64,000 nucleotides of DNA, from assembly GCA_002917775.1 (NCBI GenBank), contig KZ627158.1:220578-284577 (forward strand). The letters run 5' to 3'. This stretch comes from Glaciozyma antarctica PI12. Lineage: Eukaryota > Basidiomycota > Microbotryomycetes > Kriegeriales > Camptobasidiaceae. The first letter of the stretch is position 1. Each line of letters begins with the position of its first letter. A program made the position numbers and the translations under genes. Below, piece by piece: positions 1 through 64,000 of the stretch. The notes under the pieces were generated by a model. It made no database searches. It was given only the letters and a program-made list of their open reading frames with translations, and had not been told where the DNA came from.

Positions 1-3000
1 AACGTCCGCGACGCAGAGTTCACGACCGACCTCGAGCAGTACGAGATGGAGCAGACGGCCAAGGCGCAGCTACACTCGGGCGCGATGGATCGCGAGGTCA
101 TCGAGGAGGAGTACGACTTTGTCTTTGACGAGAGCGTCAAGATCCAGTTTGCGCTCGATGCGGACGACCGGCTGGAGGGCACTTTGGGAGGGAAGGACGC
201 GGCGCTACAGGCTCAGATTGACGAAGCTGAACGACGAGGTGCGCCCTGATCTTCCTCTCGCGCGCTGCTCAGCCAACTAACCCGACCACACCTCGCAGCT
301 CAATCAATCGACCAAGTCCGAAAATCGCTCCCCGTCTTCGAGTGGCGCGAGCAGTTCCTCGACGCCGTTCGCGAGTACCAAGTCCTCATCATCGAAGGCG
401 AGACCGGATCTGGCAAGACGACTCAGCTTCCTCAATATCTGCACGAAGCGGGCTTCACGAAAGGCGGTCTCAAGATCGGATGTACGCAACCTCGTCGAGT
501 GGCCGCCATGTCGGTCGCTGCGCGTGTCGCGGAGGAAGTGGGCTGCAGGCTTGGGAACGAGGTCGGGTACTCGATTCGGTTCGAGGATTGCACGACCGAC
601 AAGACCGTCATCAAGTACATGACCGACGGCATGCTCCTGCGAGAGTTCCTTACCGAGCCGGATCTCGCGGGATACAGCTGCATGATCATCGACGAGGCGC
701 ACGAGCGTACGCTCAGTACCGATATCCTGCTGGGACTGGTCAAGGTGTGTTCCCCTTCGGAGCTTGTAGGTCAGGGCGAAGCTGACGACTTGCGCAGGAT
801 ATCGCGAGGTTCAGGCCTGATTTCCGACTCCTCATCTCAAGTGCGACGCTCAACGCCGCCAAGTTCTCCGAGTACTTTGACGATGCTGTACGTCGCTCTT
901 CCCTCGCTGCACGAGCTCTCGCTGACCCACCCTCACAGCCTGTCTTCCGAAGTTCGTTTCCTCTTGCAGTACCGTCCAAGCAGCACTAATCTCCTCCCGC
1001 AGTTCCTGGTCGCCGATACCCCGTCGACATCCTCTACACGCCTCAGCCCGAGGCCAACTACCTTCATGCCGCCGTCACGACCATCTTCCAGATTCACACG
1101 ACGCAGCCGAAGGGCGACATCCTCGTCTTCCTCACCGTACGTTCCTTTCTCGTCCCTCCCCGTTCTCTCGCCTCGCACGTTCGTGCCGCTGATGCTTGAG
1201 CGCAGGGTCAAGACGAGATCGAAGCTGCGCAGGAGAACCTCGAGGAGACCGCTCGAGCACTTGGGAACAAGGTCGCCGAGCTCATGATTTGCCCGATCTA
1301 CGCCAACCTGCCCACGGAGATGCAGGCGCGCATCTTCGAGCCTACGCCCGAGGGAGCGAGGAAGGTGCGTGCTTTTGCGTCGAGCTCATCGGGCCTGGTG
1401 GCTGACTTCGTTGCGCAGGTCGTGCTGGCTACGAACATTGCCGAGACGTCCATCACGATTGACGGAGTTGTCTACGTTATCGACCCAGGGTTCGTCAAGC
1501 AGAATTCGTACAACCCGCGCTCAGGAATGGAGTCGCTCGTCGTCACTCCCGTGCGTCCCTCTCCTTCACTTGCTCACATGGCCACTAACCTTCCACTTTC
1601 GCAGTGCTCTCGCGCCGCAGCAGGTCAACGCGCCGGACGCGCTGGTCGTGTCGGTCCTGGCAAGTGCTTCCGCCTCTACACCAAGCACGCCTACACGCAC
1701 GAGCTCGATCAGGATACGATTCCCGAGATCCAGCGGACGAATCTCGGCATGGTGGTCCTCATGCTCAAGTCGCTCGGCATCAACGACCTCATCGGGTTCG
1801 ACTTCCTCGATCCCCCACCGGGCGATACCCTCATTCGCGCGCTGGATTTGTTGTACGCGCTGGGGGCGTTCAACGACAAGGGAGAGTTGACGAAGATGGG
1901 GAGGAGGATGGCCGAGTTTCCGATGGACCCGGCGTTGAGCAAATCGATCTTGGCGAGCGAGAAGTATCACTGTACGGAGGAGGTGAGTCATCGTTTCGTG
2001 AGCGCGGGGAGTGGAGCTGACGAGCTTGTGCGTGCAGGTTTTGACGATTTGTTCGATGTTGTCGGAGTCGGGATCGCTCTTCTACCGCCCGAAGCAGAAG
2101 AAGCTTGAGGGTACGTCTGCTTTTCTAAGGCTTTGTGGGTGCCGTTAACGTCTACGCAAGCGCAGCCGATACTGCTCGCCAGAATTTTGTTAAGCCTGGC
2201 GGAGACCACTTTACGCTTCTCGTGAGTACCGCGCGCGGAGAACCGTCGTTCTGGCGCTAACGTCGTTCTCCATTCTCGCAGAACGTATGGGAGCAATGGC
2301 AGGATTCAGGATTCTCGATCAGCTGGAGCTACGAGCACTTTATTCAGATCAAGGTCCGCCTCTCTGCCGTGGTTCAGAAGCAGTCGCTGATCGATTTGCG
2401 CTCTGTAGTCTCTCACTCGAGTACGCGACATTCGCGATCAGCTCGTCCAACTCTGCGAACGCGTTGAGATCTTCGTCGAGGGGAACCCCAACCCGAGCGA
2501 CATCCTACCGGTGCAGAAGGCCATCTCCGCCGGGTACGTCCCCTCCTCCGCACTCTCTGAGCCTGAGCTGATCTTTCGCAGCTACTTCCAAAACACGGGT
2601 CGGCTGAACCGCAGCGGCGACGCTTACCGAACGATCAAGTTGGTCTCCCCCGCCCCTCGTCCTCTACTGCCGCTGACTTTGACCCTCCTCAGAACGAACC
2701 AGACGGTCAACATCCACCCGAGCTCAAGCATGTTCCAGCACCAGCCTCCGCCCAAGATGATCCTATGGTTCGAGCTCGTCATGACTTCGCGCGAGTACGC
2801 TCGGCAGGTCATGGAGATCAAGCCCGAGTGGCTTCTCGAGGGTGCGACTGTTCTCTCTCGGTTCCAGATGAGCTTCCGCTGAGCCTTGTCGTTGCGCAGT
2901 TGCTCAGTGGATTTCTTCAAGCCGGCGGATTTGGATGCGTTGTCGGGGGTCAAGAAGGGACAAGTGAAGCAGATTGGAGCGGCGCCGATAGCGCAGCGGT

Positions 3001-3002
3001 AA
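1..3002 (+). CDS. PRP2: DEAH-box spliceosomal ATPase Prp2/DHX16 (5' partial)
   Basis: Spliceosomal RNA-dependent ATPase that remodels the activated spliceosome before the first splicing step; nuclear. The reading frame is open at base 1, so the N-terminus lies outside the window. Visible in order are an acidic lead-in (EEYDFVFDE), motif [19 protein letters not shown], the DEAH box ([12 protein letters not shown]), SAT, the TNIAETS region, QRAGRAGR, and the C-terminal ratchet/OB part ending GAAPIAQR before TAA at 3000-3002. Conservation over the whole length is closest to human DHX16 and S. pombe Cdc28; the lead-in and the lack of an S1 domain argue against Prp22. About 14 short introns, the first at 239-298 and the second at 745-797, all join in frame. 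The last acceptor used is the ctcag just before the VDFFKPAD exon. No breaks were found. CWC24, a Prp2-step partner, lies 11 kb downstream. Confidence 0.93.
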
Positions 3003-3196
3003 TCGAGCGTATTGGATCTAAGGGAACCGCAGATGTTATTCTGCTCGTTGTACCGTCTACGAGTCTCCAGGGAGGGCAGATCAGCAGAAGAAGGACAGGG
3101 AGGCCTGTGCGGACCTTGATTCGACTTTGAGCTTTTTGTTTGGTGCCCCTTCTCCTTCTCCCCTCACGTTCCCGTCGTCGCCGCATCGTTTGCAGG

Positions 3197-5711
3197 ATGG
3201 ACGACCATCGCCGATTCGACGACGAGCTCGCTGCGCTCGAACGCAAGCTCTCCACTCTCTCCACGGTGCCGGACAAGGTCGCCGCTCTCGACACCTTCAT
3301 CCGCCTTTGCGACAACCCCCACAACATCAAGTCGGTGTACCTTGGCCTGGACGACTCTCTCCCCTACACGGACAAGACGGGCCAGGGCTCCAGGCTGGTG
3401 GAGGTCATGGAGAAGGCCGGCGTGGCCACAGCGTTCGCAGACCGCACGCTGAAGCGCGAGACCTAGAATGCGGCCGCCCCACTCAAGCGAGTGCCGTGTG
3501 CGATGGCTTCGGCTCCGCTCGCGCCTTGCGGGAAGGATGGAGGATCGACGTGCTCGGCTTGTGGTCTGGTGGCGTACTGCTCGAAGGTGAAGCCGGCTTT
3601 GCTCCGCCTGAACTCGAGGAGCTCATCTTCTGATATCGAAGGAGTGCCAGCAAGCTCATTGGAAGCAGCACAAGAAGGGTTAGTGGCGGAGGATCAGACG
3701 AGGGAACTCCGGCCCAACTTACGCTATGCCTTACTCGCAGATTGCGAGAGTCCACTCCGCGAGGACGACTGGCAGCCGGCGTGGATCAGGTAGAAGCGCA
3801 AGCCGACTTTCATGGGTGATGAGACCGGGTGGGCAAGCCAGACTAAGTTCGGGATCGGGATTGGTCTGTGAGTGTGTGTTCTCGCTTCCCCTGCGACCAG
3901 CTTGTTGATACGGGAGGCAGCTGGGGGAACATGCCTGCGAACGACGTTCTGAACCTTTCCAAAAACGAAGGATCTTCTCATCAGGGCGATTTGGCGCTGG
4001 CGTTCCCAGGTTGATCTCTCGCATTCCTCTCGTCGCTTGCCCGTCTGACTCTCTAAACCTTCGCAGCGTCTGGAGACCTTCGCAACCTCGTCCGAACGGT
4101 AAACGAGCTACCAAAGGACTACTCGGGAGAGCTCACTCTACTACTCAACGACCGCAGCCCGCACATCGTCGCCCGCAACCTTCTCCTCCTCCTCCTTCTC
4201 GCCGAAATCGACGATACTGCCGAAGCCGCCGAGGTCGCTTTGCACTTTTGGTACTCTGCCTTCGCTCCGGAGCTCCACAGTATCAGGGTTCTCGCTGCGG
4301 CTGCGAGCCTTGTCGCAAACGGTCCACCTCTAACTGCGACGTCGACAACTCGCCTCTCCCAAACTTCAGTCCTCCATAGCACTCTCAGTTCGGATGTCAT
4401 GACTGCGATTCTTGTGCCGATCAACCCCCAGGGATCAGATCACCCTTCCGACGTCGTCGACGCTGCCAACGAGCTCAACCGCATCATGTCCGTTCTTCGC
4501 TCCGCCATGAGCCCTGCGATACTGACGAACTTTGTGCAGACGCGCCCCCTCCCGCGTCGACTACCGTGATCGCTTCCTCGCAGGCCTCAAACCGTCTCAC
4601 CGCGTCGCCTACACGAAGTTTCGTCGCACCGGACTCGTCCTGCCGTTCGGAGCGGAACACGCGACCTTCAACACGGTCAACCATTCCCTCTTCTCTTCCG
4701 AAGGAGAGTGGCTTCAGAACGACTCTGCTACTCTTATAAACTCCCGGAAGTGAGTGGAGTTCTCTTCTCGGGCTTTCCGAGCTGAACTAACGCCACTTTC
4801 GCAGCATCGACGACGTGCTCGATGCCAAAGGCCACGGAACGAAGGCCGACGACCTCTTCGGATGCCTCTACTTCTACATCTCCGATCAACTCCTCTCATT
4901 CGCCCAACGCCTTCGCAAGTTCAAGGTCTCAATCCACCTTTTCAACGACGACGCTACCTCGCTCGCGAGGAAGCTCGCATCGGGACAGCTTGCCGTCGCC
5001 CATCGCCTTCCGCGCACGCAGCAGTTCGACAGAATCGAGGTCTCCAACATTTTCGACCGCGAATACGTCGGCTTCGGCTCCGTCCTCGAGAACTGGGGAA
5101 CGAAGCTGAACTCGTCCAACTCGCATGCGACGCTCGTCGGCTACTCGATGAACTGGGTCGTTCAGCAGCAGAATGGACAGGCTGCTTGTTCAGCCCCCGA
5201 GATCTACATGCATTTGATGGATAAGCTCATGAAGGCAGGGAGGGTGCGTGGGATTTCTTCTTCTCGGGGTGTGTGCGCTGACGCTCGACGCTGCAGGTCT
5301 CGCCCAAGATGGATCGCAGCAACCCGTACGACCCCGCTGTGATGGCGTGCATGGGATCGTTGGATCCTATCTACGTGAACAGCTCGGCCTTCAAGCAGTA
5401 CCTCAAGAAGGAAGGCGTCGACGAAGCAGCTCGCAAGGCTGGCCTCAAGCGCAAGACGAAGCACACTGTCGTCCCGCCTGTTCGTCATTCTCCCTAACTC
5501 GCCGACAGCCTTCTGAATGACTCTTCGCAGCGCTTGCTTGCTCCTCTCGATGGATCGTACGAGAGCCTTCCCGTCTTCAAGAAAGACGAAAGCTGGTACC
5601 GCCACGTGAGTTTGCTCCCTCGTCTCGCTCGGCGTTCGCTAACGCGTTTCGCAGATCAAGCTCGACAGCGTCAACTTCACGGAACAATTCGTTGAATTCG
5701 AGAGGGCGTAG
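3197..5711 (+). CDS. MYND zinc-finger / DUF4470 protein, carrying two in-frame TAG codons
   Basis: Member of a basidiomycete family joining a MYND zinc finger to a DUF4470 domain; function unknown. The MYND part reads CSACGLVAYCSK, then after an intron ECQQAHWKQHKK. It is followed by DDWQPAWIR, KRKPTFM, LWGNMPANDVLNLSKNEG, and the DUF4470 signature GDLRNLVRTVNELPKDYSG with VARNLLLLLLLAEIDD and HFWYSAFAP. The C-terminal half is intact to FVEFERA and TAG at 5709-5711. Introns splice in frame when the gaggcag acceptor near 3921 and the atcat/gtccgt donor near 4486 are used. Two codons break the frame: TAG at 3464-3466, between the N-terminal segment starting MDDHRRFDDEL and the finger, and TAG near 3790 between WIR and KRKP. 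A shorter gene could start at ATG 3503, which avoids only the first. Either a recent pseudogene, a read-through gene or sequence error. Confidence 0.75.
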
Positions 5712-6502
5712 CTTGAGCTTGGGAACGAAGCAGAGATTGGACCGCTTGAGCGAAAGGGCGCACTGCGAGATTTTTGCTTTTGGCAGCGAGCGAGATTTCA
5801 TCAGGAGGAGTGCCGGATGCTCACCTCCAGCGATAGCAAAGAAGTAAAGGAAGAGATTGAGGCTCTTTCAGCTTGCCCCGCCGCCCTCTTTGCGAAAAGC
5901 CGGACTTGGCGACGAGATCGATCTGGGCCGTTCCGAGCGAAGCTGAGGATGAGCGAAGATCGCTAAGGACGAACTGCCCGGTCGAAGAAGCTGCTCGGAA
6001 TACTTGAGGAGTTGGGCGAAGAGGTAAAGAGGGCGTCGAACGGGGGAGAAAGCCTCGGGCTCTGCGAAGGGCAGGTCGCGAAATTCAAAGGGGGTTCCTC
6101 AACGCCGTATCTTGTCGTCCCGCTGAGCTCGCAGAGCAGAGTACCTGAGATTGAGGAGATGCGGCTGGACCAAAAGAGCCCAAGGAATCCAAGCGCGCGA
6201 ACAGGGATCCTGCGAAGCTCGAGCCAGCAGTTCAAAATGTGCATCGAGTTCGCAATCCTCGCCGACCCCAGCCCCTACAAGCTCCTCTCCACCCCTCGAG
6301 TAGTTCCTGGATGTAGATGAATCAGCTTGAGGTTCATCTCCGAAATCTGCGCGATAGAAGACGCACCAGCCCAGGTCGCTCTCCCTCTCCAAGCCTCCCT
6401 CTCTCCCTCGCATCTCTCCGCCTCGCCCTGCGAGCGAAACTGATCAGCACGTCACCATATGCAAAGCGAATGCACTTACCTCAACCCGCGCCCATTTCTG
6501 CC
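5712..6502. other. Gap between the MYND gene and F-box copy 1
   Basis: About 790 bases downstream of the two convergent genes. Short open frames exist on both strands, but none has a recognisable domain or splice-consistent extension. I see no RNA gene, only presumed 3' untranslated sequence and possibly remnants of a longer F-box C-terminus. Confidence 0.5.
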
Positions 6503-7537
6503 TCACGCGCCGCCTCGAACGTGCGTCGCCCGAATCCCTCGCTCCTCGCGCGCCTCCAACACCTCCGCCAGCTTCTCCGGCGTCCAGATCTTCTTTCCTA
6601 CGAATTGTACCTCCCGAGCTGAGCCGACTGTGTCGAGCGTAGGTAGTCGAGGGGGAGGGTGGGAGAAAGCGCATACTCCGAGATGTCGAGGAAGGTGAGG
6701 GAGGGGGGCCAAGGGAACGATTCGAGGAGAAGGTAGCCTCGGGAAGTCAATTGGAGAAGAGTGTGACAGTTAGGGAGGTTGAGGGCTGTTGCGACGTTTG
6801 TGTCGAGGTCTCTGAGGACGAGGGTGGAGAGGTGGTCGAAAGTGGAGAGGTCGATAAAGCCTCCCGCAGAGTACACACACTTGAGGGAAAGTCACTTGAG
6901 GGTGGAGGTGGATTTGGAGAGGAGTAATGCAAGGATTCCGCCGTCGCTCTCGTCGATCTCGAGGGATTGAAGGTGGAAAGGGACGGGGGCGAGGTTGCTG
7001 AAGCCACAGAAGTTTTCAAGGAAGCGAAGATGCTGGAGCTGTTCTTGCGACTTCAAAAGGTCCGTAGCGTCCGCACTGAGTTCAGGGCTGAGCGAAAGCC
7101 GTTGTAACTTGATGCCGCCACTCGAGAACGCCTGGGCGACCTCGTCCACCTGTTCCTTGAATGGACCACGCAGCTCAACGCCATTGGTGCGAGGGCATGC
7201 TCGCAAGATGGCTTCGAGCATGGCTAAAACGATGCCGTCCTTGACCTGAGTCTCGCAAATGGTGAAGTCTACGACGAGGTGGCGAACGTTGAGTCCTAAG
7301 TCGACGAAAGAGACGAGTGCGTCTGATGAGCTGTTTTGACTCGGGCTATAGTCGATCTGCTCCGTCGGTGAATTCGATCCTCAAATTGTCGTAGAGCGCC
7401 GCTCTGGCGGGAGAGAGGAAGGTGCGTGAGACGAGGCAGCAGCGGTAGAGGTCGGCGTAGGGAGAGATGGACCCGCTGGAGTGGAGGAGGTCGAGGATGT
7501 GAGTGATGAGCTCCGTGGGGAGAGTAGGTGGTGGCAT
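6503..7537 (-). pseudogene. F-box/leucine-rich-repeat-like protein, copy 1 (broken)
   Basis: F-box proteins are substrate adaptors of SCF ubiquitin ligases. The start MPPPTLPTELITHILDLL at 7537 matches the other copies in the window (MPQPTLPPELIAH), followed by the family hallmark CCLVSRTFLSPARAALY. Downstream leucine-rich stretches (LQHLRFLENF, HLSTLVLRDLDTNV) resemble the degenerate repeats of the family. The C-terminus, EKLAEVLEAREERGI, matches the EQVLDACEQKGI end of copy 3. The copy is broken: the frame shifts by one base after the F-box region (near 7345), where no intron fits, and an in-frame TGA lies at 6892-6894 between STLK and LSLK. The junction into the last exon is also uncertain. 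The protein family is clear; whether any product is made is not. Confidence 0.7.
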
Positions 7538-7810
7538 GGCGAGGTGTGGGGCGTGGAGTGGGAGGAAACGAGGCGAGGGAGGTGGAAGCAGCTGCACAAG
7601 ACGTTAGCCAGGGGGACCGAGGCAAACGGCGGGCGTGGGCTCTCACCAGCTGTTGGCTCTGACTAGGCCTTGCTCGTCGTCTGTCCGAAGCGAGGTCGAC
7701 GTGAGGGGAGGAGGAAGAGAGCAGTGCGCCGATCTTGCCGAGAGGGACTTCCTTCCCCCGTTGGACGAGTGTCGGAGTCCTCTCTCTCTCCGCTCAAGGT
7801 CGAGCACAGA

Positions 7811-8873
7811 ATGACCAGCTCAGCTCCAGCCGGCCGGCCTGAAGTCTTCCAGTGCTCTCTGGTGAGTCGCCAGAGCTTCATCCGCAACGGCCTTCGCTCA
7901 CTCACCTCCCAGTCTCTCGAGCGGCACTGGGTCAAGGAGGTCCTCCGAGGTGAGTCCTTCGCTTCGTCCCACGCGCCAGCTAACCCTTCCTCAGCTGTCC
8001 TAGGGACAATCCTCTTCCAGCGCGTCTTGGGCAACCTCCGGCCCAGCAGCGTCGACGTTGCAGGGGTCACCTTCGTGAGCGCGTTGGCTTCTGCCAGCTT
8101 TCCCGGAGCTCACTCCGCACGCAGCCTGTACCTTCAGACGCCGACGTTGAAGCTCTCATCACCGCCAAAGTCGACGCCTTCAGCACCGCCCTCCGCTCCC
8201 AGACTCCTCAACCCCACCGCGTACGCACTCTCACCTCCCTCCGAGCTCCCCACTGACCTCCACCCAGCTAATCCTAGCTCTCTACCCCACCCCACTCTCT
8301 CCGCGCGATCCTCTACCACCGAAACCGCGTCAACCGGCCGTCTCGACTGCTCTCGGATGGTTCTCCGCTTCGGCAAAGGCGCTGGGTGCGGGTGGGGAGG
8401 AGGAGGGCCTCGAGGTTGACGGGAGAGATTGTGGGAGAGTGTGGGAGGGTTGGGTTATCGAGGTCGAGGTGATCGGGGAGGGACGGAGGGGAGGTGGGGA
8501 GGAACGTAAGTGCCAGCATCTGAACGCGAGGGAGCGAAGCTGATGTGCGTACAGGGCTACGGAGTCAGCTGAACGATTTCTTACTGAGGACGGTCATGTT
8601 TGTGAACGAGAAGACGACACATGTGCCACCTGTGACGAGTGCGGAGCTGTTGCCGTTCGGCGTGCAGGTGCGTTCTCCCTCCCTCCCCTCTGGCGCCCAG
8701 CAACTGAAACTCGCGGCGTTCAGATCCTAATCGACCCCACAACGCTTCCCTTCTCTATACCGAAACCCGTCGTCCAATCCCCGACGGCGTTCCCGCTCCT
8801 CCACAAGGCCCTCGTCACGCCAACCCGAACAGCGCAAGCGGAGGCCAGGCGACTGGACGGTGGTGGGCGTTAG
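7811..8873 (+). CDS. ATG101: Autophagy-initiation protein Atg101
   Basis: HORMA-fold protein that binds Atg13 and stabilises the Atg1 kinase complex in fungi lacking Atg29/Atg31; cytosolic, at the pre-autophagosomal site. Splicing six exons gives PEVFQCSL, WVKEVLRAVLGTILFQRVLGNLRP, DADVEALITAKVDAF, a central part with LGWFSAS and WEGWVIEVEVIGE, then LNDFLLRTVMFVNEKTTHVPP and LLPFGVQILI. The last two blocks are the family's most conserved C-terminal motifs, and the WEGWVIEVEV stretch lines up with WEVWTVKV of the human protein. The WF pair may correspond to the WF finger that recruits downstream factors. All intron phases agree (for example, donor gtaagtgcc joined to ggctacgg restores LRSQLNDF). 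The start is the ATG at 7811 and the stop is TAG at 8871-8873. It converges on the gene at 9340. Confidence 0.85.
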
Positions 8874-9339
8874 GACCTGCTGCGCGATGTAATGTTCGAT
8901 TTGGCTTTGGTGGAGAAGGCGGCGTTTGCTCGGTTTCTGCGCGTGCCGCTGCCCGCTAGTCTCGCTCCTCGTTCGAGGGGGATCGTTTCCTCAGGGCCTC
9001 CTGCTCCCGAAAGCCCTTCTCACCGACAGGTACCCCCTTGATACTCTCCTACTACAAGCTCATCAAGAACAACGATCGCCAAAATATTTACTGCAAAGTT
9101 GCCAACACTACCTCCCAAAGCTCAGCGTCGTCTGTGTCGACCGATCCCCATTCGGTATCCTCCTCTGCACTCCCCCTTTCTTCCCTCCCACCGGCTCCTC
9201 ATCACCGAATCGACTAATCCAAATTCGTCGCCTTGCGCGTCTGGTATAGCAGCGAGTGCGTAAGGCGAGTGATGGCGTTTTTCGCGCGATGGCGCTCGGG
9301 ATTCCCACTACGAACGTCGGTGCCTGTGTCGATCGAGTG
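8874..9339. other. Convergent intergenic stretch
   Basis: About 470 bases between the 3' ends of ATG101 and the PIP-box gene. One short plus-strand frame (around 8890-9035) has acceptable codon use but no recognisable domain. It could be 3' untranslated sequence or an alternative ATG101 tail. Confidence 0.4.
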
Positions 9340-12300
9340 TTAGTGAAGCAGTGGGGGGAGGAGGGAGGACGAACGGATGCGGCCGTCGATCGTCTTGAGC
9401 GCGTCGCCGATATCTTGGACGAGGTTGATCTTCGGAGAGGATTTGTGAGGGCCGTGGAGGTCGTCGCTGAGGTCGACCATGGCGAGCGAGAGGATCATAG
9501 AGCGGTAGTAGAGCTCCTCGTCGTCCATGTCTTTCGAGATGTGGAAGTGACCACCCTCGGCAGGGCTCTCGAGAGAGTCCTTGATTGGCTCCAACGACGG
9601 CGCAGTCGCGAAGACGTTCTGCAGAAACTCGTGGTCAGGACGGCCGGCGAGGGCGGGAAGATCGGGAGAGACGAGCGGGAGCACGCACAGCCTCCAAGGC
9701 ATCCGGAAGGTCGATGAGCATCGCCCAGGCGACCCAACTCCGCAACGTCTTGCTCCTCTTCGAAAGGTGAGGGAGAGCGCGCAGCAATTCGACCTGGAGG
9801 CGGGCTTTCGAGCCGTGGTAGACGGCGAGGATCTCTTCGAAGATTTCGCAGCGCTGCGAACGATCGTGGTTAGCAACCTCGTTGGCGGGACGGACGGACA
9901 GCAACTCACGAGGTTGACGTTATCGAGCTCGATGGGATCGACGAGAGACTGGAGCGTTAGCTCGAGGTCCGCTCTTGAAGGTGCGGCGACGGGATCGAGA
10001 GCAAGACGCAGAAGAACGACCACCAAGGCCGCAACATCGCCATCGCTGAGCAATGGAGGCCTGCGAACCGTTCATCAGTTTTGAGCGCCGACAAGCTCAA
10101 GCGAGCGTCACTCACAAAGTCGCAGAAAGGTCCCGCACGACCCTCAGCATCCGCGTAACGCTCCTCGACCTCTCCGTCTCCATCAGCTCCTCGCCCTCCT
10201 GATCAACGTCCCACGAGTCCTCCCGAATGTCCATCGCTTCGGCCTTGATCTTCGGGGACGATAGCAGTGCCTCCTTCGCGCCGAGGAGCTCGAGCTGGTC
10301 GAAGAAGTCGGTAGCGGTGAGGAGCACGGACGAGGGGGTGGATTTGGCGGTGTAGCTAATGATGCGAATGATGCGATTTTGGTCGCGGAGGCGGCGAGGA
10401 CGGCGGAGGTCGTGGGATGGCAGACTGTGAAGAGGGGTCAGATATCTCTGGGAGACAGCTGAGCGAGCTACGCACTGAGGGAGAGGAGCCAGCCTGCGAC
10501 CTCCTTGTGCTCGTCCGGCGAGCCAATCCCATTTAGGCTGGAGAAGAGGACCATCGGCGTAGGGAACGCATACGCATTCTCCCGTCCATCTGCGCGCACA
10601 GACGAGGCCGATCAGCACGCGTTTCGCCACCTCGAGAATATCGCACTCACCCCGAATCGCCTTCGCAATCCTCCCCTTCCACCCCTCAATCTCCTCCGTC
10701 TCCACAACCCGCGCGACCCTCGTTCCCTCCTCCCAAAACCTCCTCTCGAAAGCTCCCACCATCTGCGCCTCAGCCTTGACCTTGCCCAAATCGGTCTTGA
10801 GCAACGCCGCCATCTCGCGCGCCTGCTTTTGCGCCGCTCGCTTGTCGGGCGAAGGAGCGTCTTCGTCTACTGCTCCGGCAGCAGCGAGTACCATTCGATC
10901 GACGTGCTCCGACGTGAGTCCCTCGAAAGGCGTCTTGCGTTCGTCCTCCGAGTCCTCGGAATCCTATCCAGCGCACTCTTCAGCTCCCTCCCTCCGAAGC
11001 ACGACAGCGAATGCAACGTACGAGGTCCAAATCGTTTTCCTCCATCAGCCGCTTGCCCATCTCCCACAGCTCGTCCTTCCCCTTGAGCGCCGCCTCCCTC
11101 CTCTCCTTCGCAAGCGCCGCCATGCTCAACCTCCCCTTCCCTCCCACATCCCCGAGGTTAAGCCCATGATCAACGACCTCCTTCGCACGCTTCTCCTCCT
11201 TCTTCTCCCGCGCCGAACGACGTACTCCAGGCGCGAGAGGCGCACCAAACGCGACTGGCGTGCCGTACGCCGATGTCGGCGCGAGCGAGGTACCCGCCAA
11301 TCGACGCGCCTTCGCTCGAGCGAGAGCAGCAGCTAGAACGTCGTCTCCATCACTGCTGTCGCTACTACTCGCTGCCTCCTCCTCCTCCTCCTCCTCCTCG
11401 ACGTCCACGAGCGTTACCTCACTCGTAGCTTCGCTCCTCTCGCGCCGCATCAGGACCTCCCGCTTCCTCGGAACAATCACGAGCTCAAACGTATGCTGCC
11501 TCTTCCTCCGCTTCTCATTCGGACTATCCTCGAGCTCCGAAAGCTCCGACCCTGAGGGCGAGCGGAGGTACCGTTTCGCTCCTTCGGTGTGGGTGCGCGG
11601 GGGGGTGGTAGGGCGAGAGAGGGTGCGAGGGGTGGAGGAGCGGAGAGCGCGAGGGGTGAGGGAGGCGCTGGTGGAGGGGAGGAGGGCGGCTTCGATGGCT
11701 GAGTCGGCGGTGGAGGGGGAGGAGTCGAGAGAGTGGGAGAGGGCGCGGGATTTGCCTTTGTCGGCGGTGGGAGGAGGGCGGAGGTCGAGCGAGGGCGGAG
11801 GGGAGGGGAGGCGGGGTGCTGGGACGGGTTCGGCGGGGGCGGGGAGGGGATTTGCGTTGGCGATGGGAGGAGGGGGAGAGGGAACGTCGACCATCTTGCT
11901 GTCCTCCTGAACCTCTAGAGTCGCGTCCTCCACGCGCGCGACAGGCTCCGTCACCAGTGCGAGTCCCTCCTTCCCTCCCAATGCGACCTCCTCCTCCTGC
12001 ATCACCTGCGCCTGCTCCACGATGGGGGTCTTCTCGTTCACAGGGGCCGCCACCTCAGCCTCCTCGACTGGCGCGACGGCTGCAGGGACTGAAGGGGCCC
12101 GTGTTTTCGCCGCCTCGACTGTAGTTGCCCTGCTCCCGCTTCCGCTCGCGCTTGCCTGTGCACGTCCACCGAGTATGCTAGAAGAACCTGTTGCTGCGCG
12201 CGAGAGGGCGGCCATGGGGCGAGAGTTGGGTGCAGGGGAGGAGGACACGGACGCGACGGATGAGGAAGAGGGCGCGGGGCTGAAGAAGTCGGAAATGGAA

Positions 12301-12407
12301 CGCTGGACGCTACGCTTTCCCTTTGCTGATGAGGAGGGCCTGGAGGGGGTTGCGGGAGGGAGAATCAGAGTTGGACGGCAGAGGAGGAGGAGTTACAGAG
12401 GAGCCAT
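9340..12407 (-). CDS. Disordered nuclear protein with N-terminal PIP box; possible CANIN/SLF2-type Smc5/6 factor
   Basis: The first exon is tiny (MAPL, start codon at 12407-12405) and an intron (gtaact...ctccag) joins it to a PCNA-interacting-peptide motif: QRSISDFF matches Q-x-x-I-x-x-F-F. About 300 residues of low-complexity, Ser/Pro/Glu-rich sequence follow, with SELSELEDSP, KRRKRQ, a run of nine Glu, and DGDDVLAAALARAKAR. Next comes a charged helical part (GKGRLSMAALAKERREAALKG), then a folded-looking C-terminal region of several exons containing DFFDQLELLGAKEAL, LLRALPHLSKR and LYYRSMILSLAMVDL, ending LLPPLLH at 9340. The layout of an acidic tail followed by an all-helical C-terminal domain resembles CANIN-domain proteins of the SLF2 type, but that match is from memory and tentative. 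The PIP box points to replication forks or repair. It shares a 360-base divergent promoter with the thioesterase gene. Confidence 0.6.
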
Positions 12408-12767
12408 CCGACACGCGAAGGGGTCCGAGGCCTGATTCGGGTTTGTCGCGTCGATGAAGGGACTGGTGTGCTTGACTCTGCGTGCTCGTCGCCGTGGACG
12501 GTAGAATCTGAGCGAGAGCGTACGAAGAAGGAGAAGAACACGCTCAGTCGCGTCGAGCAGAGTCGCCGCCTATATTTCTTCTCTTGCGACGGTCGACCTC
12601 AGCTTCGTATCGAAAGGCTACAAGCTCGTTTCACTCTTTCTCTCGGCGTTTACTGCTCCCAAACGCGTTCAAACGCGTCTCGTTAATCGGGCTCCACCAT
12701 CGGCTATTCGCCGGCTCATCCTTGCCCGCTCCCTCTCTCCCTCCTCCCCTCTTGCTCGCCTCCAAAA

Positions 12768-13495
12768 ATGACCTCCACAGTCCTCTCCATCATCCGTTCC
12801 CGCGTCGAGACCTTCCTCGACCACTGCGCGGCAGGATTCGGCGCGCATCAGGCGGTGTTGCTGCGAGCTGGACTGGGGGAGATTGAGCTAGAGGGGGTGG
12901 AGATGGATGGTGCGGACGACACGGTGGGTGAATAAGGTTGCGGGGACAGCTGGATGGAGCTGATGGTGTGAGCAGGCGCCTCAACGAGGAGCAAAGGCGA
13001 CGGTGGTCATCTACCTCACCGTCGACGAGCAATCCTGCAACATCGGAGGTGAGCTTGCTTCCTCACGACGTGTGCGAGAATATGCTCACTGAAAGACGCA
13101 GGCAATATGCATGGCGGCTGCATCGCCTACCTAGTCGATATCTGCTCGTCCCTCCCGCTCCTGGCCCTTTCGGGGCATGGACGGTGGCCAACGAGTGGCG
13201 TGAGCACCAATATCAGCACATACTATATCGCAGCAGCACCAGTACGTACCCTCTCTGCACTGTGCGAACTTGCTAACGCAGAAGTAGCTGGGAACGAAGC
13301 TTCGCATCGTCTCAACGGTACTGCAGCAGGGGAAGACGAGCTCGACGATGCAGTGCCGCGTCGAGGAAGCGTGAGTCCAGCAGAGTTGGAGCAGAACAAA
13401 GAGCTGATGTAAGGAGCAGAGCGGCGGGTAAGCTGCTGGCGATCGGCACACATGTGAAGCAGGACACGGGCGGACCTCGGCTAGCGAAACTGTGA
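12768..13495 (+). CDS. Hotdog-fold acyl-CoA thioesterase (ACOT13/PaaI type)
   Basis: Hydrolyses acyl-CoA thioesters; homologues of the ACOT13 type work in mitochondria or cytosol. Five exons give MTSTVLSIIRSRVETFLDHC, an N-terminal helix; KATVVIYLTVDEQ; then the 4HBT signature GNMHGGCIAYLVDICSSLPL, whose HGG turn and following Asp are the conserved catalytic surface; GVSTNISTYYIAAAP; LRIVSTVLQQGKTSSTMQCRVEE; and KLLAIGTHVKQD. The order matches human ACOT13 throughout. The start is ATG 12768-12770, after a purine-rich leader (tccaaaa). The stop is TGA 13493-13495. All intron phases join cleanly, including gaagc/gtgagt...gagcag/agcg near 13372. No obvious mitochondrial presequence is visible. 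It converges on CWC24. Confidence 0.88.
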
Positions 13496-13556
13496 GCTCG
13501 AGCAGAGGAGGGCGAAATAGAAAGCAACGCAGCTTGTTGGGACAGCTTACTGAATC

Positions 13557-14808
13557 TCAATGATGGGCCTCCTGCGTGCTAGCCTCGGAGCTTCCTCCTC
13601 CTCCTCCTCTCCCGACCCCTCCCTCCTCCTCCTCCTCGACATTCCCCCCTCGCATCCTCCACCAGCTCCAACCCCTCGATCTCCACCCCATCTCCACCCG
13701 ACTCGTCAAACTAAAACTCCTTGCTTTCGCAAGCTCAGCAACCTTCTCCCGCTCCTTGACTTGCGCAATCAACTTGGTCGCCCTGCATCCCTCATCAGCT
13801 CCAGCCCACCTCGCGTGAGAGATCAAACGCACTTGTTAAACACCCCATTCGTCCCTTTCCCACACGCAAAGCACTTGCCCGTCTTGACAAACCTCTTGAC
13901 CGCGCACCCGGCATCAAAGTAATGCCCACAAAGCGTGACGACCGGATCCTTGCCAAACGGCTTGCGGCAGATGAGGCACGCGAAAGGGAGGTCCTCGCCC
14001 TCGCTATCCGAGTCGTCCTCCTTGTTCCCTCCGTCTCGAGCGGCTTGTTTGGCGAGGAAGGAGCCGGCGGCGGCGTTTGAGGAGAGGAAGTTGTTGTCGA
14101 GCTGCCAGCCGTGAAGGTAGTCGCCTCGGTCGTGAAGGAACTTGCCTGAGCGCAGACGTTAGTGCCTGATGTAGGAAGGGAGAAGGGAGTGGACGTACAG
14201 GTGTCACCGAAGCCACAGAAGCCCGTCTCTGCATCACGCCGTCAGCTCAGTCCTCAGCGAGGACAGGGAGGAAGCAACGCACCCTTGTAGTCCTTGCACA
14301 CATCCGGCTGGTAATCCACCAGCGTAATAGTCCTCACATTCCCCGGCCCACACTTGACGGGCCCAAACGCCTTGGGAAGCTTGTGCGCCGCTCCCTTGCT
14401 CCCATGATACATCCCATCGTCCTTGATCTCATCCACCTCCCCCTTGGGCCTCGCCGCCGCCTGAATACTCTCAGCACTCATCTCCGCCGGCGGACTACTG
14501 CTCCTCCTCCTCGGTCGAACCGTCTTAGCCGAATGCTGGACCTTGAACGAGCTCTCCTCCTCGTCGTCGGACGAGACGAGCGCTTCGGTATCAGCGTCCG
14601 CGCGACGACGTTTCGCGTTCGAGGTGCCTTGGATGAGGTGATTGAGAGCTTGTTTGCGAGGGGCGACGATGACTTCGGAGGTGGAGGGTTCGGAGACGGT
14701 GGAGGGGTCGGGGGAGAGGGGGCGTTTGCGGAGGGCGGAGGGGCGAGAGCGGGACTTTTTGGGGAAGAGGAAGGTCGCGGTGGGCTCTGCTGGGGGCTGG
14801 TCGGCCAT
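13557..14808 (-). CDS. CWC24: Splicing factor Cwc24/RNF113 (CCCH zinc finger plus RING)
   Basis: Component of the activated spliceosome that contacts the 5' splice site with U6 and leaves when Prp2 acts; nuclear. Visible are a basic/acidic disordered N-terminus (SSDDEEESSFKV), the conserved GPGNVRTITLVDYQPDVCKDYK, a CCCH finger ([20 protein letters not shown]), and a RING with FACLICRKPFGKDPVVTLCGHYF and GKCFACGKGTNGVFNK. An intron (donor gtgcgtttg, acceptor gatgcag) leads to a short charged C-terminal exon, ATKLIAQVKEREKVAEL, typical of the family. Start ATG at 14808-14806 (MADQPPAEPTATFLFPKK); an in-frame upstream ATG near 14901 could add about 31 residues. Stop TGA at 13559-13557. The presence of PRP2 and the U6 gene in the same window is notable. 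Confidence 0.9.
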
Positions 14809-15163
14809 GGTGAGTAGTCGGGAGGTCGATGGGGAGTGGCTGAGGGCAAGAGAGGACTTGGGTGAGTTCGCGGAGTCAGTCACTGGCAGTGCCTTGGCCA
14901 CACTCCGCTTGCTCTAAACCTGCTCACCTGCACTCGCGTTAAGGAGACTCTCCCGAAGCGCCTTTGCTGACCGCCGCTGCTGTCCCTCAGACCGCACCAA
15001 GCTCCGGACGACCTCCTCTCCTCTCCTCAGCGCTCACTGTGCCGAGTGAGTCCCGCTTCTCAGCAACACTCCTCCCACCGTCGCCCTCCTCAGCGCACCA
15101 GCGCTTAGCGGTTCCAGAACCGAACGTTTTCTTCGCTCGCCGAACTCTCCACCAGCTGTCGCC

Positions 15164-16388
15164 ATGCCAGGCTACCCGAAGGCCCAGTTCGTAGGCCCAG
15201 TCCCAGAGTACCTCTTCTGCCCCATCTACTTCAAGGTCCTAAAAAGTACGTCCATCCAGCTGCTCTGCAGCCGCGCCGAACTGACGGAAGTTCCACACTC
15301 ACGCAGACCCGTCTCGCAGTGCTCCCAGCTGCACGTCTTCTGCCGCAGCGTATGCAGCCTCGAATCCTCTAGGTTTTACTCGCTGACCACTTCCGACCAG
15401 TGCCTGACCGACCAGATCAAGTACGGAGGCGGGACTTGCACCATCTGCCACGAAAGCACGACTGGGTGAGAGATGCGCGCCGAGCTCGGGTTTGAGCGAG
15501 TGGTGGAAGGACTTTCGTGCGTTGGCTTTAGGGCCGTGGGAGGGGAGCGGAAAGCTGATTCCGGGCGCCTCAGGATCAAATGCAAGCTCGCTACCGAGGG
15601 CTGTGGCTGGACTGGACCCCTGGAGGGATTGAGTGCGCATGCGTCCCAGGTACGTGTTCATCATCTCGAGGAGGTATCGCAAGCTGAGGAGCGATGCAGT
15701 GTAGATACCGCTTCGTTTCTTGCCTGGGGGCCGCTCGAGGCTGTTCGCAGGAGCTACGCGCGATGGATCTCGTTCAGCATACTCCAGCCTGCGGATTCGT
15801 CACCATCCGCTGCCCTCGAAGTCTCCACTGCTCCTCTTTCCTCCGCCGCAATCTCGAAGCTCACGACCTCGAGTGCCAATTCCACAAGTGCGCGTTCCTC
15901 CTTTCGCAATCCGAGCTCGGCTGATCCCTCCGCTCAGGTGCTCCGAGGAAGCTTGCCCAGCGACTGGATCCCGCGAGATGCTCGATATACACGAGGAGGA
16001 TTGCCGTAGGCTGCGAGCTTTGGTCATGGACTTCGAGCTCGAGCAGGGCGAGAAAGACGACATCATTCGCGAGAAGGACGACATTATTCGCGATCTCGAA
16101 GCTCAGCTCAAGGCGTCAAAGGACTCGCGCTCGGCAGCGGAGACGCGCTTCGAAGGAATTCTCAAGACGCAGACGGACCTCACGTCGGCCGCGAAGAAGG
16201 AGCGGAAGGAGGCGAGGAAACAACGGGACGTGCTGCGCGCGAAGCTCGATAAGCTCGAGGTCAAGGCCGAGGACGGACGCGGTGCGGAGTCTCGGTTCGG
16301 AGGACGTGGTGTGGTGGGGAGCCAGGAACCGGCGCGCGTGGGGGGTCTGGTCAACGGGAGCAAGAGGCGCAGGTCGGAGGAGATTTAA
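15164..16388 (+). CDS. RING/TRAF-type zinc-finger protein A with C-terminal coiled coil
   Basis: Probable E3-ligase-like adaptor. The start MPGYPKAQF at 15164 parallels MPGIPTERF of copy B. A degenerate RING reads EYLFCPIYFKVLK, where the second zinc Cys is Tyr, then CSQLHVFCRS/CLTDQIKYGGGTCTICHES. TRAF-type fingers follow (CKLATEGCGWTGPLEGLSAH, CRYRFVSCLGAARGC, CGFVTIRCPRSLHC, LRRNLEAHDLEC). The C-terminus is a long charged coiled coil (GEKDDIIREKDDIIRDLEAQ) ending in a basic tail KRRRSEEI. Stop TAA 16386-16388. At the first intron (after FKVLKN, near 15246) the phases do not agree: with the obvious gtacgt donor and cacgcag acceptor, the RING continues one base out of frame. The cause could be an A-run length error, a rare splice or a true break. 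Copy B lies inverted 8 kb away. Confidence 0.7.
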
Positions 16389-17568
16389 GGACGGAGCTCC
16401 GGGAGCAGCGGTGGCGGTCGTCTTGAGGAGTGTACTCGCTCAGTCTTCTCTTTCGCTCTTGCTCTTTCGCTCTCTCTCGAAAGTCTTGCAGCTCCTCCCA
16501 AGTCTTTCGCTCTCGCTCTTCCCCTCGCTCTCTCTTGACCTCTCGCACGAACGAGCTCCCAAGCCTCGCAGCTCCCATCGCTCTCGCTCTCGATTTCGAG
16601 CTTCCAGTATTAGAGACGTCGGTTTCGAAGAGGAGAGGGTCGTGTGCTGGAACTGGAATGCTGGCCTCAGTTTGAGTGAGAGAAATTTCCGAATTCCGCG
16701 GAGACTTCGACGAGGGTCCGAGTCACTGCTGTGGAATGCAACCTCTCGAGCAGCAGGATGAGTTCAGCTTCAAAGAGGAAGGGAAAGAGCTCTTCAGACC
16801 CAGACGACGAGCGCGGTGGTCCCCATGGTCTTTTGCTGTGCCCATAGGGCTCAACGGCGCACGGCGGGATCAGATAGCAAATCGTTCGACATTTTGTGCT
16901 TGAACAACGACAACGCCCGACAGACCTGCTCTCTCCCCTCCCGCCGTCAACAGGCTCACCACCGCAACAGCCCACTTCGCCCTAGTCGACTCCCGTTCCC
17001 GCCAGACGACTCAGGAACCTCCGCCAACGCAGCCGACCTCGTCCCGATCATCCCCGTCTCCGCCACGTATCTCGTTCGTTCCTTCTCGCTGCACAACTGG
17101 AGACGCACAGGGCTAATCTAGTTCAGTAGTAGTCTCCCTTGCCACCACCGCCGCGACTCCCTCTTCGGCGCGCTCCTCCTGCCCCTCTAGCCGCCTTGCC
17201 GCATCACCTTCTCCGGATCGGCATCCAGCACCAGCCTCCGCTACCACCGCCGTTGAACGCCCTCTGTGCCCTCTGAAAAGGTGACTATCCGTCTATTAGA
17301 GCAGAGTTCCCACCCCCCAGTGTTGGAGCCCTGGTGAAGAAGGGAAGGTGGCGCGACCGAGACGAGCGGATCCAGGAAGCTTGGGGTAGTTAGCTGATCT
17401 ACGACCCGCCGACACAGTACCAGCTCTCCTCTATCGACTACAGAGTCAGGAGTACACGCTCAAAAGGATCAAACGACCGAAGACCTCCCGATCCCCTCTC
17501 CTCCTCCCCAACGCCCCCTCCTCCTGTCCTCTCCTAACCGCACTTCACCACCCATCCCTCACGCCACG
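16389..17568. other. Long leader region of the siderophore transporter
   Basis: About 1.2 kb between RING/TRAF A and the transporter, both on the plus strand. It begins with a ctctcgctctc-rich presumed 3' UTR. I found no convincing gene. One AGATAG near 16872 fits the HGATAR consensus of fungal iron-responsive GATA repressors that control siderophore transporters in other fungi; a single site is weak evidence. Confidence 0.35.
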
Positions 17569-20187
17569 ATGCCGTCCTCACCACTCCATCCATCGCCTCT
17601 CCCCTCCCTCGTCCGACAAGCTTCAACGACGGGGTCGACGTCAGGCTCGGCCTCCCCCTCGACGCGCTACGGTTCCTTCCCTCCCTCCACCTCCCTGCTC
17701 CAACACGCCGACCTCGAAGCTCGTCTCCGCGGGAGCTTACTCGGGAACGACGAACGGAGAACCCAGAGTCTTAGCAAGGCAAAGGGGAAGGGCAAGGCGA
17801 AGATGGGAAGTCGGAGAATGTTTGAGCGGAGTAGGGAGCGAGTACTCTTCCCGCGTCGATCGGACGGACACCTAGTCGGAGAGGACGTGTATGACTCGGA
17901 TGCGGATCTGAGTGATGAGGGAGCGAGTGCAAGGTTGCTGGGAGGAAGGGAGGAGGAGGATGCGATTTGGACGGTGGGGGACGACGAGCTGGATCGAAGA
18001 CGGAGGAACAGAAGCGCGCAGAGTGTGGTGGGGAAGGAGGAGGACAAGCAATGGGGAGTCGTCAAGATGGAGATGATGGCGAGGACGTGGGGTCGCAAGG
18101 GACTTTTGACGATTTATGCGGGGTGAGTTCTCGGTGCTGGGATTACGAAGGACCGAAGCTGACGAGTGCGACAGTGTCTACCTCGTTTCGACGTTGATGA
18201 GCCTGGAGGCCAACACGACGCCGACGCTGGAACCCTACTTCCTCTCGCTCCTCGGCTCGCACTCTCTCCTCGGCACCGTCGCAATCGTCACGAACGTACG
18301 CTCGTTCCTCCCTTCATTTCAATCCCCGCTAATACTGTTTTACAGATCGCCTACGCCGTTGGAAAGCCTCCAATGACCAAGATCCTCGACGTCTTTGGTC
18401 GCGCAGAGGGCATCGCACTCGCAGCATTTCTCTACTTCCTCGGCTACATCCTCACCGCCTCCGCCACCGACGTCCGTCTCTACATCTGCGCACGCGCTCT
18501 CGCCGCTCTCGGCGGACAAGGTCTCCAACTCGCTCAACAAATCATCATCGCCGGTCCGTTCCCTCCTCTCCTCCCTTCCTCACCAACTAACGCCTCGCAC
18601 GCACAGACACTACCACACTAACAAACCGCGCCCTCATAACCTCCACCATCTCCCTCCCCTGGCTCGCCACCACCTGGCTCGGTCCCCCACTCGGCGCCTT
18701 CTTCCAATCTCACGGCGAAAAGGGCTATCGAACAGCCTACGCCCTCTTCGGCACCCTCCTCCCCCTCGTCGCATCCGTCCTCATCGGAACCCTAGCGCTC
18801 GAATGGCGCGGCGTCAAGCGGGTCCTAGCGACGCGGAATAGGCCCGAGATCATCGAGGAGCCTTGGGTCGATAAGGGCGTTGCGGAGGTCGTGTTGGAGA
18901 GAAGTGTGGGGCAGAAGGTTGGGAAGGTGTGGAGGGATTTGGATGTTGTTGGGCTGGTGGCGTTGACGGTGGGGTGTGGGCTTGTGCTGCTGCCGTTGTC
19001 GTTGGCGGCGCGGAGACCAGAGAGTTGGGCGGATCGTGAGTTCCTTCTCGTTCGTGGGGTTGGAGAGGGACGCTGCTGACTCTTTGGCGATGTAGCGGAG
19101 ATTTGGGCACTCGTGATGGGTGGCGTCGCCTCGCTCACCTTTTTCGGGTACTACGAGTTCCAATGGTCGCCTCTCCCTCTCCTCGATAATCGCACCATCC
19201 TCCGAAATCGCACCATCCTCTGCGGCTCAGCACTCGGGTTCTTCCACTTTGTCTCGCAGTACTGCTACGAGGCTTTCTTCACCTCCTTCCTTCAGTGCGT
19301 CCCTCCGCACCGCAAAAAAAACCTCGCTAACGGTCAACGCAGAGTCGCTCGAGAGCACTCAGTCACCGACGCGTCCTACATCGCCCAATCCTACATCTTC
19401 TCCGCCTCAGCCGCCGCCATCGTCGCCGGTATCGGCGCAAAGGTCACGCAGCGGTACCGGTGGATCGGGATCGTCGGCGTCCTCGTCCACATCGCAGGAA
19501 CGTGGTTGATGATGCGCGCGAGAAACCTCGATAGCTCGACGTTTGAGCTCGTGGCGAGTCAGGTGCTGGGAGGGATTGGAGGAGGGTTCACGACGATTGC
19601 GGCGCAGATTGGGTGCCAGTCGGTCGTTGGGCATCAGGGTGTGTTCCTCCTCACATCCTTCTGCGAAACGGAGCTGACGAGCGAGAGCAGACGTCGGGAT
19701 CGCGACGGCTGTCTTCCTCACCATCACCCAGATCGGCGGAGCCGTCGGAGGCGCCATCGCAGGGAGCGTCTGGTCGACCCTGGTCGACCTCTCGACTCCG
19801 CCTGCACCTCCCTCCCGAATCGCACCATCTCATTTTAGAAATCACCTCGTCTCTCCCCTTCGCCATGTCGTTCGCACCAGGCACGGCGATCCGACTCGCG
19901 ATCAACCAGGCGTACGTCGACGTGCAGCAGAAACTCAACATTCTCGCTATCTTCATGCTCTTTCCTGCGTTGCTGGCGGTGTGCTTGATGAGGAACGTTC
20001 ATCTCGGGAATGAGGATCAGGGGCAGGGAGAGGGAGTCGTCGTTCTCGGTCGCGCGAGCTTTCTCCGTACGTTCGTTCGAGCTCTCCTACTCGCTCAAGA
20101 GCTGACGTTCCTTCCGCAGTGCCAGAAGACGATGGGAACAGCGAGACGAGCTCTCTCCTTTCCCGCCCGCATAGCCCCGTACATTGA
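17569..20187 (+). CDS. Siderophore-iron transporter (MFS, SIT/ARN family)
   Basis: Plasma-membrane proton symporter importing ferric siderophores, 14 predicted membrane segments. A disordered cytosolic N-terminus of about 150 residues (ARLLGGREEEDAIW) precedes WGRKGLLTIYAG/VYLVSTLMSLE, the start of helix 1. Family marks are PMTKILDVFGRAEGIALAAFL, ICARALAALGGQGLQLAQQII, ISLPWLATTWLGPPLGAFF, YRTAYALFGTLLP, VTDASYIAQSY, GIGGGFTTIAAQIGCQ and ITQIGGAVGGAIAGSVWSTL. After VWSTL the frame slips by one base (near 19790); the conserved tail RLAINQAYVDVQQKLNILAIFMLF then reads on in another frame and, past an intron, ends RPHSPVH at TGA 20185-20187. Without the slip the protein stops about 20 residues later. 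Many short introns. Regulation by iron is inferred only from the family. Confidence 0.85.
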
Positions 20188-20224
20188 CACCCCCCTCGTT
20201 CTCGTTCTCATTTCGCTGTTCACT

Positions 20225-20240
20225 CCCCCCCCCCCCCCCC
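20225..20240. repeat. C homopolymer, 16 bases
   Basis: Run of 16 C just after the siderophore transporter stop, in the 3' untranslated region between two convergent genes. Probable slippage site and hard to sequence accurately. Confidence 0.9.
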
Positions 20241-20432
20241 TTGTCGTTCATTATAACCCTACATATTCTGTGTGTATTCCCCCGTTCGACATCTGTACCT
20301 GTCGACATCATCACGAACCTCCTCCTGCAACCCATTCAACGAAATTCCTCTCGCTACCGATCTCGAGAGACTCGCTTGCCGAACTCGAGAAAATAACGCT
20401 CGTATTAATCCAAACCCTCTCTATGCTCCCAC

Positions 20433-22356
20433 CTAAGGCGCCCCAATCACTCCACCATAAATCAACCCCGCCAACGCTCCTCCTACAATCGACGCCGGCG
20501 GCGGGATCCCAAAAGACTCGCTAGCAACGAACGCCGCTCCGGCAATCGTCGCCCAATACCCCGATTTCTCCAACGACGCCGTCCCTGTCCCCGTCAGCAA
20601 CCCGACCTTCCACAGCCCTGTTCACTCATCAGTTCTCGCTCGTCAGAATAGGAGAGGAGGGGACGAACGAAAGACGGCAGTCCAGACCAGCCCTGAGGCG
20701 GCGCTGTTCAGCCCGCGAAGGGTGGAGCGGACGGTGGGGTGTTCACGGAATTTGGAGTAGGTGGGGAGCATGGCAAACTTGAGCATGATGCCGGGAGCGA
20801 AGATGCCGATGTAGCCTAAAACACCGCCGAGGACTGGGTTGCCTGGGAGGCTGTACGGGGGGGGGTTAGTGTGGGTTTTGAGGAAGACGTAGGGAGGACG
20901 CAGGGAAGAGAGAGGAGGGGAGGGAGGCGGGGGAAAGACGTACGAGAGAGCTCCAAGGAAGACGGCAAAGTTGAAGTTGGGGCCGGGGAAGGCTTGGAGG
21001 ACTGGGGAGGAGGTCGTTAGTGAGGTAGCGGCTGGTTTTGGACGTGAGAGGCGTACTGGCAAAACCGAAGAGGAAGTCCTGCGTCGATACCCAGCCAGGG
21101 TCGACGGTGTATCCCTGCAGCTCTTCATTAGCGAGCGAACTGCGAGAATCTGGAAGGACGACTGACCTGCAAGAGCGGAACGACGACGGGTCCTCCACCG
21201 AAGAGGATCGAACCAGCGGTGAGAAGGTTGCTGAAGAGTTGGAGAGCTCGAGTAGGTGCTGTCAAGACTCCATTGAGGACGAGAATGGCGATGAGGATCG
21301 AAAAGAAGACTGCGACGATCGCGCTGGACTGGGCGATGGAGAGGTGGAAGTTGATCGGGGTGCGCTCGGGGACAGCGGCGACTTCGACGACACTGGTGGT
21401 GACGGGTACTGGAACGTGGCGGCGACGAAGGCCGGTGGGAGAGGGAGGAGGAGTTGGGATGCGAAGGGAGGTAGGCTTGGAGTTTGAATCAGAGTTGGAA
21501 GTGGCGACTCGTGCGAGGGGAGTGATGACGGGCTCTTCAGGATCTCCGTGGTTGAGCTCCTCGAGCGCGATCGCGTCGTCCTGTCGAGCTGAACGTGCGT
21601 CCTCATCGGCGTCGCTCCCCGAGTCCCCCTTCGCCTTCCTCCGCCTCTCCTGAATCGCCAGCTTCGCTCGACCCCATCCCTTCCAGTCTCCAATAAGCGT
21701 AACAAGTCCACCCGCGACGGTAAGGACGGGGAAGAGCCAGATGGCGCTGTAGCAGCTTGCGATGCTCGCTGAACCAAAGAGGATGAGGCGAGTGAGGGCG
21801 TCCGTACTCGTCATCTTGGCGAGCTGGTATCCGGCGTAGAAAATGAGGCCGACGGCGGAGGCGTTGAGGCCGGTGAGTAGGGCGAGGGCGAGGGGAGGGA
21901 GGACGGTAGGGATCTGCTTGACTCCGAGGGACAGGAGGAACATCTGCGCGACACGGGAGGGTTAGCTGGAAGAGCTAGCTCACAAACTGGGCAAGATACG
22001 CACGCCGACTGCTCCTGGAAGACTGCAAGACCAACTTCGTTAGCGCCCTTCCTGCTACGGGCGAGGAAGGACTCACGAAAAGAGCAAGAACGCGAGGATG
22101 CCTGCCAGAGCTCCCCCTCGCACGAGCGCGATACTGAAGAGCAGCTGGGTACTTCCAGGTCCAGGAAGAGCTCCGCTCAAGCTGAACAAGTCGGCGAACG
22201 TGGTCGCATCGAGCCACGGGTCAGGACGAAGAGGAAGAAGAGGAACCTGAAGAGGACGATGTGGACTCCAGGACCGCCGAACGCGACGAATCCCAGAGGA
22301 CCGACCCGAACGAGAGTCTCGCGCAGGCGTCCTACGAGTGTTGTGGGCGCTGGCAT
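20433..22356 (-). CDS. Chromate transporter, ChrA/CHR family (two-domain)
   Basis: CHR-family membrane protein; bacterial and fungal members export chromate or related oxyanions. The start MPAPTTLVGRLRETLVRV at 22356 leads to LGFVAFGGPGVHI, the N-half signature. The next exon has WLDATTFADLFSLSGALPGPGSTQLLFSI, then SLPGAVGM and LLSLGVKQIPTVLPP. A cytosolic linker of about 100 charged residues (KAKGDSGSDADEDARSAR) separates the halves. The second half has SAIVAVFFSILIAIL, AGSILFGGGPVVVPLLQ, GYTVDPGWVSTQDFLFGFA, VLQAFPGPNFNFAVFLGAL and GYIGIFAPGIMLKFAMLP, ending in GGVIGAP at TAG 20435-20433. Between GVHIVLFR and PWLD (near 22225) the frame shifts by one base inside a ttcctcttc repeat with no usable intron. 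Either a slippage mutation or sequence error. Confidence 0.82.
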
Positions 22357-22703
22357 GCTGAAGGAGGACGTGGCAAGAGAACAAGAGTTACCCCCTTACG
22401 AAAGCACACGAAAGCCAAGCTTGGGGGGATTTGAATTGGCGGCCTCGAAAGACGAGCACGTTCGTCTAAATCGCGCCTTTCTACTGGGCTGGGTAGGACG
22501 CTTTGAAGCCTACAAAAGTGAGGGAGAAGGAGGAGAAGGAGGAGAAAGGAGGAAACAGCGAAAACTGGAGCAAAAAATGGCGAAAAGAGCTCTCTCCGCG
22601 GACGTCTTGCTCGAAACGCAGTCGAACGTGCTGCTCCTGCGAGCTCCTGCAATGCCTTCAAGACAGTTGTAACAACAAAGAACTACAGTACGATACAACA
22701 ACC
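22357..22703. other. Short intergenic stretch
   Basis: About 350 bases upstream of the chromate transporter and downstream of RING/TRAF B, holding purine-rich ggagaaggagg tracts near 22523. No gene seen; a tRNA-like B box at about 22430 was examined and not accepted. Confidence 0.4.
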
Positions 22704-24090
22704 TCAGACCGCAGACTCAATCCTCCGTCGAGGCCTGCCCCGCTCTCCCTCGTCCTTCCCAGCAGCAGCCGTCGCAGCTCGCGTCCTCGTCGACGCCCCA
22801 CTCCCACTACTCGCGACAGGCGTCGGTATCCCACTCTCCCCCAGACCACCTCCCTCATTTGCACTCAACGCCGCAACGATCCCCTCGAGCTCCGCAATCC
22901 TCTCCACCAGCCGCTCCCGCTCGTTCTCCGCCTCGTAAGCCAAGTCCGATTGCCGAATCTGCAACGCCTGGTAGTTCGCCAGACGTTCCTCGAGCTCCGG
23001 CACCTCCTGCGCCCGTTCCTCCGCCGCCGCCTCTACCGCCAGACGCTCTCGCTGCTGATACCGCGCTCGATCCCGTCCACGGTCATTCGCTCGGTCGATT
23101 CGCTCTGCTTCGAGGCTGGCTTGAGCCTGTGAGAGCTCGGCTTGGAGCGCAGTCAGGTTCGTTTCGTGATCTTGCCGCCGGTCGGTGAGAGCCTCCAAAC
23201 GGGTTTGGTATCCCAGGGCGAGCGCGCAAACGCCGTCAAGCTCGCTTACGCAAATCTGAACGTCGGCCTAGGATTTGAAGAGTTGGCGTTGGAGGCGTCT
23301 GTTGCTGCGATGGAGGTCGGCGCAAGCTGTCGTGTGCGTGGCGAGCATCGTGCGGGAGCCGACGGTGGGGCAGTCGGGGGTCGTACACCTGGCAAGGCAT
23401 CAGTGCGGATTGAGAGGTTGTAAGCGAAGGACTCACTTTAGGTGCAAGCAGATTGCGTCGTGAGCTGCGACGTTCCGGCGAACGAAGGTTGGGCAGGAAG
23501 CACTCCTCGGGCAGCGGGTGATGGCGAGCTCACACGTCCCTTCGTGGCTGGCTATACGGTTCCACCGATCCGTAAAACGACAGCCCTGTTGCGCTCTAGG
23601 ACATCGCACGACGCGGTATTCGCACTGCTGAGGAGTGAGCAGCGAACAACGACATACGCGGCAAACGAGCTCACGGCTCCATCGTGCGCTGCGCTGTTAC
23701 CAAGCGGCCCAGTACAGATACATCCCTGGCGCGGATAGTGAGTCCTATAGATGGGTGCTCGACACAGAGGGCAGCCATGATCAGCACTGAGCAGACCGTC
23801 ACGCACTGCAGTACCAAGGGAGGACCAGTTAGCTCCGTCCCTTCGTCCCTCCTCGCGTGCCACCTGCCCACGTCCCGCCTTCACGCCGCACTCCAGGATA
23901 TGGCTTACGTTCGAACAGAAAGCGTGCTCGACGTCGCAAACGATAGTCGGATCTGCGTAAAGCTCATCAGCTACGCGCGTCGGAGCAAAGAGAAAGCAAG
24001 CTCACCCCGCATGATCTCCGCACACACCTGGCAAATCAGATACTCCGGCAAGTCCTCCGATATGAAGCGCTCAGTTGGGATCCCAGGCAT
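22704..24090 (-). CDS. RING/TRAF-type zinc-finger protein B with C-terminal coiled coil (frame broken)
   Basis: Paralogue of protein A. Start MPGIPTERFISEDLPEYL at 24090; a RING of better quality than in A (CQVCAEIMR, DPTIVCDVEHAFCSN, then GCPLCRAPI). A TRAF block follows (QCEYRVVRCPRAQQGCRF, TCELAITRCPRSASC, VRRNVAAHDAICLHLK), closely matching A, then CTTPDCPTVGSRTMLATH. The C-terminus is a coiled coil (LTALQAELSQAQASLEAER to ERLVERIAELEGIVAAL) and a basic tail ending RRRIESAV at 22704. Two defects are visible: the RING exon that should give a Cys after CSN and lead into DGLLSADHGCPLC is one base out, and an in-frame TAG near 23270 separates RQLFKS from ADVQICVSEL. Possibly a recent pseudogene. 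It shares a divergent upstream region with F-box copy 2. Confidence 0.68.
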
Positions 24091-24562
24091 CCTGGCGGCG
24101 CGCGTCGAGGAGGAGCCGGGCGCGGTGCCAGAGGGAAAGGGGAGGTTGGGCGCGTAGGAGCGGCGCGAGGTGCTGGCGCTAGGCGGGGCGGCTCCGAAGA
24201 TGCTGCTGATCCCAGGCTGAAGGCTTGAGGCGTTGGTGGAGGGCACGTTGGTGGAGAGGACGAAGATGAAGAACCTCGCGACCGCTCGCGACCGCGACGC
24301 GCGAATTCCCTTTCGAGCTCGACCTGCTCGAGCCTGCCTTCGCCCGTTGTTGAATATTTATCTTCGTTACCAGCGGAAGGAATCTCGAACAACTTTCACA
24401 GCAGTCGCGACCTCCAGCAAGTCGTTGTTCATCCTCTTGCGAAGGTCGAGCGATTGTTGTTGTTCGCTAGGTTTGCAGCTCTTCTTTCGCTCAAACGAAC
24501 GTTCGTGCACCATAAATATCAATCTTGCACAGGCTTAGAAATCCTCCTCCGCGCCCTTCCTT
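24091..24562. other. Divergent upstream region of RING/TRAF B and F-box copy 2
   Basis: About 470 bases. The part next to the RING gene could encode an N-terminal extension (GISSIFGAAPPSAST), but it has no ATG. The middle is AT-richer (tgaatatttatcttcg near 24351; cataaatatcaatc near 24511) and may hold the promoter. Confidence 0.35.
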
Positions 24563-25993
24563 GTGCGACCGAATTCTCGTCCTCGAGCATCGGAAACTCC
24601 CTCTTCGCTCCGCTCACCTTGCTCTCCTCATCCTGCTCCGCCCCCGCTAGCTCCACACGCTCCTCCACCTCACTCTTCCCAGTCGAAAACGAGTGTACTG
24701 GGTCCGGAGAGGACGCGTAGAGAGATCGGAGCTGCTAGGACAGGCACGCGTTGGCCTCCCCTCCCCTCCCTCCCCACCCAGATTCTCTGCACAATCTTCG
24801 ACCTCGTCAGACGCCAGCGGAAGGGGAGTCGAACACTGGCGAGGTGCTGCCTCGTTTCGCGCGCATCCTCCAGCCCGCACGAGTCGCGCTTTATCGGACG
24901 CTCGAGATCCGCTTCTTTGAACGGGAGTTCAGCAACGACGGCGAAGAGCTCGACTTAGGACCGGAGGATCTGCCGTTCGACCTGCGAGGAGAGGATCTCG
25001 TTGACAACAACGCGTCCGCGCTCACGCTTTCCCTCCTCCTCCATCCCCACCTCCCCTTCCTCGTTCGCCAGCTCAACATCAGCTTCGACTACGAAGAACT
25101 CGACGAATGGGGCATCGACGTACTAAAGCTCTCGACCCTCACTCTTGCGACGCTCTTCAGGCTGTGTCCCCTCGTCAACAGCCTGCGAGTGTCGTGTATG
25201 AACGAGGGCGAGCTTGAAGCTTTGCGCAAGCTGCTCGGCTCCTTCGCCTTGCCCCTCTCGAAGCTGGATCTCGGGTGTTGCTTTCCTCACTCGGGAGACG
25301 GTCCCTCGACAGCGATGACCGAATTCGTCCTCGCATAACCGGGCATTCAGCACCTCGTCCTTCCTCGCCCTGATCTCGACCTTGAGTACCGGCTAAGGTG
25401 TCTGTCTACCCTATCACCTCCAATCTCTTCAATCGTCGCTTACACCATCATTCGGTCTCATCACCCTCTTCTCCCGCTCCTCCCTGAAGCATCTCACTCT
25501 CAACCCCCTCCGCGATCTCGCCTACGACCTCTCCGTCTTCAGCAATCTCGCAACTCTCAAATTCATCCTCCCGTCGTCGGGCCCTTCTTCTAGGAACTGG
25601 AAGCCCTTTCGACTCGACGCCTGTACCTCGGTCCGCCACCTCGATCTCACGTGCGCGTTCGTGCGGGACAACTCAACGACCGTTCAACAGACGACTGCGA
25701 CCCCTGCCGTCCTCCCCCCTTTCCTCACCTCGCTCCGTATCGCCCACACCAACATCCATGCCGACTTCATCCTCGGAATCCTCGCGTCGGCCGCCATGCC
25801 GCCAACGCTTCGAGACCTTTCGGTGGCTCAGTGTGGACGCAGCTGGACGCCGTGGACGATCTTGAGGTTGAGATTGGCGTGTGCGAAGAGGGGTGTTCGA
25901 TTGACGTTAGAGCTAGGGAAGAGCGAGGACGAGAGCGAGGGTGAGAGCGAGGACGAGAGCGAGGACGAGGAGGAGGATGGAGAGGAGGCGTAG
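24563..25993 (+). pseudogene. F-box/LRR-like protein, copy 2 (broken)
   Basis: F-box family member closest to copy 4. The F-box reads PSLPTQILCTIFDLVRRQRKGSRTLARCCLVSR; the start is uncertain. Immediately after CCLVSR the frame slips one base before LQPARVALYRTLEIRFFERE. The following LRR-like part is well kept (NASALTLSLLLHPHLPFLV, TLFRLCPLVNSLRVSCMNEG) until an in-frame TAA at about 25336, where PGIQHLVLPRPD continues the same frame. The C-terminal half is again readable (HTNIHADFILGILASAAMPP, CGRSWTPWTILRLRLACAKR) and ends in an acidic SEDESEGESEDESEDEEED tail at 25993. Copy 4 has the matching KWTPWGITSLAVACKKRG end. So the copy is recognisable over its full length but carries at least one frameshift and one stop. 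Confidence 0.65.
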
Positions 25994-26528
25994 AGCTGGA
26001 GGGAGCGAGAGGCGGAGGACGGCTTGCAAATTGACGACGACGACGACGTCGTTCGCAAGGGGAAGAGAGGTCCTCGCATCTGCCTGCTCTTTCGACCGAT
26101 CTTGGCCGCTGCTCTTCGTCAACTGCGAAACGCTTTCATCTCCAGCTCCACTCCCTCACCACCTCCCCTCTCTCCCGCACATTTCCCACCCCCTCTCCCA
26201 TCTCTCTCGACCCCAACCTCCCTCCTCCCCTCCTCCCCTCCTCCCTCCTCCCTCCTCCCTCCTCCCTCTCCCAACTCCTGGAACCCCAATCTTCCTCTCG
26301 CTCTACCTGTCTTCATCGAGGGAACGAATCGCTGGCGCGTTGAAGACGCCGAGGGAGCGCGCGAGCGGGAGGATACCGGAAGATCAAGTGCGGGACGGTA
26401 GTTCGTGTACAGCGAGGAGACCGCTGCGAGGAGGACCAGAGAGCAAATCGTTCGAGCAGAGAGCAGCGAGAGATCCTGTGCCAATGTAATGTTGATTCGT
26501 TCTACACTCGTTCCCTCCCTCGCGCCAC
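25994..26528. other. Convergent intergenic stretch with pyrimidine microsatellite
   Basis: Between F-box copy 2 and RLI1. It contains an almost pure cctcct/cctccc tract at about 26221-26268. No gene seen. Confidence 0.5.
26221..26268. repeat. (CCT)n/(CTCC)n pyrimidine microsatellite
   Basis: About 48 bases made of cctcccct and cctccct units on the plus strand, in the convergent region. Such a purine/pyrimidine strand bias could form triplex-type structure; no function is implied by the sequence alone. Confidence 0.8.
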
Positions 26529-28835
26529 CTAATCGGAATCGGTGAAGAAGTACTTTCCTGCGGCCTTCTGTTCCTTGTCCAGCAGGGAGTTGAGCTTGTT
26601 GATCCGGGGTCGGAAGTTAGTCGGCTGTCGCTCTTCATCAGTTCCAGTTCCGCGGGCAGGGAGAGGGAGGAACGCACGTCTCGGCGGAAAGTGATTTCCA
26701 GCGACTTGAGGAACTTGTTCATGCCAGTGAGGAGGGATTCGGGTCTGTGAGAAGCGTTAGTGGCGCGCGAGGAGGGCGGAGGAGGGGACGTACGGTGATG
26801 CGAAAGCTTCGACGGAGGGGGTTCCCTCGTAGACGATCACGCGGTCCGAGAGGTAGGTAGCCATGACGATATCGTGCTCTACGACGAAGGCGGTCTTCTT
26901 CGCGTGGAGGATGAATCTGTGTTCCGGATCGCATCAGTTCGCTGATGCGGAGTAGGAGGAAGGATGGACGAACCGCTTGATGACACGACTGGCGATGATA
27001 CGCTGCTCGGAATCGAGGTACGCACTCGGCTCGTCGATAAGGTAGATATCGGCCGGCTTTCCCAAGCACAGCACGATAGCGACACGCTGAAGCTCTCCTC
27101 CCGACAGCGTAGTAACATACTGATCCATGATGATCTCGAGCGCCATGGGCTTGATGACGTCCGTGTTGAACTGAGGGTGCATGAACGCCGCGCGCATCTG
27201 CTTGAGGAGGAGCTCCCGAACCGTTCCGGGGAACTTAGGCGCGATCGTCTGAGGCTTCATAGAGATGTTGAGGTGCTGCTCGTCGTCCTCGTTGTCGGGC
27301 TTGATCTTTCCGGCGAGGAGCTTGACGAACGTCGTCTTGCCCGTTCCGTTCTCTCCGAGCATGACGATGATCTCCGAGTCGGTGAAGGATCCTGCTTCGA
27401 CGTTGAGCTTGAAGTTGCCGAGCGTCTTGGTCATCGTGGGGTACTGGTAGCGACGGTTCTTCTCCCCGAGGACCTCCTCCGCCGACTCGGAGATCTTGAA
27501 GTGGAGCGACTCCTCGCGGAAGCGGAGGTTCTCGGTGGGGATTCGCCCGTCGAGGAAGATGTTGATTCCTGAGGGTGCGACGGGTAAGTCTGGCTCCAGA
27601 GAGGGAGAGAGGATAAACGTACCTTCTCGGACCGAGAACGGCATGGTAACGACACCGTACATCGAGGGCATCCCGTACAGGCAGCAGATGAAATCCGACA
27701 GGTAGTCGAGGACGGAGAGATCGTGCTCGACGGCGATAACGTAGACTTCGGGACCGAGGAGCGAGCGAATGATCCTAGCCGCGTTAAGACGCTGCTTGAC
27801 ATCGAGGTACGAGGAGGGCTCGTCGAACATGTAGCTGCGCGAGAAGAGCTCTCGTCAGCTCCGATCCTCCTCACTTTCCGCGAAACGCAACTCACATATC
27901 CGCATTCTGCACACACGACATTCCGATCGCAAACCGCTGGAGCTCTCCTCCACTGAGCTGAGTGACCTCGCGCTCCAGAACGACGTGAAGGTCGAGGGCG
28001 GTAAGGATGTCCTCGATATTGTTGCGCTCGTTCTTGGCGTTAAGCATCTGGCTGACGGTCTGCTTGCCCTTGATCGCGCGGGGGATGTGGTCGACGTATT
28101 GGGGCTTGATGAGCGGCTTGAGGTTGTCCTCGAGCACCTTGGTGAAGTAGTTCTGGAGCTCGGAGCCTCGGAAGTACTTGAGAATCTCCTGCCAATCCGG
28201 GGGGTCCTGTCGCTCGGTCGTCAGCTGGCGCTCCTCGACGGGAAGATAAAAGTCGCACCTCGTACCGTCCGAGGTTGGGCTTCAGCTTTCCAGAGAGAAT
28301 CTTGAGCGCCGTACTCTTTCCGATACCGTTCGTGCCGACGAGTCCGAGGACCTGGCCGGGGCGAGGAGTCGGTAACCGATGTAGCTTGAAGGAGTTGGGG
28401 CCGTAGCGGTGGGTGACTTGGGTCTCGAGGTTGGTGGGAAGGTTGACGATGTGGATAGCTTCGAAGGGGCACCTGCGAGCGCGTCGTTAGCTCTGCGAGG
28501 GGAGGGAAGGAGGGAAGACGCACTTCTTAGGGCAGATACCGCATCCGATGCAGAGCTCCTCCGAGATGAACGCGATCTTCTTCGTAGGGTCCACCTCAAT
28601 ACAGAGCTTTCCTAATCGCACGAACCTGCGTTAGCTCCCTGCTCCTCCCTTCCTCTAGAAGCCGCCACACGCACCCATTCGCACGACAGGGCACGACTTC
28701 TTGCACTCCTGACGGCACTTCTTGGGCTTGCACCGATCAGGGTTGATCAGTGCGATCCTGCAAAGCTGCGTGGTTAGCTAGAGCTCGTGGGGCGAAGGGA
28801 GCAGGGTAGGCGCACCTGGTGAGCTTGTCGGACAT
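26529..28835 (-). CDS. RLI1: Ribosome-recycling ATPase Rli1/ABCE1
   Basis: Iron-sulfur ABC protein that splits post-termination ribosomes and aids initiation and ribosome export; essential. Start [16 protein letters not shown] at 28835. Two ferredoxin-like clusters: [16 protein letters not shown] with a later Cys in KLCIE, and [13 protein letters not shown]. The first ATPase has [31 protein letters not shown] and [13 protein letters not shown]; the hinge follows; the second ATPase has [46 protein letters not shown] and [14 protein letters not shown]. Ends [11 protein letters not shown] at 26531-26529. Family length about 605 residues, matched here. Short introns throughout; no breaks. It is divergent from the SET gene across 730 bases, which may be a shared promoter (an attgg/CCAAT box near 28980). 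Confidence 0.96.
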
Positions 28836-29564
28836 GGCGGAGGTGGGAGGAAGGGAGGGGAGAGGAAGAGGAGTCTGCAAGGATAAATGGGCGTTAGCTC
28901 AGTGCCTGCGTGCTTGTGTGTACGGCCTCGTTGATCCCTCCACCGCGAAGAGACGAGCTCCTCGAGTCGGCTGGTCCCTAATTGGCCACCGTCCTCTCTC
29001 CACTCGTCCCAGCTCAGCCCAGATCCATCCCAGCGCGTCCTGCTCCATATAACGCCACCCGCCCGCCTGCCCGCGTGCTAGCTCGAGCGAGGACGCAGCG
29101 GCAGTTGCCCTCCTCGCTGTCATCTCCCTCGCCTTCTGCACCACTTCCTCCCTTTCCCCCGACGCCACCGCTTCCAAAGCTGAGCCAGCGCCTTCTCAAG
29201 CACTCCAGCCTTCACTCCCTAGCCTACTCCACTCCACCGTGCAGGTCTTGCGGCGACTGAGTTTTTGTCGTGCTGAAGAGCGCCGGCTGGGGAGTCGAGT
29301 TGTAGACTGAATGGGTTCGTTGAAAGGGGGATACCTATGCCTGCCAGCTCGGCGTTACTTCTGCGTAGTCCTTGTGCTTACCTTGAGTTGACTGAGTGTT
29401 GTAGGAGAGTGTAGAGAGCGAGACTACAAAGAACTCTGACCATTAGGGATTTCTTATTCATAGTTCCGTAGTTGAAATCTCGGTCTGTTGGGCTCGTGCC
29501 CGTCCTCGCCCTCTCTACCCGTCCTCGCTCTCTCGACTCGGTCTCATCTCGGACTCAGTACAAG
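28836..29564. promoter_or_regulatory. Divergent promoter region RLI1 / SET methyltransferase
   Basis: About 730 bases between two divergent start codons. It holds an inverted CCAAT box (attgg near 28980) and, on the RLI1 side, gttagctcag near 28892, which resembles the branch sites of this genome and may belong to a 5' UTR intron. No coding gene is convincing; the open frames are short and Pro/Ala-rich. Confidence 0.45.
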
Positions 29565-32182
29565 ATGGCGACAGAAGTACCAGCCGACACCACAGCTCAG
29601 CTCACAGCCGAAGCTCTTCTTGCTCACTCGCCCCCTCAAACAACAAAGAAGCCCCACCCAGCCCCTTCCGCCACGTCCGACGACGACCACTCCCTCCCCG
29701 CCACTCACACGAACAAGAAAGCCAAGCTCGACAACCCCTCCCTCCCCATCGACCTCGCCAACCCTATCCCGACCCCCTCGTCCACCTCGGACGGCGGGCC
29801 CAAGGAAGCCGTCGTCAACCCCGGCAGCGGAGGAGGGCGGGCTAGCCATCCTCGCCGTGGAGTCAAGGACGATTTCGGTGGAGACGGCAAGGAGTTCCTC
29901 TCGCAGGGACTGTACTGGAGCCCTGGGATGAGCAGGCCCTCGGTCGTAATCACCAAGACGGGGTCTTCCGCCCGGGAGGACAAAGCGGCGCGCAAGGACG
30001 ACGAGGTTGGATGGAAGGACGCGGCGAACTCGGCTGTACTTCCGCTGCCGCTGTACCATGGCGAGACGCTGCTCGAGGAGGAGAGGGCGTTCAAGCTTCC
30101 GTTCGACCTCGCCCCCGAGTGGGTCGACGACATTCGCGAGGTTTCTGTCGAGGTCGAGGAGGGGGAGAAGGAGGCGATGGCGAGGGAGAAGAGTAGGAAG
30201 CCTGAGCCGTATGGCCACCTGTCGAGGAGTACGTCCTTCCTCACTGTCGCGCCGACGCGGACCACCCAGCTGACTTCCACCTTCTTTTCGCACAGACATC
30301 TACGTCGACCGCAAGCCCGACAAGGCCGAAAACCTCGCCATCTGCGCGTGCGTTCCTCCCAAGGGCGACGAGGAAGCCTGCGGCGAGTCGTGCATCAACC
30401 GGTCCGTCCTTAATCTCTCGTCTCGGGCGGTAACCTCGCTGATTCGACCGACGACGACAGGATGATGCAATACTCTTGCGACCCCAAGACGTGCCCTACT
30501 GGCGACAGGTGCACCAACAAGCCTCTCGGGCTCCAGGAGGGCATTCCGGAGGGCAAGAACGGTCTTCGTGTCATCTGGGTACGTCGTCGCTCCTTCCTTC
30601 ACCGTCCTCCCTCGCTCATCTCCCTCCAACGCAGACTGGAAACCGCGGCTTTGGTCTCAAGACGATGGTCCCGATCAAGGCGGGGCAGTACGTGACGCAG
30701 TACCTCGGAGAGGTTTGTTCCTTCCTCTCCTCTCGCTCGCTCGCTGCCTTCTCACACGACGATGGTTCGCAGATCATCACGCGCGACGAGAGCTACCGTC
30801 GTGTTCTGACGACGTACAAGGACTCCAAGTCGTACTACTTCCTCGACTACGACGGACACGAAGTCATCGACGCCGTGCGTTCTTCCCTTCCTTCCTCCGA
30901 GCGCGCAAGCTGATACCGAGCTCGATAGGGACAACGCGGGAACTTCTCCCGCTTCATCAACCACTCATGTGGACCTAACGTCACCGTCGTGAGCTGGAGA
31001 TTCGCCAACGTCGACGAGTACCAGGTGCGTTCCTCGTCGCTTCTTCGTTCGTGCCGCTTTCGCGAAGCTGATGAATGAGTATAGATGGGAATCTTTGCGA
31101 TCAACGATATCGAAGCTGGCACCGAGTTGACCTGTACGTTTCCTCGCTCATCCTTCGCCCCGTCCCTTCGCCCATTCCTCCCCGCGTCCTCCCCATCCTG
31201 TCCGCGTCCTCCCACCCCGCCCCTCCCGCTCCCCACTAACGCACTTCCACACAGACGACTACGGCTGGCAAGACTTCTCCTCCCTCCAAGCCCCCACCAC
31301 CGCCGACGCAGACTCGCTCGACCACCGCCAAGCCTGTTTCTGCGGTGCTCCTCCCTGCACGGGCTGGCTAGGCGGAAAGAAGGACAAGCCTCTCTCCGAC
31401 TCTCCCGTCGGCGGAAGTGGCAAGTACCGCGCGACTGGAAAAGCTGCTGCGGGGAAGAGCTTTGGAGGAGTTCCCGGGAGCAGGTTTGGTGCGGGTAGGA
31501 AGGTCGTCGTCGTGCCGGCGTTGAGGAAGGCGGGAGGGGGGAAGAAGGGGAGTGAGAGTGAGGGGGATGAGCCGAAGGGACCTACGATGGAGGCGAGTTG
31601 TAAGAAGTGTAGGGAGAGGAAGGTGCGTTCCCTTTCTTCTTCGTGCTGGTGCGGGAACTGATGAGCGCGTTTGGTAGGTCAAGTGCCCAAGGTGAGCTCC
31701 TGCGATCCACTTCGTCGTCGCCGTCGTCGCTAACCCCGTCCACAGGAACCTCGGATCCTGCTCTCGGTCCGTCCCCTCCCTTCTCCTCTGTGCTTCACTA
31801 ACTCCCTCGACAGCTGCACCCGCCGCGGAGACGTATGCGTGTACGACGACGAAGTCCGCACTGTCGAGCCCAAGCCTCGTGCGGAGCGTAAGCTCGCTGC
31901 GGCGAACGAGGAGATGCTCATGGAGACGAGTTGCAAGAGGTGTAGGGAGAGGAGGGTTAAGTGCCCCAGGTACGTCTTTTTTTCTCCGTTTCGTCTTGAG
32001 GAGGAGAGGCTGATGAGTGCGAGTAGGAATAAGGGGACTTGCGATAGGTGCGTTCGTTTTTGATGTGCGGTTGGGGCGGGGCTAATGGTTTGTGACGCAG
32101 GTGCGCGAAGAGGAGGGATCACTGTGAGTATGATAACGAGCCGAGGAAGCTCGAGGAGATGGAGGTCGATGAGGATGAGTAG
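29565..32182 (+). CDS. Ash1-type SET histone methyltransferase with two C-terminal Zn2Cys6 clusters
   Basis: Probable histone H3K36 methyltransferase, nuclear. Domains in order: disordered N-terminus with NKKAKL; AWS (CACVPPKGDEEACGESCINR, then YSCDPKTCPTGDRCTNKPLG); SET (TGNRGFGLKTMVPIKAGQYV, YFLDYDGHEVIDA, GNFSRFINHSCGPN, GTELTYDYGW), where NHSCGPN and ELTYDY are the cofactor and catalytic motifs; post-SET ACFCGAPPCTGWLGGKK. Then, unusually, two fungal binuclear zinc clusters: CKKCRERKVKCPRNLGSCSR/CTRRGDVC and CKRCRERRVKCPRNKGTCDR/CAKRRDHC. Both fit C-x2-C-x6-C-x6-C-x2-C-x6-C exactly and are separated by about 35 residues. In both repeats introns fall after CPR and after C-S/D-R, in phase 2, so they arose by tandem exon duplication. 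Acidic end EEMEVDEDE, TAG 32180-32182. All splices join in frame. The SET resembles ASH1L more than Set2. Confidence 0.9.
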
Positions 32183-32609
32183 GCGGGGTTCGAGGTGAGC
32201 TTTCGTTCTTTCGTTCGTTACTGGGCTGGGGCTGATGCGGTTGGACGTAAGGGGGTTCTTTGCTGGGGATTTTCAAACCGTATCGATTTATATGTGAACA
32301 ATCAGAGTTGTTTATCGAGAAGCAGGTTGAGAGGATAGGTTGAGAAGGGTTAGGTTGAGATGGGTTCACTTCGGTTGTTTGCGCTGCTCCTTCTCCTTTA
32401 TCAACGAGAAATCGTAGCTACAGCTCGTGTGACTATAAGCTTAACGAACGACGACGAACGAACGACGACAGCGTCGCATTCCTCTCGACAGCGACTGAAA
32501 GCTGCCAGTGATCTCGGGCCCGGCGACTCGTCTCTGCGGTTTCCGTCCTCCTCAACACGCGACCCAACTCCACCTCGTCCAATCCACCACCTGGGCAATC
32601 GTCGCTCTT
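32183..32609. other. Intergenic stretch upstream of the ABCD transporter
   Basis: About 430 bases between two plus-strand genes; contains ttgagaaggttag-type direct repeats near 32325-32360 and AT-richer sequence near 32280. No gene seen. Confidence 0.4.
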
Positions 32610-35600
32610 ATGGCCGCGCAATCCAAGCTGCGCGCTCTCTCCTCAGATGCAACAGGGCATTACCTCCGTAACCAGCCCAAGTACCAACGACTCCTCATGG
32701 CCTCTTTCACCGTCTACGCGATCCTCAATACCTACCGCGGGCTGAACCCTAAGCGCAAGCCGAAGAAGGCGGGAGTGCAGGAGGGAGGGAAGGAGGTGTT
32801 GGTGGAGGAGCCGAGCGCGGGGGGCAAGGGAGGGAGGAAGAGGAAGAGGGCTCCGAGGGTTGAGGTGAGTTGGCGTGCCTGCGATAGAGTGCGTTGAGAG
32901 GGGGGAGGAGATGGGAGGTGGCAGCGGGGACGGTGGCGTGCCAGGAGGCACGGGGAGGGAGCCCCGCGAGGAGGGTTGCTGCTGCTCCCTCTCCCGTCCC
33001 CGACCAAGAGCTGGCTTTACCGCGAGCTAGTGCTCCTCGGCTTTACGAGCCACGTCAACCACAGGAGCGCAGGAACTGACCCTCTCTCCGCCGAGAGGTC
33101 GACGCAGTGTTCTACGAGCGCCTCTCGCGCATCCTCCGCATCGTGATCCCCTCCGTCCGCTCCAAAGAAGCTTCCCTCCTCGCCCTCCACTCGCTCTTCC
33201 TCGTCCTCCGCACCCTCCTCTCCCTCTACGTCGCCTCTCTCGACGGGTCGATCGTCTCGGCTCTCGTACGCGCTCAGCCTCGTCAGTTCTTGTGGCGCAT
33301 CTTCCTCTGGATGGCGGTGGCCGTGCCTGCGACCTACACCAACTCGATGCTTACGTACATGCAGAGCAAGCTTGGTGAGTTTGAGTGCGAGTTTGGCGCG
33401 GAAAGGAGCTGATGACTTGCGAACAGCGATCGCGTACCGAACTCGTTTGACGAAGCAGGTTCATGAGATGTACCTCGAGGACACGACTTTCTACGCTCTT
33501 GGTGCGCACTGGCGCTTTCTTTCTGAGAGCTGGAGGCTCACTCGAGTGACTTTACACAGGAAACCTCGACGACCGAATCAAGAACGCTGATCAGCTCATC
33601 ACCGTCGATATCAACAAGTTCTCCAACTCTCTCGCCGAGATCTAGTGCGTTCACCTTATCCAGTCTTTATGGATCTGAAGCTAACGTCTCGCGACAGCTC
33701 CAACATCGCCAAGCCCATCGTGCGTTCTGTCATTCCTCAGATTCGGAGCGAACCTAACTTCTCCCTCGCAGCTCGACGTGATCATCTACAACTACCAGCT
33801 TTCTCGCAACGTCGGCGCCGAAGGTCTCATCGGTCTCACCATTGTCGTTCAGCTTTCCGCCGCTCTCCGTGCGTCCGCACACGCTTATTCTTTCGAAGCT
33901 GCCGACTGACCTCGCTCCTCGCAGTCAAATTCGCCACTCCCCCCTTCGGTCGCTACGCCGCCGAAGAAGCTCGCCTCGAAGGAGAATTCCGCTTCTCCCA
34001 CTCTCGTCTCCTCGAGAACGCCGAAGAGATCGCCTTGTACCGCGGAGCGATGGTCGAGAAGAACATCATCGAGCGGTACTACTTCTCCCTCATCAAGCAC
34101 GTCAACCGCACGTTCCGCATGCGCATGTTCCATGGACTTATCGAGGAGGGAATCATCAAGTGGGCTTGGGGAAGTCTCGGACTCCTCATTTGTGCGATTC
34201 CCGTCTTCTTCAAGATGCCTGGCGTGACGGGACCGGTGGACTTTGGAAGTCGGACGGAGGGTGCGTCGCCTGGCTCTCCTGCTTTTGAAAGTGACTGACG
34301 AACGAAGGATAGGCTTCGTGACGAACCGACGACTGCTACTTTCCTCCTCGGACGCGCTGGGACGACTCATGTCGACGTACCGCGAACTGAGCGAACTCAG
34401 TGGGTACACGCAACGAGTCTCGGAGCTGCTCGATACGATGGAGGAGATCAAGGAGGGCAAGTTCCAGAAGAAGCTCGTGAGCTCAGCGGGGACGGAGGAG
34501 AATGCTCGAGGTGCGTCGGTTTCTTGCGATGGGGGGCTAAAGCTGATGGGTGGACGCAGTGCTGCAAGGGCGAGGCAAGTTTGTTCATTCGGACGACGAG
34601 ATCATCTTCGACAAGGTCCCAATCGTGACTCCCAACGGCGATATCCTCATCAAGTCGCTCAGCTTTTACGTCAAGCCCGGGGTACGTCTTCTCCTCCCCT
34701 CTCACGTGTTGTGACTGACCTCGCTCCGCAGAACCATCTCCTCATCGTCGGCGGCAATGGCACCGGCAAATCGAGTCTCTTCCGTATCCTTGGAGGACTC
34801 TGGCCCATCTACGGTTCGTCCGTTCCCGCTCCTCGATGGTACCGCAGATGCTGATCGCTCGCAGGCGGAACTGTCACCAAGCCTCCAGCGAGCGAGTTCA
34901 CCTACATTCCTCAACGTCCCTACCTCTCCCTCGGCACCTTGCGCGACCAGATCATCTACCCCCACAACCGCTCGCAGATGATCGAGCGTACGTCCCTCTC
35001 CACTCCACGGCCCTTCTCGCAGTGCTGACCCTAAGAACGACAGGTGGAGTGACGGACGCCGACCTGCTCCGCATCCTGTCCATCCTGGAGATTGACAACA
35101 TCGTCGAGCGTGAAGGCGGATGGGACGTGACGAGGGAATGGCGTGACGCTCTCAGCGGAGGAGACAAGCAGCGTATCGCGATGGCCAGGCTGTTCTACCA
35201 CTGCCCCAAGGTCCGTTTTCCCCCTTTGCTGAATTGAGGAGAAGCTGATGAGCGGTGCAGTATGCGATTTTGGACGAGTGCACGAGCGCGGTGACGCTGG
35301 CGATTGAGAAGACGTTCTATGACCATGCGACTGAGTTGGGAATCACCCTCCTCACCGTCTCGCACCGACCTTCGCTGTGGAAGTACCACAAGTTCATCCT
35401 CCAGGTTCGTCTTTCGCTACCCCTCGCTTAATCTCGCTGATTCGAACGTCGCGCAGTACAACGGCCAAGGAGGGTACTCGTTCTGCCCTCTTGATGCTGA
35501 GAAGCGGTTGGCGCTGCAGGAGGAGAAGCAGAGTCTCGAGGCCAAGCTGTTGGAGGTACCGCAGTTGCAGGCGAAGTTGGAGGAGATGAACCGCGAGCGA

Positions 35601-35633
35601 GGGGAGCGAGAGCTGCGCAAGGACAGGCAGTAG
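32610..35633 (+). CDS. Peroxisomal fatty-acyl-CoA ABC half-transporter (ABCD/Pxa type)
   Basis: Imports long-chain fatty acyl-CoA into peroxisomes for beta-oxidation; works as a dimer of half-transporters. Start [19 protein letters not shown] at 32610. A basic stretch KRKPKK follows an N-terminal membrane segment, then a first intron of about 230 bases, long for this genome. The membrane domain has [32 protein letters not shown], the EAA-like EEIALYRG and [17 protein letters not shown]. The ATPase has [19 protein letters not shown] (Walker A), [19 protein letters not shown] (Q-loop), [19 protein letters not shown] (signature), [10 protein letters not shown] (Walker B) and [15 protein letters not shown]-terminal coiled coil ends in LRKDRQ at TAG 35631-35633. 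About a dozen introns, all in frame. Whether it is the Pxa1 or Pxa2 orthologue is not decided. Confidence 0.92.
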
Positions 35634-35768
35634 ATTCTGGCGGGCCGTTTTCGTAGCGTAATTTGTAACATTCGTCGTTTTGCGATTTCGTTCCGTTCGT
35701 TGCGGGACGGAGAGGAGAGATACGACGAGATACGACAGGCACCACCAGGGTTTCAACGACAAACGTAC

Positions 35769-37208
35769 TCAGGGCGTAGGAGGCTTCCTCCTCCTCTTCG
35801 GCTTGGGCTTCTTAGGCTTCTCCTTCTCCTTCTCCTTCGACTCCTCCTCCTCCACCTCCTCCTCCACCGCCTTGACGACCTTCTGCGTCTTCAACCCCTC
35901 CATCGCAAGCTCAAACACTCCCAACCCCTTCGTCGCCGCCGTCGAGCTATTGTTCCCCTCGACCAATCCAAACAGGTTCAACCCCGCCGCTCCCCCACCC
36001 GCCAACGTCGCAATCTCCGGCACCACTCCCTCCGCCGCGCTCCCAGCCTCCTGCAACGCTCGCAGCGTCAACTCCTCTGCCCTCCCGAGGATATCCTGAT
36101 CAAACTCGGTACGACGACGCGGGAACGCCTCGTTCTTAGTACCGAGGTACGCTCGTCGTTCGGTCCGAAGACTGGCGTTCCACCCGCGCGTCTCGTCCCA
36201 CACTTCTTGCGAATCTTCCTCCTCTTCTCCAGCGAGAGGGACGATACGAGAAGCTCGCATCCCTTCCATCTCCTCCTCAGCGCCGAGAACTTCCTTAGCC
36301 GTCGCGGTATGTTGACGGGATTTGGCATCGCGGATAGCGACTGATGGGATTGGAGGGTGGAGGTGGATGGCGGTGGGGATGAGGAAGAAGGAGTTGGCGG
36401 CGAGGAGGGAGTGGAGGATGTAGGAGAGGTCGAGGGAGGGAAGAGAGATGGGGTCGAGGAGGGCGAGAGGAGCGGCGAGAGTCCTGGGGAGGGCGAGGAG
36501 GTAGTCGAGCGTCGCTGGACGAGGGGTCAGTTGCGTTCGGAGGGGAGCGAGGAGGACGTACGAGCGTCGACGACGATGTGCGCCTTCTCCATCGTGAGAG
36601 GCTGAGTCGCGTAGAAGGTGTAGATACCAAAGAACCCTCCCGCTTGCTCCAGCGGCGGCGCACCAGGCTTGATATGCTCTGCAGCGCACACCAACACCTC
36701 CATCAGCTCGCGTCCCTCCCCACAGCTCCCACTCTCCGCACCTCCACCCACAGCGAATCCAGCACAAGAACTCACCCAAGAACGCCCTCAGAACACTCTC
36801 AGCCCAAGGCCTCCTCCTCGGCCCATCCGGCACTCCCATCAAATGCACCCTACTCCAGCCCTGCTCCTCCCACACCCTCCTAAACACCTCAAACGGGCTC
36901 TCCCTCGCCCTCTCCCCACCCTGACCCTTGTCCCCTCCCACCACCTCTCCTCCCACCGCCCCGGCGCGCGCACTCCCCCTCTCATACCCCTCCACAAACC
37001 CCTCCAGAAGCCTATCCATATCCCCAGCCAGAAGTGTGCACCATGTTTCCGAAGCGAAGAAGAGGGAGGACTGGATGCAGTGGCCTGCGGGGTGGCCTTG
37101 GAGGAGGTTGAGAGTGCGGTGAGGGACGGGGTCGGGTTCGATGTACGCTTTTGGGTGAGGGGCGGGGGTGCCGGATAGAGTGGCTGCTGCTGGAGCTGGA
37201 GAGCTCAT
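35769..37208 (-). CDS. Probable SNAPc subunit 1-like protein (SNAP43)
   Basis: SNAPc binds the proximal sequence element of snRNA promoters, including U6. The start MSSPAPAAATLSGTPAPHP at 37208 leads to FEVFRRVWEEQGWSRVHLMG, WAESVLRAFLGEH, GFFGIYTFYATQPL, KAHIVVDATLDYLLALPRTL and DLSYILHSLLAANSFFLIP. This succession (short helix, then a GIY-TFYATQP block, then a K-I-V-D/D-Y block) parallels the SNAPC1 family (Y-LYGLYNTQ, KIRVALKDW), but similarity is modest. The C-terminal half is disordered: Glu-rich, AEELTLRALQEAGSAAEG, and a lysine-rich tail KPKKPKPKRRRKPPTP, TGA at 35771-35769. Two short introns (near 36740 and 36530) make the continuous open frame look longer than the protein. Position 6 kb from the U6 gene is suggestive, not proof. 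Confidence 0.5.
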   Translation of the reverse strand: MSSPAPAAATLSGTPAPHPKAYIEPDPVPHRTLNLLQGHPAGHCIQSSLFFASETWCTLLAGDMDRLLEGFVEGYERGSARAGAVGGEVVGGDKGQGGERARESPFEVFRRVWEEQGWSRVHLMGVPDGPRRRPWAESVLRAFLGEFLCWIRCGWRCGEWELWGGTRADGGVGVRCRAYQAWCAAAGASGRVLWYLHLLRDSASHDGEGAHRRRRSYVLLAPLRTQLTPRPATLDYLLALPRTLAAPLALLDPISLPSLDLSYILHSLLAANSFFLIPTAIHLHPPIPSVAIRDAKSRQHTATAKEVLGAEEEMEGMRASRIVPLAGEEEEDSQEVWDETRGWNASLRTERRAYLGTKNEAFPRRRTEFDQDILGRAEELTLRALQEAGSAAEGVVPEIATLAGGGAAGLNLFGLVEGNNSSTAATKGLGVFELAMEGLKTQKVVKAVEEEVEEEESKEKEKEKPKKPKPKRRRKPPTP

Positions 37209-37407
37209 GCTGGCGAGTGGGGAGAGCGCAAGAGGCGACGCGACGAAACTTGGAGCGGATTCGCGTTGTTCTCTCGTTCTCTCCTCGCTTCTTTCTGAGG
37301 CCTGGACAAGCGTACGTCTCGACAGAATCTCTCCCGAACGAACGCAGCAGAAATTTCGCAATAATCGCTTTTTGCATGGCATGACCCATACCCCCGTTGA
37401 ACATCCT

Positions 37408-38618
37408 CTACCATCCGGACGCAGGTGCGGCGGCGGGAGCAGCGAACGTCTCGGCGTCGGTGGCGGCCCAGTCGGTGGTCGTTCCCTCGGCGGCCCAATC
37501 GAGACCTGTTGCGGACCAATCGTAAGGAACCGAATGCGTGAGCAATGGACGTCTTTCTCGAGCGCAAAGGACGGGAAGGAAGGGGGGAGGTGAGGAGGAG
37601 GGAAAGGGACGAACCGGCCTCGGCGGAGGGGAGGGTGGAAGCGGCAGCGGCGGCGACGCCGGCAGCAGGTCCAGTGATCTCCCAGTCGGGGGCGGCAGCC
37701 TCAACGGCGGCATCGGCCTCTCCTCCAGCGGCGAGAGCCTTGGCGGCGGCGATGCCCTCAAGGTCGCGCTCCACCTCTTCAGGGTCGCGGTACTGCGCGA
37801 GGTTGAGACCAGGTCAGCTGCTGTGGTTGCGAAAGGCGCGGAGAAATGCGAGACGCACGAAGAACATGTCGACCATGACGGGCCACGCGTCGGGGGTGCG
37901 GGCGACGGTTCCGCGGATGCGGAGGACCTCGCGGGCAAGGAGCCACCAGATCAGGCCGATCGAGTGCTTCGACTTGTTGTTGGTGGGGATCGCAACGTCG
38001 ACGAAGTTGAGGGGGGAGTCCGTGTCGCAGAGAGCGATGACGGGGATGTTGACGTAGGACGCCTCGCGGATGGCCTGGTGGTCGACGCGGGGATCGGTAA
38101 CGATGATCAAGCGGGGCTCCTTGAAGGACCGGGTGATGCTGAGAGGGGGAAGAGGGAGGGAGGTCAGCTTCCGTCGCGCGCGTTCTCCTCCAAAATCCCG
38201 CAAGCGACTCACTAGTTGGTGAAGTTACCGGGGGTGAAGCGACCAGCGATGGCCTGGGCTCCAGTGTTGGCAGCGAACTTGAGGACAGCGCGGTGACCGT
38301 AGGGACGGGCGGAGATGACGCAGACGTCGTTGGGGTTCTCGATGGCGGCGATGATGCGGGCAGCGAAAACGATCTTCTCCCAGGTCTTGCCGAGGTTGAT
38401 GAGGTTGATTCCTAGAGCGCAGGCAAGGTCGTTAGCTCCCAGTCCCTCCTTCGAGCTTCTCGAACACGCGACGCACCATCAGCCCTGCGCTTCCAGACGT
38501 AGGGGAGCATCTTCTTCTCGACGTTCTTGGTTCCAATGTGGGCCTGAGCCTGGAGGAGAAGGCTGATGTCCTCCTCAGTGGGAGCGAGCGCGGCGGGGAG
38601 GCGGGATGCGGGAGCCAT
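37408..38618 (-). CDS. RPS0: Small-subunit ribosomal protein S0 (uS2, RPSA family)
   Basis: 40S protein needed for 18S rRNA maturation. Start [18 protein letters not shown] at 38618. The body is fully conserved: [106 protein letters not shown] and [20 protein letters not shown]. The C-terminal tail has the acidic, Trp-containing repeats of the family ([29 protein letters not shown]) and ends PASGW, TAG 37410-37408. Introns fall at several points in the body, and a further one of about 269 bases ends exactly at the ATG (see separate entry). No breaks. Confidence 0.95.
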
Positions 38619-38887
38619 CTGCGACAGCAACAGTTCGTTAGCGCCCTGCGTTCCTCCTTCGTGTTCCCTGCTCCTGTCTCTCCTGCACACCATTCTCCCC
38701 ATCCCCTGCGTCCTCCTTCGCCTTCCCTGCGTGCCCCCATCTCTCCACGTCGTCCATCCTGCCACCCATCCCAACCTTCTCCTCCTTCCAACGCCGATTC
38801 CTCCCTCCCCTCCCCTCCAGACGGTTCCCTCCCCAGTCGGTGCTTCCTACTGCCTTGTTCCTCCCTGCACGCAGATGGCGTACTCAC
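38619..38887 (-). other. Long 5' UTR intron of RPS0
   Basis: On the minus strand the donor gtgagtacgcc begins at 38887 and the acceptor ctgtcgcag ends at 38619, immediately before the start codon, with a cgctaacgaac branch site. At about 269 bases it is several times longer than the usual 45-65 base introns here. Long leader introns in highly expressed ribosomal protein genes often carry transcriptional enhancer activity; that role is inferred. Confidence 0.75.
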
Positions 38888-39123
38888 GTTGAGCGAAGTT
38901 GAACGATTGGGGAGCGAAAGTTGAGAGAAAAGGCGGTCAAGTCCGAAATCAGCCAAAGGGAGGATCGCGTCGCTCGAAAGTAGCAAGTAGCAACTCAACT
39001 TCGCACTCTCCCTTCCAACTCCACTTCCCTCTCCATCTCCTAGAGCTCTCTTCACCAGGAGGGCTGAGAGAAGAACGACGAGATTGACAAATCGAGAGCA
39101 ATCCTTGCAAACAAAATCCTTCG
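38888..39123. promoter_or_regulatory. RPS0 promoter and leader
   Basis: About 240 bases between the RPS0 leader intron and the 3' end of the disordered-protein gene. Pyrimidine-rich (cactctcccttccaactccac) as expected for a ribosomal protein promoter; no TATA box recognised. Confidence 0.4.
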
Positions 39124-42045
39124 CTACCTCGCAGACCCCGTCCTCCTTCCTCCCGCACCCCCAGGCGGGCCCCTCGGTCCATCATCGTACCCTCTCCCAT
39201 TCGGCGGAAGCGGAGGCCGATCATCGAACCGTCTCTCATTCGGGTAACGATCCGCTGGAGCTGCGAGGGAGTCAGCGATTTCGAAAGAGCGGCGTGAGGA
39301 AACCACGCACGAGGTCCGTAGCTATCGTACCGGTCTCGCGAGTCTCCTGCGAACGAAGGAGGAGGTCCTGTAAGCAACACGCATCAGCTCCCCTCCTCAG
39401 CACGCACCAACGAAACGCACCTCGATCACGATACTCCATCTCCCCACGATACTCCCTCGGCGGACCATCCCTCATCATCGAAGGCCCATAATCCCTCCCC
39501 AGCGGACTCATCCTCCCCGGCGGTCCCCTATCATCGTACTCCCTCCCCCTCGGCGCATCAAACGGCGGAAAATCCCTAGGAGGGTAGCCGTACGGCGGAG
39601 GACCACGAGCGTACCCCCGGTCGTCATCGCGAGGACCTGGTGGGAAGTTGCGGGAGGGAGGACCGTAGTCGCGAGAATCGCGGAGAGAGAGAGAGTCGCG
39701 AGGAGGACCAGGGGGAGGAAGTCGGCCGTTGGGAGGAGGGAGTCCACTGCGAGGAGCGTTGGCGCTGAGAAAGACGCGGAGGGAGAGAAACGTACCGAGG
39801 ATCAAGGTCGCGAGGATCTTGCGGTCGTCCTATCGGCGGTCCTCTGCGTACCAACGTCAGCTCCAGCGACTCTCAACGACGAGAGAGAGAAAAAGACGCA
39901 CCTCATCTCCCCCTCTCTCGAATCAAACCTCCTCTCCTCAACCCTATCCTCCCTCGCGCCAAGCGCCATATCCCTACTCCCCTCCCTCCTCATCGCCACC
40001 GGACCCGTCGGCAGCGGCGGCGCGTACACTCTCGCATTCGGCGGCGCGCCAAACTTCGCCCCCTCGAATCGCTCGTCGTAAGGCTGTCGACCAGGCGGAG
40101 GACGATCGTCGAATGGTCGCGCGTCGTACGCTCGTCCTTCCGGAAGACCAGGAGGGAAGAAAGGCGGTCGGTCGTCGTACCTCCCTTCGAACGGCGGGCG
40201 ATCTCCAGCGTACCCCGTCGGCGGTCCAGCGAACGGAGGTCCTCGATCGTGCGAAGGGACTTGGGCAGGTCGACGCTGAGGAGAAGGAGGACGAACCGCC
40301 GCGCGAGCAACGGGCGACGGGGCCGACGATCCTCGCGAGCCGTCAAACAGTCGCAGATCCGGTCGTTGCTCCTGCGGCTTCCCCGTCAAACGCAAATCGG
40401 GCCTGATCTTGGCCGGCGGGATGGGAGGACGAATGTCGGGCTTGCCGTTGCGAAGATCTGGGCGCCTGTCGCCGATTGGAGGTGGGGTTGGGGCGGCGAG
40501 AGGAGGAGGGCGATGGGGAGGCGCTGAATGGCTCGCTGGGGCGCCGGTGGAAGGAGGGCGGTAGGCGTCTGGGGGGGGGGGAGGGCCGCGACGATCGTCA
40601 AGCCAGCGATCGTCGCTGCGAGGAGGGAGGGGAGGAAGGGGACCGCGTCGCTCGTCGTCGTAGAGGTAGGATCCCAGAGATCGCTCGTCGTAGTATTCGC
40701 GTGCGCCGTACGGAGGAGGAAGAGGAGGTCCACGAGGGTCGTCGTATCGTCGTTCGTCGCGCCTGTCCACAAGTCCCGAAGGCGGAGGAGAGCCATATCG
40801 TTCGTCTCGCCGAAGAGGCGGAGGTCCGTAGGGATCGTTGCGGAAAGGTCCCAGGTCTCGAGGAGGTCCAAAGTCTCGAGGAGGTCCAAGGTCTCGAGGA
40901 GCAGGAGCAGCGTAGTAGTCGTCGCGAGGTGGTCCCCTCGGGTCGTCCCTGCGCATCGGCGCGTCGTCCAAGCACCTCGAATCCAACGCTCGTCCTCGCC
41001 TCTCATCGTCGTAGCGCCTTCGGTCTTCGAACGAGCCCGTCGGCGAAGCACCTCGACGATCACCAGGCCGACCGTTCGCTCGCACGTCGACACGCCGGTC
41101 TTCAGGCTTCGTGGCGGCCCATCGAGTGTCCTCCTTCCTGCTCGATGGTTCTGCTGGGCGATTCGAAGAAGGCCTGTTGTCGACTTTGGGCGCCGTCGAC
41201 GGAGGAGGAGAACGACGCGCCCAGCGGTCGCCCGACGGATCCTGAGCAAGTGGCGGGGGAGGAGCGGCCTTGTAATCCCGCTCACGCTCGCGCTCCTGAT
41301 CCCGCACGTCCGGCTCGACCTTTGAAAGCGCTCGCGAACTCTTCCTCGCCTCCTCCTCGTCCGCCGCTCCCCTCCTCGGACTCCTGCTCCTACTCCTCCC
41401 CCTCGCCTCCGTCCTCGACGAAGCCTTCATCTCCTCCTCCTCCTTCCTCGACGCCTCGACCCGCTTCCTCTCCGCCTCCTCCTTGTCCTTCGCCTTCTTC
41501 TCCATCAGCTCCCTCGCCTCCCGATCCTTCCTCTCTCCCCTCGTCTCCTTCCTCGGTCCATCCCCCTTATTCTTTCCACCCTTCCCTCCCTTTTTCCCCG
41601 CCGCCGCAGGCGGAACCACGACCGGCGGCAAGGGAGCCACGACGTTCAGCGCCGGCACCGCAGGCGCCTCCTGAATCCCTCCCTCCGCCAACTCCATCGT
41701 TACGTCCTCCTTCGCCTCCTGCATCGCCTGAAGCTGCTCCTCCGACGGGCGGAAGGTCGGGTGTTGCCCGTGAACGATGTCGTCCCGCAGGTGACGCAGC
41801 TTGTCGAGATCGCCTTGAGGAGTGGTGAGGGGCTGCGGGAGCCCGGGTGGGAAGGAAGGCTGAGGGAAGCCGAAGGGCTGAGGTGGGAAGGGAGGGGGAG
41901 GGGCGAAGAACTGGGAAGGCGGCTGGGGAGTGGGTGGGTACGACGGTGGTGCTTGAAAAGCGCTGGTGGGAGGAGGACCGGAAGCGGGCCAAGGGAAGGG
42001 AGCGCTGGGAGAGGGAGCGTGGGTTGGAGAGGGAAAGGCGTCCAT
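39124..42045 (-). CDS. Large Pro/Arg/Asp/Gly-rich disordered protein
   Basis: Not recognised. The likely start is MDAFPSPTHAPSPSAPFPWP at 42045, just inside an exon that begins after a cctccag acceptor; non-coding or short upstream exons may exist to about 42430. The N-terminal third is Pro-rich (PPPFPPQPFGFPQPSFPPGL), then a short conserved-looking helix (LDKLRHLRDDI, FRPSEEQLQAMQEAKEDV), a Lys/Glu coiled part (KKAKDKEEAERKRVEASR), SR-type RGRSRSRSPRR, and a long tail of DRR/DDR/GPPR/DLR units (RDLGPPRDFGPPRDLGP), through several 3' exons to GGRRTGSAR at 39124. Composition resembles RNA-processing or condensate-forming proteins. No folded domain seen. Few introns interrupt the first 750 residues, unlike its neighbours. 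Confidence 0.7.
40852..40905 (-). repeat. 18-base tandem repeat, three units, coding
   Basis: Three near-identical 18-base units (aggtctcgaggaggtcca on the plus strand) inside the disordered-protein gene, each coding for a PPRD-L/F-G hexapeptide. Recent in-frame expansion of a low-complexity tail. Confidence 0.8.
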
Positions 42046-43368
42046 TTCGTGGTCAGTCTGGAGGTTGGAGGAGGCAGCGTTAGCGGGGGCAGGAGGGTCG
42101 TCGGCTGGTCCTTCAAAGGTGGCGTCCAGGTCACACGCCGATGCGAACGGCCTGGATATTCCCAGTCCACCTTGAGTGCTTGATAGTCCGAACGACCGGT
42201 GCCAGGCCAGGTTCTGAGCACTCACACAGGCGGGAACGTTGACCGATCGAGCTCGTGAGCGCGCTTGCGTGCGCTGGATCGAGGTGACGGCTGGGTGTGG
42301 GCTGTACGTCTGCCTAAGCTAGGTCGGTGAGAATCCAAGAGGTCGAATGTTGAAGGACGCGGAGGGAGGAAGAGAAGAGGCTCGGCGCCGTCTTTCCCTC
42401 TCTGCCTTCGACGACGACGACGCCGAACCACACAAGGACCTGCTCACCAACTACCGCGCTAACAAGACCTCGCGACAGCGCCTACACGTCCCCGAACACT
42501 CCTTCCCAGCTCCAGCTTCTCCCGCCGCACCTCCTCCGCTCCAACCGCCTGCCTCCCACTTCTCGTGCTCTCGTTGCTGCTCTCTCGTTGAAGACGTGGG
42601 GTGGAAAGTTGGGACAGCTGGGTGGAGTAGGTAGGGGGACATCACGAGGCGTTGGAGGGAACAGGCGCGAGGAGGGGGGAAGGTTGACGCACTGAGAGAG
42701 AGCTTCGCAGAGCACGGTCGGCCGCGAAGAACGCTCCTGGAGTGCAACACACAGAATTCGGAGAAACACTCTCTCATTCCAGACTGCCCTGTGGTTGGTG
42801 CACGGTAGTTCAGGTGCCTCGAGCTCGACAACGTCATCCGAGCTGCTCTTGCTCCTCTCTACTCGGCCCCCACTCTGCGTGCTTATTTGTGTGCGTGGCA
42901 GAACGCTTTGATCACAAGCTTGACATACCTGGAGCAAGGACTGCTGTTGGTAAACTCACCTCGACCTTGCCCCTTCGCAACACCCCCGCTCTCGCTCGCT
43001 CTCTCGGTTTGCTGTGTCTGTGCTTCTGCTTGACATAGGCCGGTCTTTCTCACATTTATTTCATCACTTTGTTTTCAGCAGGGGCCTCCCTCTTCCGGCT
43101 ACGCCAGCCCTCCCTCCCGACCTCTCTTTCCCATTCCAGCGGAACCTGTGTACGCGCACAGCCCCTTCTCTCCCTTGCTTCTCCCGTTCCGCCCTCCTCA
43201 CCGAGCTCGGTACCCATAAGCTCCTATACAAGATGAAGGACGCGACTGTGTCTCCCCGGTCTCACTACGCAGTCTGGTCTCCCTCCTCACGCATACCATT
43301 TGCTGTCAACGCCACTCTGTTGACTTCGCTCGCTGGTCAGCCAGGTATCATCGTACTTGCCAAAAAAA
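42046..43368. other. Upstream region between the disordered-protein gene and U6
   Basis: About 1.3 kb. Near the gene it probably holds 5' leader exons on the minus strand (a gtgagtgctcag donor at about 42225). A plus-strand frame at 42347-42634 begins with ATG and has plausible sequence (DLLTNYRANKTSRQRL) but no recognised domain and no matching splices, so it is not called as a gene. Confidence 0.4.
43362..43368 (-). terminator. RNA polymerase III T-run terminator of U6
   Basis: Seven consecutive T on the minus strand (aaaaaaa on plus) directly after the U6 3' exon. Confidence 0.8.
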
Positions 43369-43493
43369 TATACAACCGTAGTTGAATCCTATCTGACTGC
43401 CTAGTAGCGAGAGTTGGAATATTAGTCTTTGAAGAAGAGTAGCCTTTGGCGCATGCGGCTGATACTCACATGTGTCATCCTTGTGCAGGGGCC

Positions 43494-43525
<32 letters not shown>

Positions 43526-43550
43526 ATGTTTGCACCCTCCGAAGAGGGGC
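43369..43550 (-). ncRNA. U6 spliceosomal snRNA gene with one mRNA-type intron
   Basis: Catalytic RNA of the spliceosome. On the minus strand from 43550: a 5' hairpin (cccctcttcggaggg), the invariant gatacagagaagattagcat containing ACAGAGA, then tggcccctgcacaaggatgacac, which forms the internal stem-loop and catalytic core. Two bases later an intron runs from 43469 to 43401: donor GTGAGT, branch gactaat, acceptor ctactag, 69 bases. The 3' exon is about 32 bases (gcagtcagataggattc...), ending at a run of seven T (43368-43362), the expected RNA polymerase III terminator. Mature length about 113 nt. The 5' and 3' ends are estimates. mRNA-type introns in U6 are known from S. pombe and from Rhodotorula/Rhodosporidium species, which also supports the taxonomic placement. 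Open reading frames across it are chance. Confidence 0.9.
43401..43469 (-). other. Spliceosomal intron inside U6 snRNA
   Basis: GTGAGT donor, ctaat branch 20-odd bases before a CTAG acceptor, 69 bases. Its removal joins gatgacacat to gcagtcagatagg, restoring a normal U6 3' region. It lies just 3' of the internal stem-loop strand, close to bases at the catalytic centre. Confidence 0.82.
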
Positions 43551-46108
43551 AATACTGGAGGCTCAAATTTTGAATCAATCCCGGTCAAGTTTTTGGTCCC
43601 GCTTCGTCAAACTGGCTGTCCTTTCCCCGTCTTCCTCCCTTCGTTTCTCCTTCGTTCACGCTCCACTCACCGCCCTGGACAGCAGCAACGACCACTGGAT
43701 TGCATCGAAGCCGTTCCAGGCGGTTGGGAGGATGAGCAGGCGTCTCTCCTCCCGCTGGAACGCCACCTCCTTCTCCTCCTGGGGACCCGCACAACCTGCC
43801 CTCGCTTTGGACTTCTACGGCCTCTCCTGGCTCCCTGCCTTCACGCCGAGCAGGCAGCAGCAGTCGTCAGCGCTCAGCCTCTTGAGACCCGCACCTGTGA
43901 CTCCGCAGGAAGCATTGCGCGCCACGTCAGCAGGCGCGCGTCCCAGCTAGCCAGCTGCTAGATCATCTGTCCCTTGCTCTCACTTGACTGCACTTTTAGA
44001 AGCTGTTTGCGCTCTTCGATCTCACTACCACTACCGTCAGTTCACTCGAGCGCCACCGCTTTGACCGCCTACTCCAGCCCCTCTCTCGCTCCTTCTTCTC
44101 ATGTCTACCTCGTTCTTTCCTCTCCAAGAAACCCCTCTCACTCAAGTGTTACACCCTCTCCATTTTAAAAGCACCTCACCACGCTCTCTCCCCACTCCGA
44201 TTGCGGAGGCATCAGCGCGCGTCATTTGGACAGCTCTTACACACCGGCTCTGGGAGGGAGTTCGGTGCTGCTTTAACTCCTTCTGAGTGCGGCGTTTCTG
44301 CTAAAAGCACTGCTTTCAGGAGTGCCACTTCTTTCTGATCTGGATGTCCCGCCTTCCCACCTCCTCACCTGTTGCTGACCGCACCTGGTTGCTGTGCCTC
44401 TGGCAAAGCTATCACCTCGATTGGTACTGCAACACCTCTTTGATCACATTTCGCTTCGCCACAACCGCCAGCGTCCGTCGTTCACCTCATTCAATCCTTC
44501 TGCCTCTCTCAGCTTTCTCCGCACGACACTCACCTTTCAACAGGGGTTTTCTCTGCTGAAGCAGCCTTCTAAGTTCCGCCTCTCTTCGCTCGCACACTGT
44601 TACTTGCAACGATTGCAGGTGCGCGATTCCGAAGCCTCGCTGTTCACGCGCACTTCTTTGCCAACGCGTCCATTTTTCCAGTTCCCTCCGCTCTCCCATT
44701 TCTTGAAAAGACGGACCATACACCCCGTAGCTTCTTGAAACCAGAAGCCACAGCGGTAACCTCCACCGCCACACTCCTAGACTCTCAGGTCTAGTCTTCA
44801 GGTTCCTGCTTTCCACCTCACTCCCGAGCCACCAATCCCTGAACCCCACAAGCTCTCTCACGGCAAGAAGACGCCACAAACCTCACTGCGTTGCCGCGAA
44901 CGCAAGTCGTCACACGAGCGTTGAGCGAGCACGACTTTCAGAGCTGAATGTTGCGCTCGGTGAGCGAGGCTTCGCAATTTGGCCAGAGAGCAGGTCATCA
45001 CAGCTGCGAGCCTAGCACGGTGTACGGTTGCTCATATTGTCTGGAAAGCCGTTCTAAATAGCGACTGCTTCAGGTAGGGGCTTGCGCACGCCGCATTGAT
45101 GCTTATTTCCTGGCCGAGGACGCGCTTTCGCACCTCGCTCTGAGGAACACACACTCATCTTGACTTAAATTACGAGTGATTGTACCGCTACTGCGATCGT
45201 TCGACGCTGTCTGTGAGCTTTGGGACCCTTTCTTGAGACCTCATCGCTGCGATATCCTCTCAGCGAGTCAGCACTCAACTCCACTCACTCGAAACCTCAA
45301 GGTGACTCAACGCCTTCCTCAGAATGCTCGCGACTTATTTCTCTGCCCGCTTAAGCTCATCATAGATCACCTGTTCGTCTGCAGAGTCGAGTCCTCGCTC
45401 ACAAAAGCCCCCTGCAGCTCGGTGAGCGAAGCGGCAGCTCAACCAGGTCTCTCCGCGTTGAGGTGGCTCCCGCTCGCACAGAATCAAGATCAACGCCTTA
45501 GATCTCTCTCCCGCTTCTATCTTCGGCGGGAAAAGCTGCCACGGACGGCCGATCTGCTTTGCGAAAGCGCGAAATCTCGGTCTTCCTCGCTGTCGGTCCT
45601 CGGAGCCTGAGCGAGATCGGATCTTCCTCGCGCTCGTTCCAATAGCTCCCAGCGTCGCAAGCAGCCCTCAAGCAGCATCAAGACGCTGTCCCTTCTCGTC
45701 GCGAGCGCGTATTGACCAATCTGCGCGAGCAGAATGGCGTGGGAGACTGCTGACTGATGGCTCCAACGCGGCTCAGGCTTGAGGAGGTCTTCGGCGAGAG
45801 ATTGAGCGCGTCTGAGACTGTTGAGTACGAGTACAGCTTGGTGTAGTGCAGAACACGAGCGTATTTTCCTCGCCAGCGAGCTCAGGAGTCGAGAGAGAGG
45901 TCGAAACTGCTTCGTCCCCACTCCTTGACTAAACGACCTCGAGCTTCCGCCTTCAGCCATCTCTCTTCCTCTTACAAACCCCCGACTCTTCAAGACCTTC
46001 ACTATAAGGTACAGAGACTCAACACACCTAAAGACCACGTACGATCGCCTGAACCTTGCGCGCCTCCCTATCCCGCTAAACTCCCGATCCTTCCAGCTCA
46101 ACACATTC
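43551..46108. other. 2.5-kb stretch without a recognised gene
   Basis: Between the divergent U6 and CCP1 genes. Open frames are short and not splice-consistent. Base composition is less GC-rich than the neighbours. The motif gctcggtgagcga occurs twice (about 44955 and 45418). The last 100 bases hold the CCP1 promoter with a TATA-like actataagg near 46002. Large for this compact genome; a non-coding RNA or long promoter is possible but not shown. Confidence 0.4.
46002..46011 (+). promoter_or_regulatory. TATA-like element of CCP1
   Basis: actataaggt about 100 bases before the CCP1 start codon, the only clear TATA-like motif near the gene. Confidence 0.4.
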
Positions 46109-47575
46109 ATGTCGTTCGCCGCCATCCGCCCCCTCCTCCGCGCCGCCCCCCGCATTGCCGCCCTCCGCGCTCCTCTCCTCCGCCAGGCCCGCACCTACGC
46201 GACTGAGGCCCCCGCCGCCAAGGGCTCCAACACCCTCCTCTACGGCGCTCTCGGAGCCGCCGTCCTCGGTGGAGCTGGCTACTTTGCTCTCTCGGGCGAG
46301 ACGGACCCCACTGTCATCAAGGACGCCGCTTCCCCCAAGGAGGTTGACTACCAGGCGTGAGTGGGTCTTCGAACGGTAGAGAGGCGGAGGCTAATAGCCG
46401 ATGGTCCCTATGCAGCGTCTACAACGCTATCGCCGACGTGCTCGAGGCGGAGGACTACGATGATGGATCGTACGGACCTGTTCTCGTTCGTCTCGCGTGG
46501 CATTGCTCGGGAACTTTCGACAAGGAGTCTGGAAACGGTGGATCGAACGGAGCGACCATGAGGTTCGCACCCGAGGCCAACCACGGTGCCAACGCCGGAC
46601 TCATCGCTGCGCGCGAGAAGCTTGAGCCTATCAAGGCCATGTTCCCCCAGATCACCTACTCGGACCTCTGGGTGAGTCCGTCTCGTTCGAGCTGGAGGGA
46701 CGGAGCTGACCCCTGGGACTTGCGCAGACTCTCGCTGGAGTCGTCGCTCTTCAGGAGATGGGAGGACCTTACATTCAGTGGCGCGCTGGCCGCAAGGATG
46801 GCAACGTCGAGAACTGCACTCCCGACGGGTGAGTAGCCGCCTTTTCTCCGATTACGAAGCCCCTCGCTGACCTCTTGTTCTCTCCAGACGCCTTCCCGAT
46901 GGAGACAAGGGATCTGACCACATTCGCAAGATCTTCTACCGAATGGGCTTCAACGACCAGGAGATTGGTGCGTCCCTGTCCCCTCGTCGGCTGAGCGATC
47001 GCTGATTTCCGCAAACGCAGTCGCCCTCTTCGGAGCTCACGCCGTCGGTCGCTGCCACACTGACCGATCAGGATTCGATGGACCCTGGACTTTCAGCCCT
47101 ACCACCGTCACCGTGAGCTCCGCCCTTCCCCTGCTCTCGCCGCAAAAACTGATCGCGCCGCTCGCAGAACGACTACTACAAGCTCCTCCTCGACGAGAAG
47201 TGGAACCTTCGCAAGTGGAAGGGACCTATTCAGTACGAGGACGCCAAGACCAAGTCCCTCATGATGGTACGCACTTCCTTTTTCGAGCACGCGGAGCAAG
47301 CTAACGCTCGCTCGCGACGCAGCTCACCACCGATTACGCGATCACGACCGACAAGGCGTTCAAGGTCTTCACCAAGCTCTACGCATCTGACGAGGCTAAG
47401 TTCTTCCAGGACTTCTCCAAGGCGTTCACCAAGTACGTTCCCTCCTCACTCTCTCGCCAAGATCGAAACTGATGGGGTCTCTCGCAGGCTCATCGAGCTT
47501 GGAGTCCCGGTCGCTCAGTTCTCTGAGGTCGTTCCTCTTAAGAAGGTCGAGGACCAGGTTCCCGTCAAGGCTTAA
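46109..47575 (+). CDS. CCP1: Mitochondrial cytochrome c peroxidase
   Basis: Haem enzyme reducing hydrogen peroxide with cytochrome c in the mitochondrial intermembrane space. Start [20 protein letters not shown] at 46109 is an Arg-rich presequence, followed by RTYATEA and a hydrophobic sorting segment ([19 protein letters not shown]). The catalytic domain has [13 protein letters not shown] with the distal Arg, Trp and His; [41 protein letters not shown] with the proximal His; and [18 protein letters not shown] with the Trp that forms the radical site in yeast Ccp1. C-terminal KAFTKLIELGVP ends DQVPVKA, TAA 47573-47575. Short introns, all in frame. Confidence 0.95.
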
Positions 47576-47865
47576 GGTTGTTGAAGACCGAATCGAGGGT
47601 TGCCAGTTTCTACACGGAAAACACAAAGGGTTAAACGCGCGATGAGGGCTGCTCGGATTCTTCGCGCTACCTCCTCGCTCGCGACTCTGCCCACTTCGAC
47701 GTTCTCGGCGCAAGCTGCTTCGTATTCCTCGCAAGCCTACCCTCCCTCACCTCTCGCGTCCCTCAACAACCACCTCCCTCCTCCCGCACATCTCCTCTCC
47801 CCTCCTCCCTCCGCTCCAACTCGATTCCGATCTTCTCGCGCGAGCACCTTGCGAATTCGTCTTCC

Positions 47866-49043
47866 CTACTCCCTGCGCTCCTCTAGCTTCGTCCAAAAGT
47901 CCCCCTCCGCTCGCAAAGCTCCTCCAGCCTTCGAGCTCTTTCCTCCCGTCGAGCTGCACCCAAATTCCCTTCTGCTCGCAGGCGTCCAGCACCTGCTCCA
48001 CCTCCTCGAGACGCCATGGCTGGAGATTGCTCCAGCACGGAGCGTGGATAGGAAAGCAAGTTTAGCGTAGTTGAGAGGATTGGGGAGATTGGAGAAAGTC
48101 GACGAGAGTGGCGAGAGGAAGGGGGAAGTGGCCGATTTCGAGCGAGAGAAGGGAGGGGGGCCAGGGGATCGAAGGAGGAAGATCTTCGAGGCGCAGGGCC
48201 AGACTCGTAAGGGAGGTGCAGAGGGGGAGGTTGAGGCCATCTGGGATGTCACTCGACCCCCCGGATTCGATGGAGAGAGGTGAGGTTGATGAAAGCTGAT
48301 AGGTTGATTCCTGATTCTGGACTACGCTGCATGGAGATGTGAAGGGATCGAAGGCTGGCGGAGGAAAAGTTGAGGAGGTAGTTGAGTTCAGCGGGCTGGT
48401 TGTGATCGCATCGGAGGGATCGAAGGCGAAAGGATGGAGGAGGCGAGGTAAGCGGAAAGTCGCTCCAGTAGGACAGTCTGAGATGCTGCAGGCGCGTCTG
48501 AGACCGCAGAAAGAGGAGAATGTTGTTCAAAGCATCGACCTGGTCCTCATCGCCGCAGTACTCCAGCGTGAAACGTCGCAGCTTGTCCCTGCAGCTCTGC
48601 AGGATCTGGCTGAGTCCCTTGACCTGTCCTTCGGCTATTCCCCTGAACGCAACGTCGGCCACAAGAGGACAGGCTTGGAACAACGTGAAGAGTTCCTGCG
48701 GAAGGGCAAGGCCTTCGATTTTGGTTGAAACCTCGACGTCCAGCTTCCGAACGAGGCCACCTCGGTCGCCGCGAAGGATGACACTAGGCCACATGGTGAG
48801 ATAGTACTCGTCGGTCGGTTCAAGAGTTTCGTCGTCCAGTTGCTCCTCGTCCTCCATTGTTACTTTGATAGTTCGATAGAGCGCAGCCTTCGCCGGGGCT
48901 AGGAAGGATCGAGCGACGAGGCAGCAGTTGTAGAGGTCCTGGTAAGGAGGTACTGGGCGGTCTCGGTAGGGATATGGAGTAATAGGATCAAGGGAGCCGA
49001 GTATGTGCGCGATGAGTTCGGGTGGGAGAGTCGGTTGAGGCAT
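47866..49043 (-). pseudogene. F-box/LRR-like protein, copy 3 (3' half broken)
   Basis: Start MPQPTLPPELIAHILGSL at 49043, then LYNCCLVARSFLAPAKAALY and LRR-like stretches (TLFQACPLVADVAFRG, LQHLRLSYWSDFPL, LRSLHISMQRSPESG), one open frame of about 265 residues to INLTSL. There the frame slips by one base near 48270. The next stretch (DIPDGLNLPLCTSLTSLALR) reads on to an in-frame TAA where copy 5 has CAA (SSQLR-stop here, SSQLRQIRFPTQ there). The C-terminal EEVEQVLDACEQKGIWVQLD block is intact, with further one-base slips beyond it before FWTKLEERRE at 47866. Nearest relative is copy 5, including the upstream region. A protein truncated after the LRR part could still be made. Confidence 0.68.
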
Positions 49044-49560
49044 CGCGGGGAGAGAGGAGGGATGTGAGGGAGGAGGGAGGGAGAGGGAGGAAGAGGCGAG
49101 CTGCGAAGACGACAGGGAGTCAGCACACACGTTCAAACAGCCTCGCCAGCAGCTTGGAGGTATCCCAACGGAGACGTCCACCCGAACGCAGCCGCAACTC
49201 CCCTCGCCGGCCGTTGACAATGCGCACGCCTCCGCCCCTCCACCTGTCTCCCACCGAGTCTGGAAACGTCCTACTCACCTTTTCGTGGTCCTTGGCTGCT
49301 GCGGTAGTCCACGTAGAGCCAGCAAGCGCGTGTCGGAAGGTCGAAGCGGGGTGGGAGCATTCGGAGAGCGGTCGATGCGTCGTCGACTCGGGCGTGACTG
49401 AGGAACGGCGTGTTAGCGCCTGGTACAACGCTGAACTAAGGAACTGCTGACCAGCGAGCGAGAGACCCTCTGACCGAGCGAGGTGAGTGTCGACGGAAGA
49501 GGAGCGAGTTGGCTGCCGGCCCTCCTCTTGACCTCGAACCATCACCTTCGACAAAGCTGC
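49041..49560 (-). repeat. Inverted duplicate arm A (F-box copy 3 upstream region)
   Basis: From the ATG of copy 3 out to about 49560 the minus-strand sequence closely matches the plus-strand sequence upstream of copy 5 (about 55890-56405). Shared blocks include tgtcgaaggtgatggttcga, gcccgagtcgacgacgca, tgcgcattgtcaacggccgg and ccctcctccctcacatccct. The arm reaches the promoter of the acyl-protein thioesterase gene. Confidence 0.8.
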
Positions 49561-49706
49561 CCCGCTCTCCTGCGCCTCCCAGAGCCGCCAGAAGCTTCAG
49601 CACATTTCGTCCCCCGCGCCTCAGCTCGTTTCGTTGCTTAGCCCAAGGCTCTCCCCACCTCCTTCAAGTTGCTCCGACTCCCCAGACTCGTCCTTCCTCC
49701 TTCGTT

Positions 49707-50622
49707 ATGGCTTCCCTCAAGAAGATCCTCCCGACAGTGATCCTCCCCACAGCTCGGCACTCTGCCAGCATCATCTTTGCGCACGGATTCGGAGCCACAG
49801 CAGCCGACTGGGTCGTCCTCGCCTCGCTCCCCCAACTGCGTCCTCACTGCAAGTTCATCTTCCCTCAAGCGTGAGTCCCTTCCACCTTGCTCCGTGCTCC
49901 ACTCAAGGTCTTCCGCAGCCCCTCGCGCCCGATTACCATCGCTGGAGGCGCACACGTCGCCACGCGCATGCCAGCCTGGTTCGATATCCTACAGCAGGAC
50001 CACACGAAGCGGACTCAAGACGGCGATGAGGATCAAGAGGGGATGAAGGAGAGCTTAGCTGAGATCGAGCGGCTTGTGCAAGCGGAGGTGGACAGCGGGA
50101 TTCGGAGCGAACGCGTCGTGGTCGGAGGGTTTAGTCAGGGGGCGGCGCTGGCGTTGCTGGAGGGTGTGGTGGGGAAGGCGGAGATTGGGGGCGTGGTGGT
50201 GCTGTCGGGTTACTTGCCGTTGCAGTGGAAGATTGAGAAGGTGAGTGTGGGAGCGAGCTGGGAGGACGGGGAGCTGACGATGCGTTCGAGCAGATGAAGA
50301 ATGCGAGAGCAGATACGCTGCCGGTGTTCTGGAGTCATGGTACAGCTGATTCTGTGATTAGGTACGTTGGTCGGAGAGTATACGGAGCGTCGTTGATGTT
50401 GCCTGCAGATTCGAGACGGGGAGGAAGGCTGCTCAGAGGATGGTGGATTCGGGGATGGCCAACATCGAGTTTCGCTCGTACGAAGGTGTGTACGTCGTTT
50501 AGTTGTCTTTGCGCACTGCTGACGCTCTCACAGGGATGGATCACAGCTACTGCGAGGAGGAGATTCGGGATCTCAATGACTGGCTCCTGCGGCGACTTCC
50601 TCCTCTAGACCCCAAGATGTAA
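49707..50622 (+). CDS. Acyl-protein thioesterase (APT1/LYPLA type)
   Basis: Serine hydrolase removing palmitate from cytosolic proteins. Start MASLKKILPTVILPTA at 49707. Conserved order: ASIIFAHGFGATAADW (oxyanion region), CKFIFPQA/APSRPITIAGG, MPAWFDIL, VVGGFSQGAALAL with the nucleophile in G-F-S-Q-G, VVLSGYLPL, FWSHGTADSVI with the catalytic Asp, and GMDHSYCEEEI with the His. Ends RRLPPLDPKM, TAA 50620-50622. Four to five short introns join in frame. Length about 240 residues, as usual for the family. The promoter overlaps arm A of the F-box duplication, and the gene is divergent from F-box copy 3. Confidence 0.92.
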
Positions 50623-51226
50623 CGTCGACTAGAGTATTTACCTATCGCTTCAAAGCGTCTGTTTTCTTCCTGTCTCCGAATCTGCTCTTGAATCCTCCAG
50701 CGCAGACTCCTTGCGGCGGCGGAAGGGTCTCGGTAGCGAACCTCGCCATTAAATTTAAATGTACCTAAAGAGACATAAGCCATAAATATGAATTTAATCC
50801 GCATGGCCTCACTGCGGGCTGTCTGCTGGGACTCTGCCCGACCTCTACACCACCGCGCCCGCCCTCTGCCACCAGCTCGCCACGCCGTATCAAACATCAC
50901 CAGCTGCCCGAGCACCCGCGCCGTCCTCCAACCACCTCTGAACGGCCCACACCCGCACCGAAACCTCCGCTCCTGCATGAGAGTACGATGAGTGAGTCCC
51001 GCCCGGCCTTCCAAGGAGCTGTTCTGGAGTATACAAGGCTGGGATGCACGGCATAGCTGGGGAGAAGTGGGGTCGAGCTAGGGAGGGACGGCGTTCCTGC
51101 CAGCCAGCTATCGCGCCTCTCCAAGAGGTCGGTCCGCTCCCCGCCGGCCTGCAGCTTGTGAAGGCTTCTACGGGCTCATGAGGGATGTAGGATCATCTAG
51201 GAGCTGGGGACTGCGTTTGGGGCTGT
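50623..51226. other. Intergenic stretch with AT-rich patch
   Basis: About 600 bases. An unusually AT-rich segment (ccattaaatttaaatgtacc near 50747, and cataaatatgaatttaatcc near 50781) lies here. A possible first exon of the PHD gene (ATGA/gtgagt at about 50988) could splice to a catctag acceptor near 51200. Confidence 0.35.
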
Positions 51227-53940
51227 TTGGGGGAAAATCCGCCTTCGGACCACCTGACGCTCTCGTCGGCTCACCCGGACGCGCTACTCTCTTCGGAGCA
51301 GCGCCCAGGAGCTATCACCAGCGTTGCCGATAGCTCTCGTACTCTTAGTACCTCTGCACTACCAGCCTCGGTGCCCTCCAGCCAACCCCGCACCGAACCA
51401 CCGCTAACGCCTCCTCCCTCCTCCTCCCTCCTCCTCCCTCCTCCCGCAGCTAAACCCAAGCGCAAAATCCCCCGCCCCAACAGCACGACCGTCTCCCCCT
51501 CCGTCTCCTCCGCCATCCTCCCTTCCGGCGAACCCTCCACCACCGACGATGCCGACGAGACGGTCCCCAAGATCGAGGAGACGGAGCTAGACGTCGATGG
51601 AGAGTCGAGCGGCGAGCAGGAGAAGAAGGAGAAACCCAAGTCGCGTTCAAGAGCTAGTTCGGCTAAGAAACCTGTGTCAGGAGGATCGCGGCCGCCTGAT
51701 TCGGCGGCGTCGAGCAAGTCGACCTCCAAGGCGGCTAAGATTGAGGAGGTCGAGGAGGAGCGCGAGGGGAGGAGTATGCGCGGACGAGGGGGGAATGGTA
51801 AGAAGAAGATAGAGGAGGTGCCGGTGGAGGAAGAGGAGGAGGAGGAGGAGGAGGAAGACGAGGACGATGGAGGACGATGGAGGCGATAGGGCATTACGCG
51901 GTGTGTATGTGCGGAGGACAGTGAGTCGGTTTGAGCTCCTTGGGTGGGGAGCTGCAGCTAATCAGGCTTCTTGGCGCAGCGGATGAGATGAGCTCTGGGC
52001 TTATGATCCAGTGCGATACGTGCAAGTGCTGGCAGCATGGACCTTGCGTCGGGTTGTGGGGCGAGAAGGTGAGATTGATTCGGTAATGTCGTGGCGAGGG
52101 GATCGTGTTCAGGATCGAGATCAGAGTGGCGGTGGGGCTGGAGAAGGAGGGGACGGAGCTGATCTGCTGTCGTCGCGTTGTGTGCGGACTGGTGAGCAGG
52201 CGTAGCGCGACAGCTCGAGAACGCAGCCTTCGCCGACCGTCGACGAGCACGCAGCATTGAATTCTCACTGGGGAAGAGGATTCACGAACTAACACCATCC
52301 TTTCTCCCTCCCAGGACTGCCCGGACCGCTACTTCTGCGAACTCTGTCGACCAGGCTGGCACGGTCCCGGCGGGTTCGTCCCCTCTGTCACCCTCTCACG
52401 ACACCACTAACTCTCATGCCCACAGCCTCCTACGCAAAGCCCACCGCAAGCCCACCTCAACCACTCCCGCACCCTCTCACCACCGCTCCCGCTCCGCCTC
52501 CTGCTCCCACGCTCCCCGCAACAAGCCACGCGAATCTGCCGACGCCGCTCTCGTCGCCGCGTTCCTCGCCGCCGAGCATTCAGTCAACCCGAACGGCCAA
52601 GCGGAGCGGGAGAAATCTGAGCTGGCGCGCAGCGAGAGGGAGAAGAGGAGTCCTAGTCCGCCGGTGCTGCAGCCTGGGGAGAAGGCGCCGAAGAAGAGGA
52701 GTACGATGAACTCGCGGGATGCGGCGTATGACGATGCGATTGCGATGAGTATTTTGGGACCGGGGAGTGCGGCGATGAGGGCGAGGTTGGAGAAGGCGCG
52801 TGGGGATGGGGATAGGAGTACGAGTAATGGTGGGGATGAGTCGGGAGACGAGTGAGTCGCGATCGTCCCGTTGGAGGGGGTGGGATGGTGCTGATGTTAT
52901 TGCGCAGGGGTCACGAGCGACCAAGACGGTCAAGATCGCATTCGGGAGTGGACGAGAAGCACAAGCACGATACTGAGGGAGAGGAATCGTCCCACTCGCA
53001 TCAGTCTAAGCGGCGGAAGATCTCTCCTGACCTGTCGGTCGCGAAGGACGTCGAGGAGAAGGAGGAGCAGGCGAAGGAGGACGAGGCGATGGATATTGAC
53101 GAGCCGGAGGTCAGCGTTGACGTGAAGGAAAGAGACGAGACGGAGGAGACTCCTGTCGCGGTTGAGGAATCGGCAGCGAACGAAGCGTCGGAGATGATGG
53201 CGGAGGGACTCGAGAGCGATGGTCAGTTCAGATTCTCCTGGCTCGTTTCGCACGCACTCGCTGACCACGTTCATTCTACAGACCGAGCTGCGTCGCCCGC
53301 ACCCGCTACCGTCCCTGTCCGCGCCAAGCATCCCAACCAGTACACCTATCGCCCGAAGAACGGTCCCACCGCCGCACGCGCTCCTCGCGCCTCTCCCGCC
53401 AAGCGAGGCGCATCAGCCGTCGCGCCCGTCGAGCACGCGTTCAGGAGCCAACGACCCCGAGACTGGACGCCACTCGAAAGCGGCGGTTGGGGTCTTCCCG
53501 ACCACCTCAAGCACCTCCACCATCTCCTTCCCTCCGCCCTCCCGACTCCCCTCGTTGTCCCTACCTACACGCGCTCAACCTCCGACGCTCCCGCACCCTC
53601 CACCTCCGACGCTCCTCCCACTCCCGAAACTCGCCTCGAACCTCCCACGCGCGTTCGCTTTCCCAACAAGCGCATGACGATGCCCGAGATGAAGAAGCGC
53701 GCTCGGAACGTCCTCGACTACCTCGCGAGGATTCAGATCGAGATGTCGGAGCGGGAGCGGAGGAGCGATGCGATCAATCATGCTGTCGCGGGGACGTCGG
53801 CGAGTTCGTCGGGGCAGGCGACGCCGCCGATACCGTTGGAGGTGGGGACGCCGGCGCAGGTGGAGAGCATGAGGATGATGGACTCGTTGACGAAGGATGT
53901 CATCTTGTTCCAGCAGCGGTATTTTGGTAGCTCGGATTAG
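51227..53940 (+). CDS. PHD-finger protein of the Cti6 type (Rpd3L-associated)
   Basis: In yeast Cti6 is a PHD subunit of the Rpd3L histone deacetylase complex. The true start is not seen; the open part begins about 51227 without ATG. A Ser/Pro-rich then acidic N-terminal region (RKIPRPNS, a nine-Glu run) leads to the PHD: TRCVCAED, then after introns SSGLMIQCDTCKCWQHGPCV and CPDRYFCELCRPGWHG, the Cys4-His-Cys3 pattern. A long disordered middle (SKRRKISPDL, KHPNQYTYRPKNGP) precedes the family's C-terminal signature RVRFPNKRMTMPEMKKRARN followed by VLDYLARIQIEM, and ends QQRYFGSSD, TAG 53938-53940. An in-frame TAG at 51887-51889 lies just before GITRCVC. It could be removed only by a weak intron (gtgccg donor), so the gene is either broken, read through, or spliced in a way I cannot confirm. 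Confidence 0.78.
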
Positions 53941-54161
53941 GGGGCGAGGAGCGTCTTCACGTCTTGTAGTCTTTGTACGGTTGCGCTCTCTAGTTGTTTA
54001 ATCGATCCTTTCCCTTGCTTGGTACCTTAGCAGCGATCGAGAATGAGAAGCAGGGGCCGCAAACGTAGGCTCGAGAACTCTCCTCGAATTTGCAGCTTCG
54101 CAGACCTACTCCTCCTCGTACCCCTCCTCGCCACCTTCCGCGTCCTCCTCCCACCACGCGC

Positions 54162-55441
54162 TCACACACTCTCCAGCCGCATGCGAACTCCCCGCTTTTT
54201 GCACGCGACTGCCAAGCTCGTAATACCCCAAGGCGTCCACTTGGGCCCCTGCGGTACGACGACGAGCTCTCGCAGGCTTCCCAAGGCGCCAGATTCGAGG
54301 GATTGGCAAAGGTAGTCGGGGTAGATGTCGAGGTGGGAGATGTGAAGCCTGTCGAGGGAGAGGGGGAAGGTGGGCGACAGGGGAAGGAGGAGGTATGGCT
54401 TCTCGCCGTCGTCCAAGGTGAACACGTGGGTCAGGGAGAAGTGGCGTAGAGAGTGGCAGGAAAGGAGGTTGCAACCTAGCCAGTCGGGTGCAGGGTCGCC
54501 GGGATGATGAGCGACTTGGATGGAGAGGTGGGAGAGGGAGACGAAGATGGAGAGGTCGAAAGTGTCGTCGAATAATTCCAAGTGGAGGTGTCGAAGAGTG
54601 GTGCGGGAAGTGGCTGTGAGGTAGTGGAATTCGGTCGTGAGTCAGGTTCTGAGAGACTGAAGGCGAAAAGTAGGTGTCGCTTGGGGAGAAATGAAAGTGA
54701 CCTCGGTGCCGACGAGGGTGAGGTGCTCCAAGTCCTGTTGGCTCAAGAGGAAGTGGGTGATCGTTCCAGCATCAATTGAATTCTCCAGCTCGTCGTAATC
54801 CACGAGCTCCGCCACGGAAAGCGATAGGGCATAGGCCCGAATCAACTCCAGCAAGGCGGGCAATTCCCCGTCGCAAGCGTTCGCCACCCGCAGCTCCTTG
54901 AGGTTCGAGCAAGCCCGAAACAGGGTCGCCATCAGGAATACTGGACTCGTGGCGACGGAGTTCTCCCAGTTACCGTCGTATTCGAACGAAAGAACGATGC
55001 GGCGGACCAAGACGGCGAGGTGAGGACGGATAAGGAGAGTGAGGGCAACGGCAGCTCCGTCGTGGTCGATGACGTGGTCGATGACGCCTGAAATCGAAGT
55101 CGAGCTCGATGTCCTCGGAGTCGACAGGAACGCCGCGAACTTTGAATTGTCGAGACTGGTAGCGGATCTCGAGCGTTCGGTAGAGGGCACCGCGCGCCGG
55201 CTCGAGAAGTGCGCGCGAGACGAGGCAGCAGTACGCTAACGTCCTGATGCCGTCGGGAGCACACCGTACGAGGGCGAAGATGATGCAGAGGATCTCGGTT
55301 GGGAGGGTTGGGGCGAGTTTGGGCGGTTGGGGCGAGGGGAAGCGACCGTAGCCGAGGAATGCCTGCACCAGTCACGTTAGCTCTCGTGTTAGCAGGTCAA
55401 AACGCGCCACGACTCACCTTGTTAGTCACCAGGAGAGCCAT
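54162..55441 (-). pseudogene. F-box/LRR-like protein, copy 4 (broken)
   Basis: A short first exon MALLVTNK (start at 55441) splices to AFLGYGRFPSPQPPKLAPTL and the F-box PTEILCIIFALVRCAPDG, CCLVSRALLEPARGALY, then DSEDIELDFDF. The frame slips by one base near 55090, beside a 12-base duplication (gtcatcgaccac twice). GAAVALTLLIRPHLAVLVRR and LFRACSNLKELRVANACDG follow, then LLSQQDLEHLTLVGTEV. An in-frame TGA (near 54640) separates RLQSLRT from LTTEFHYLTATS. The C-terminus LYPD-type end KWTPWGITSLAVACKKRGVR ends at 54162. Copy 2 is the nearest relative (ALYRTLEIR, WTPWTILRLRLACAKRG). The MALLVTNK first exon resembles starts of other basidiomycete F-box genes but has no equivalent in copies 3 and 5. 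Confidence 0.66.
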
Positions 55442-55889
55442 CGGTTCGTGTTGACTAGTCGTCCAATGCTTCGTTGACTGGAGAGAGAGGGGAGGGCGTT
55501 AGCTGCTGTGCGACGCGATGGGTCTCTCGTTCAGCTCACGATTGAGCTCCTCAGAGCAGATTTGTGCGCAGTAGTTCACGCGCAGGAGGCAGACACCTGC
55601 GAGGATGAAGGACATCAGGCCTGGTTCGTCTCCAGCCCTTCGTACCGCGCAACAGCGGCTCCTCCTTTCCATCCCAGCTCCATTCCGCAGAAGGCATTGC
55701 TACTCACCTTGTGCGTAGATTCCTTGCAGCGTGGCGTCCTTCAGTAGCAGAGATACGTCCTCGAGCCGCCGGCGGTTCGGAGCAAGGTAGTGAGGAGAGC
55801 GTCTCGGGGAGAGCCACGAAACGAGCTGTAGCGCGACGAATTATAGTTGCTGGAGCAAGCCCTGACGTTTATGGTAGGCGTAGGAAAGC
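55442..55889. other. Region between F-box copies 4 and 5
   Basis: About 450 bases upstream of both copies. Several ctcacc/gttagc splice-like motifs on the minus strand suggest 5' leader introns of copy 4. No domain seen. Confidence 0.35.
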
Positions 55890-56405
55890 GGAGAGTGCTT
55901 GTCGAAGGTGATGGTTCGAGATCAAGAGGAACGTCGGCGGCGGGCTCGCTCCTCTTTCCTTCCACTCACCTCGCTTGGGCCACAAAGGGTCTCTCGCTTT
56001 GCTGGCGAGTACTTCTTCAGTCCAGCATAGTACAGGTGCTAACGCACGCTTCCTCAGCCACGCCCGAGTCGACGACGCACCGGCTTGCTCTCGCCCCGCT
56101 CTGATCATCCGACACGCGCTCGCCAGCTCTACGTGGACTAGGGCAGGAGCCGAAGACCTCGAGAAGGTGGGTAGGCCGTTTTCAGGCTCGGTGGGAGACA
56201 GGTGGAGGGGTGGAGGCGTGCGCATTGTCAACGGCCGGCGAGGGGAGTTTGGGGCTGCGTTCGGGTTGAAGTCCCCGTTTGGAAAACCCCAAAGCTGCTG
56301 GGAAGGCTTTTTAAAGTTTTTTGCTAACCCCCTTCGTCCTCGGAAGCCGGCCCCTCCCCCCCCCCCNTCCNTCCTCCCTCACATCCCTCCTCTCTCCCCG
56401 CGATG
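55890..56405 (+). repeat. Inverted duplicate arm B (F-box copy 5 upstream region)
   Basis: Matches arm A (49560-49041) in reverse orientation, through tgtcgaaggtgatggttcga, gcccgagtcgacgacgca, gtgggagacaggtggagggg and tgcgcattgtcaacggccgg up to the shared MPQPTLPPELIAH start. The stretch at about 56285-56385 has diverged and carries a C run with two unresolved bases (N at 56367 and 56371). Confidence 0.8.
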
Positions 56406-57658
56406 CCTCAACCGACTCTCCCACCCGAACTCATCGCCCACATTATCGACCTCGTGGAACCCGACTTTTCCAGCTGTTACCAATTCCGACAGCTCGTGGC
56501 AACTCGAAACCGAAACCTCTACAACTGCTGCCTCGTCAGCCGAGCCTTCCTAGGCCCGGCGAGGGCTGCGCTATATCGCACTCTCAGAGTGAACTATGGC
56601 GAGGTGGAACTTCCCGGGATCGACTGGGACACCGTGGACGCCCAGGACTCTTTTCTCGTCGCGGAGACGTACCGTATCGAGGCTCGGGACGACGCACTAG
56701 ACAGGATTACCAGGAGTCTCTCCTCGTGGCCCCACCTCGGTCGCCTCGTCCGGGAGATTAACCTGGACTGTGTGACTGAGGAGCCATTCGAATCACTCCC
56801 ACTCCCTCCAGGACTTCTTCCGCTCTTCAAGTACTGCCCTGGCCTGAACGAGGTCGTCTTAGGCGCGGTTGATGCCTCGCAGCTGAAGGAGCTCCGGGAG
56901 GTGCTGCAACACTGCGGTCACAAACTTCGACGGCTAGCGATAGAGCATTATGGATACTCGACCGCGAAAGCTGTCGCGGAAACCGGACGCCTTCTGCGAT
57001 GTCAACCGGAGCTGGCGCATCTATATCTTGAGGGCCTTCCTCCCGGGACACCTCCTTCGACCTACAATCATCGACTTTCGGCCTACAATCCTCCGCATCG
57101 ACTTGCAACTCCTCGAACGACCCGAGTCTCTCGGGTATCTACTCGACGCCTCCCTCGCCACGCTCAACGCCCTCCACGTCTGCATAGGGCTGGGGCAATT
57201 GACCATCGACATGTCGGCTTTCATACACCTCACCTCCCTCTTCATCGACCTTACCGACTTCACAGCGTCCGAGACTGTTCTGGCCGACTTCAACCTCGGC
57301 CGCTGCACCTCCCTCACCAATCTCACCCTCCGCCTCGAATTTCCTCCACCGTCGATCCCCTCGGCCCCCCTCCCTCCTCTCTCTCACTATCGAGCACTAC
57401 CTCTTCCCTCTCGCCATCCTCCTCGACTTACTTCAACCTCCACAATCCTCGCAGCTACGCCAAATTCGCTTTCCTACCCAAAGTCCGCATCCGTACGACT
57501 TCTCGTCGTGGCGTCTCGAGGAGGTGGAGGAGATGCTGGACGCATGCGAGCTTAGGGGAGTCTGGGTACAGCTTGACGGGAGTAAGGAGCTCGAGGGACT
57601 TGAGGAGCTTTGCGAGCGGAGGGGAGTTTGGACGAAGTTGAAGGAGCGCGGGTGGTAG
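56403..57658 (+). pseudogene. F-box/LRR-like protein, copy 5 (two frame slips)
   Basis: Start MPQPTLPPELIAHIIDLVEP at 56403, NLYNCCLVSRAFLGPARAAL, then a long intact stretch with SLSSWPHLGRLVREINLDC, LLPLFKYCPGLNEVVLGAVD and LREVLQHCGHKLRRLAIEHY. One frame slip falls near 57075, beside a partial duplication (cctacaatc twice), after which LLERPESLGYLLDASLATLN and MSAFIHLTSLFIDLTDFTAS continue. A second falls in the C run at about 57362, after which SLLSLTIEHYLFPLAILLDL and SSQLRQIRFPTQ lead to the intact tail WRLEEVEEMLDACELRGVWV and VWTKLKERGW, TAG 57656-57658. It supplies the reference for the tail of copy 3. No in-frame stop between the slips. Confidence 0.68.
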
Positions 57659-58190
57659 CGACGGCGAGAGTGGGTGGAGGAGATTGCGCGTGAGGGGTTG
57701 AGCTGGAGGTGGGAGGGAGGCTCGGAGGGGAGACGGAGAAGATCTGCGCGAGGAAGGGCATTGAACATTGAACAATGCGAACGGAGCTTGTCGCTGGTAG
57801 CTTGCGAGGGATAATGCAAATCGGTGTGCACAGGCCTTTCGAGAGTTGTCTTCGTTGTCGCAGAGTCGTCGTCGTCGCTCTGGAACGACAGCAAGCGGGA
57901 GTTCGCTCGCCAAACCTCTGGAACTCGAAGCGTGGGAAGTCGACGCCGGAACTCCGGACTTGGTCAATTCGCATTCTTTTTCCTCTGCGGTGGACGTAAA
58001 CACGTCTGCGGTGAAATGCACGCCGTCGTCGACGTCGTCAAAATTCTCAAGGACTTCTCGCCCTCGAGAGAGATCCTGGGAACTGGGAAAGAGAGCGAGA
58101 TGACGCGCCAGGTCGCGTGCTGCATTGAAAGTTCGAAGTCGGCGCCGCTCTCTCTCCTGCCAGACCTCTGCTCCTAAAGCCCACAGCACA
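57659..58190. other. Intergenic stretch upstream of the split-start gene
   Basis: About 530 bases. A minus-strand open frame covers it (for example ERRRLRTFNAARDLARHLAL), but it overlaps the neighbouring gene, lacks a domain and has no convincing start, so it is not called. Confidence 0.4.
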
Positions 58191-59053
58191 ATGTGAGCTC
58201 TACCAGCTCCCACCTCCCCAAGTCCCCAGCTAACCCCCTCCCCAGGTCCTCCGTCAAAGCCGCCGCCCTCGACACCCCCACTCCAACTCCCGTCGGGCAT
58301 CCCACCACCCTCTCCACTCCCGACCCCGTTCGCCGCCCCGCCTCGGCGCCCGACACGAACGTCGGTGTAGGCGGGGACGCCTCTCGTCCTCCTGCCGAGG
58401 TCCAGCGACCGGCTACGGCGGTGCAGCGTGAGGGCGCTGAGCCGATGCTGGAGAAGGGGACGGTGAGGAGTGCGCCGCTTGAGAGGGTGGGAGGGATTGG
58501 AGGAGGAGCGAAGAGTGGGGAGGGGATGGATGAGCAGGGGTATCCGGAGCAGAGGCATTCGGGCAAAGGTGAGTTCTCGCTGGAGTTCGCTATGCCGGTG
58601 GAAGGAGGGAGCTGATGACTGAAGCAGTGGGATATGGACCGAACTACCATCGTGGACCAACGATGGGAGAGAAGATCAAGGGTGAGCTCGAGATCGTCGA
58701 AGGCAAGGTGCGTTCGGTATTTCGCTCGCTTTAGGAGAAGCAGAGCTGAGGAAGCGGCGCGCAGCTCCTTGGGAAGCCGGAGAAGGTCGGAGAATTGCGA
58801 ATTGCGCAAGACGGGACAGCTTAAGCTGAAGAAGGAACACGACAAGGACATCGCGCAAGACGTAGCGCCTTCCTCCCTTCGTTTCGACGAGAAGAGTTCG
58901 CTGATGCGGATTTTCGAGCAGCCGTTCCAGGAACAGGGTTCGCAAGGAACGACCGCTCAGGGAACGCCGGCGCAGCAGATCGCCGAGAGCGTCAGGAGGG
59001 GGGACGACTCGGTCAAGGATAAGGCGGCGGTTGCTGGGACGAAGAGCGTTTGA
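58191..59053 (+). CDS. Small conserved basidiomycete protein; start codon split AT|G by an intron
   Basis: Function unknown; the short GPN-GP-KIKGELEIVEGK/LLGKPEKV motif recalls CsbD-like or stress-induced proteins with repeated K-x-x-G-K units. The first exon supplies only AT (58191-58192). The intron 58193-58245 (gtgagc donor, gctaac branch, ccccag acceptor) brings the G, giving MSSVKAAALDTPTPTPVG. Read unspliced, ATG is followed at once by TGA, so the split start is required. A disordered Pro/Glu part leads to EQGYPEQRHSGK, then VGYGPNYHRGPTMGEKIKGE. A 7-base tandem duplication (gaattgc at 58792-58798 and 58799-58805) shifts the frame between KPEKVGEL and ELRKTGQLKLKKEHDKDI. The C-terminus in that later frame ends AVAGTKSV, TGA 59051-59053. 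Confidence 0.65.
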
Positions 59054-59256
59054 AATCTGGGGGAGCGAGCAGGAGTATGTGATCAGCTGGTAGTCGTTCC
59101 TGTGATTCTAGTGTCTTTTCTGTGCAAGTACGTCAGCGAAGGAGAGGCGCAGGGTCGAAGAGCAGCTCACCAGGCATCAAGCCTCCCCTCGCCGCAAGCC
59201 TCAAGCTCCGGTCTCCCTTTCCACCCTAAGCAGTCCCCTCCATCTCCACCCGTCCT

Positions 59257-59774
59257 TCACTCGCTCTCCAAACATCCCGCCTCCCTCGCAAACCCATCTA
59301 TCCTCCCCGCAAGCTTGACGTCCAACCCCGTCACCGTACTCCCCCGATCATGCGTTGTGAGCTTGATGTCGACCCGGCCGTACACGTTGCTCCACTCTGG
59401 ATGATGCTGCGCGAACGCGATGGTCAGCAGAGAATACTCTTAATCCAAGACCCTTCCGCGTGAAGCCTGGCGGACCTCGCACGCCAGGATCCACCTCAAA
59501 GACAGAGAGCGAACGTACATTCAGCTTCTCCGCCGCCAACGCGACGCGAGTCATGAACCCCCACGCGGCAGAGAAGTCTTTGAACTTGAGCGTGCGGGAG
59601 AGGGGAGCCGGCGGGAGAGGAGAGGGAGGGGACGACAGTCCAGGTGGGATTGAGGTCGGAGAGCTGAGCGGCGGTTGCGGGCGTGTTGCGCAGGGAGGGA
59701 GTGGCGGTGCTCATTGGTCGCGTGGAGAAGTGCTTGAGGGTAGGGAGGAAGCGGCGTGTTGGTTGGAGCAGCAT
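59257..59774 (-). CDS. Pterin-4a-carbinolamine dehydratase (PCD)
   Basis: Dehydrates 4a-hydroxytetrahydropterin to recycle the cofactor of aromatic hydroxylases. The start at 59774 gives [20 protein letters not shown], an Arg-rich, probably mitochondrial presequence; a shorter start at 59714 ([10 protein letters not shown]) would be cytosolic. Then [31 protein letters not shown], and after an intron [20 protein letters not shown], which carries the active-site H-H-P-E-W motif. The end is [23 protein letters not shown] 59259-59257. Between TWTVV and SRTLKFKDF, in a cctctcctctcccgcc tract near 59625, the frame is one base out with no intron; a sequencing slip in this CT-rich stretch is as likely as a mutation. 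Confidence 0.8.
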
Positions 59775-59892
59775 CAGGGACGAGGAGCAAGAGTCGTCGA
59801 CGCGAAGTCTCACCAACTCTCAACTTCCTCGCGACTTCTCTCGAGTCTCTCCTCCCGAAGCTCTCGCGTAACTACAATAAATTGTCTACCGA

Positions 59893-62800
59893 CTACTCCA
59901 CCGTGTTGTAAAGCACGATCCCAGGCTTTCCAGGCTCCGCCGCCTCCACAATCGGCTGCTGGTACCCCAGCTGTTCGGGATCCGCCTGGGATGCGTCAAC
60001 GATGTTGATAGCCTCGATGCCGAGCTGGCGCTTCATGTACGAAAGCGCCGTCTCGAGAACGACCTTCTCGTCGTACGGCGTCGTCTGGTGGAACGCAAAG
60101 TCGGCTCCGAATTGTGCGATCTTGTCCTGCGAACGTCGAGGTCAGCTCGGTTCGACGAATGAGGAAGGCGAGGAAAGGTACCTTGAGCACCGCGACGAAA
60201 GGCATCGTCCGAACGTTCTCCTTCCCTCCAATCATCCCCGCAGCGCTAAGTCCCTCGAGCACCTTCGCATCGTTGACGCCCGTCGTAGGATCGTACGTCT
60301 CCTTGACGACCTCGACGACGGTCTGCTGCCACTTGGGTAGGCTCTGCGAGATGTAGACGTTGACGCCCTTGGGCTTCGCGGGGTCGTATCCCGTAATGAC
60401 CGGCTTCCCCTTCGCCTTGGCCTTCGCCTTCGCAAGGCGCTTGACGAACGCGAGATCGGCATCACGAATCGACTTGAGCGTCGCGCGAACGTAGACGCCT
60501 GAATCGAGGCACGCATGGTCGACCGGTGCAGAGGTCTTGGGGAACTGAGCGAGCTGGATCGACATCTTCTCGCCGAGGATGTCGGCCGAGGTCCAGAGCT
60601 CTTCGGCGACGTGAGGGGCGATGGGAGTGATGAGAAGGGCTTGGACGCGGATGAAGAGGAGGACGAGATCGGCGTGCATGCCGCCTTCTTGAGCGGTCGC
60701 ATCTCGGTACGCGTCGCGAGCGGCGAGGGTCGTGTAGAAGCCGTGCTTGAGCGCCTCCTTGTAGAGGGTCCTGCGGAGAGATGGATCAGCAGCTGCTCGC
60801 ACGGCAGAAAAAACCATACGCACCTGTCGTAAGCGTCGCCAGTCAACTCAATGGCGAGGTTGAGCTCGTTGATGAAGATCTTGTCCCAGAAGAGGTTGGC
60901 CTCGCCCGTTCGGAACTGTCCCTTGTTCGCGACCGATTCCTGCACGCACAAACAGAATCAGCTATGCGAGCTCAAAGAATCCCGCGTCGAAACGAAAACA
61001 CACCCTGCACCAGTCGAGGAACGTGCTAAGCCTGAGAATAGCCGCGTTCGCCGTCGAAAAGTCAAAGTTGGCGTCCTCGATCGAATCTCCCGCATCAGCG
61101 AGGGTAACCCTCGTCGCATCGGCGCCAAACTTGAGGAGCGAGTCCTTGAGCGTGAGCGAGTTGCCGGTACTCTTGCTCATCTTCTCGCCGTTAAGCATGA
61201 GGTGACCGTTCGCGCGCATGCTCTTGGGCCAGTGTTCCTCGGCGAATAGCGCGGCGTGGACGTAGATGCAGAAGGAGAGGTGGTTGGGAATGAGGTCCTT
61301 GCCGGAGGAGCGAATGTCCATGGGGTAGAAGTAGGAGAACTCGGCCTTGAGCTTGTTGGCCTTTTCGAGGGGGACGGGAGAGTTGGAGGGGAAGGCGTTG
61401 TTGGCGTAGATGTAGTCCCAGACCTCGTCGGTCATGTCTTCGGCGGTAATGCCGAGGGGGCCAACGACGCTGCCGTCGATAGGAGCACCTGCGTCGAGAA
61501 CCAGAGTGAGCTTTCCCGAGTCTCTCGAGCGGAGAGGAACGTCGACGTACCGTGGAGGAGATGCGCGATGGTGTAGTAGGCCATGTAGATCGTCGAATCC
61601 GAGAGCGACTCGACCAAGAACTGCTGAGCGAACGGCAGCTTCGATCCGAGACCGTAGCTCCTCGCGCACGCCCATTGCCGGAGCCAAGCGAGCGTTCCCT
61701 CGAAGCCGTTCCTCGTCTCCTGGTTGTACGTGTTCATGTTTGCGAGGAGGCTGCGCGAACTCACATCAGTCACCACACCTCAAGCACCGACACGGAACTC
61801 GAGAACTCACCGCTCAGCCTTGACGCGCCAATCCGCCTGTCCGTAATCGAGGTACCACTGATCGCAAAGCGCGACGACGCACTCGTCCTGACTCCGACTC
61901 ATGACCAGGTTCTCCGGCTCCGAGTACACGAACGCATCGCCCGCCGCGATCATCTGCTCGCGAACCTTGGGCTTCGCATCCTCGACCTTGTCGCCGGTGA
62001 AGGGACCGAAGCACATCGTTCCCTTGTAGAAGCCCTCCTTGTACGCGAGCTCCTTGGCCTCGGCGAGCTGCTTGTGGTCCTTGGGCGAGTTGATCTTGAG
62101 CTGCTCGCAAAGCGTCTTGGCGGTGAGGTTGCCGTAGGAGGGAGTGGAGATGACGGGGACAGCGTCGAGAGCGACCCAAGCGGGGTCGATTTTGTAGTAG
62201 TCGGCCTTCTTGCGGAGGTCGAGCGAGGTCACGTAGTCGTCGGGCGAGTCGGAGGGGACGCAGGTGACGACGGCGGTTCCCTGCGAGCGGGCTTTCGTCA
62301 GCTAACGCTCCCGACTAAGCAACGTAGCGCAGAACGCACCTTGGTGGCCGAGACGGAGTCCATGGGGAGAACGTAGACCTCCTTGTAGACCGCGTTGGGC
62401 GCGTTGACCTTCGTCCCGATGAGCTCGCTTCCCTTGACCTCTCCCACCATTCCGACAATCTTGTCCGCCTCCTTGAGCAAGCCCTGGAAGGCCATGTTCC
62501 TCGCCGCGCGGGGCGTGATGAGGTAAAGGACCTCCTCGGAGGAGCCCTTCTTCGAGGACGAGGGGTATAGGCCGTAGGTGACGGTGGGGCCGACGAAGCA
62601 GTTCGTTTGGCCGTACCTGCGTTCGCGAGTCAGCATACGCTCGTTTGATCAAAGCGAGGAAGTAGACGCACATCGTTTCGGGACGAAGCGTCGCAGCCAC
62701 CATAACGACCTTCTTGTCGCCCACCAACTCCTTGACGCGCGCCGCCGCCGCACCCCACTCAACCACAGCCATCTTGATCGCCGTGTACTCCTGAGGTCCG

Positions 62801-64000
62801 ACACCCTCTCCAGATTGCCGATCGTGGTCCATGCAGGCTCCGCCATCCTTCTCCGACCAGATCGTGTAACGCTCGCCGAACTCTGTGAGGTGCGTCAGCA
62901 GACTCGAGTAGAACGGGAAGGAGAGCGAAACGCACTGATGTAGTTGAGTGCCTTGAGCTTGTTCATTTGCCAGCGGACGAACGAGTCGTAGTAGGGGTTC
63001 GCAGGCGTGGTGATGAAGGAGCGGCGCCAGTCGACGCGACCTCCCAGTGAGCTGATGTCGGACTGTAACGTATGTGGTTAGCCTCTCACACCGGCCATCA
63101 CGACGAGAAGCACGCACACGAGCGATAGGAGGGAAGTAGGTGAGCCAGTGCGCAGTGTCGGCGAACTTCTTGATGTCCTCGCGAGGGACGCCTGCGAGAA
63201 ATGGGTGAGCGGATTTTTCGCGTGCGTGAGAACCAGAGAGCCTACCGATTGACTCCATGATCTGGAACTGGTACGTGAGACCAGTGCTCTTCGCTGCGAG
63301 CTTGCCCTTCTTCGCCTTCGCAGGGTCGGTGGAGGTCGTCGCGACAGTCTTCGCGGCAGCAGCTTCGGCAGCCTGCACACAAATCAGCTACCACTTTTCT
63401 GCTTCGCCAGCGTTCACGCACGGCACTCACGTCGGCCTCGACGTAGTTCTCGAAATCGGGACCGAACATCTCCATCTCCCGAATGAGCTTGTCTGCGGCA
63501 GACTGAACGAACGACCGTCAGACTCTGGCAAAGAATCAAGCACCCACGCCTGCTTACCTTGATGGGCATTCCAGTCTGCGAAGACGCAACAGGAGGGAGA
63601 GTCAGCACCCGGCTCCAGCACCCACCGCGCGCCTACAGCTCCCTAAAGCCTCCTTCTCCCCCCAGCTCCATGTTCTGCACCGCTCCGAGATAACTCTCCC
63701 TTCTCTTTCCGATGCTAACCCACCCTAGACTTACGCAGTGGAATCCAACCGGCCACAGCACTCGCTTCCCACGCATACGCTCAAAGCCCGCCGCGAACTC
63801 GATCTTGGAGATGGTGAAGGCGTGTCCGAGATGAAGAGATCCGTTCATGTACTGTCAAAGGCCGTACGGCACGTCAGCTCCTCCTCAGGTCAGCTCCTCC
63901 TCAGCTCCGCCCATCTGCCGCCAACTCACAGGGTAGGGGAAGGTTCCGAACCACTTCGGCTGCGACTCCCTCAGCTTCTCCGCCGCCTTGCTGAACTCCT
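59893..64000 (-). CDS. Cytosolic leucyl-tRNA synthetase (5' partial)
   Basis: Class I aminoacyl-tRNA synthetase charging tRNA-Leu; cytosol. The N-terminus lies beyond 64000; the first visible residues are [20 protein letters not shown]. Then [20 protein letters not shown] with the HIGH motif as [24 protein letters not shown]; the CP1 editing insertion ([40 protein letters not shown]); [48 protein letters not shown] with KMSKS; and [13 protein letters not shown]. The C-terminal extension of the archaeal/eukaryotic type ([20 protein letters not shown]) ends [12 protein letters not shown] 59895-59893. Many introns; all junctions followed were in frame. Confidence 0.94.

Follow-up and report, generated by a model that had tools for sequence, protein, structure and literature searches.

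A predicted Ash1-type histone methyltransferase joined to a C-terminal double Zn2Cys6 cluster

According to the available part of PMC9692433, fungal Ash1-like proteins carry AWS and SET domains and are without the AT-hooks and further motifs of Drosophila ASH1, so the premise of the preliminary description of this locus, that Ash1/Set2 enzymes usually reach chromatin through PHD, BAH, bromo or SRI domains, needs this one change. For Neurospora ASH1, which has an AT-hook, the way in which the enzyme is directed is stated as open in the accessible sections of PMC6251624. In Zymoseptoria, targeting of Ash1 has been tied to H4K20me3 and Eaf3, and Eaf3 is required for Ash1 activity (PMC10553808, available text). 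The protein described here resembles these fungal Ash1 enzymes, including the Microbotryomycetes orthologues, in its AWS-SET-postSET order, in the presence of a separate Set2, in its pre-AWS segment and in its catalytic motifs, but it differs from them in carrying zinc clusters.

The usual Gal4-type transcription factor has an N-terminal cluster followed by a Fungal_trans region, and the present protein is not built in this way. Its clusters share with those factors the cysteine spacing, a basic segment that separates the second cysteine from the third and the intron sites of a further zinc-cluster place in the same genome (C13:160687), but they form a tandem pair at the C-terminal end of an enzyme, and Fungal_trans is missing. 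Among the Pleurotus zinc-cluster proteins, as far as the accessible text of PMC7295025 goes, Fungal_trans occurs in 43 of 66 and four clusters are C-terminal, so such a position is uncommon but known. One of these proteins, PoZCP55, likewise has two C-terminal zinc clusters on a non-classical regulator; in that case, however, the clusters are placed on septin domains and the protein is a gene model only (same portion of PMC7295025). In the partly available literature, PoZCP55 is the nearest architecture that we met.

A fusion of SET or Ash1 with Zn2Cys6 was undescribed in the titles and abstract openings among the matches listed, in which few subscription journals were covered; the preliminary description, too, treated the SET and double Zn2Cys6 pairing as unfamiliar. 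In a survey of fungal transcription factors that includes dual-specificity ones, the whole words 'methyltransferase' and 'tandem' are absent from the main text as available (PMC5415576). Both modules are known, and their pairing, together with the lineage-specific linker, appears new to us. PRDM9 is an animal PR/SET methyltransferase with its own C2H2 finger array, which sets H3K4 and H3K36 marks at recombination sites. It is alike in logic only, as a SET-type methyltransferase with a zinc DNA-binding array of its own, whereas its C2H2 fingers are a DNA-binding fold unrelated to Zn2Cys6.

Gene model and enzyme part

The window, that is, the whole stretch of 64,000 nucleotides that was analysed, belongs to contig C13 of the genome that was searched (19.98 Mb, 18 contigs), which its nearest proteins place with fungi of the Microbotryomycetes type. 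The gene and the features of its enzyme part are as follows.

29565..32182, + strand: whole gene of the Ash1-type methyltransferase with C-terminal double Zn2Cys6 (splice model, intron features)
30036..30297, + strand: pre-AWS segment, residues 158-222, aligning with the N-terminal part of ASH1L chain 6ine_A (PDB sequence alignment)
30370..30527, + strand: AWS domain, residues 247-279, with the intron 30402-30460 within it (Pfam)
30647..31265, + strand: SET domain, residues 301-408, with NHSC at 367 and ELTYDY at 402 (Pfam, motif positions)
31335..31367, + strand: post-SET motif CFCGAPPCTGW, residues 432-442 (motif, alignment to ASH1L)

The gene model is a prediction in which the exons were joined by hand from splice signals. 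In this splice model, 13 exons with a start codon (ATG) at 29565 and a stop codon (TAG) at 32182 give an open protein of 624 amino acids, and the 12 introns, 47-121 nt long, are all of the GT-AG type, which bears out the earlier claim of one continuous spliced gene. A branch-point-like site (CTRAY), 13-23 nt from the 3' end, is present in ten of the introns and absent from introns 3 and 4; in the zinc-cluster part of the gene all five introns have it.

When the 624-residue protein was compared with Pfam, SET (1.7e-22), AWS (1.2e-13) and Zn_clus (1.1e-14, in two stretches) all passed the curated cut-offs. The order of AWS, SET and post-SET is that of Ash1 (KMT2H), and the catalytic motifs NHSC and ELTYDY are intact. 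The solved structures nearest by sequence were ASH1L (5.3e-45), then NSD3 (5e-44) and, later in the ranking, SETD2 (1.6e-33). The alignment to 6ine_A, an entry which we take to be the MRG15 complex, begins at residue 158, ahead of AWS, and exons of an MRG domain were found in the same genome. The SRI domain, with which Set2/KMT3 binds RNA polymerase II, was not found by Pfam in the 624-residue protein. Across the genome, AWS was met at two places, in the window gene and on contig C15, where the single SRI match lies about 2 kb beyond AWS and points to Set2; these family searches ran exon by exon, and the counts are lower bounds since genes broken by introns could escape. Within these searches the window gene is the only Ash1-type gene found, with a predicted Set2 separate from it on another contig. 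A check for PRC2 in the genome (PF18264) gave no match, and its controls likewise matched nothing.

The first rank of ASH1L, the separate Set2 with its SRI and a Microbotryomycetes clade in the tree of SET regions (support 100/99, described below) together identify the window protein as an Ash1, in agreement with the Ash1-type AWS-SET-postSET of the preliminary description, which the Pfam matches also bear out.

The junction and the zinc clusters

Beyond the post-SET motif the same reading frame runs through a linker into two zinc clusters.

31413..31529, + strand: conserved linker, residues 458-496 (sequence comparison with P0103 and P0104)
31596..31838, + strand: first Zn2Cys6 cluster, residues 519-547, exons 8-11 (Pfam, Cys spacing)
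31692..31813, + strand: introns 9 (31692-31745) and 10 (31767-31813), in cluster 1 (splice model)
31929..32125, + strand: second Zn2Cys6 cluster, residues 578-606, exons 11-13 (Pfam, Cys spacing)
31970..32100, + strand: introns 11 (31970-32026) and 12 (32048-32100), in cluster 2 (splice model)

Neither a stop nor an intron interrupts exon 8 (31255-31622), a single exon that leads from the end of SET over the post-SET motif and the linker to cysteines 1 and 2 of the first cluster. When the 184 residues from post-SET to cluster 2 were used as a query, two matching proteins were obtained among 104 candidates: P0103 (ENA source, 8 member sequences; 73% match over 63% of the query) and P0104 (source lgn; 75% match over 55%). 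Both have diverged from the window and are unspliced frames; each includes the post-SET, the linker and the beginning of cluster 1 and continues with other sequence where the window has intron 8; they end inside cluster 1, and the three-way comparison covers only its first part. The last 30 residues of the linker, KAAAGKSFGGVPGSRFGAGRKVVVVPALRK, are identical in the window, P0103 and P0104, and the same holds for the 17 residues KGPTMEASCKKCRERKV, which include Met516 and the first two cysteines. The spacers between these identical blocks vary among the three both in length and in sequence. Four short pieces of the linker were found in none of the other 102 proteins retrieved. From a further relative, P0002 (ENA), the N-terminal half is available, and this sequence ends earlier.

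The linker at 31413-31529 lies outside any Pfam match and is more conserved than would be expected of a flexible linker.

Since the junction lies within one exon and recurs in frame in P0103 and P0104, the fusion is neither a chance event nor an assembly join, and the pattern of conservation suggests selection on the tail frame as a component of the SET protein. A separate gene starting before cluster 1, the arrangement against which the fusion had to be weighed, was rejected: neither a stop nor an exon boundary lies between the post-SET and cluster 1, and a stand-alone relative was not found. Among the sequences that could be read, the junction is seen in three only. The search for a stand-alone relative of the tail covered proteins of about 101-322 amino acids and gave none among the 104 candidates, exon-11 frames shorter than about 101 amino acids falling outside this range. 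The clusters might still be made mainly as a short protein of their own, either by initiation within the gene at Met516 (ATG at 31587) or from another transcript; the long frame would then be incidental. Met516 precedes cluster 1 in the window, P0103 and P0104 (KGPTMEASCKKC) and has the context acgATGg, both of which would suit such a product, but the identical linker residues lie upstream of it in all three sequences and are contiguous with the post-SET exon, and the uninterrupted exon and the missing stand-alone protein weigh against it in the same way; we regard this reading as improbable.

The tail contains two copies of C-x2-C-x6-C-x6-C-x2-C-x6-C, with cysteines at 520, 523, 530, 537, 540 and 547 and at 579, 582, 589, 596, 599 and 606, and these 12 ligands are the only cysteines beyond residue 450. 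The Zn_clus score in the two stretches is 54.6 bits against a curated cut-off of 21. The two perfect clusters after the post-SET, as first described, are thus confirmed by both the cysteine spacing and the Pfam match. That they are a chance motif, or the product of a wrong splice model or an assembly chimera, is hardly credible: although the exons were joined by hand, the Zn_clus E-value, the branch-point-like sites in all introns of this part and the presence of the same junction in P0103 and P0104, which come from other sources, speak against it.

Both clusters also fit the wider Zn2Cys6 pattern C-x2-C-x6-C-x5-12-C-x2-C-x6-8-C, as given in the available text of PMC7295025. A basic stretch between cysteines 2 and 3 is kept in each (RERKVK and RERRVK), and with their flanks the two clusters have net charges of +4 and +6. 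The loop ahead of the fourth cysteine is without proline; in Zn2Cys6 domains a proline is common there. Most Gal4-type proteins bind DNA as dimers, and by Pfam the 624-residue protein has no Fungal_trans or dimerisation domain. These features and the missing proline weigh against the reading of the tail as a DNA tether, given below. A pattern of the cluster start with one mismatch allowed matched both clusters of the gene and one other place, while its reversed control gave four matches.

Distribution and origin of the tail

In total, 102 homologues of the window protein were retrieved by a search that scored only the 8000 candidates with most words in common, and Zn_clus was present in the precomputed domains of none of them. 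Likewise, a scan of the first 41 homologues for the zinc-cluster pattern gave no match. Among the Microbotryomycetes, 33 clade members were examined; two were uncounted, P0034, which ends before the post-SET, and P0011, whose post-SET was unrecognised by the pattern and which has no zinc motif over its full length. In contrast to the window protein, none of the other 31 has clusters in the tail past the post-SET, where 28 have no cysteine at all and three have one. Many of these tails end in related short basic segments and therefore look like true ends. When residues 505-624 were compared with whole proteins of about 343-1092 amino acids, there was none at E <= 0.001 among 51 candidates.

The tree was built from 48 SET regions, those of the window and of 47 of the 102 homologues; P0002 (unspliced) and P0035-P0038 (short or without the post-SET end) were omitted. 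The well-supported clade has 34 rows: besides the window it holds 33 sequences of Microbotryomycetes, two of which carry the name ASH1L from their source. Within it, Phenoliferia/Meredithblackwellia separates first, followed by Pseudohyphozyma; the window comes next, on a fairly long branch of its own (0.62). Its sister group has 29 rows, namely Leucosporidium, Microbotryomycetes sp. NB124-2 and 27 sequences of Rhodotorula, Rhodosporidiobolus and Sporobolomyces. The position of the window outside these 27 is firmly supported (99/95), the forks adjoining it have moderate support (87/74 and 89/77), and the placement of long rows such as the window is unsure. With relatives that lack clusters on either side of the window in this tree, the simplest account of the distribution would be a gain of the tail in the lineage of the window; given the moderate forks and the long row, the preference for a gain over repeated loss is not firm.

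One of the 102 homologues, P0008 from Pseudohyphozyma bogoriensis, has short-chain-dehydrogenase Pfam entries beside SET and AWS, and may be two neighbouring genes merged in gene calling.

As to the origin of the clusters, 24 of 37 amino acids are identical between the two. Introns 9 and 11, and likewise 10 and 12, have equal positions and phases (2, 2) in the two clusters, while intron 8 occurs in the first cluster only; the matching positions and phases point to a tandem duplication at the level of exons. About 90 kb away on the same contig, at C13:160687 (L024:4240-4490), lies a further Zn2Cys6 cluster with both introns at the sites and phases of the tail clusters and with 25 of 37 amino acids identical to cluster 1 and 21 of 37 to cluster 2. 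It is a single cluster followed by coding-like frames to about L024:7330, which resembles a gene of several exons; three frames of this gene had no Pfam domain above the cut-off. The introns common to both clusters and to this place suggest that the tail probably arose from cluster exons of a transcription factor, captured at the 3' end of Ash1 and then duplicated in tandem.

When the genome was searched with the double-cluster protein, nine matches were obtained, four of them pieces of the gene itself and five elsewhere (E 9.8e-4 to 0.19). Among the latter, C13:160687 has both intron sites and those on C8, C10 and C12 read as clusters of other sequence; the match on C3 looks like chance. A recent donor copy was rejected: compared as DNA with the whole genome, 31255-32182 matched itself alone, and the linker, used as a protein query, did likewise. 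The introns of Zn_clus places were also surveyed with a crude splicing script; 16 of 40 places in the genome were taken, mostly matches that looked cut short, and a solution was obtained for five of the 16, with one intron in each best solution. The misses of the script mean little, since it found cluster 2 but missed cluster 1 and the cluster at C13:160687. One of these five, the cluster L035, has its intron at the site of the first in the two-intron pattern, and the suggestion that the two-intron pattern is special to the tail and C13:160687 is a weak one.

Possible role of the tail in targeting

Taken together, these observations make it fairly probable that the gene encodes an Ash1-type H3K36 methyltransferase with a DNA-tethering tail gained in its lineage, consisting of a basic linker and a double Zn2Cys6 that was probably captured and then duplicated. 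Because the catalytic motifs are intact, MRG exons are present and the pre-AWS segment is kept, ordinary Ash1 chemistry and a partnership with MRG15/Eaf3 are to be expected. The predicted enzyme would methylate H3K36, the ancestral recruitment through partners of the MRG15/Eaf3 type would be retained, and the clusters would act on top of it. Judged from their sequence, the two clusters may bind DNA and so tether the methyltransferase; once bound, they could direct H3K36 methylation to the vicinity of selected sequences or prolong the residence of the enzyme on chromatin. As the preliminary description proposed, the clusters may be sequence-specific, reading paired CGG-type half-sites without a partner, and one paired site may be read by both heads.

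What the tail resembles among solved structures bears on this point. Its comparison with PDB sequences gave 22 matches at E <= 10, the best of which, at 0.00033, is weak. Twelve of them are DNA-binding heads of LAC9, PUT3, GAL4, PPR1 or HAP1/CYP1, all of which are sequence-specific activators; four are Cep3, RSC3 or RSC30, and six are unrelated proteins, one of which, the phycobiliprotein ApcD5, ranks second overall. The main rival to sequence-specific tethering is that the double cluster serves as a general chromatin anchor, which would hold on to DNA or nucleosomes with no useful preference for particular sequences, or contact other proteins, and would replace the anchoring of the AT-hook/BAH type that other Ash1 proteins have. 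The basic character of both clusters is consistent with such an anchor, and RSC3, RSC30 and Cep3 are Zn2Cys6 proteins of chromatin machines; Drosophila ASH1, moreover, needs its AT hooks and BAH for binding to mitotic chromatin (PMC8426247, accessible text). Nevertheless, both clusters have preserved the basic segment that separates cysteines 2 and 3, and the activator heads make up those twelve of the weak PDB matches, so that we hold a general anchor to be rather unlikely.

A bolder version of sequence-specific tethering follows the logic of PRDM9. Two Gal4-type clusters within one molecule would read a paired motif and the enzyme would write H3K36 methylation beside it; facultative chromatin domains of this lineage would then be specified by DNA sequence and not only through pre-existing marks or partners, and the invariant linker would either keep the parts at a distance, as a spacer, or make a contact that couples DNA binding to the release of Ash1 auto-inhibition. 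We put this forward tentatively, as a possibility on the doubtful side. Should the heads bind a motif, shifting that motif and tracking the mark would test Ash1 targeting directly. The fusion suggests that this lineage may steer a histone mark to chosen DNA sequences and, if this is true, fungi can turn the DNA-binding exons of a transcription factor into the targeting arm of a histone-modifying enzyme.

The surroundings of the gene in the window were also inspected. Upstream, on the - strand at 26934-27851, there is an ATPase frame with ABC_tran, presumably RLI1/ABCE1-like; downstream, on the + strand at 33080-34295, there are transporter frames with ABC_membrane_2, which we take to be of the peroxisomal PXA type.
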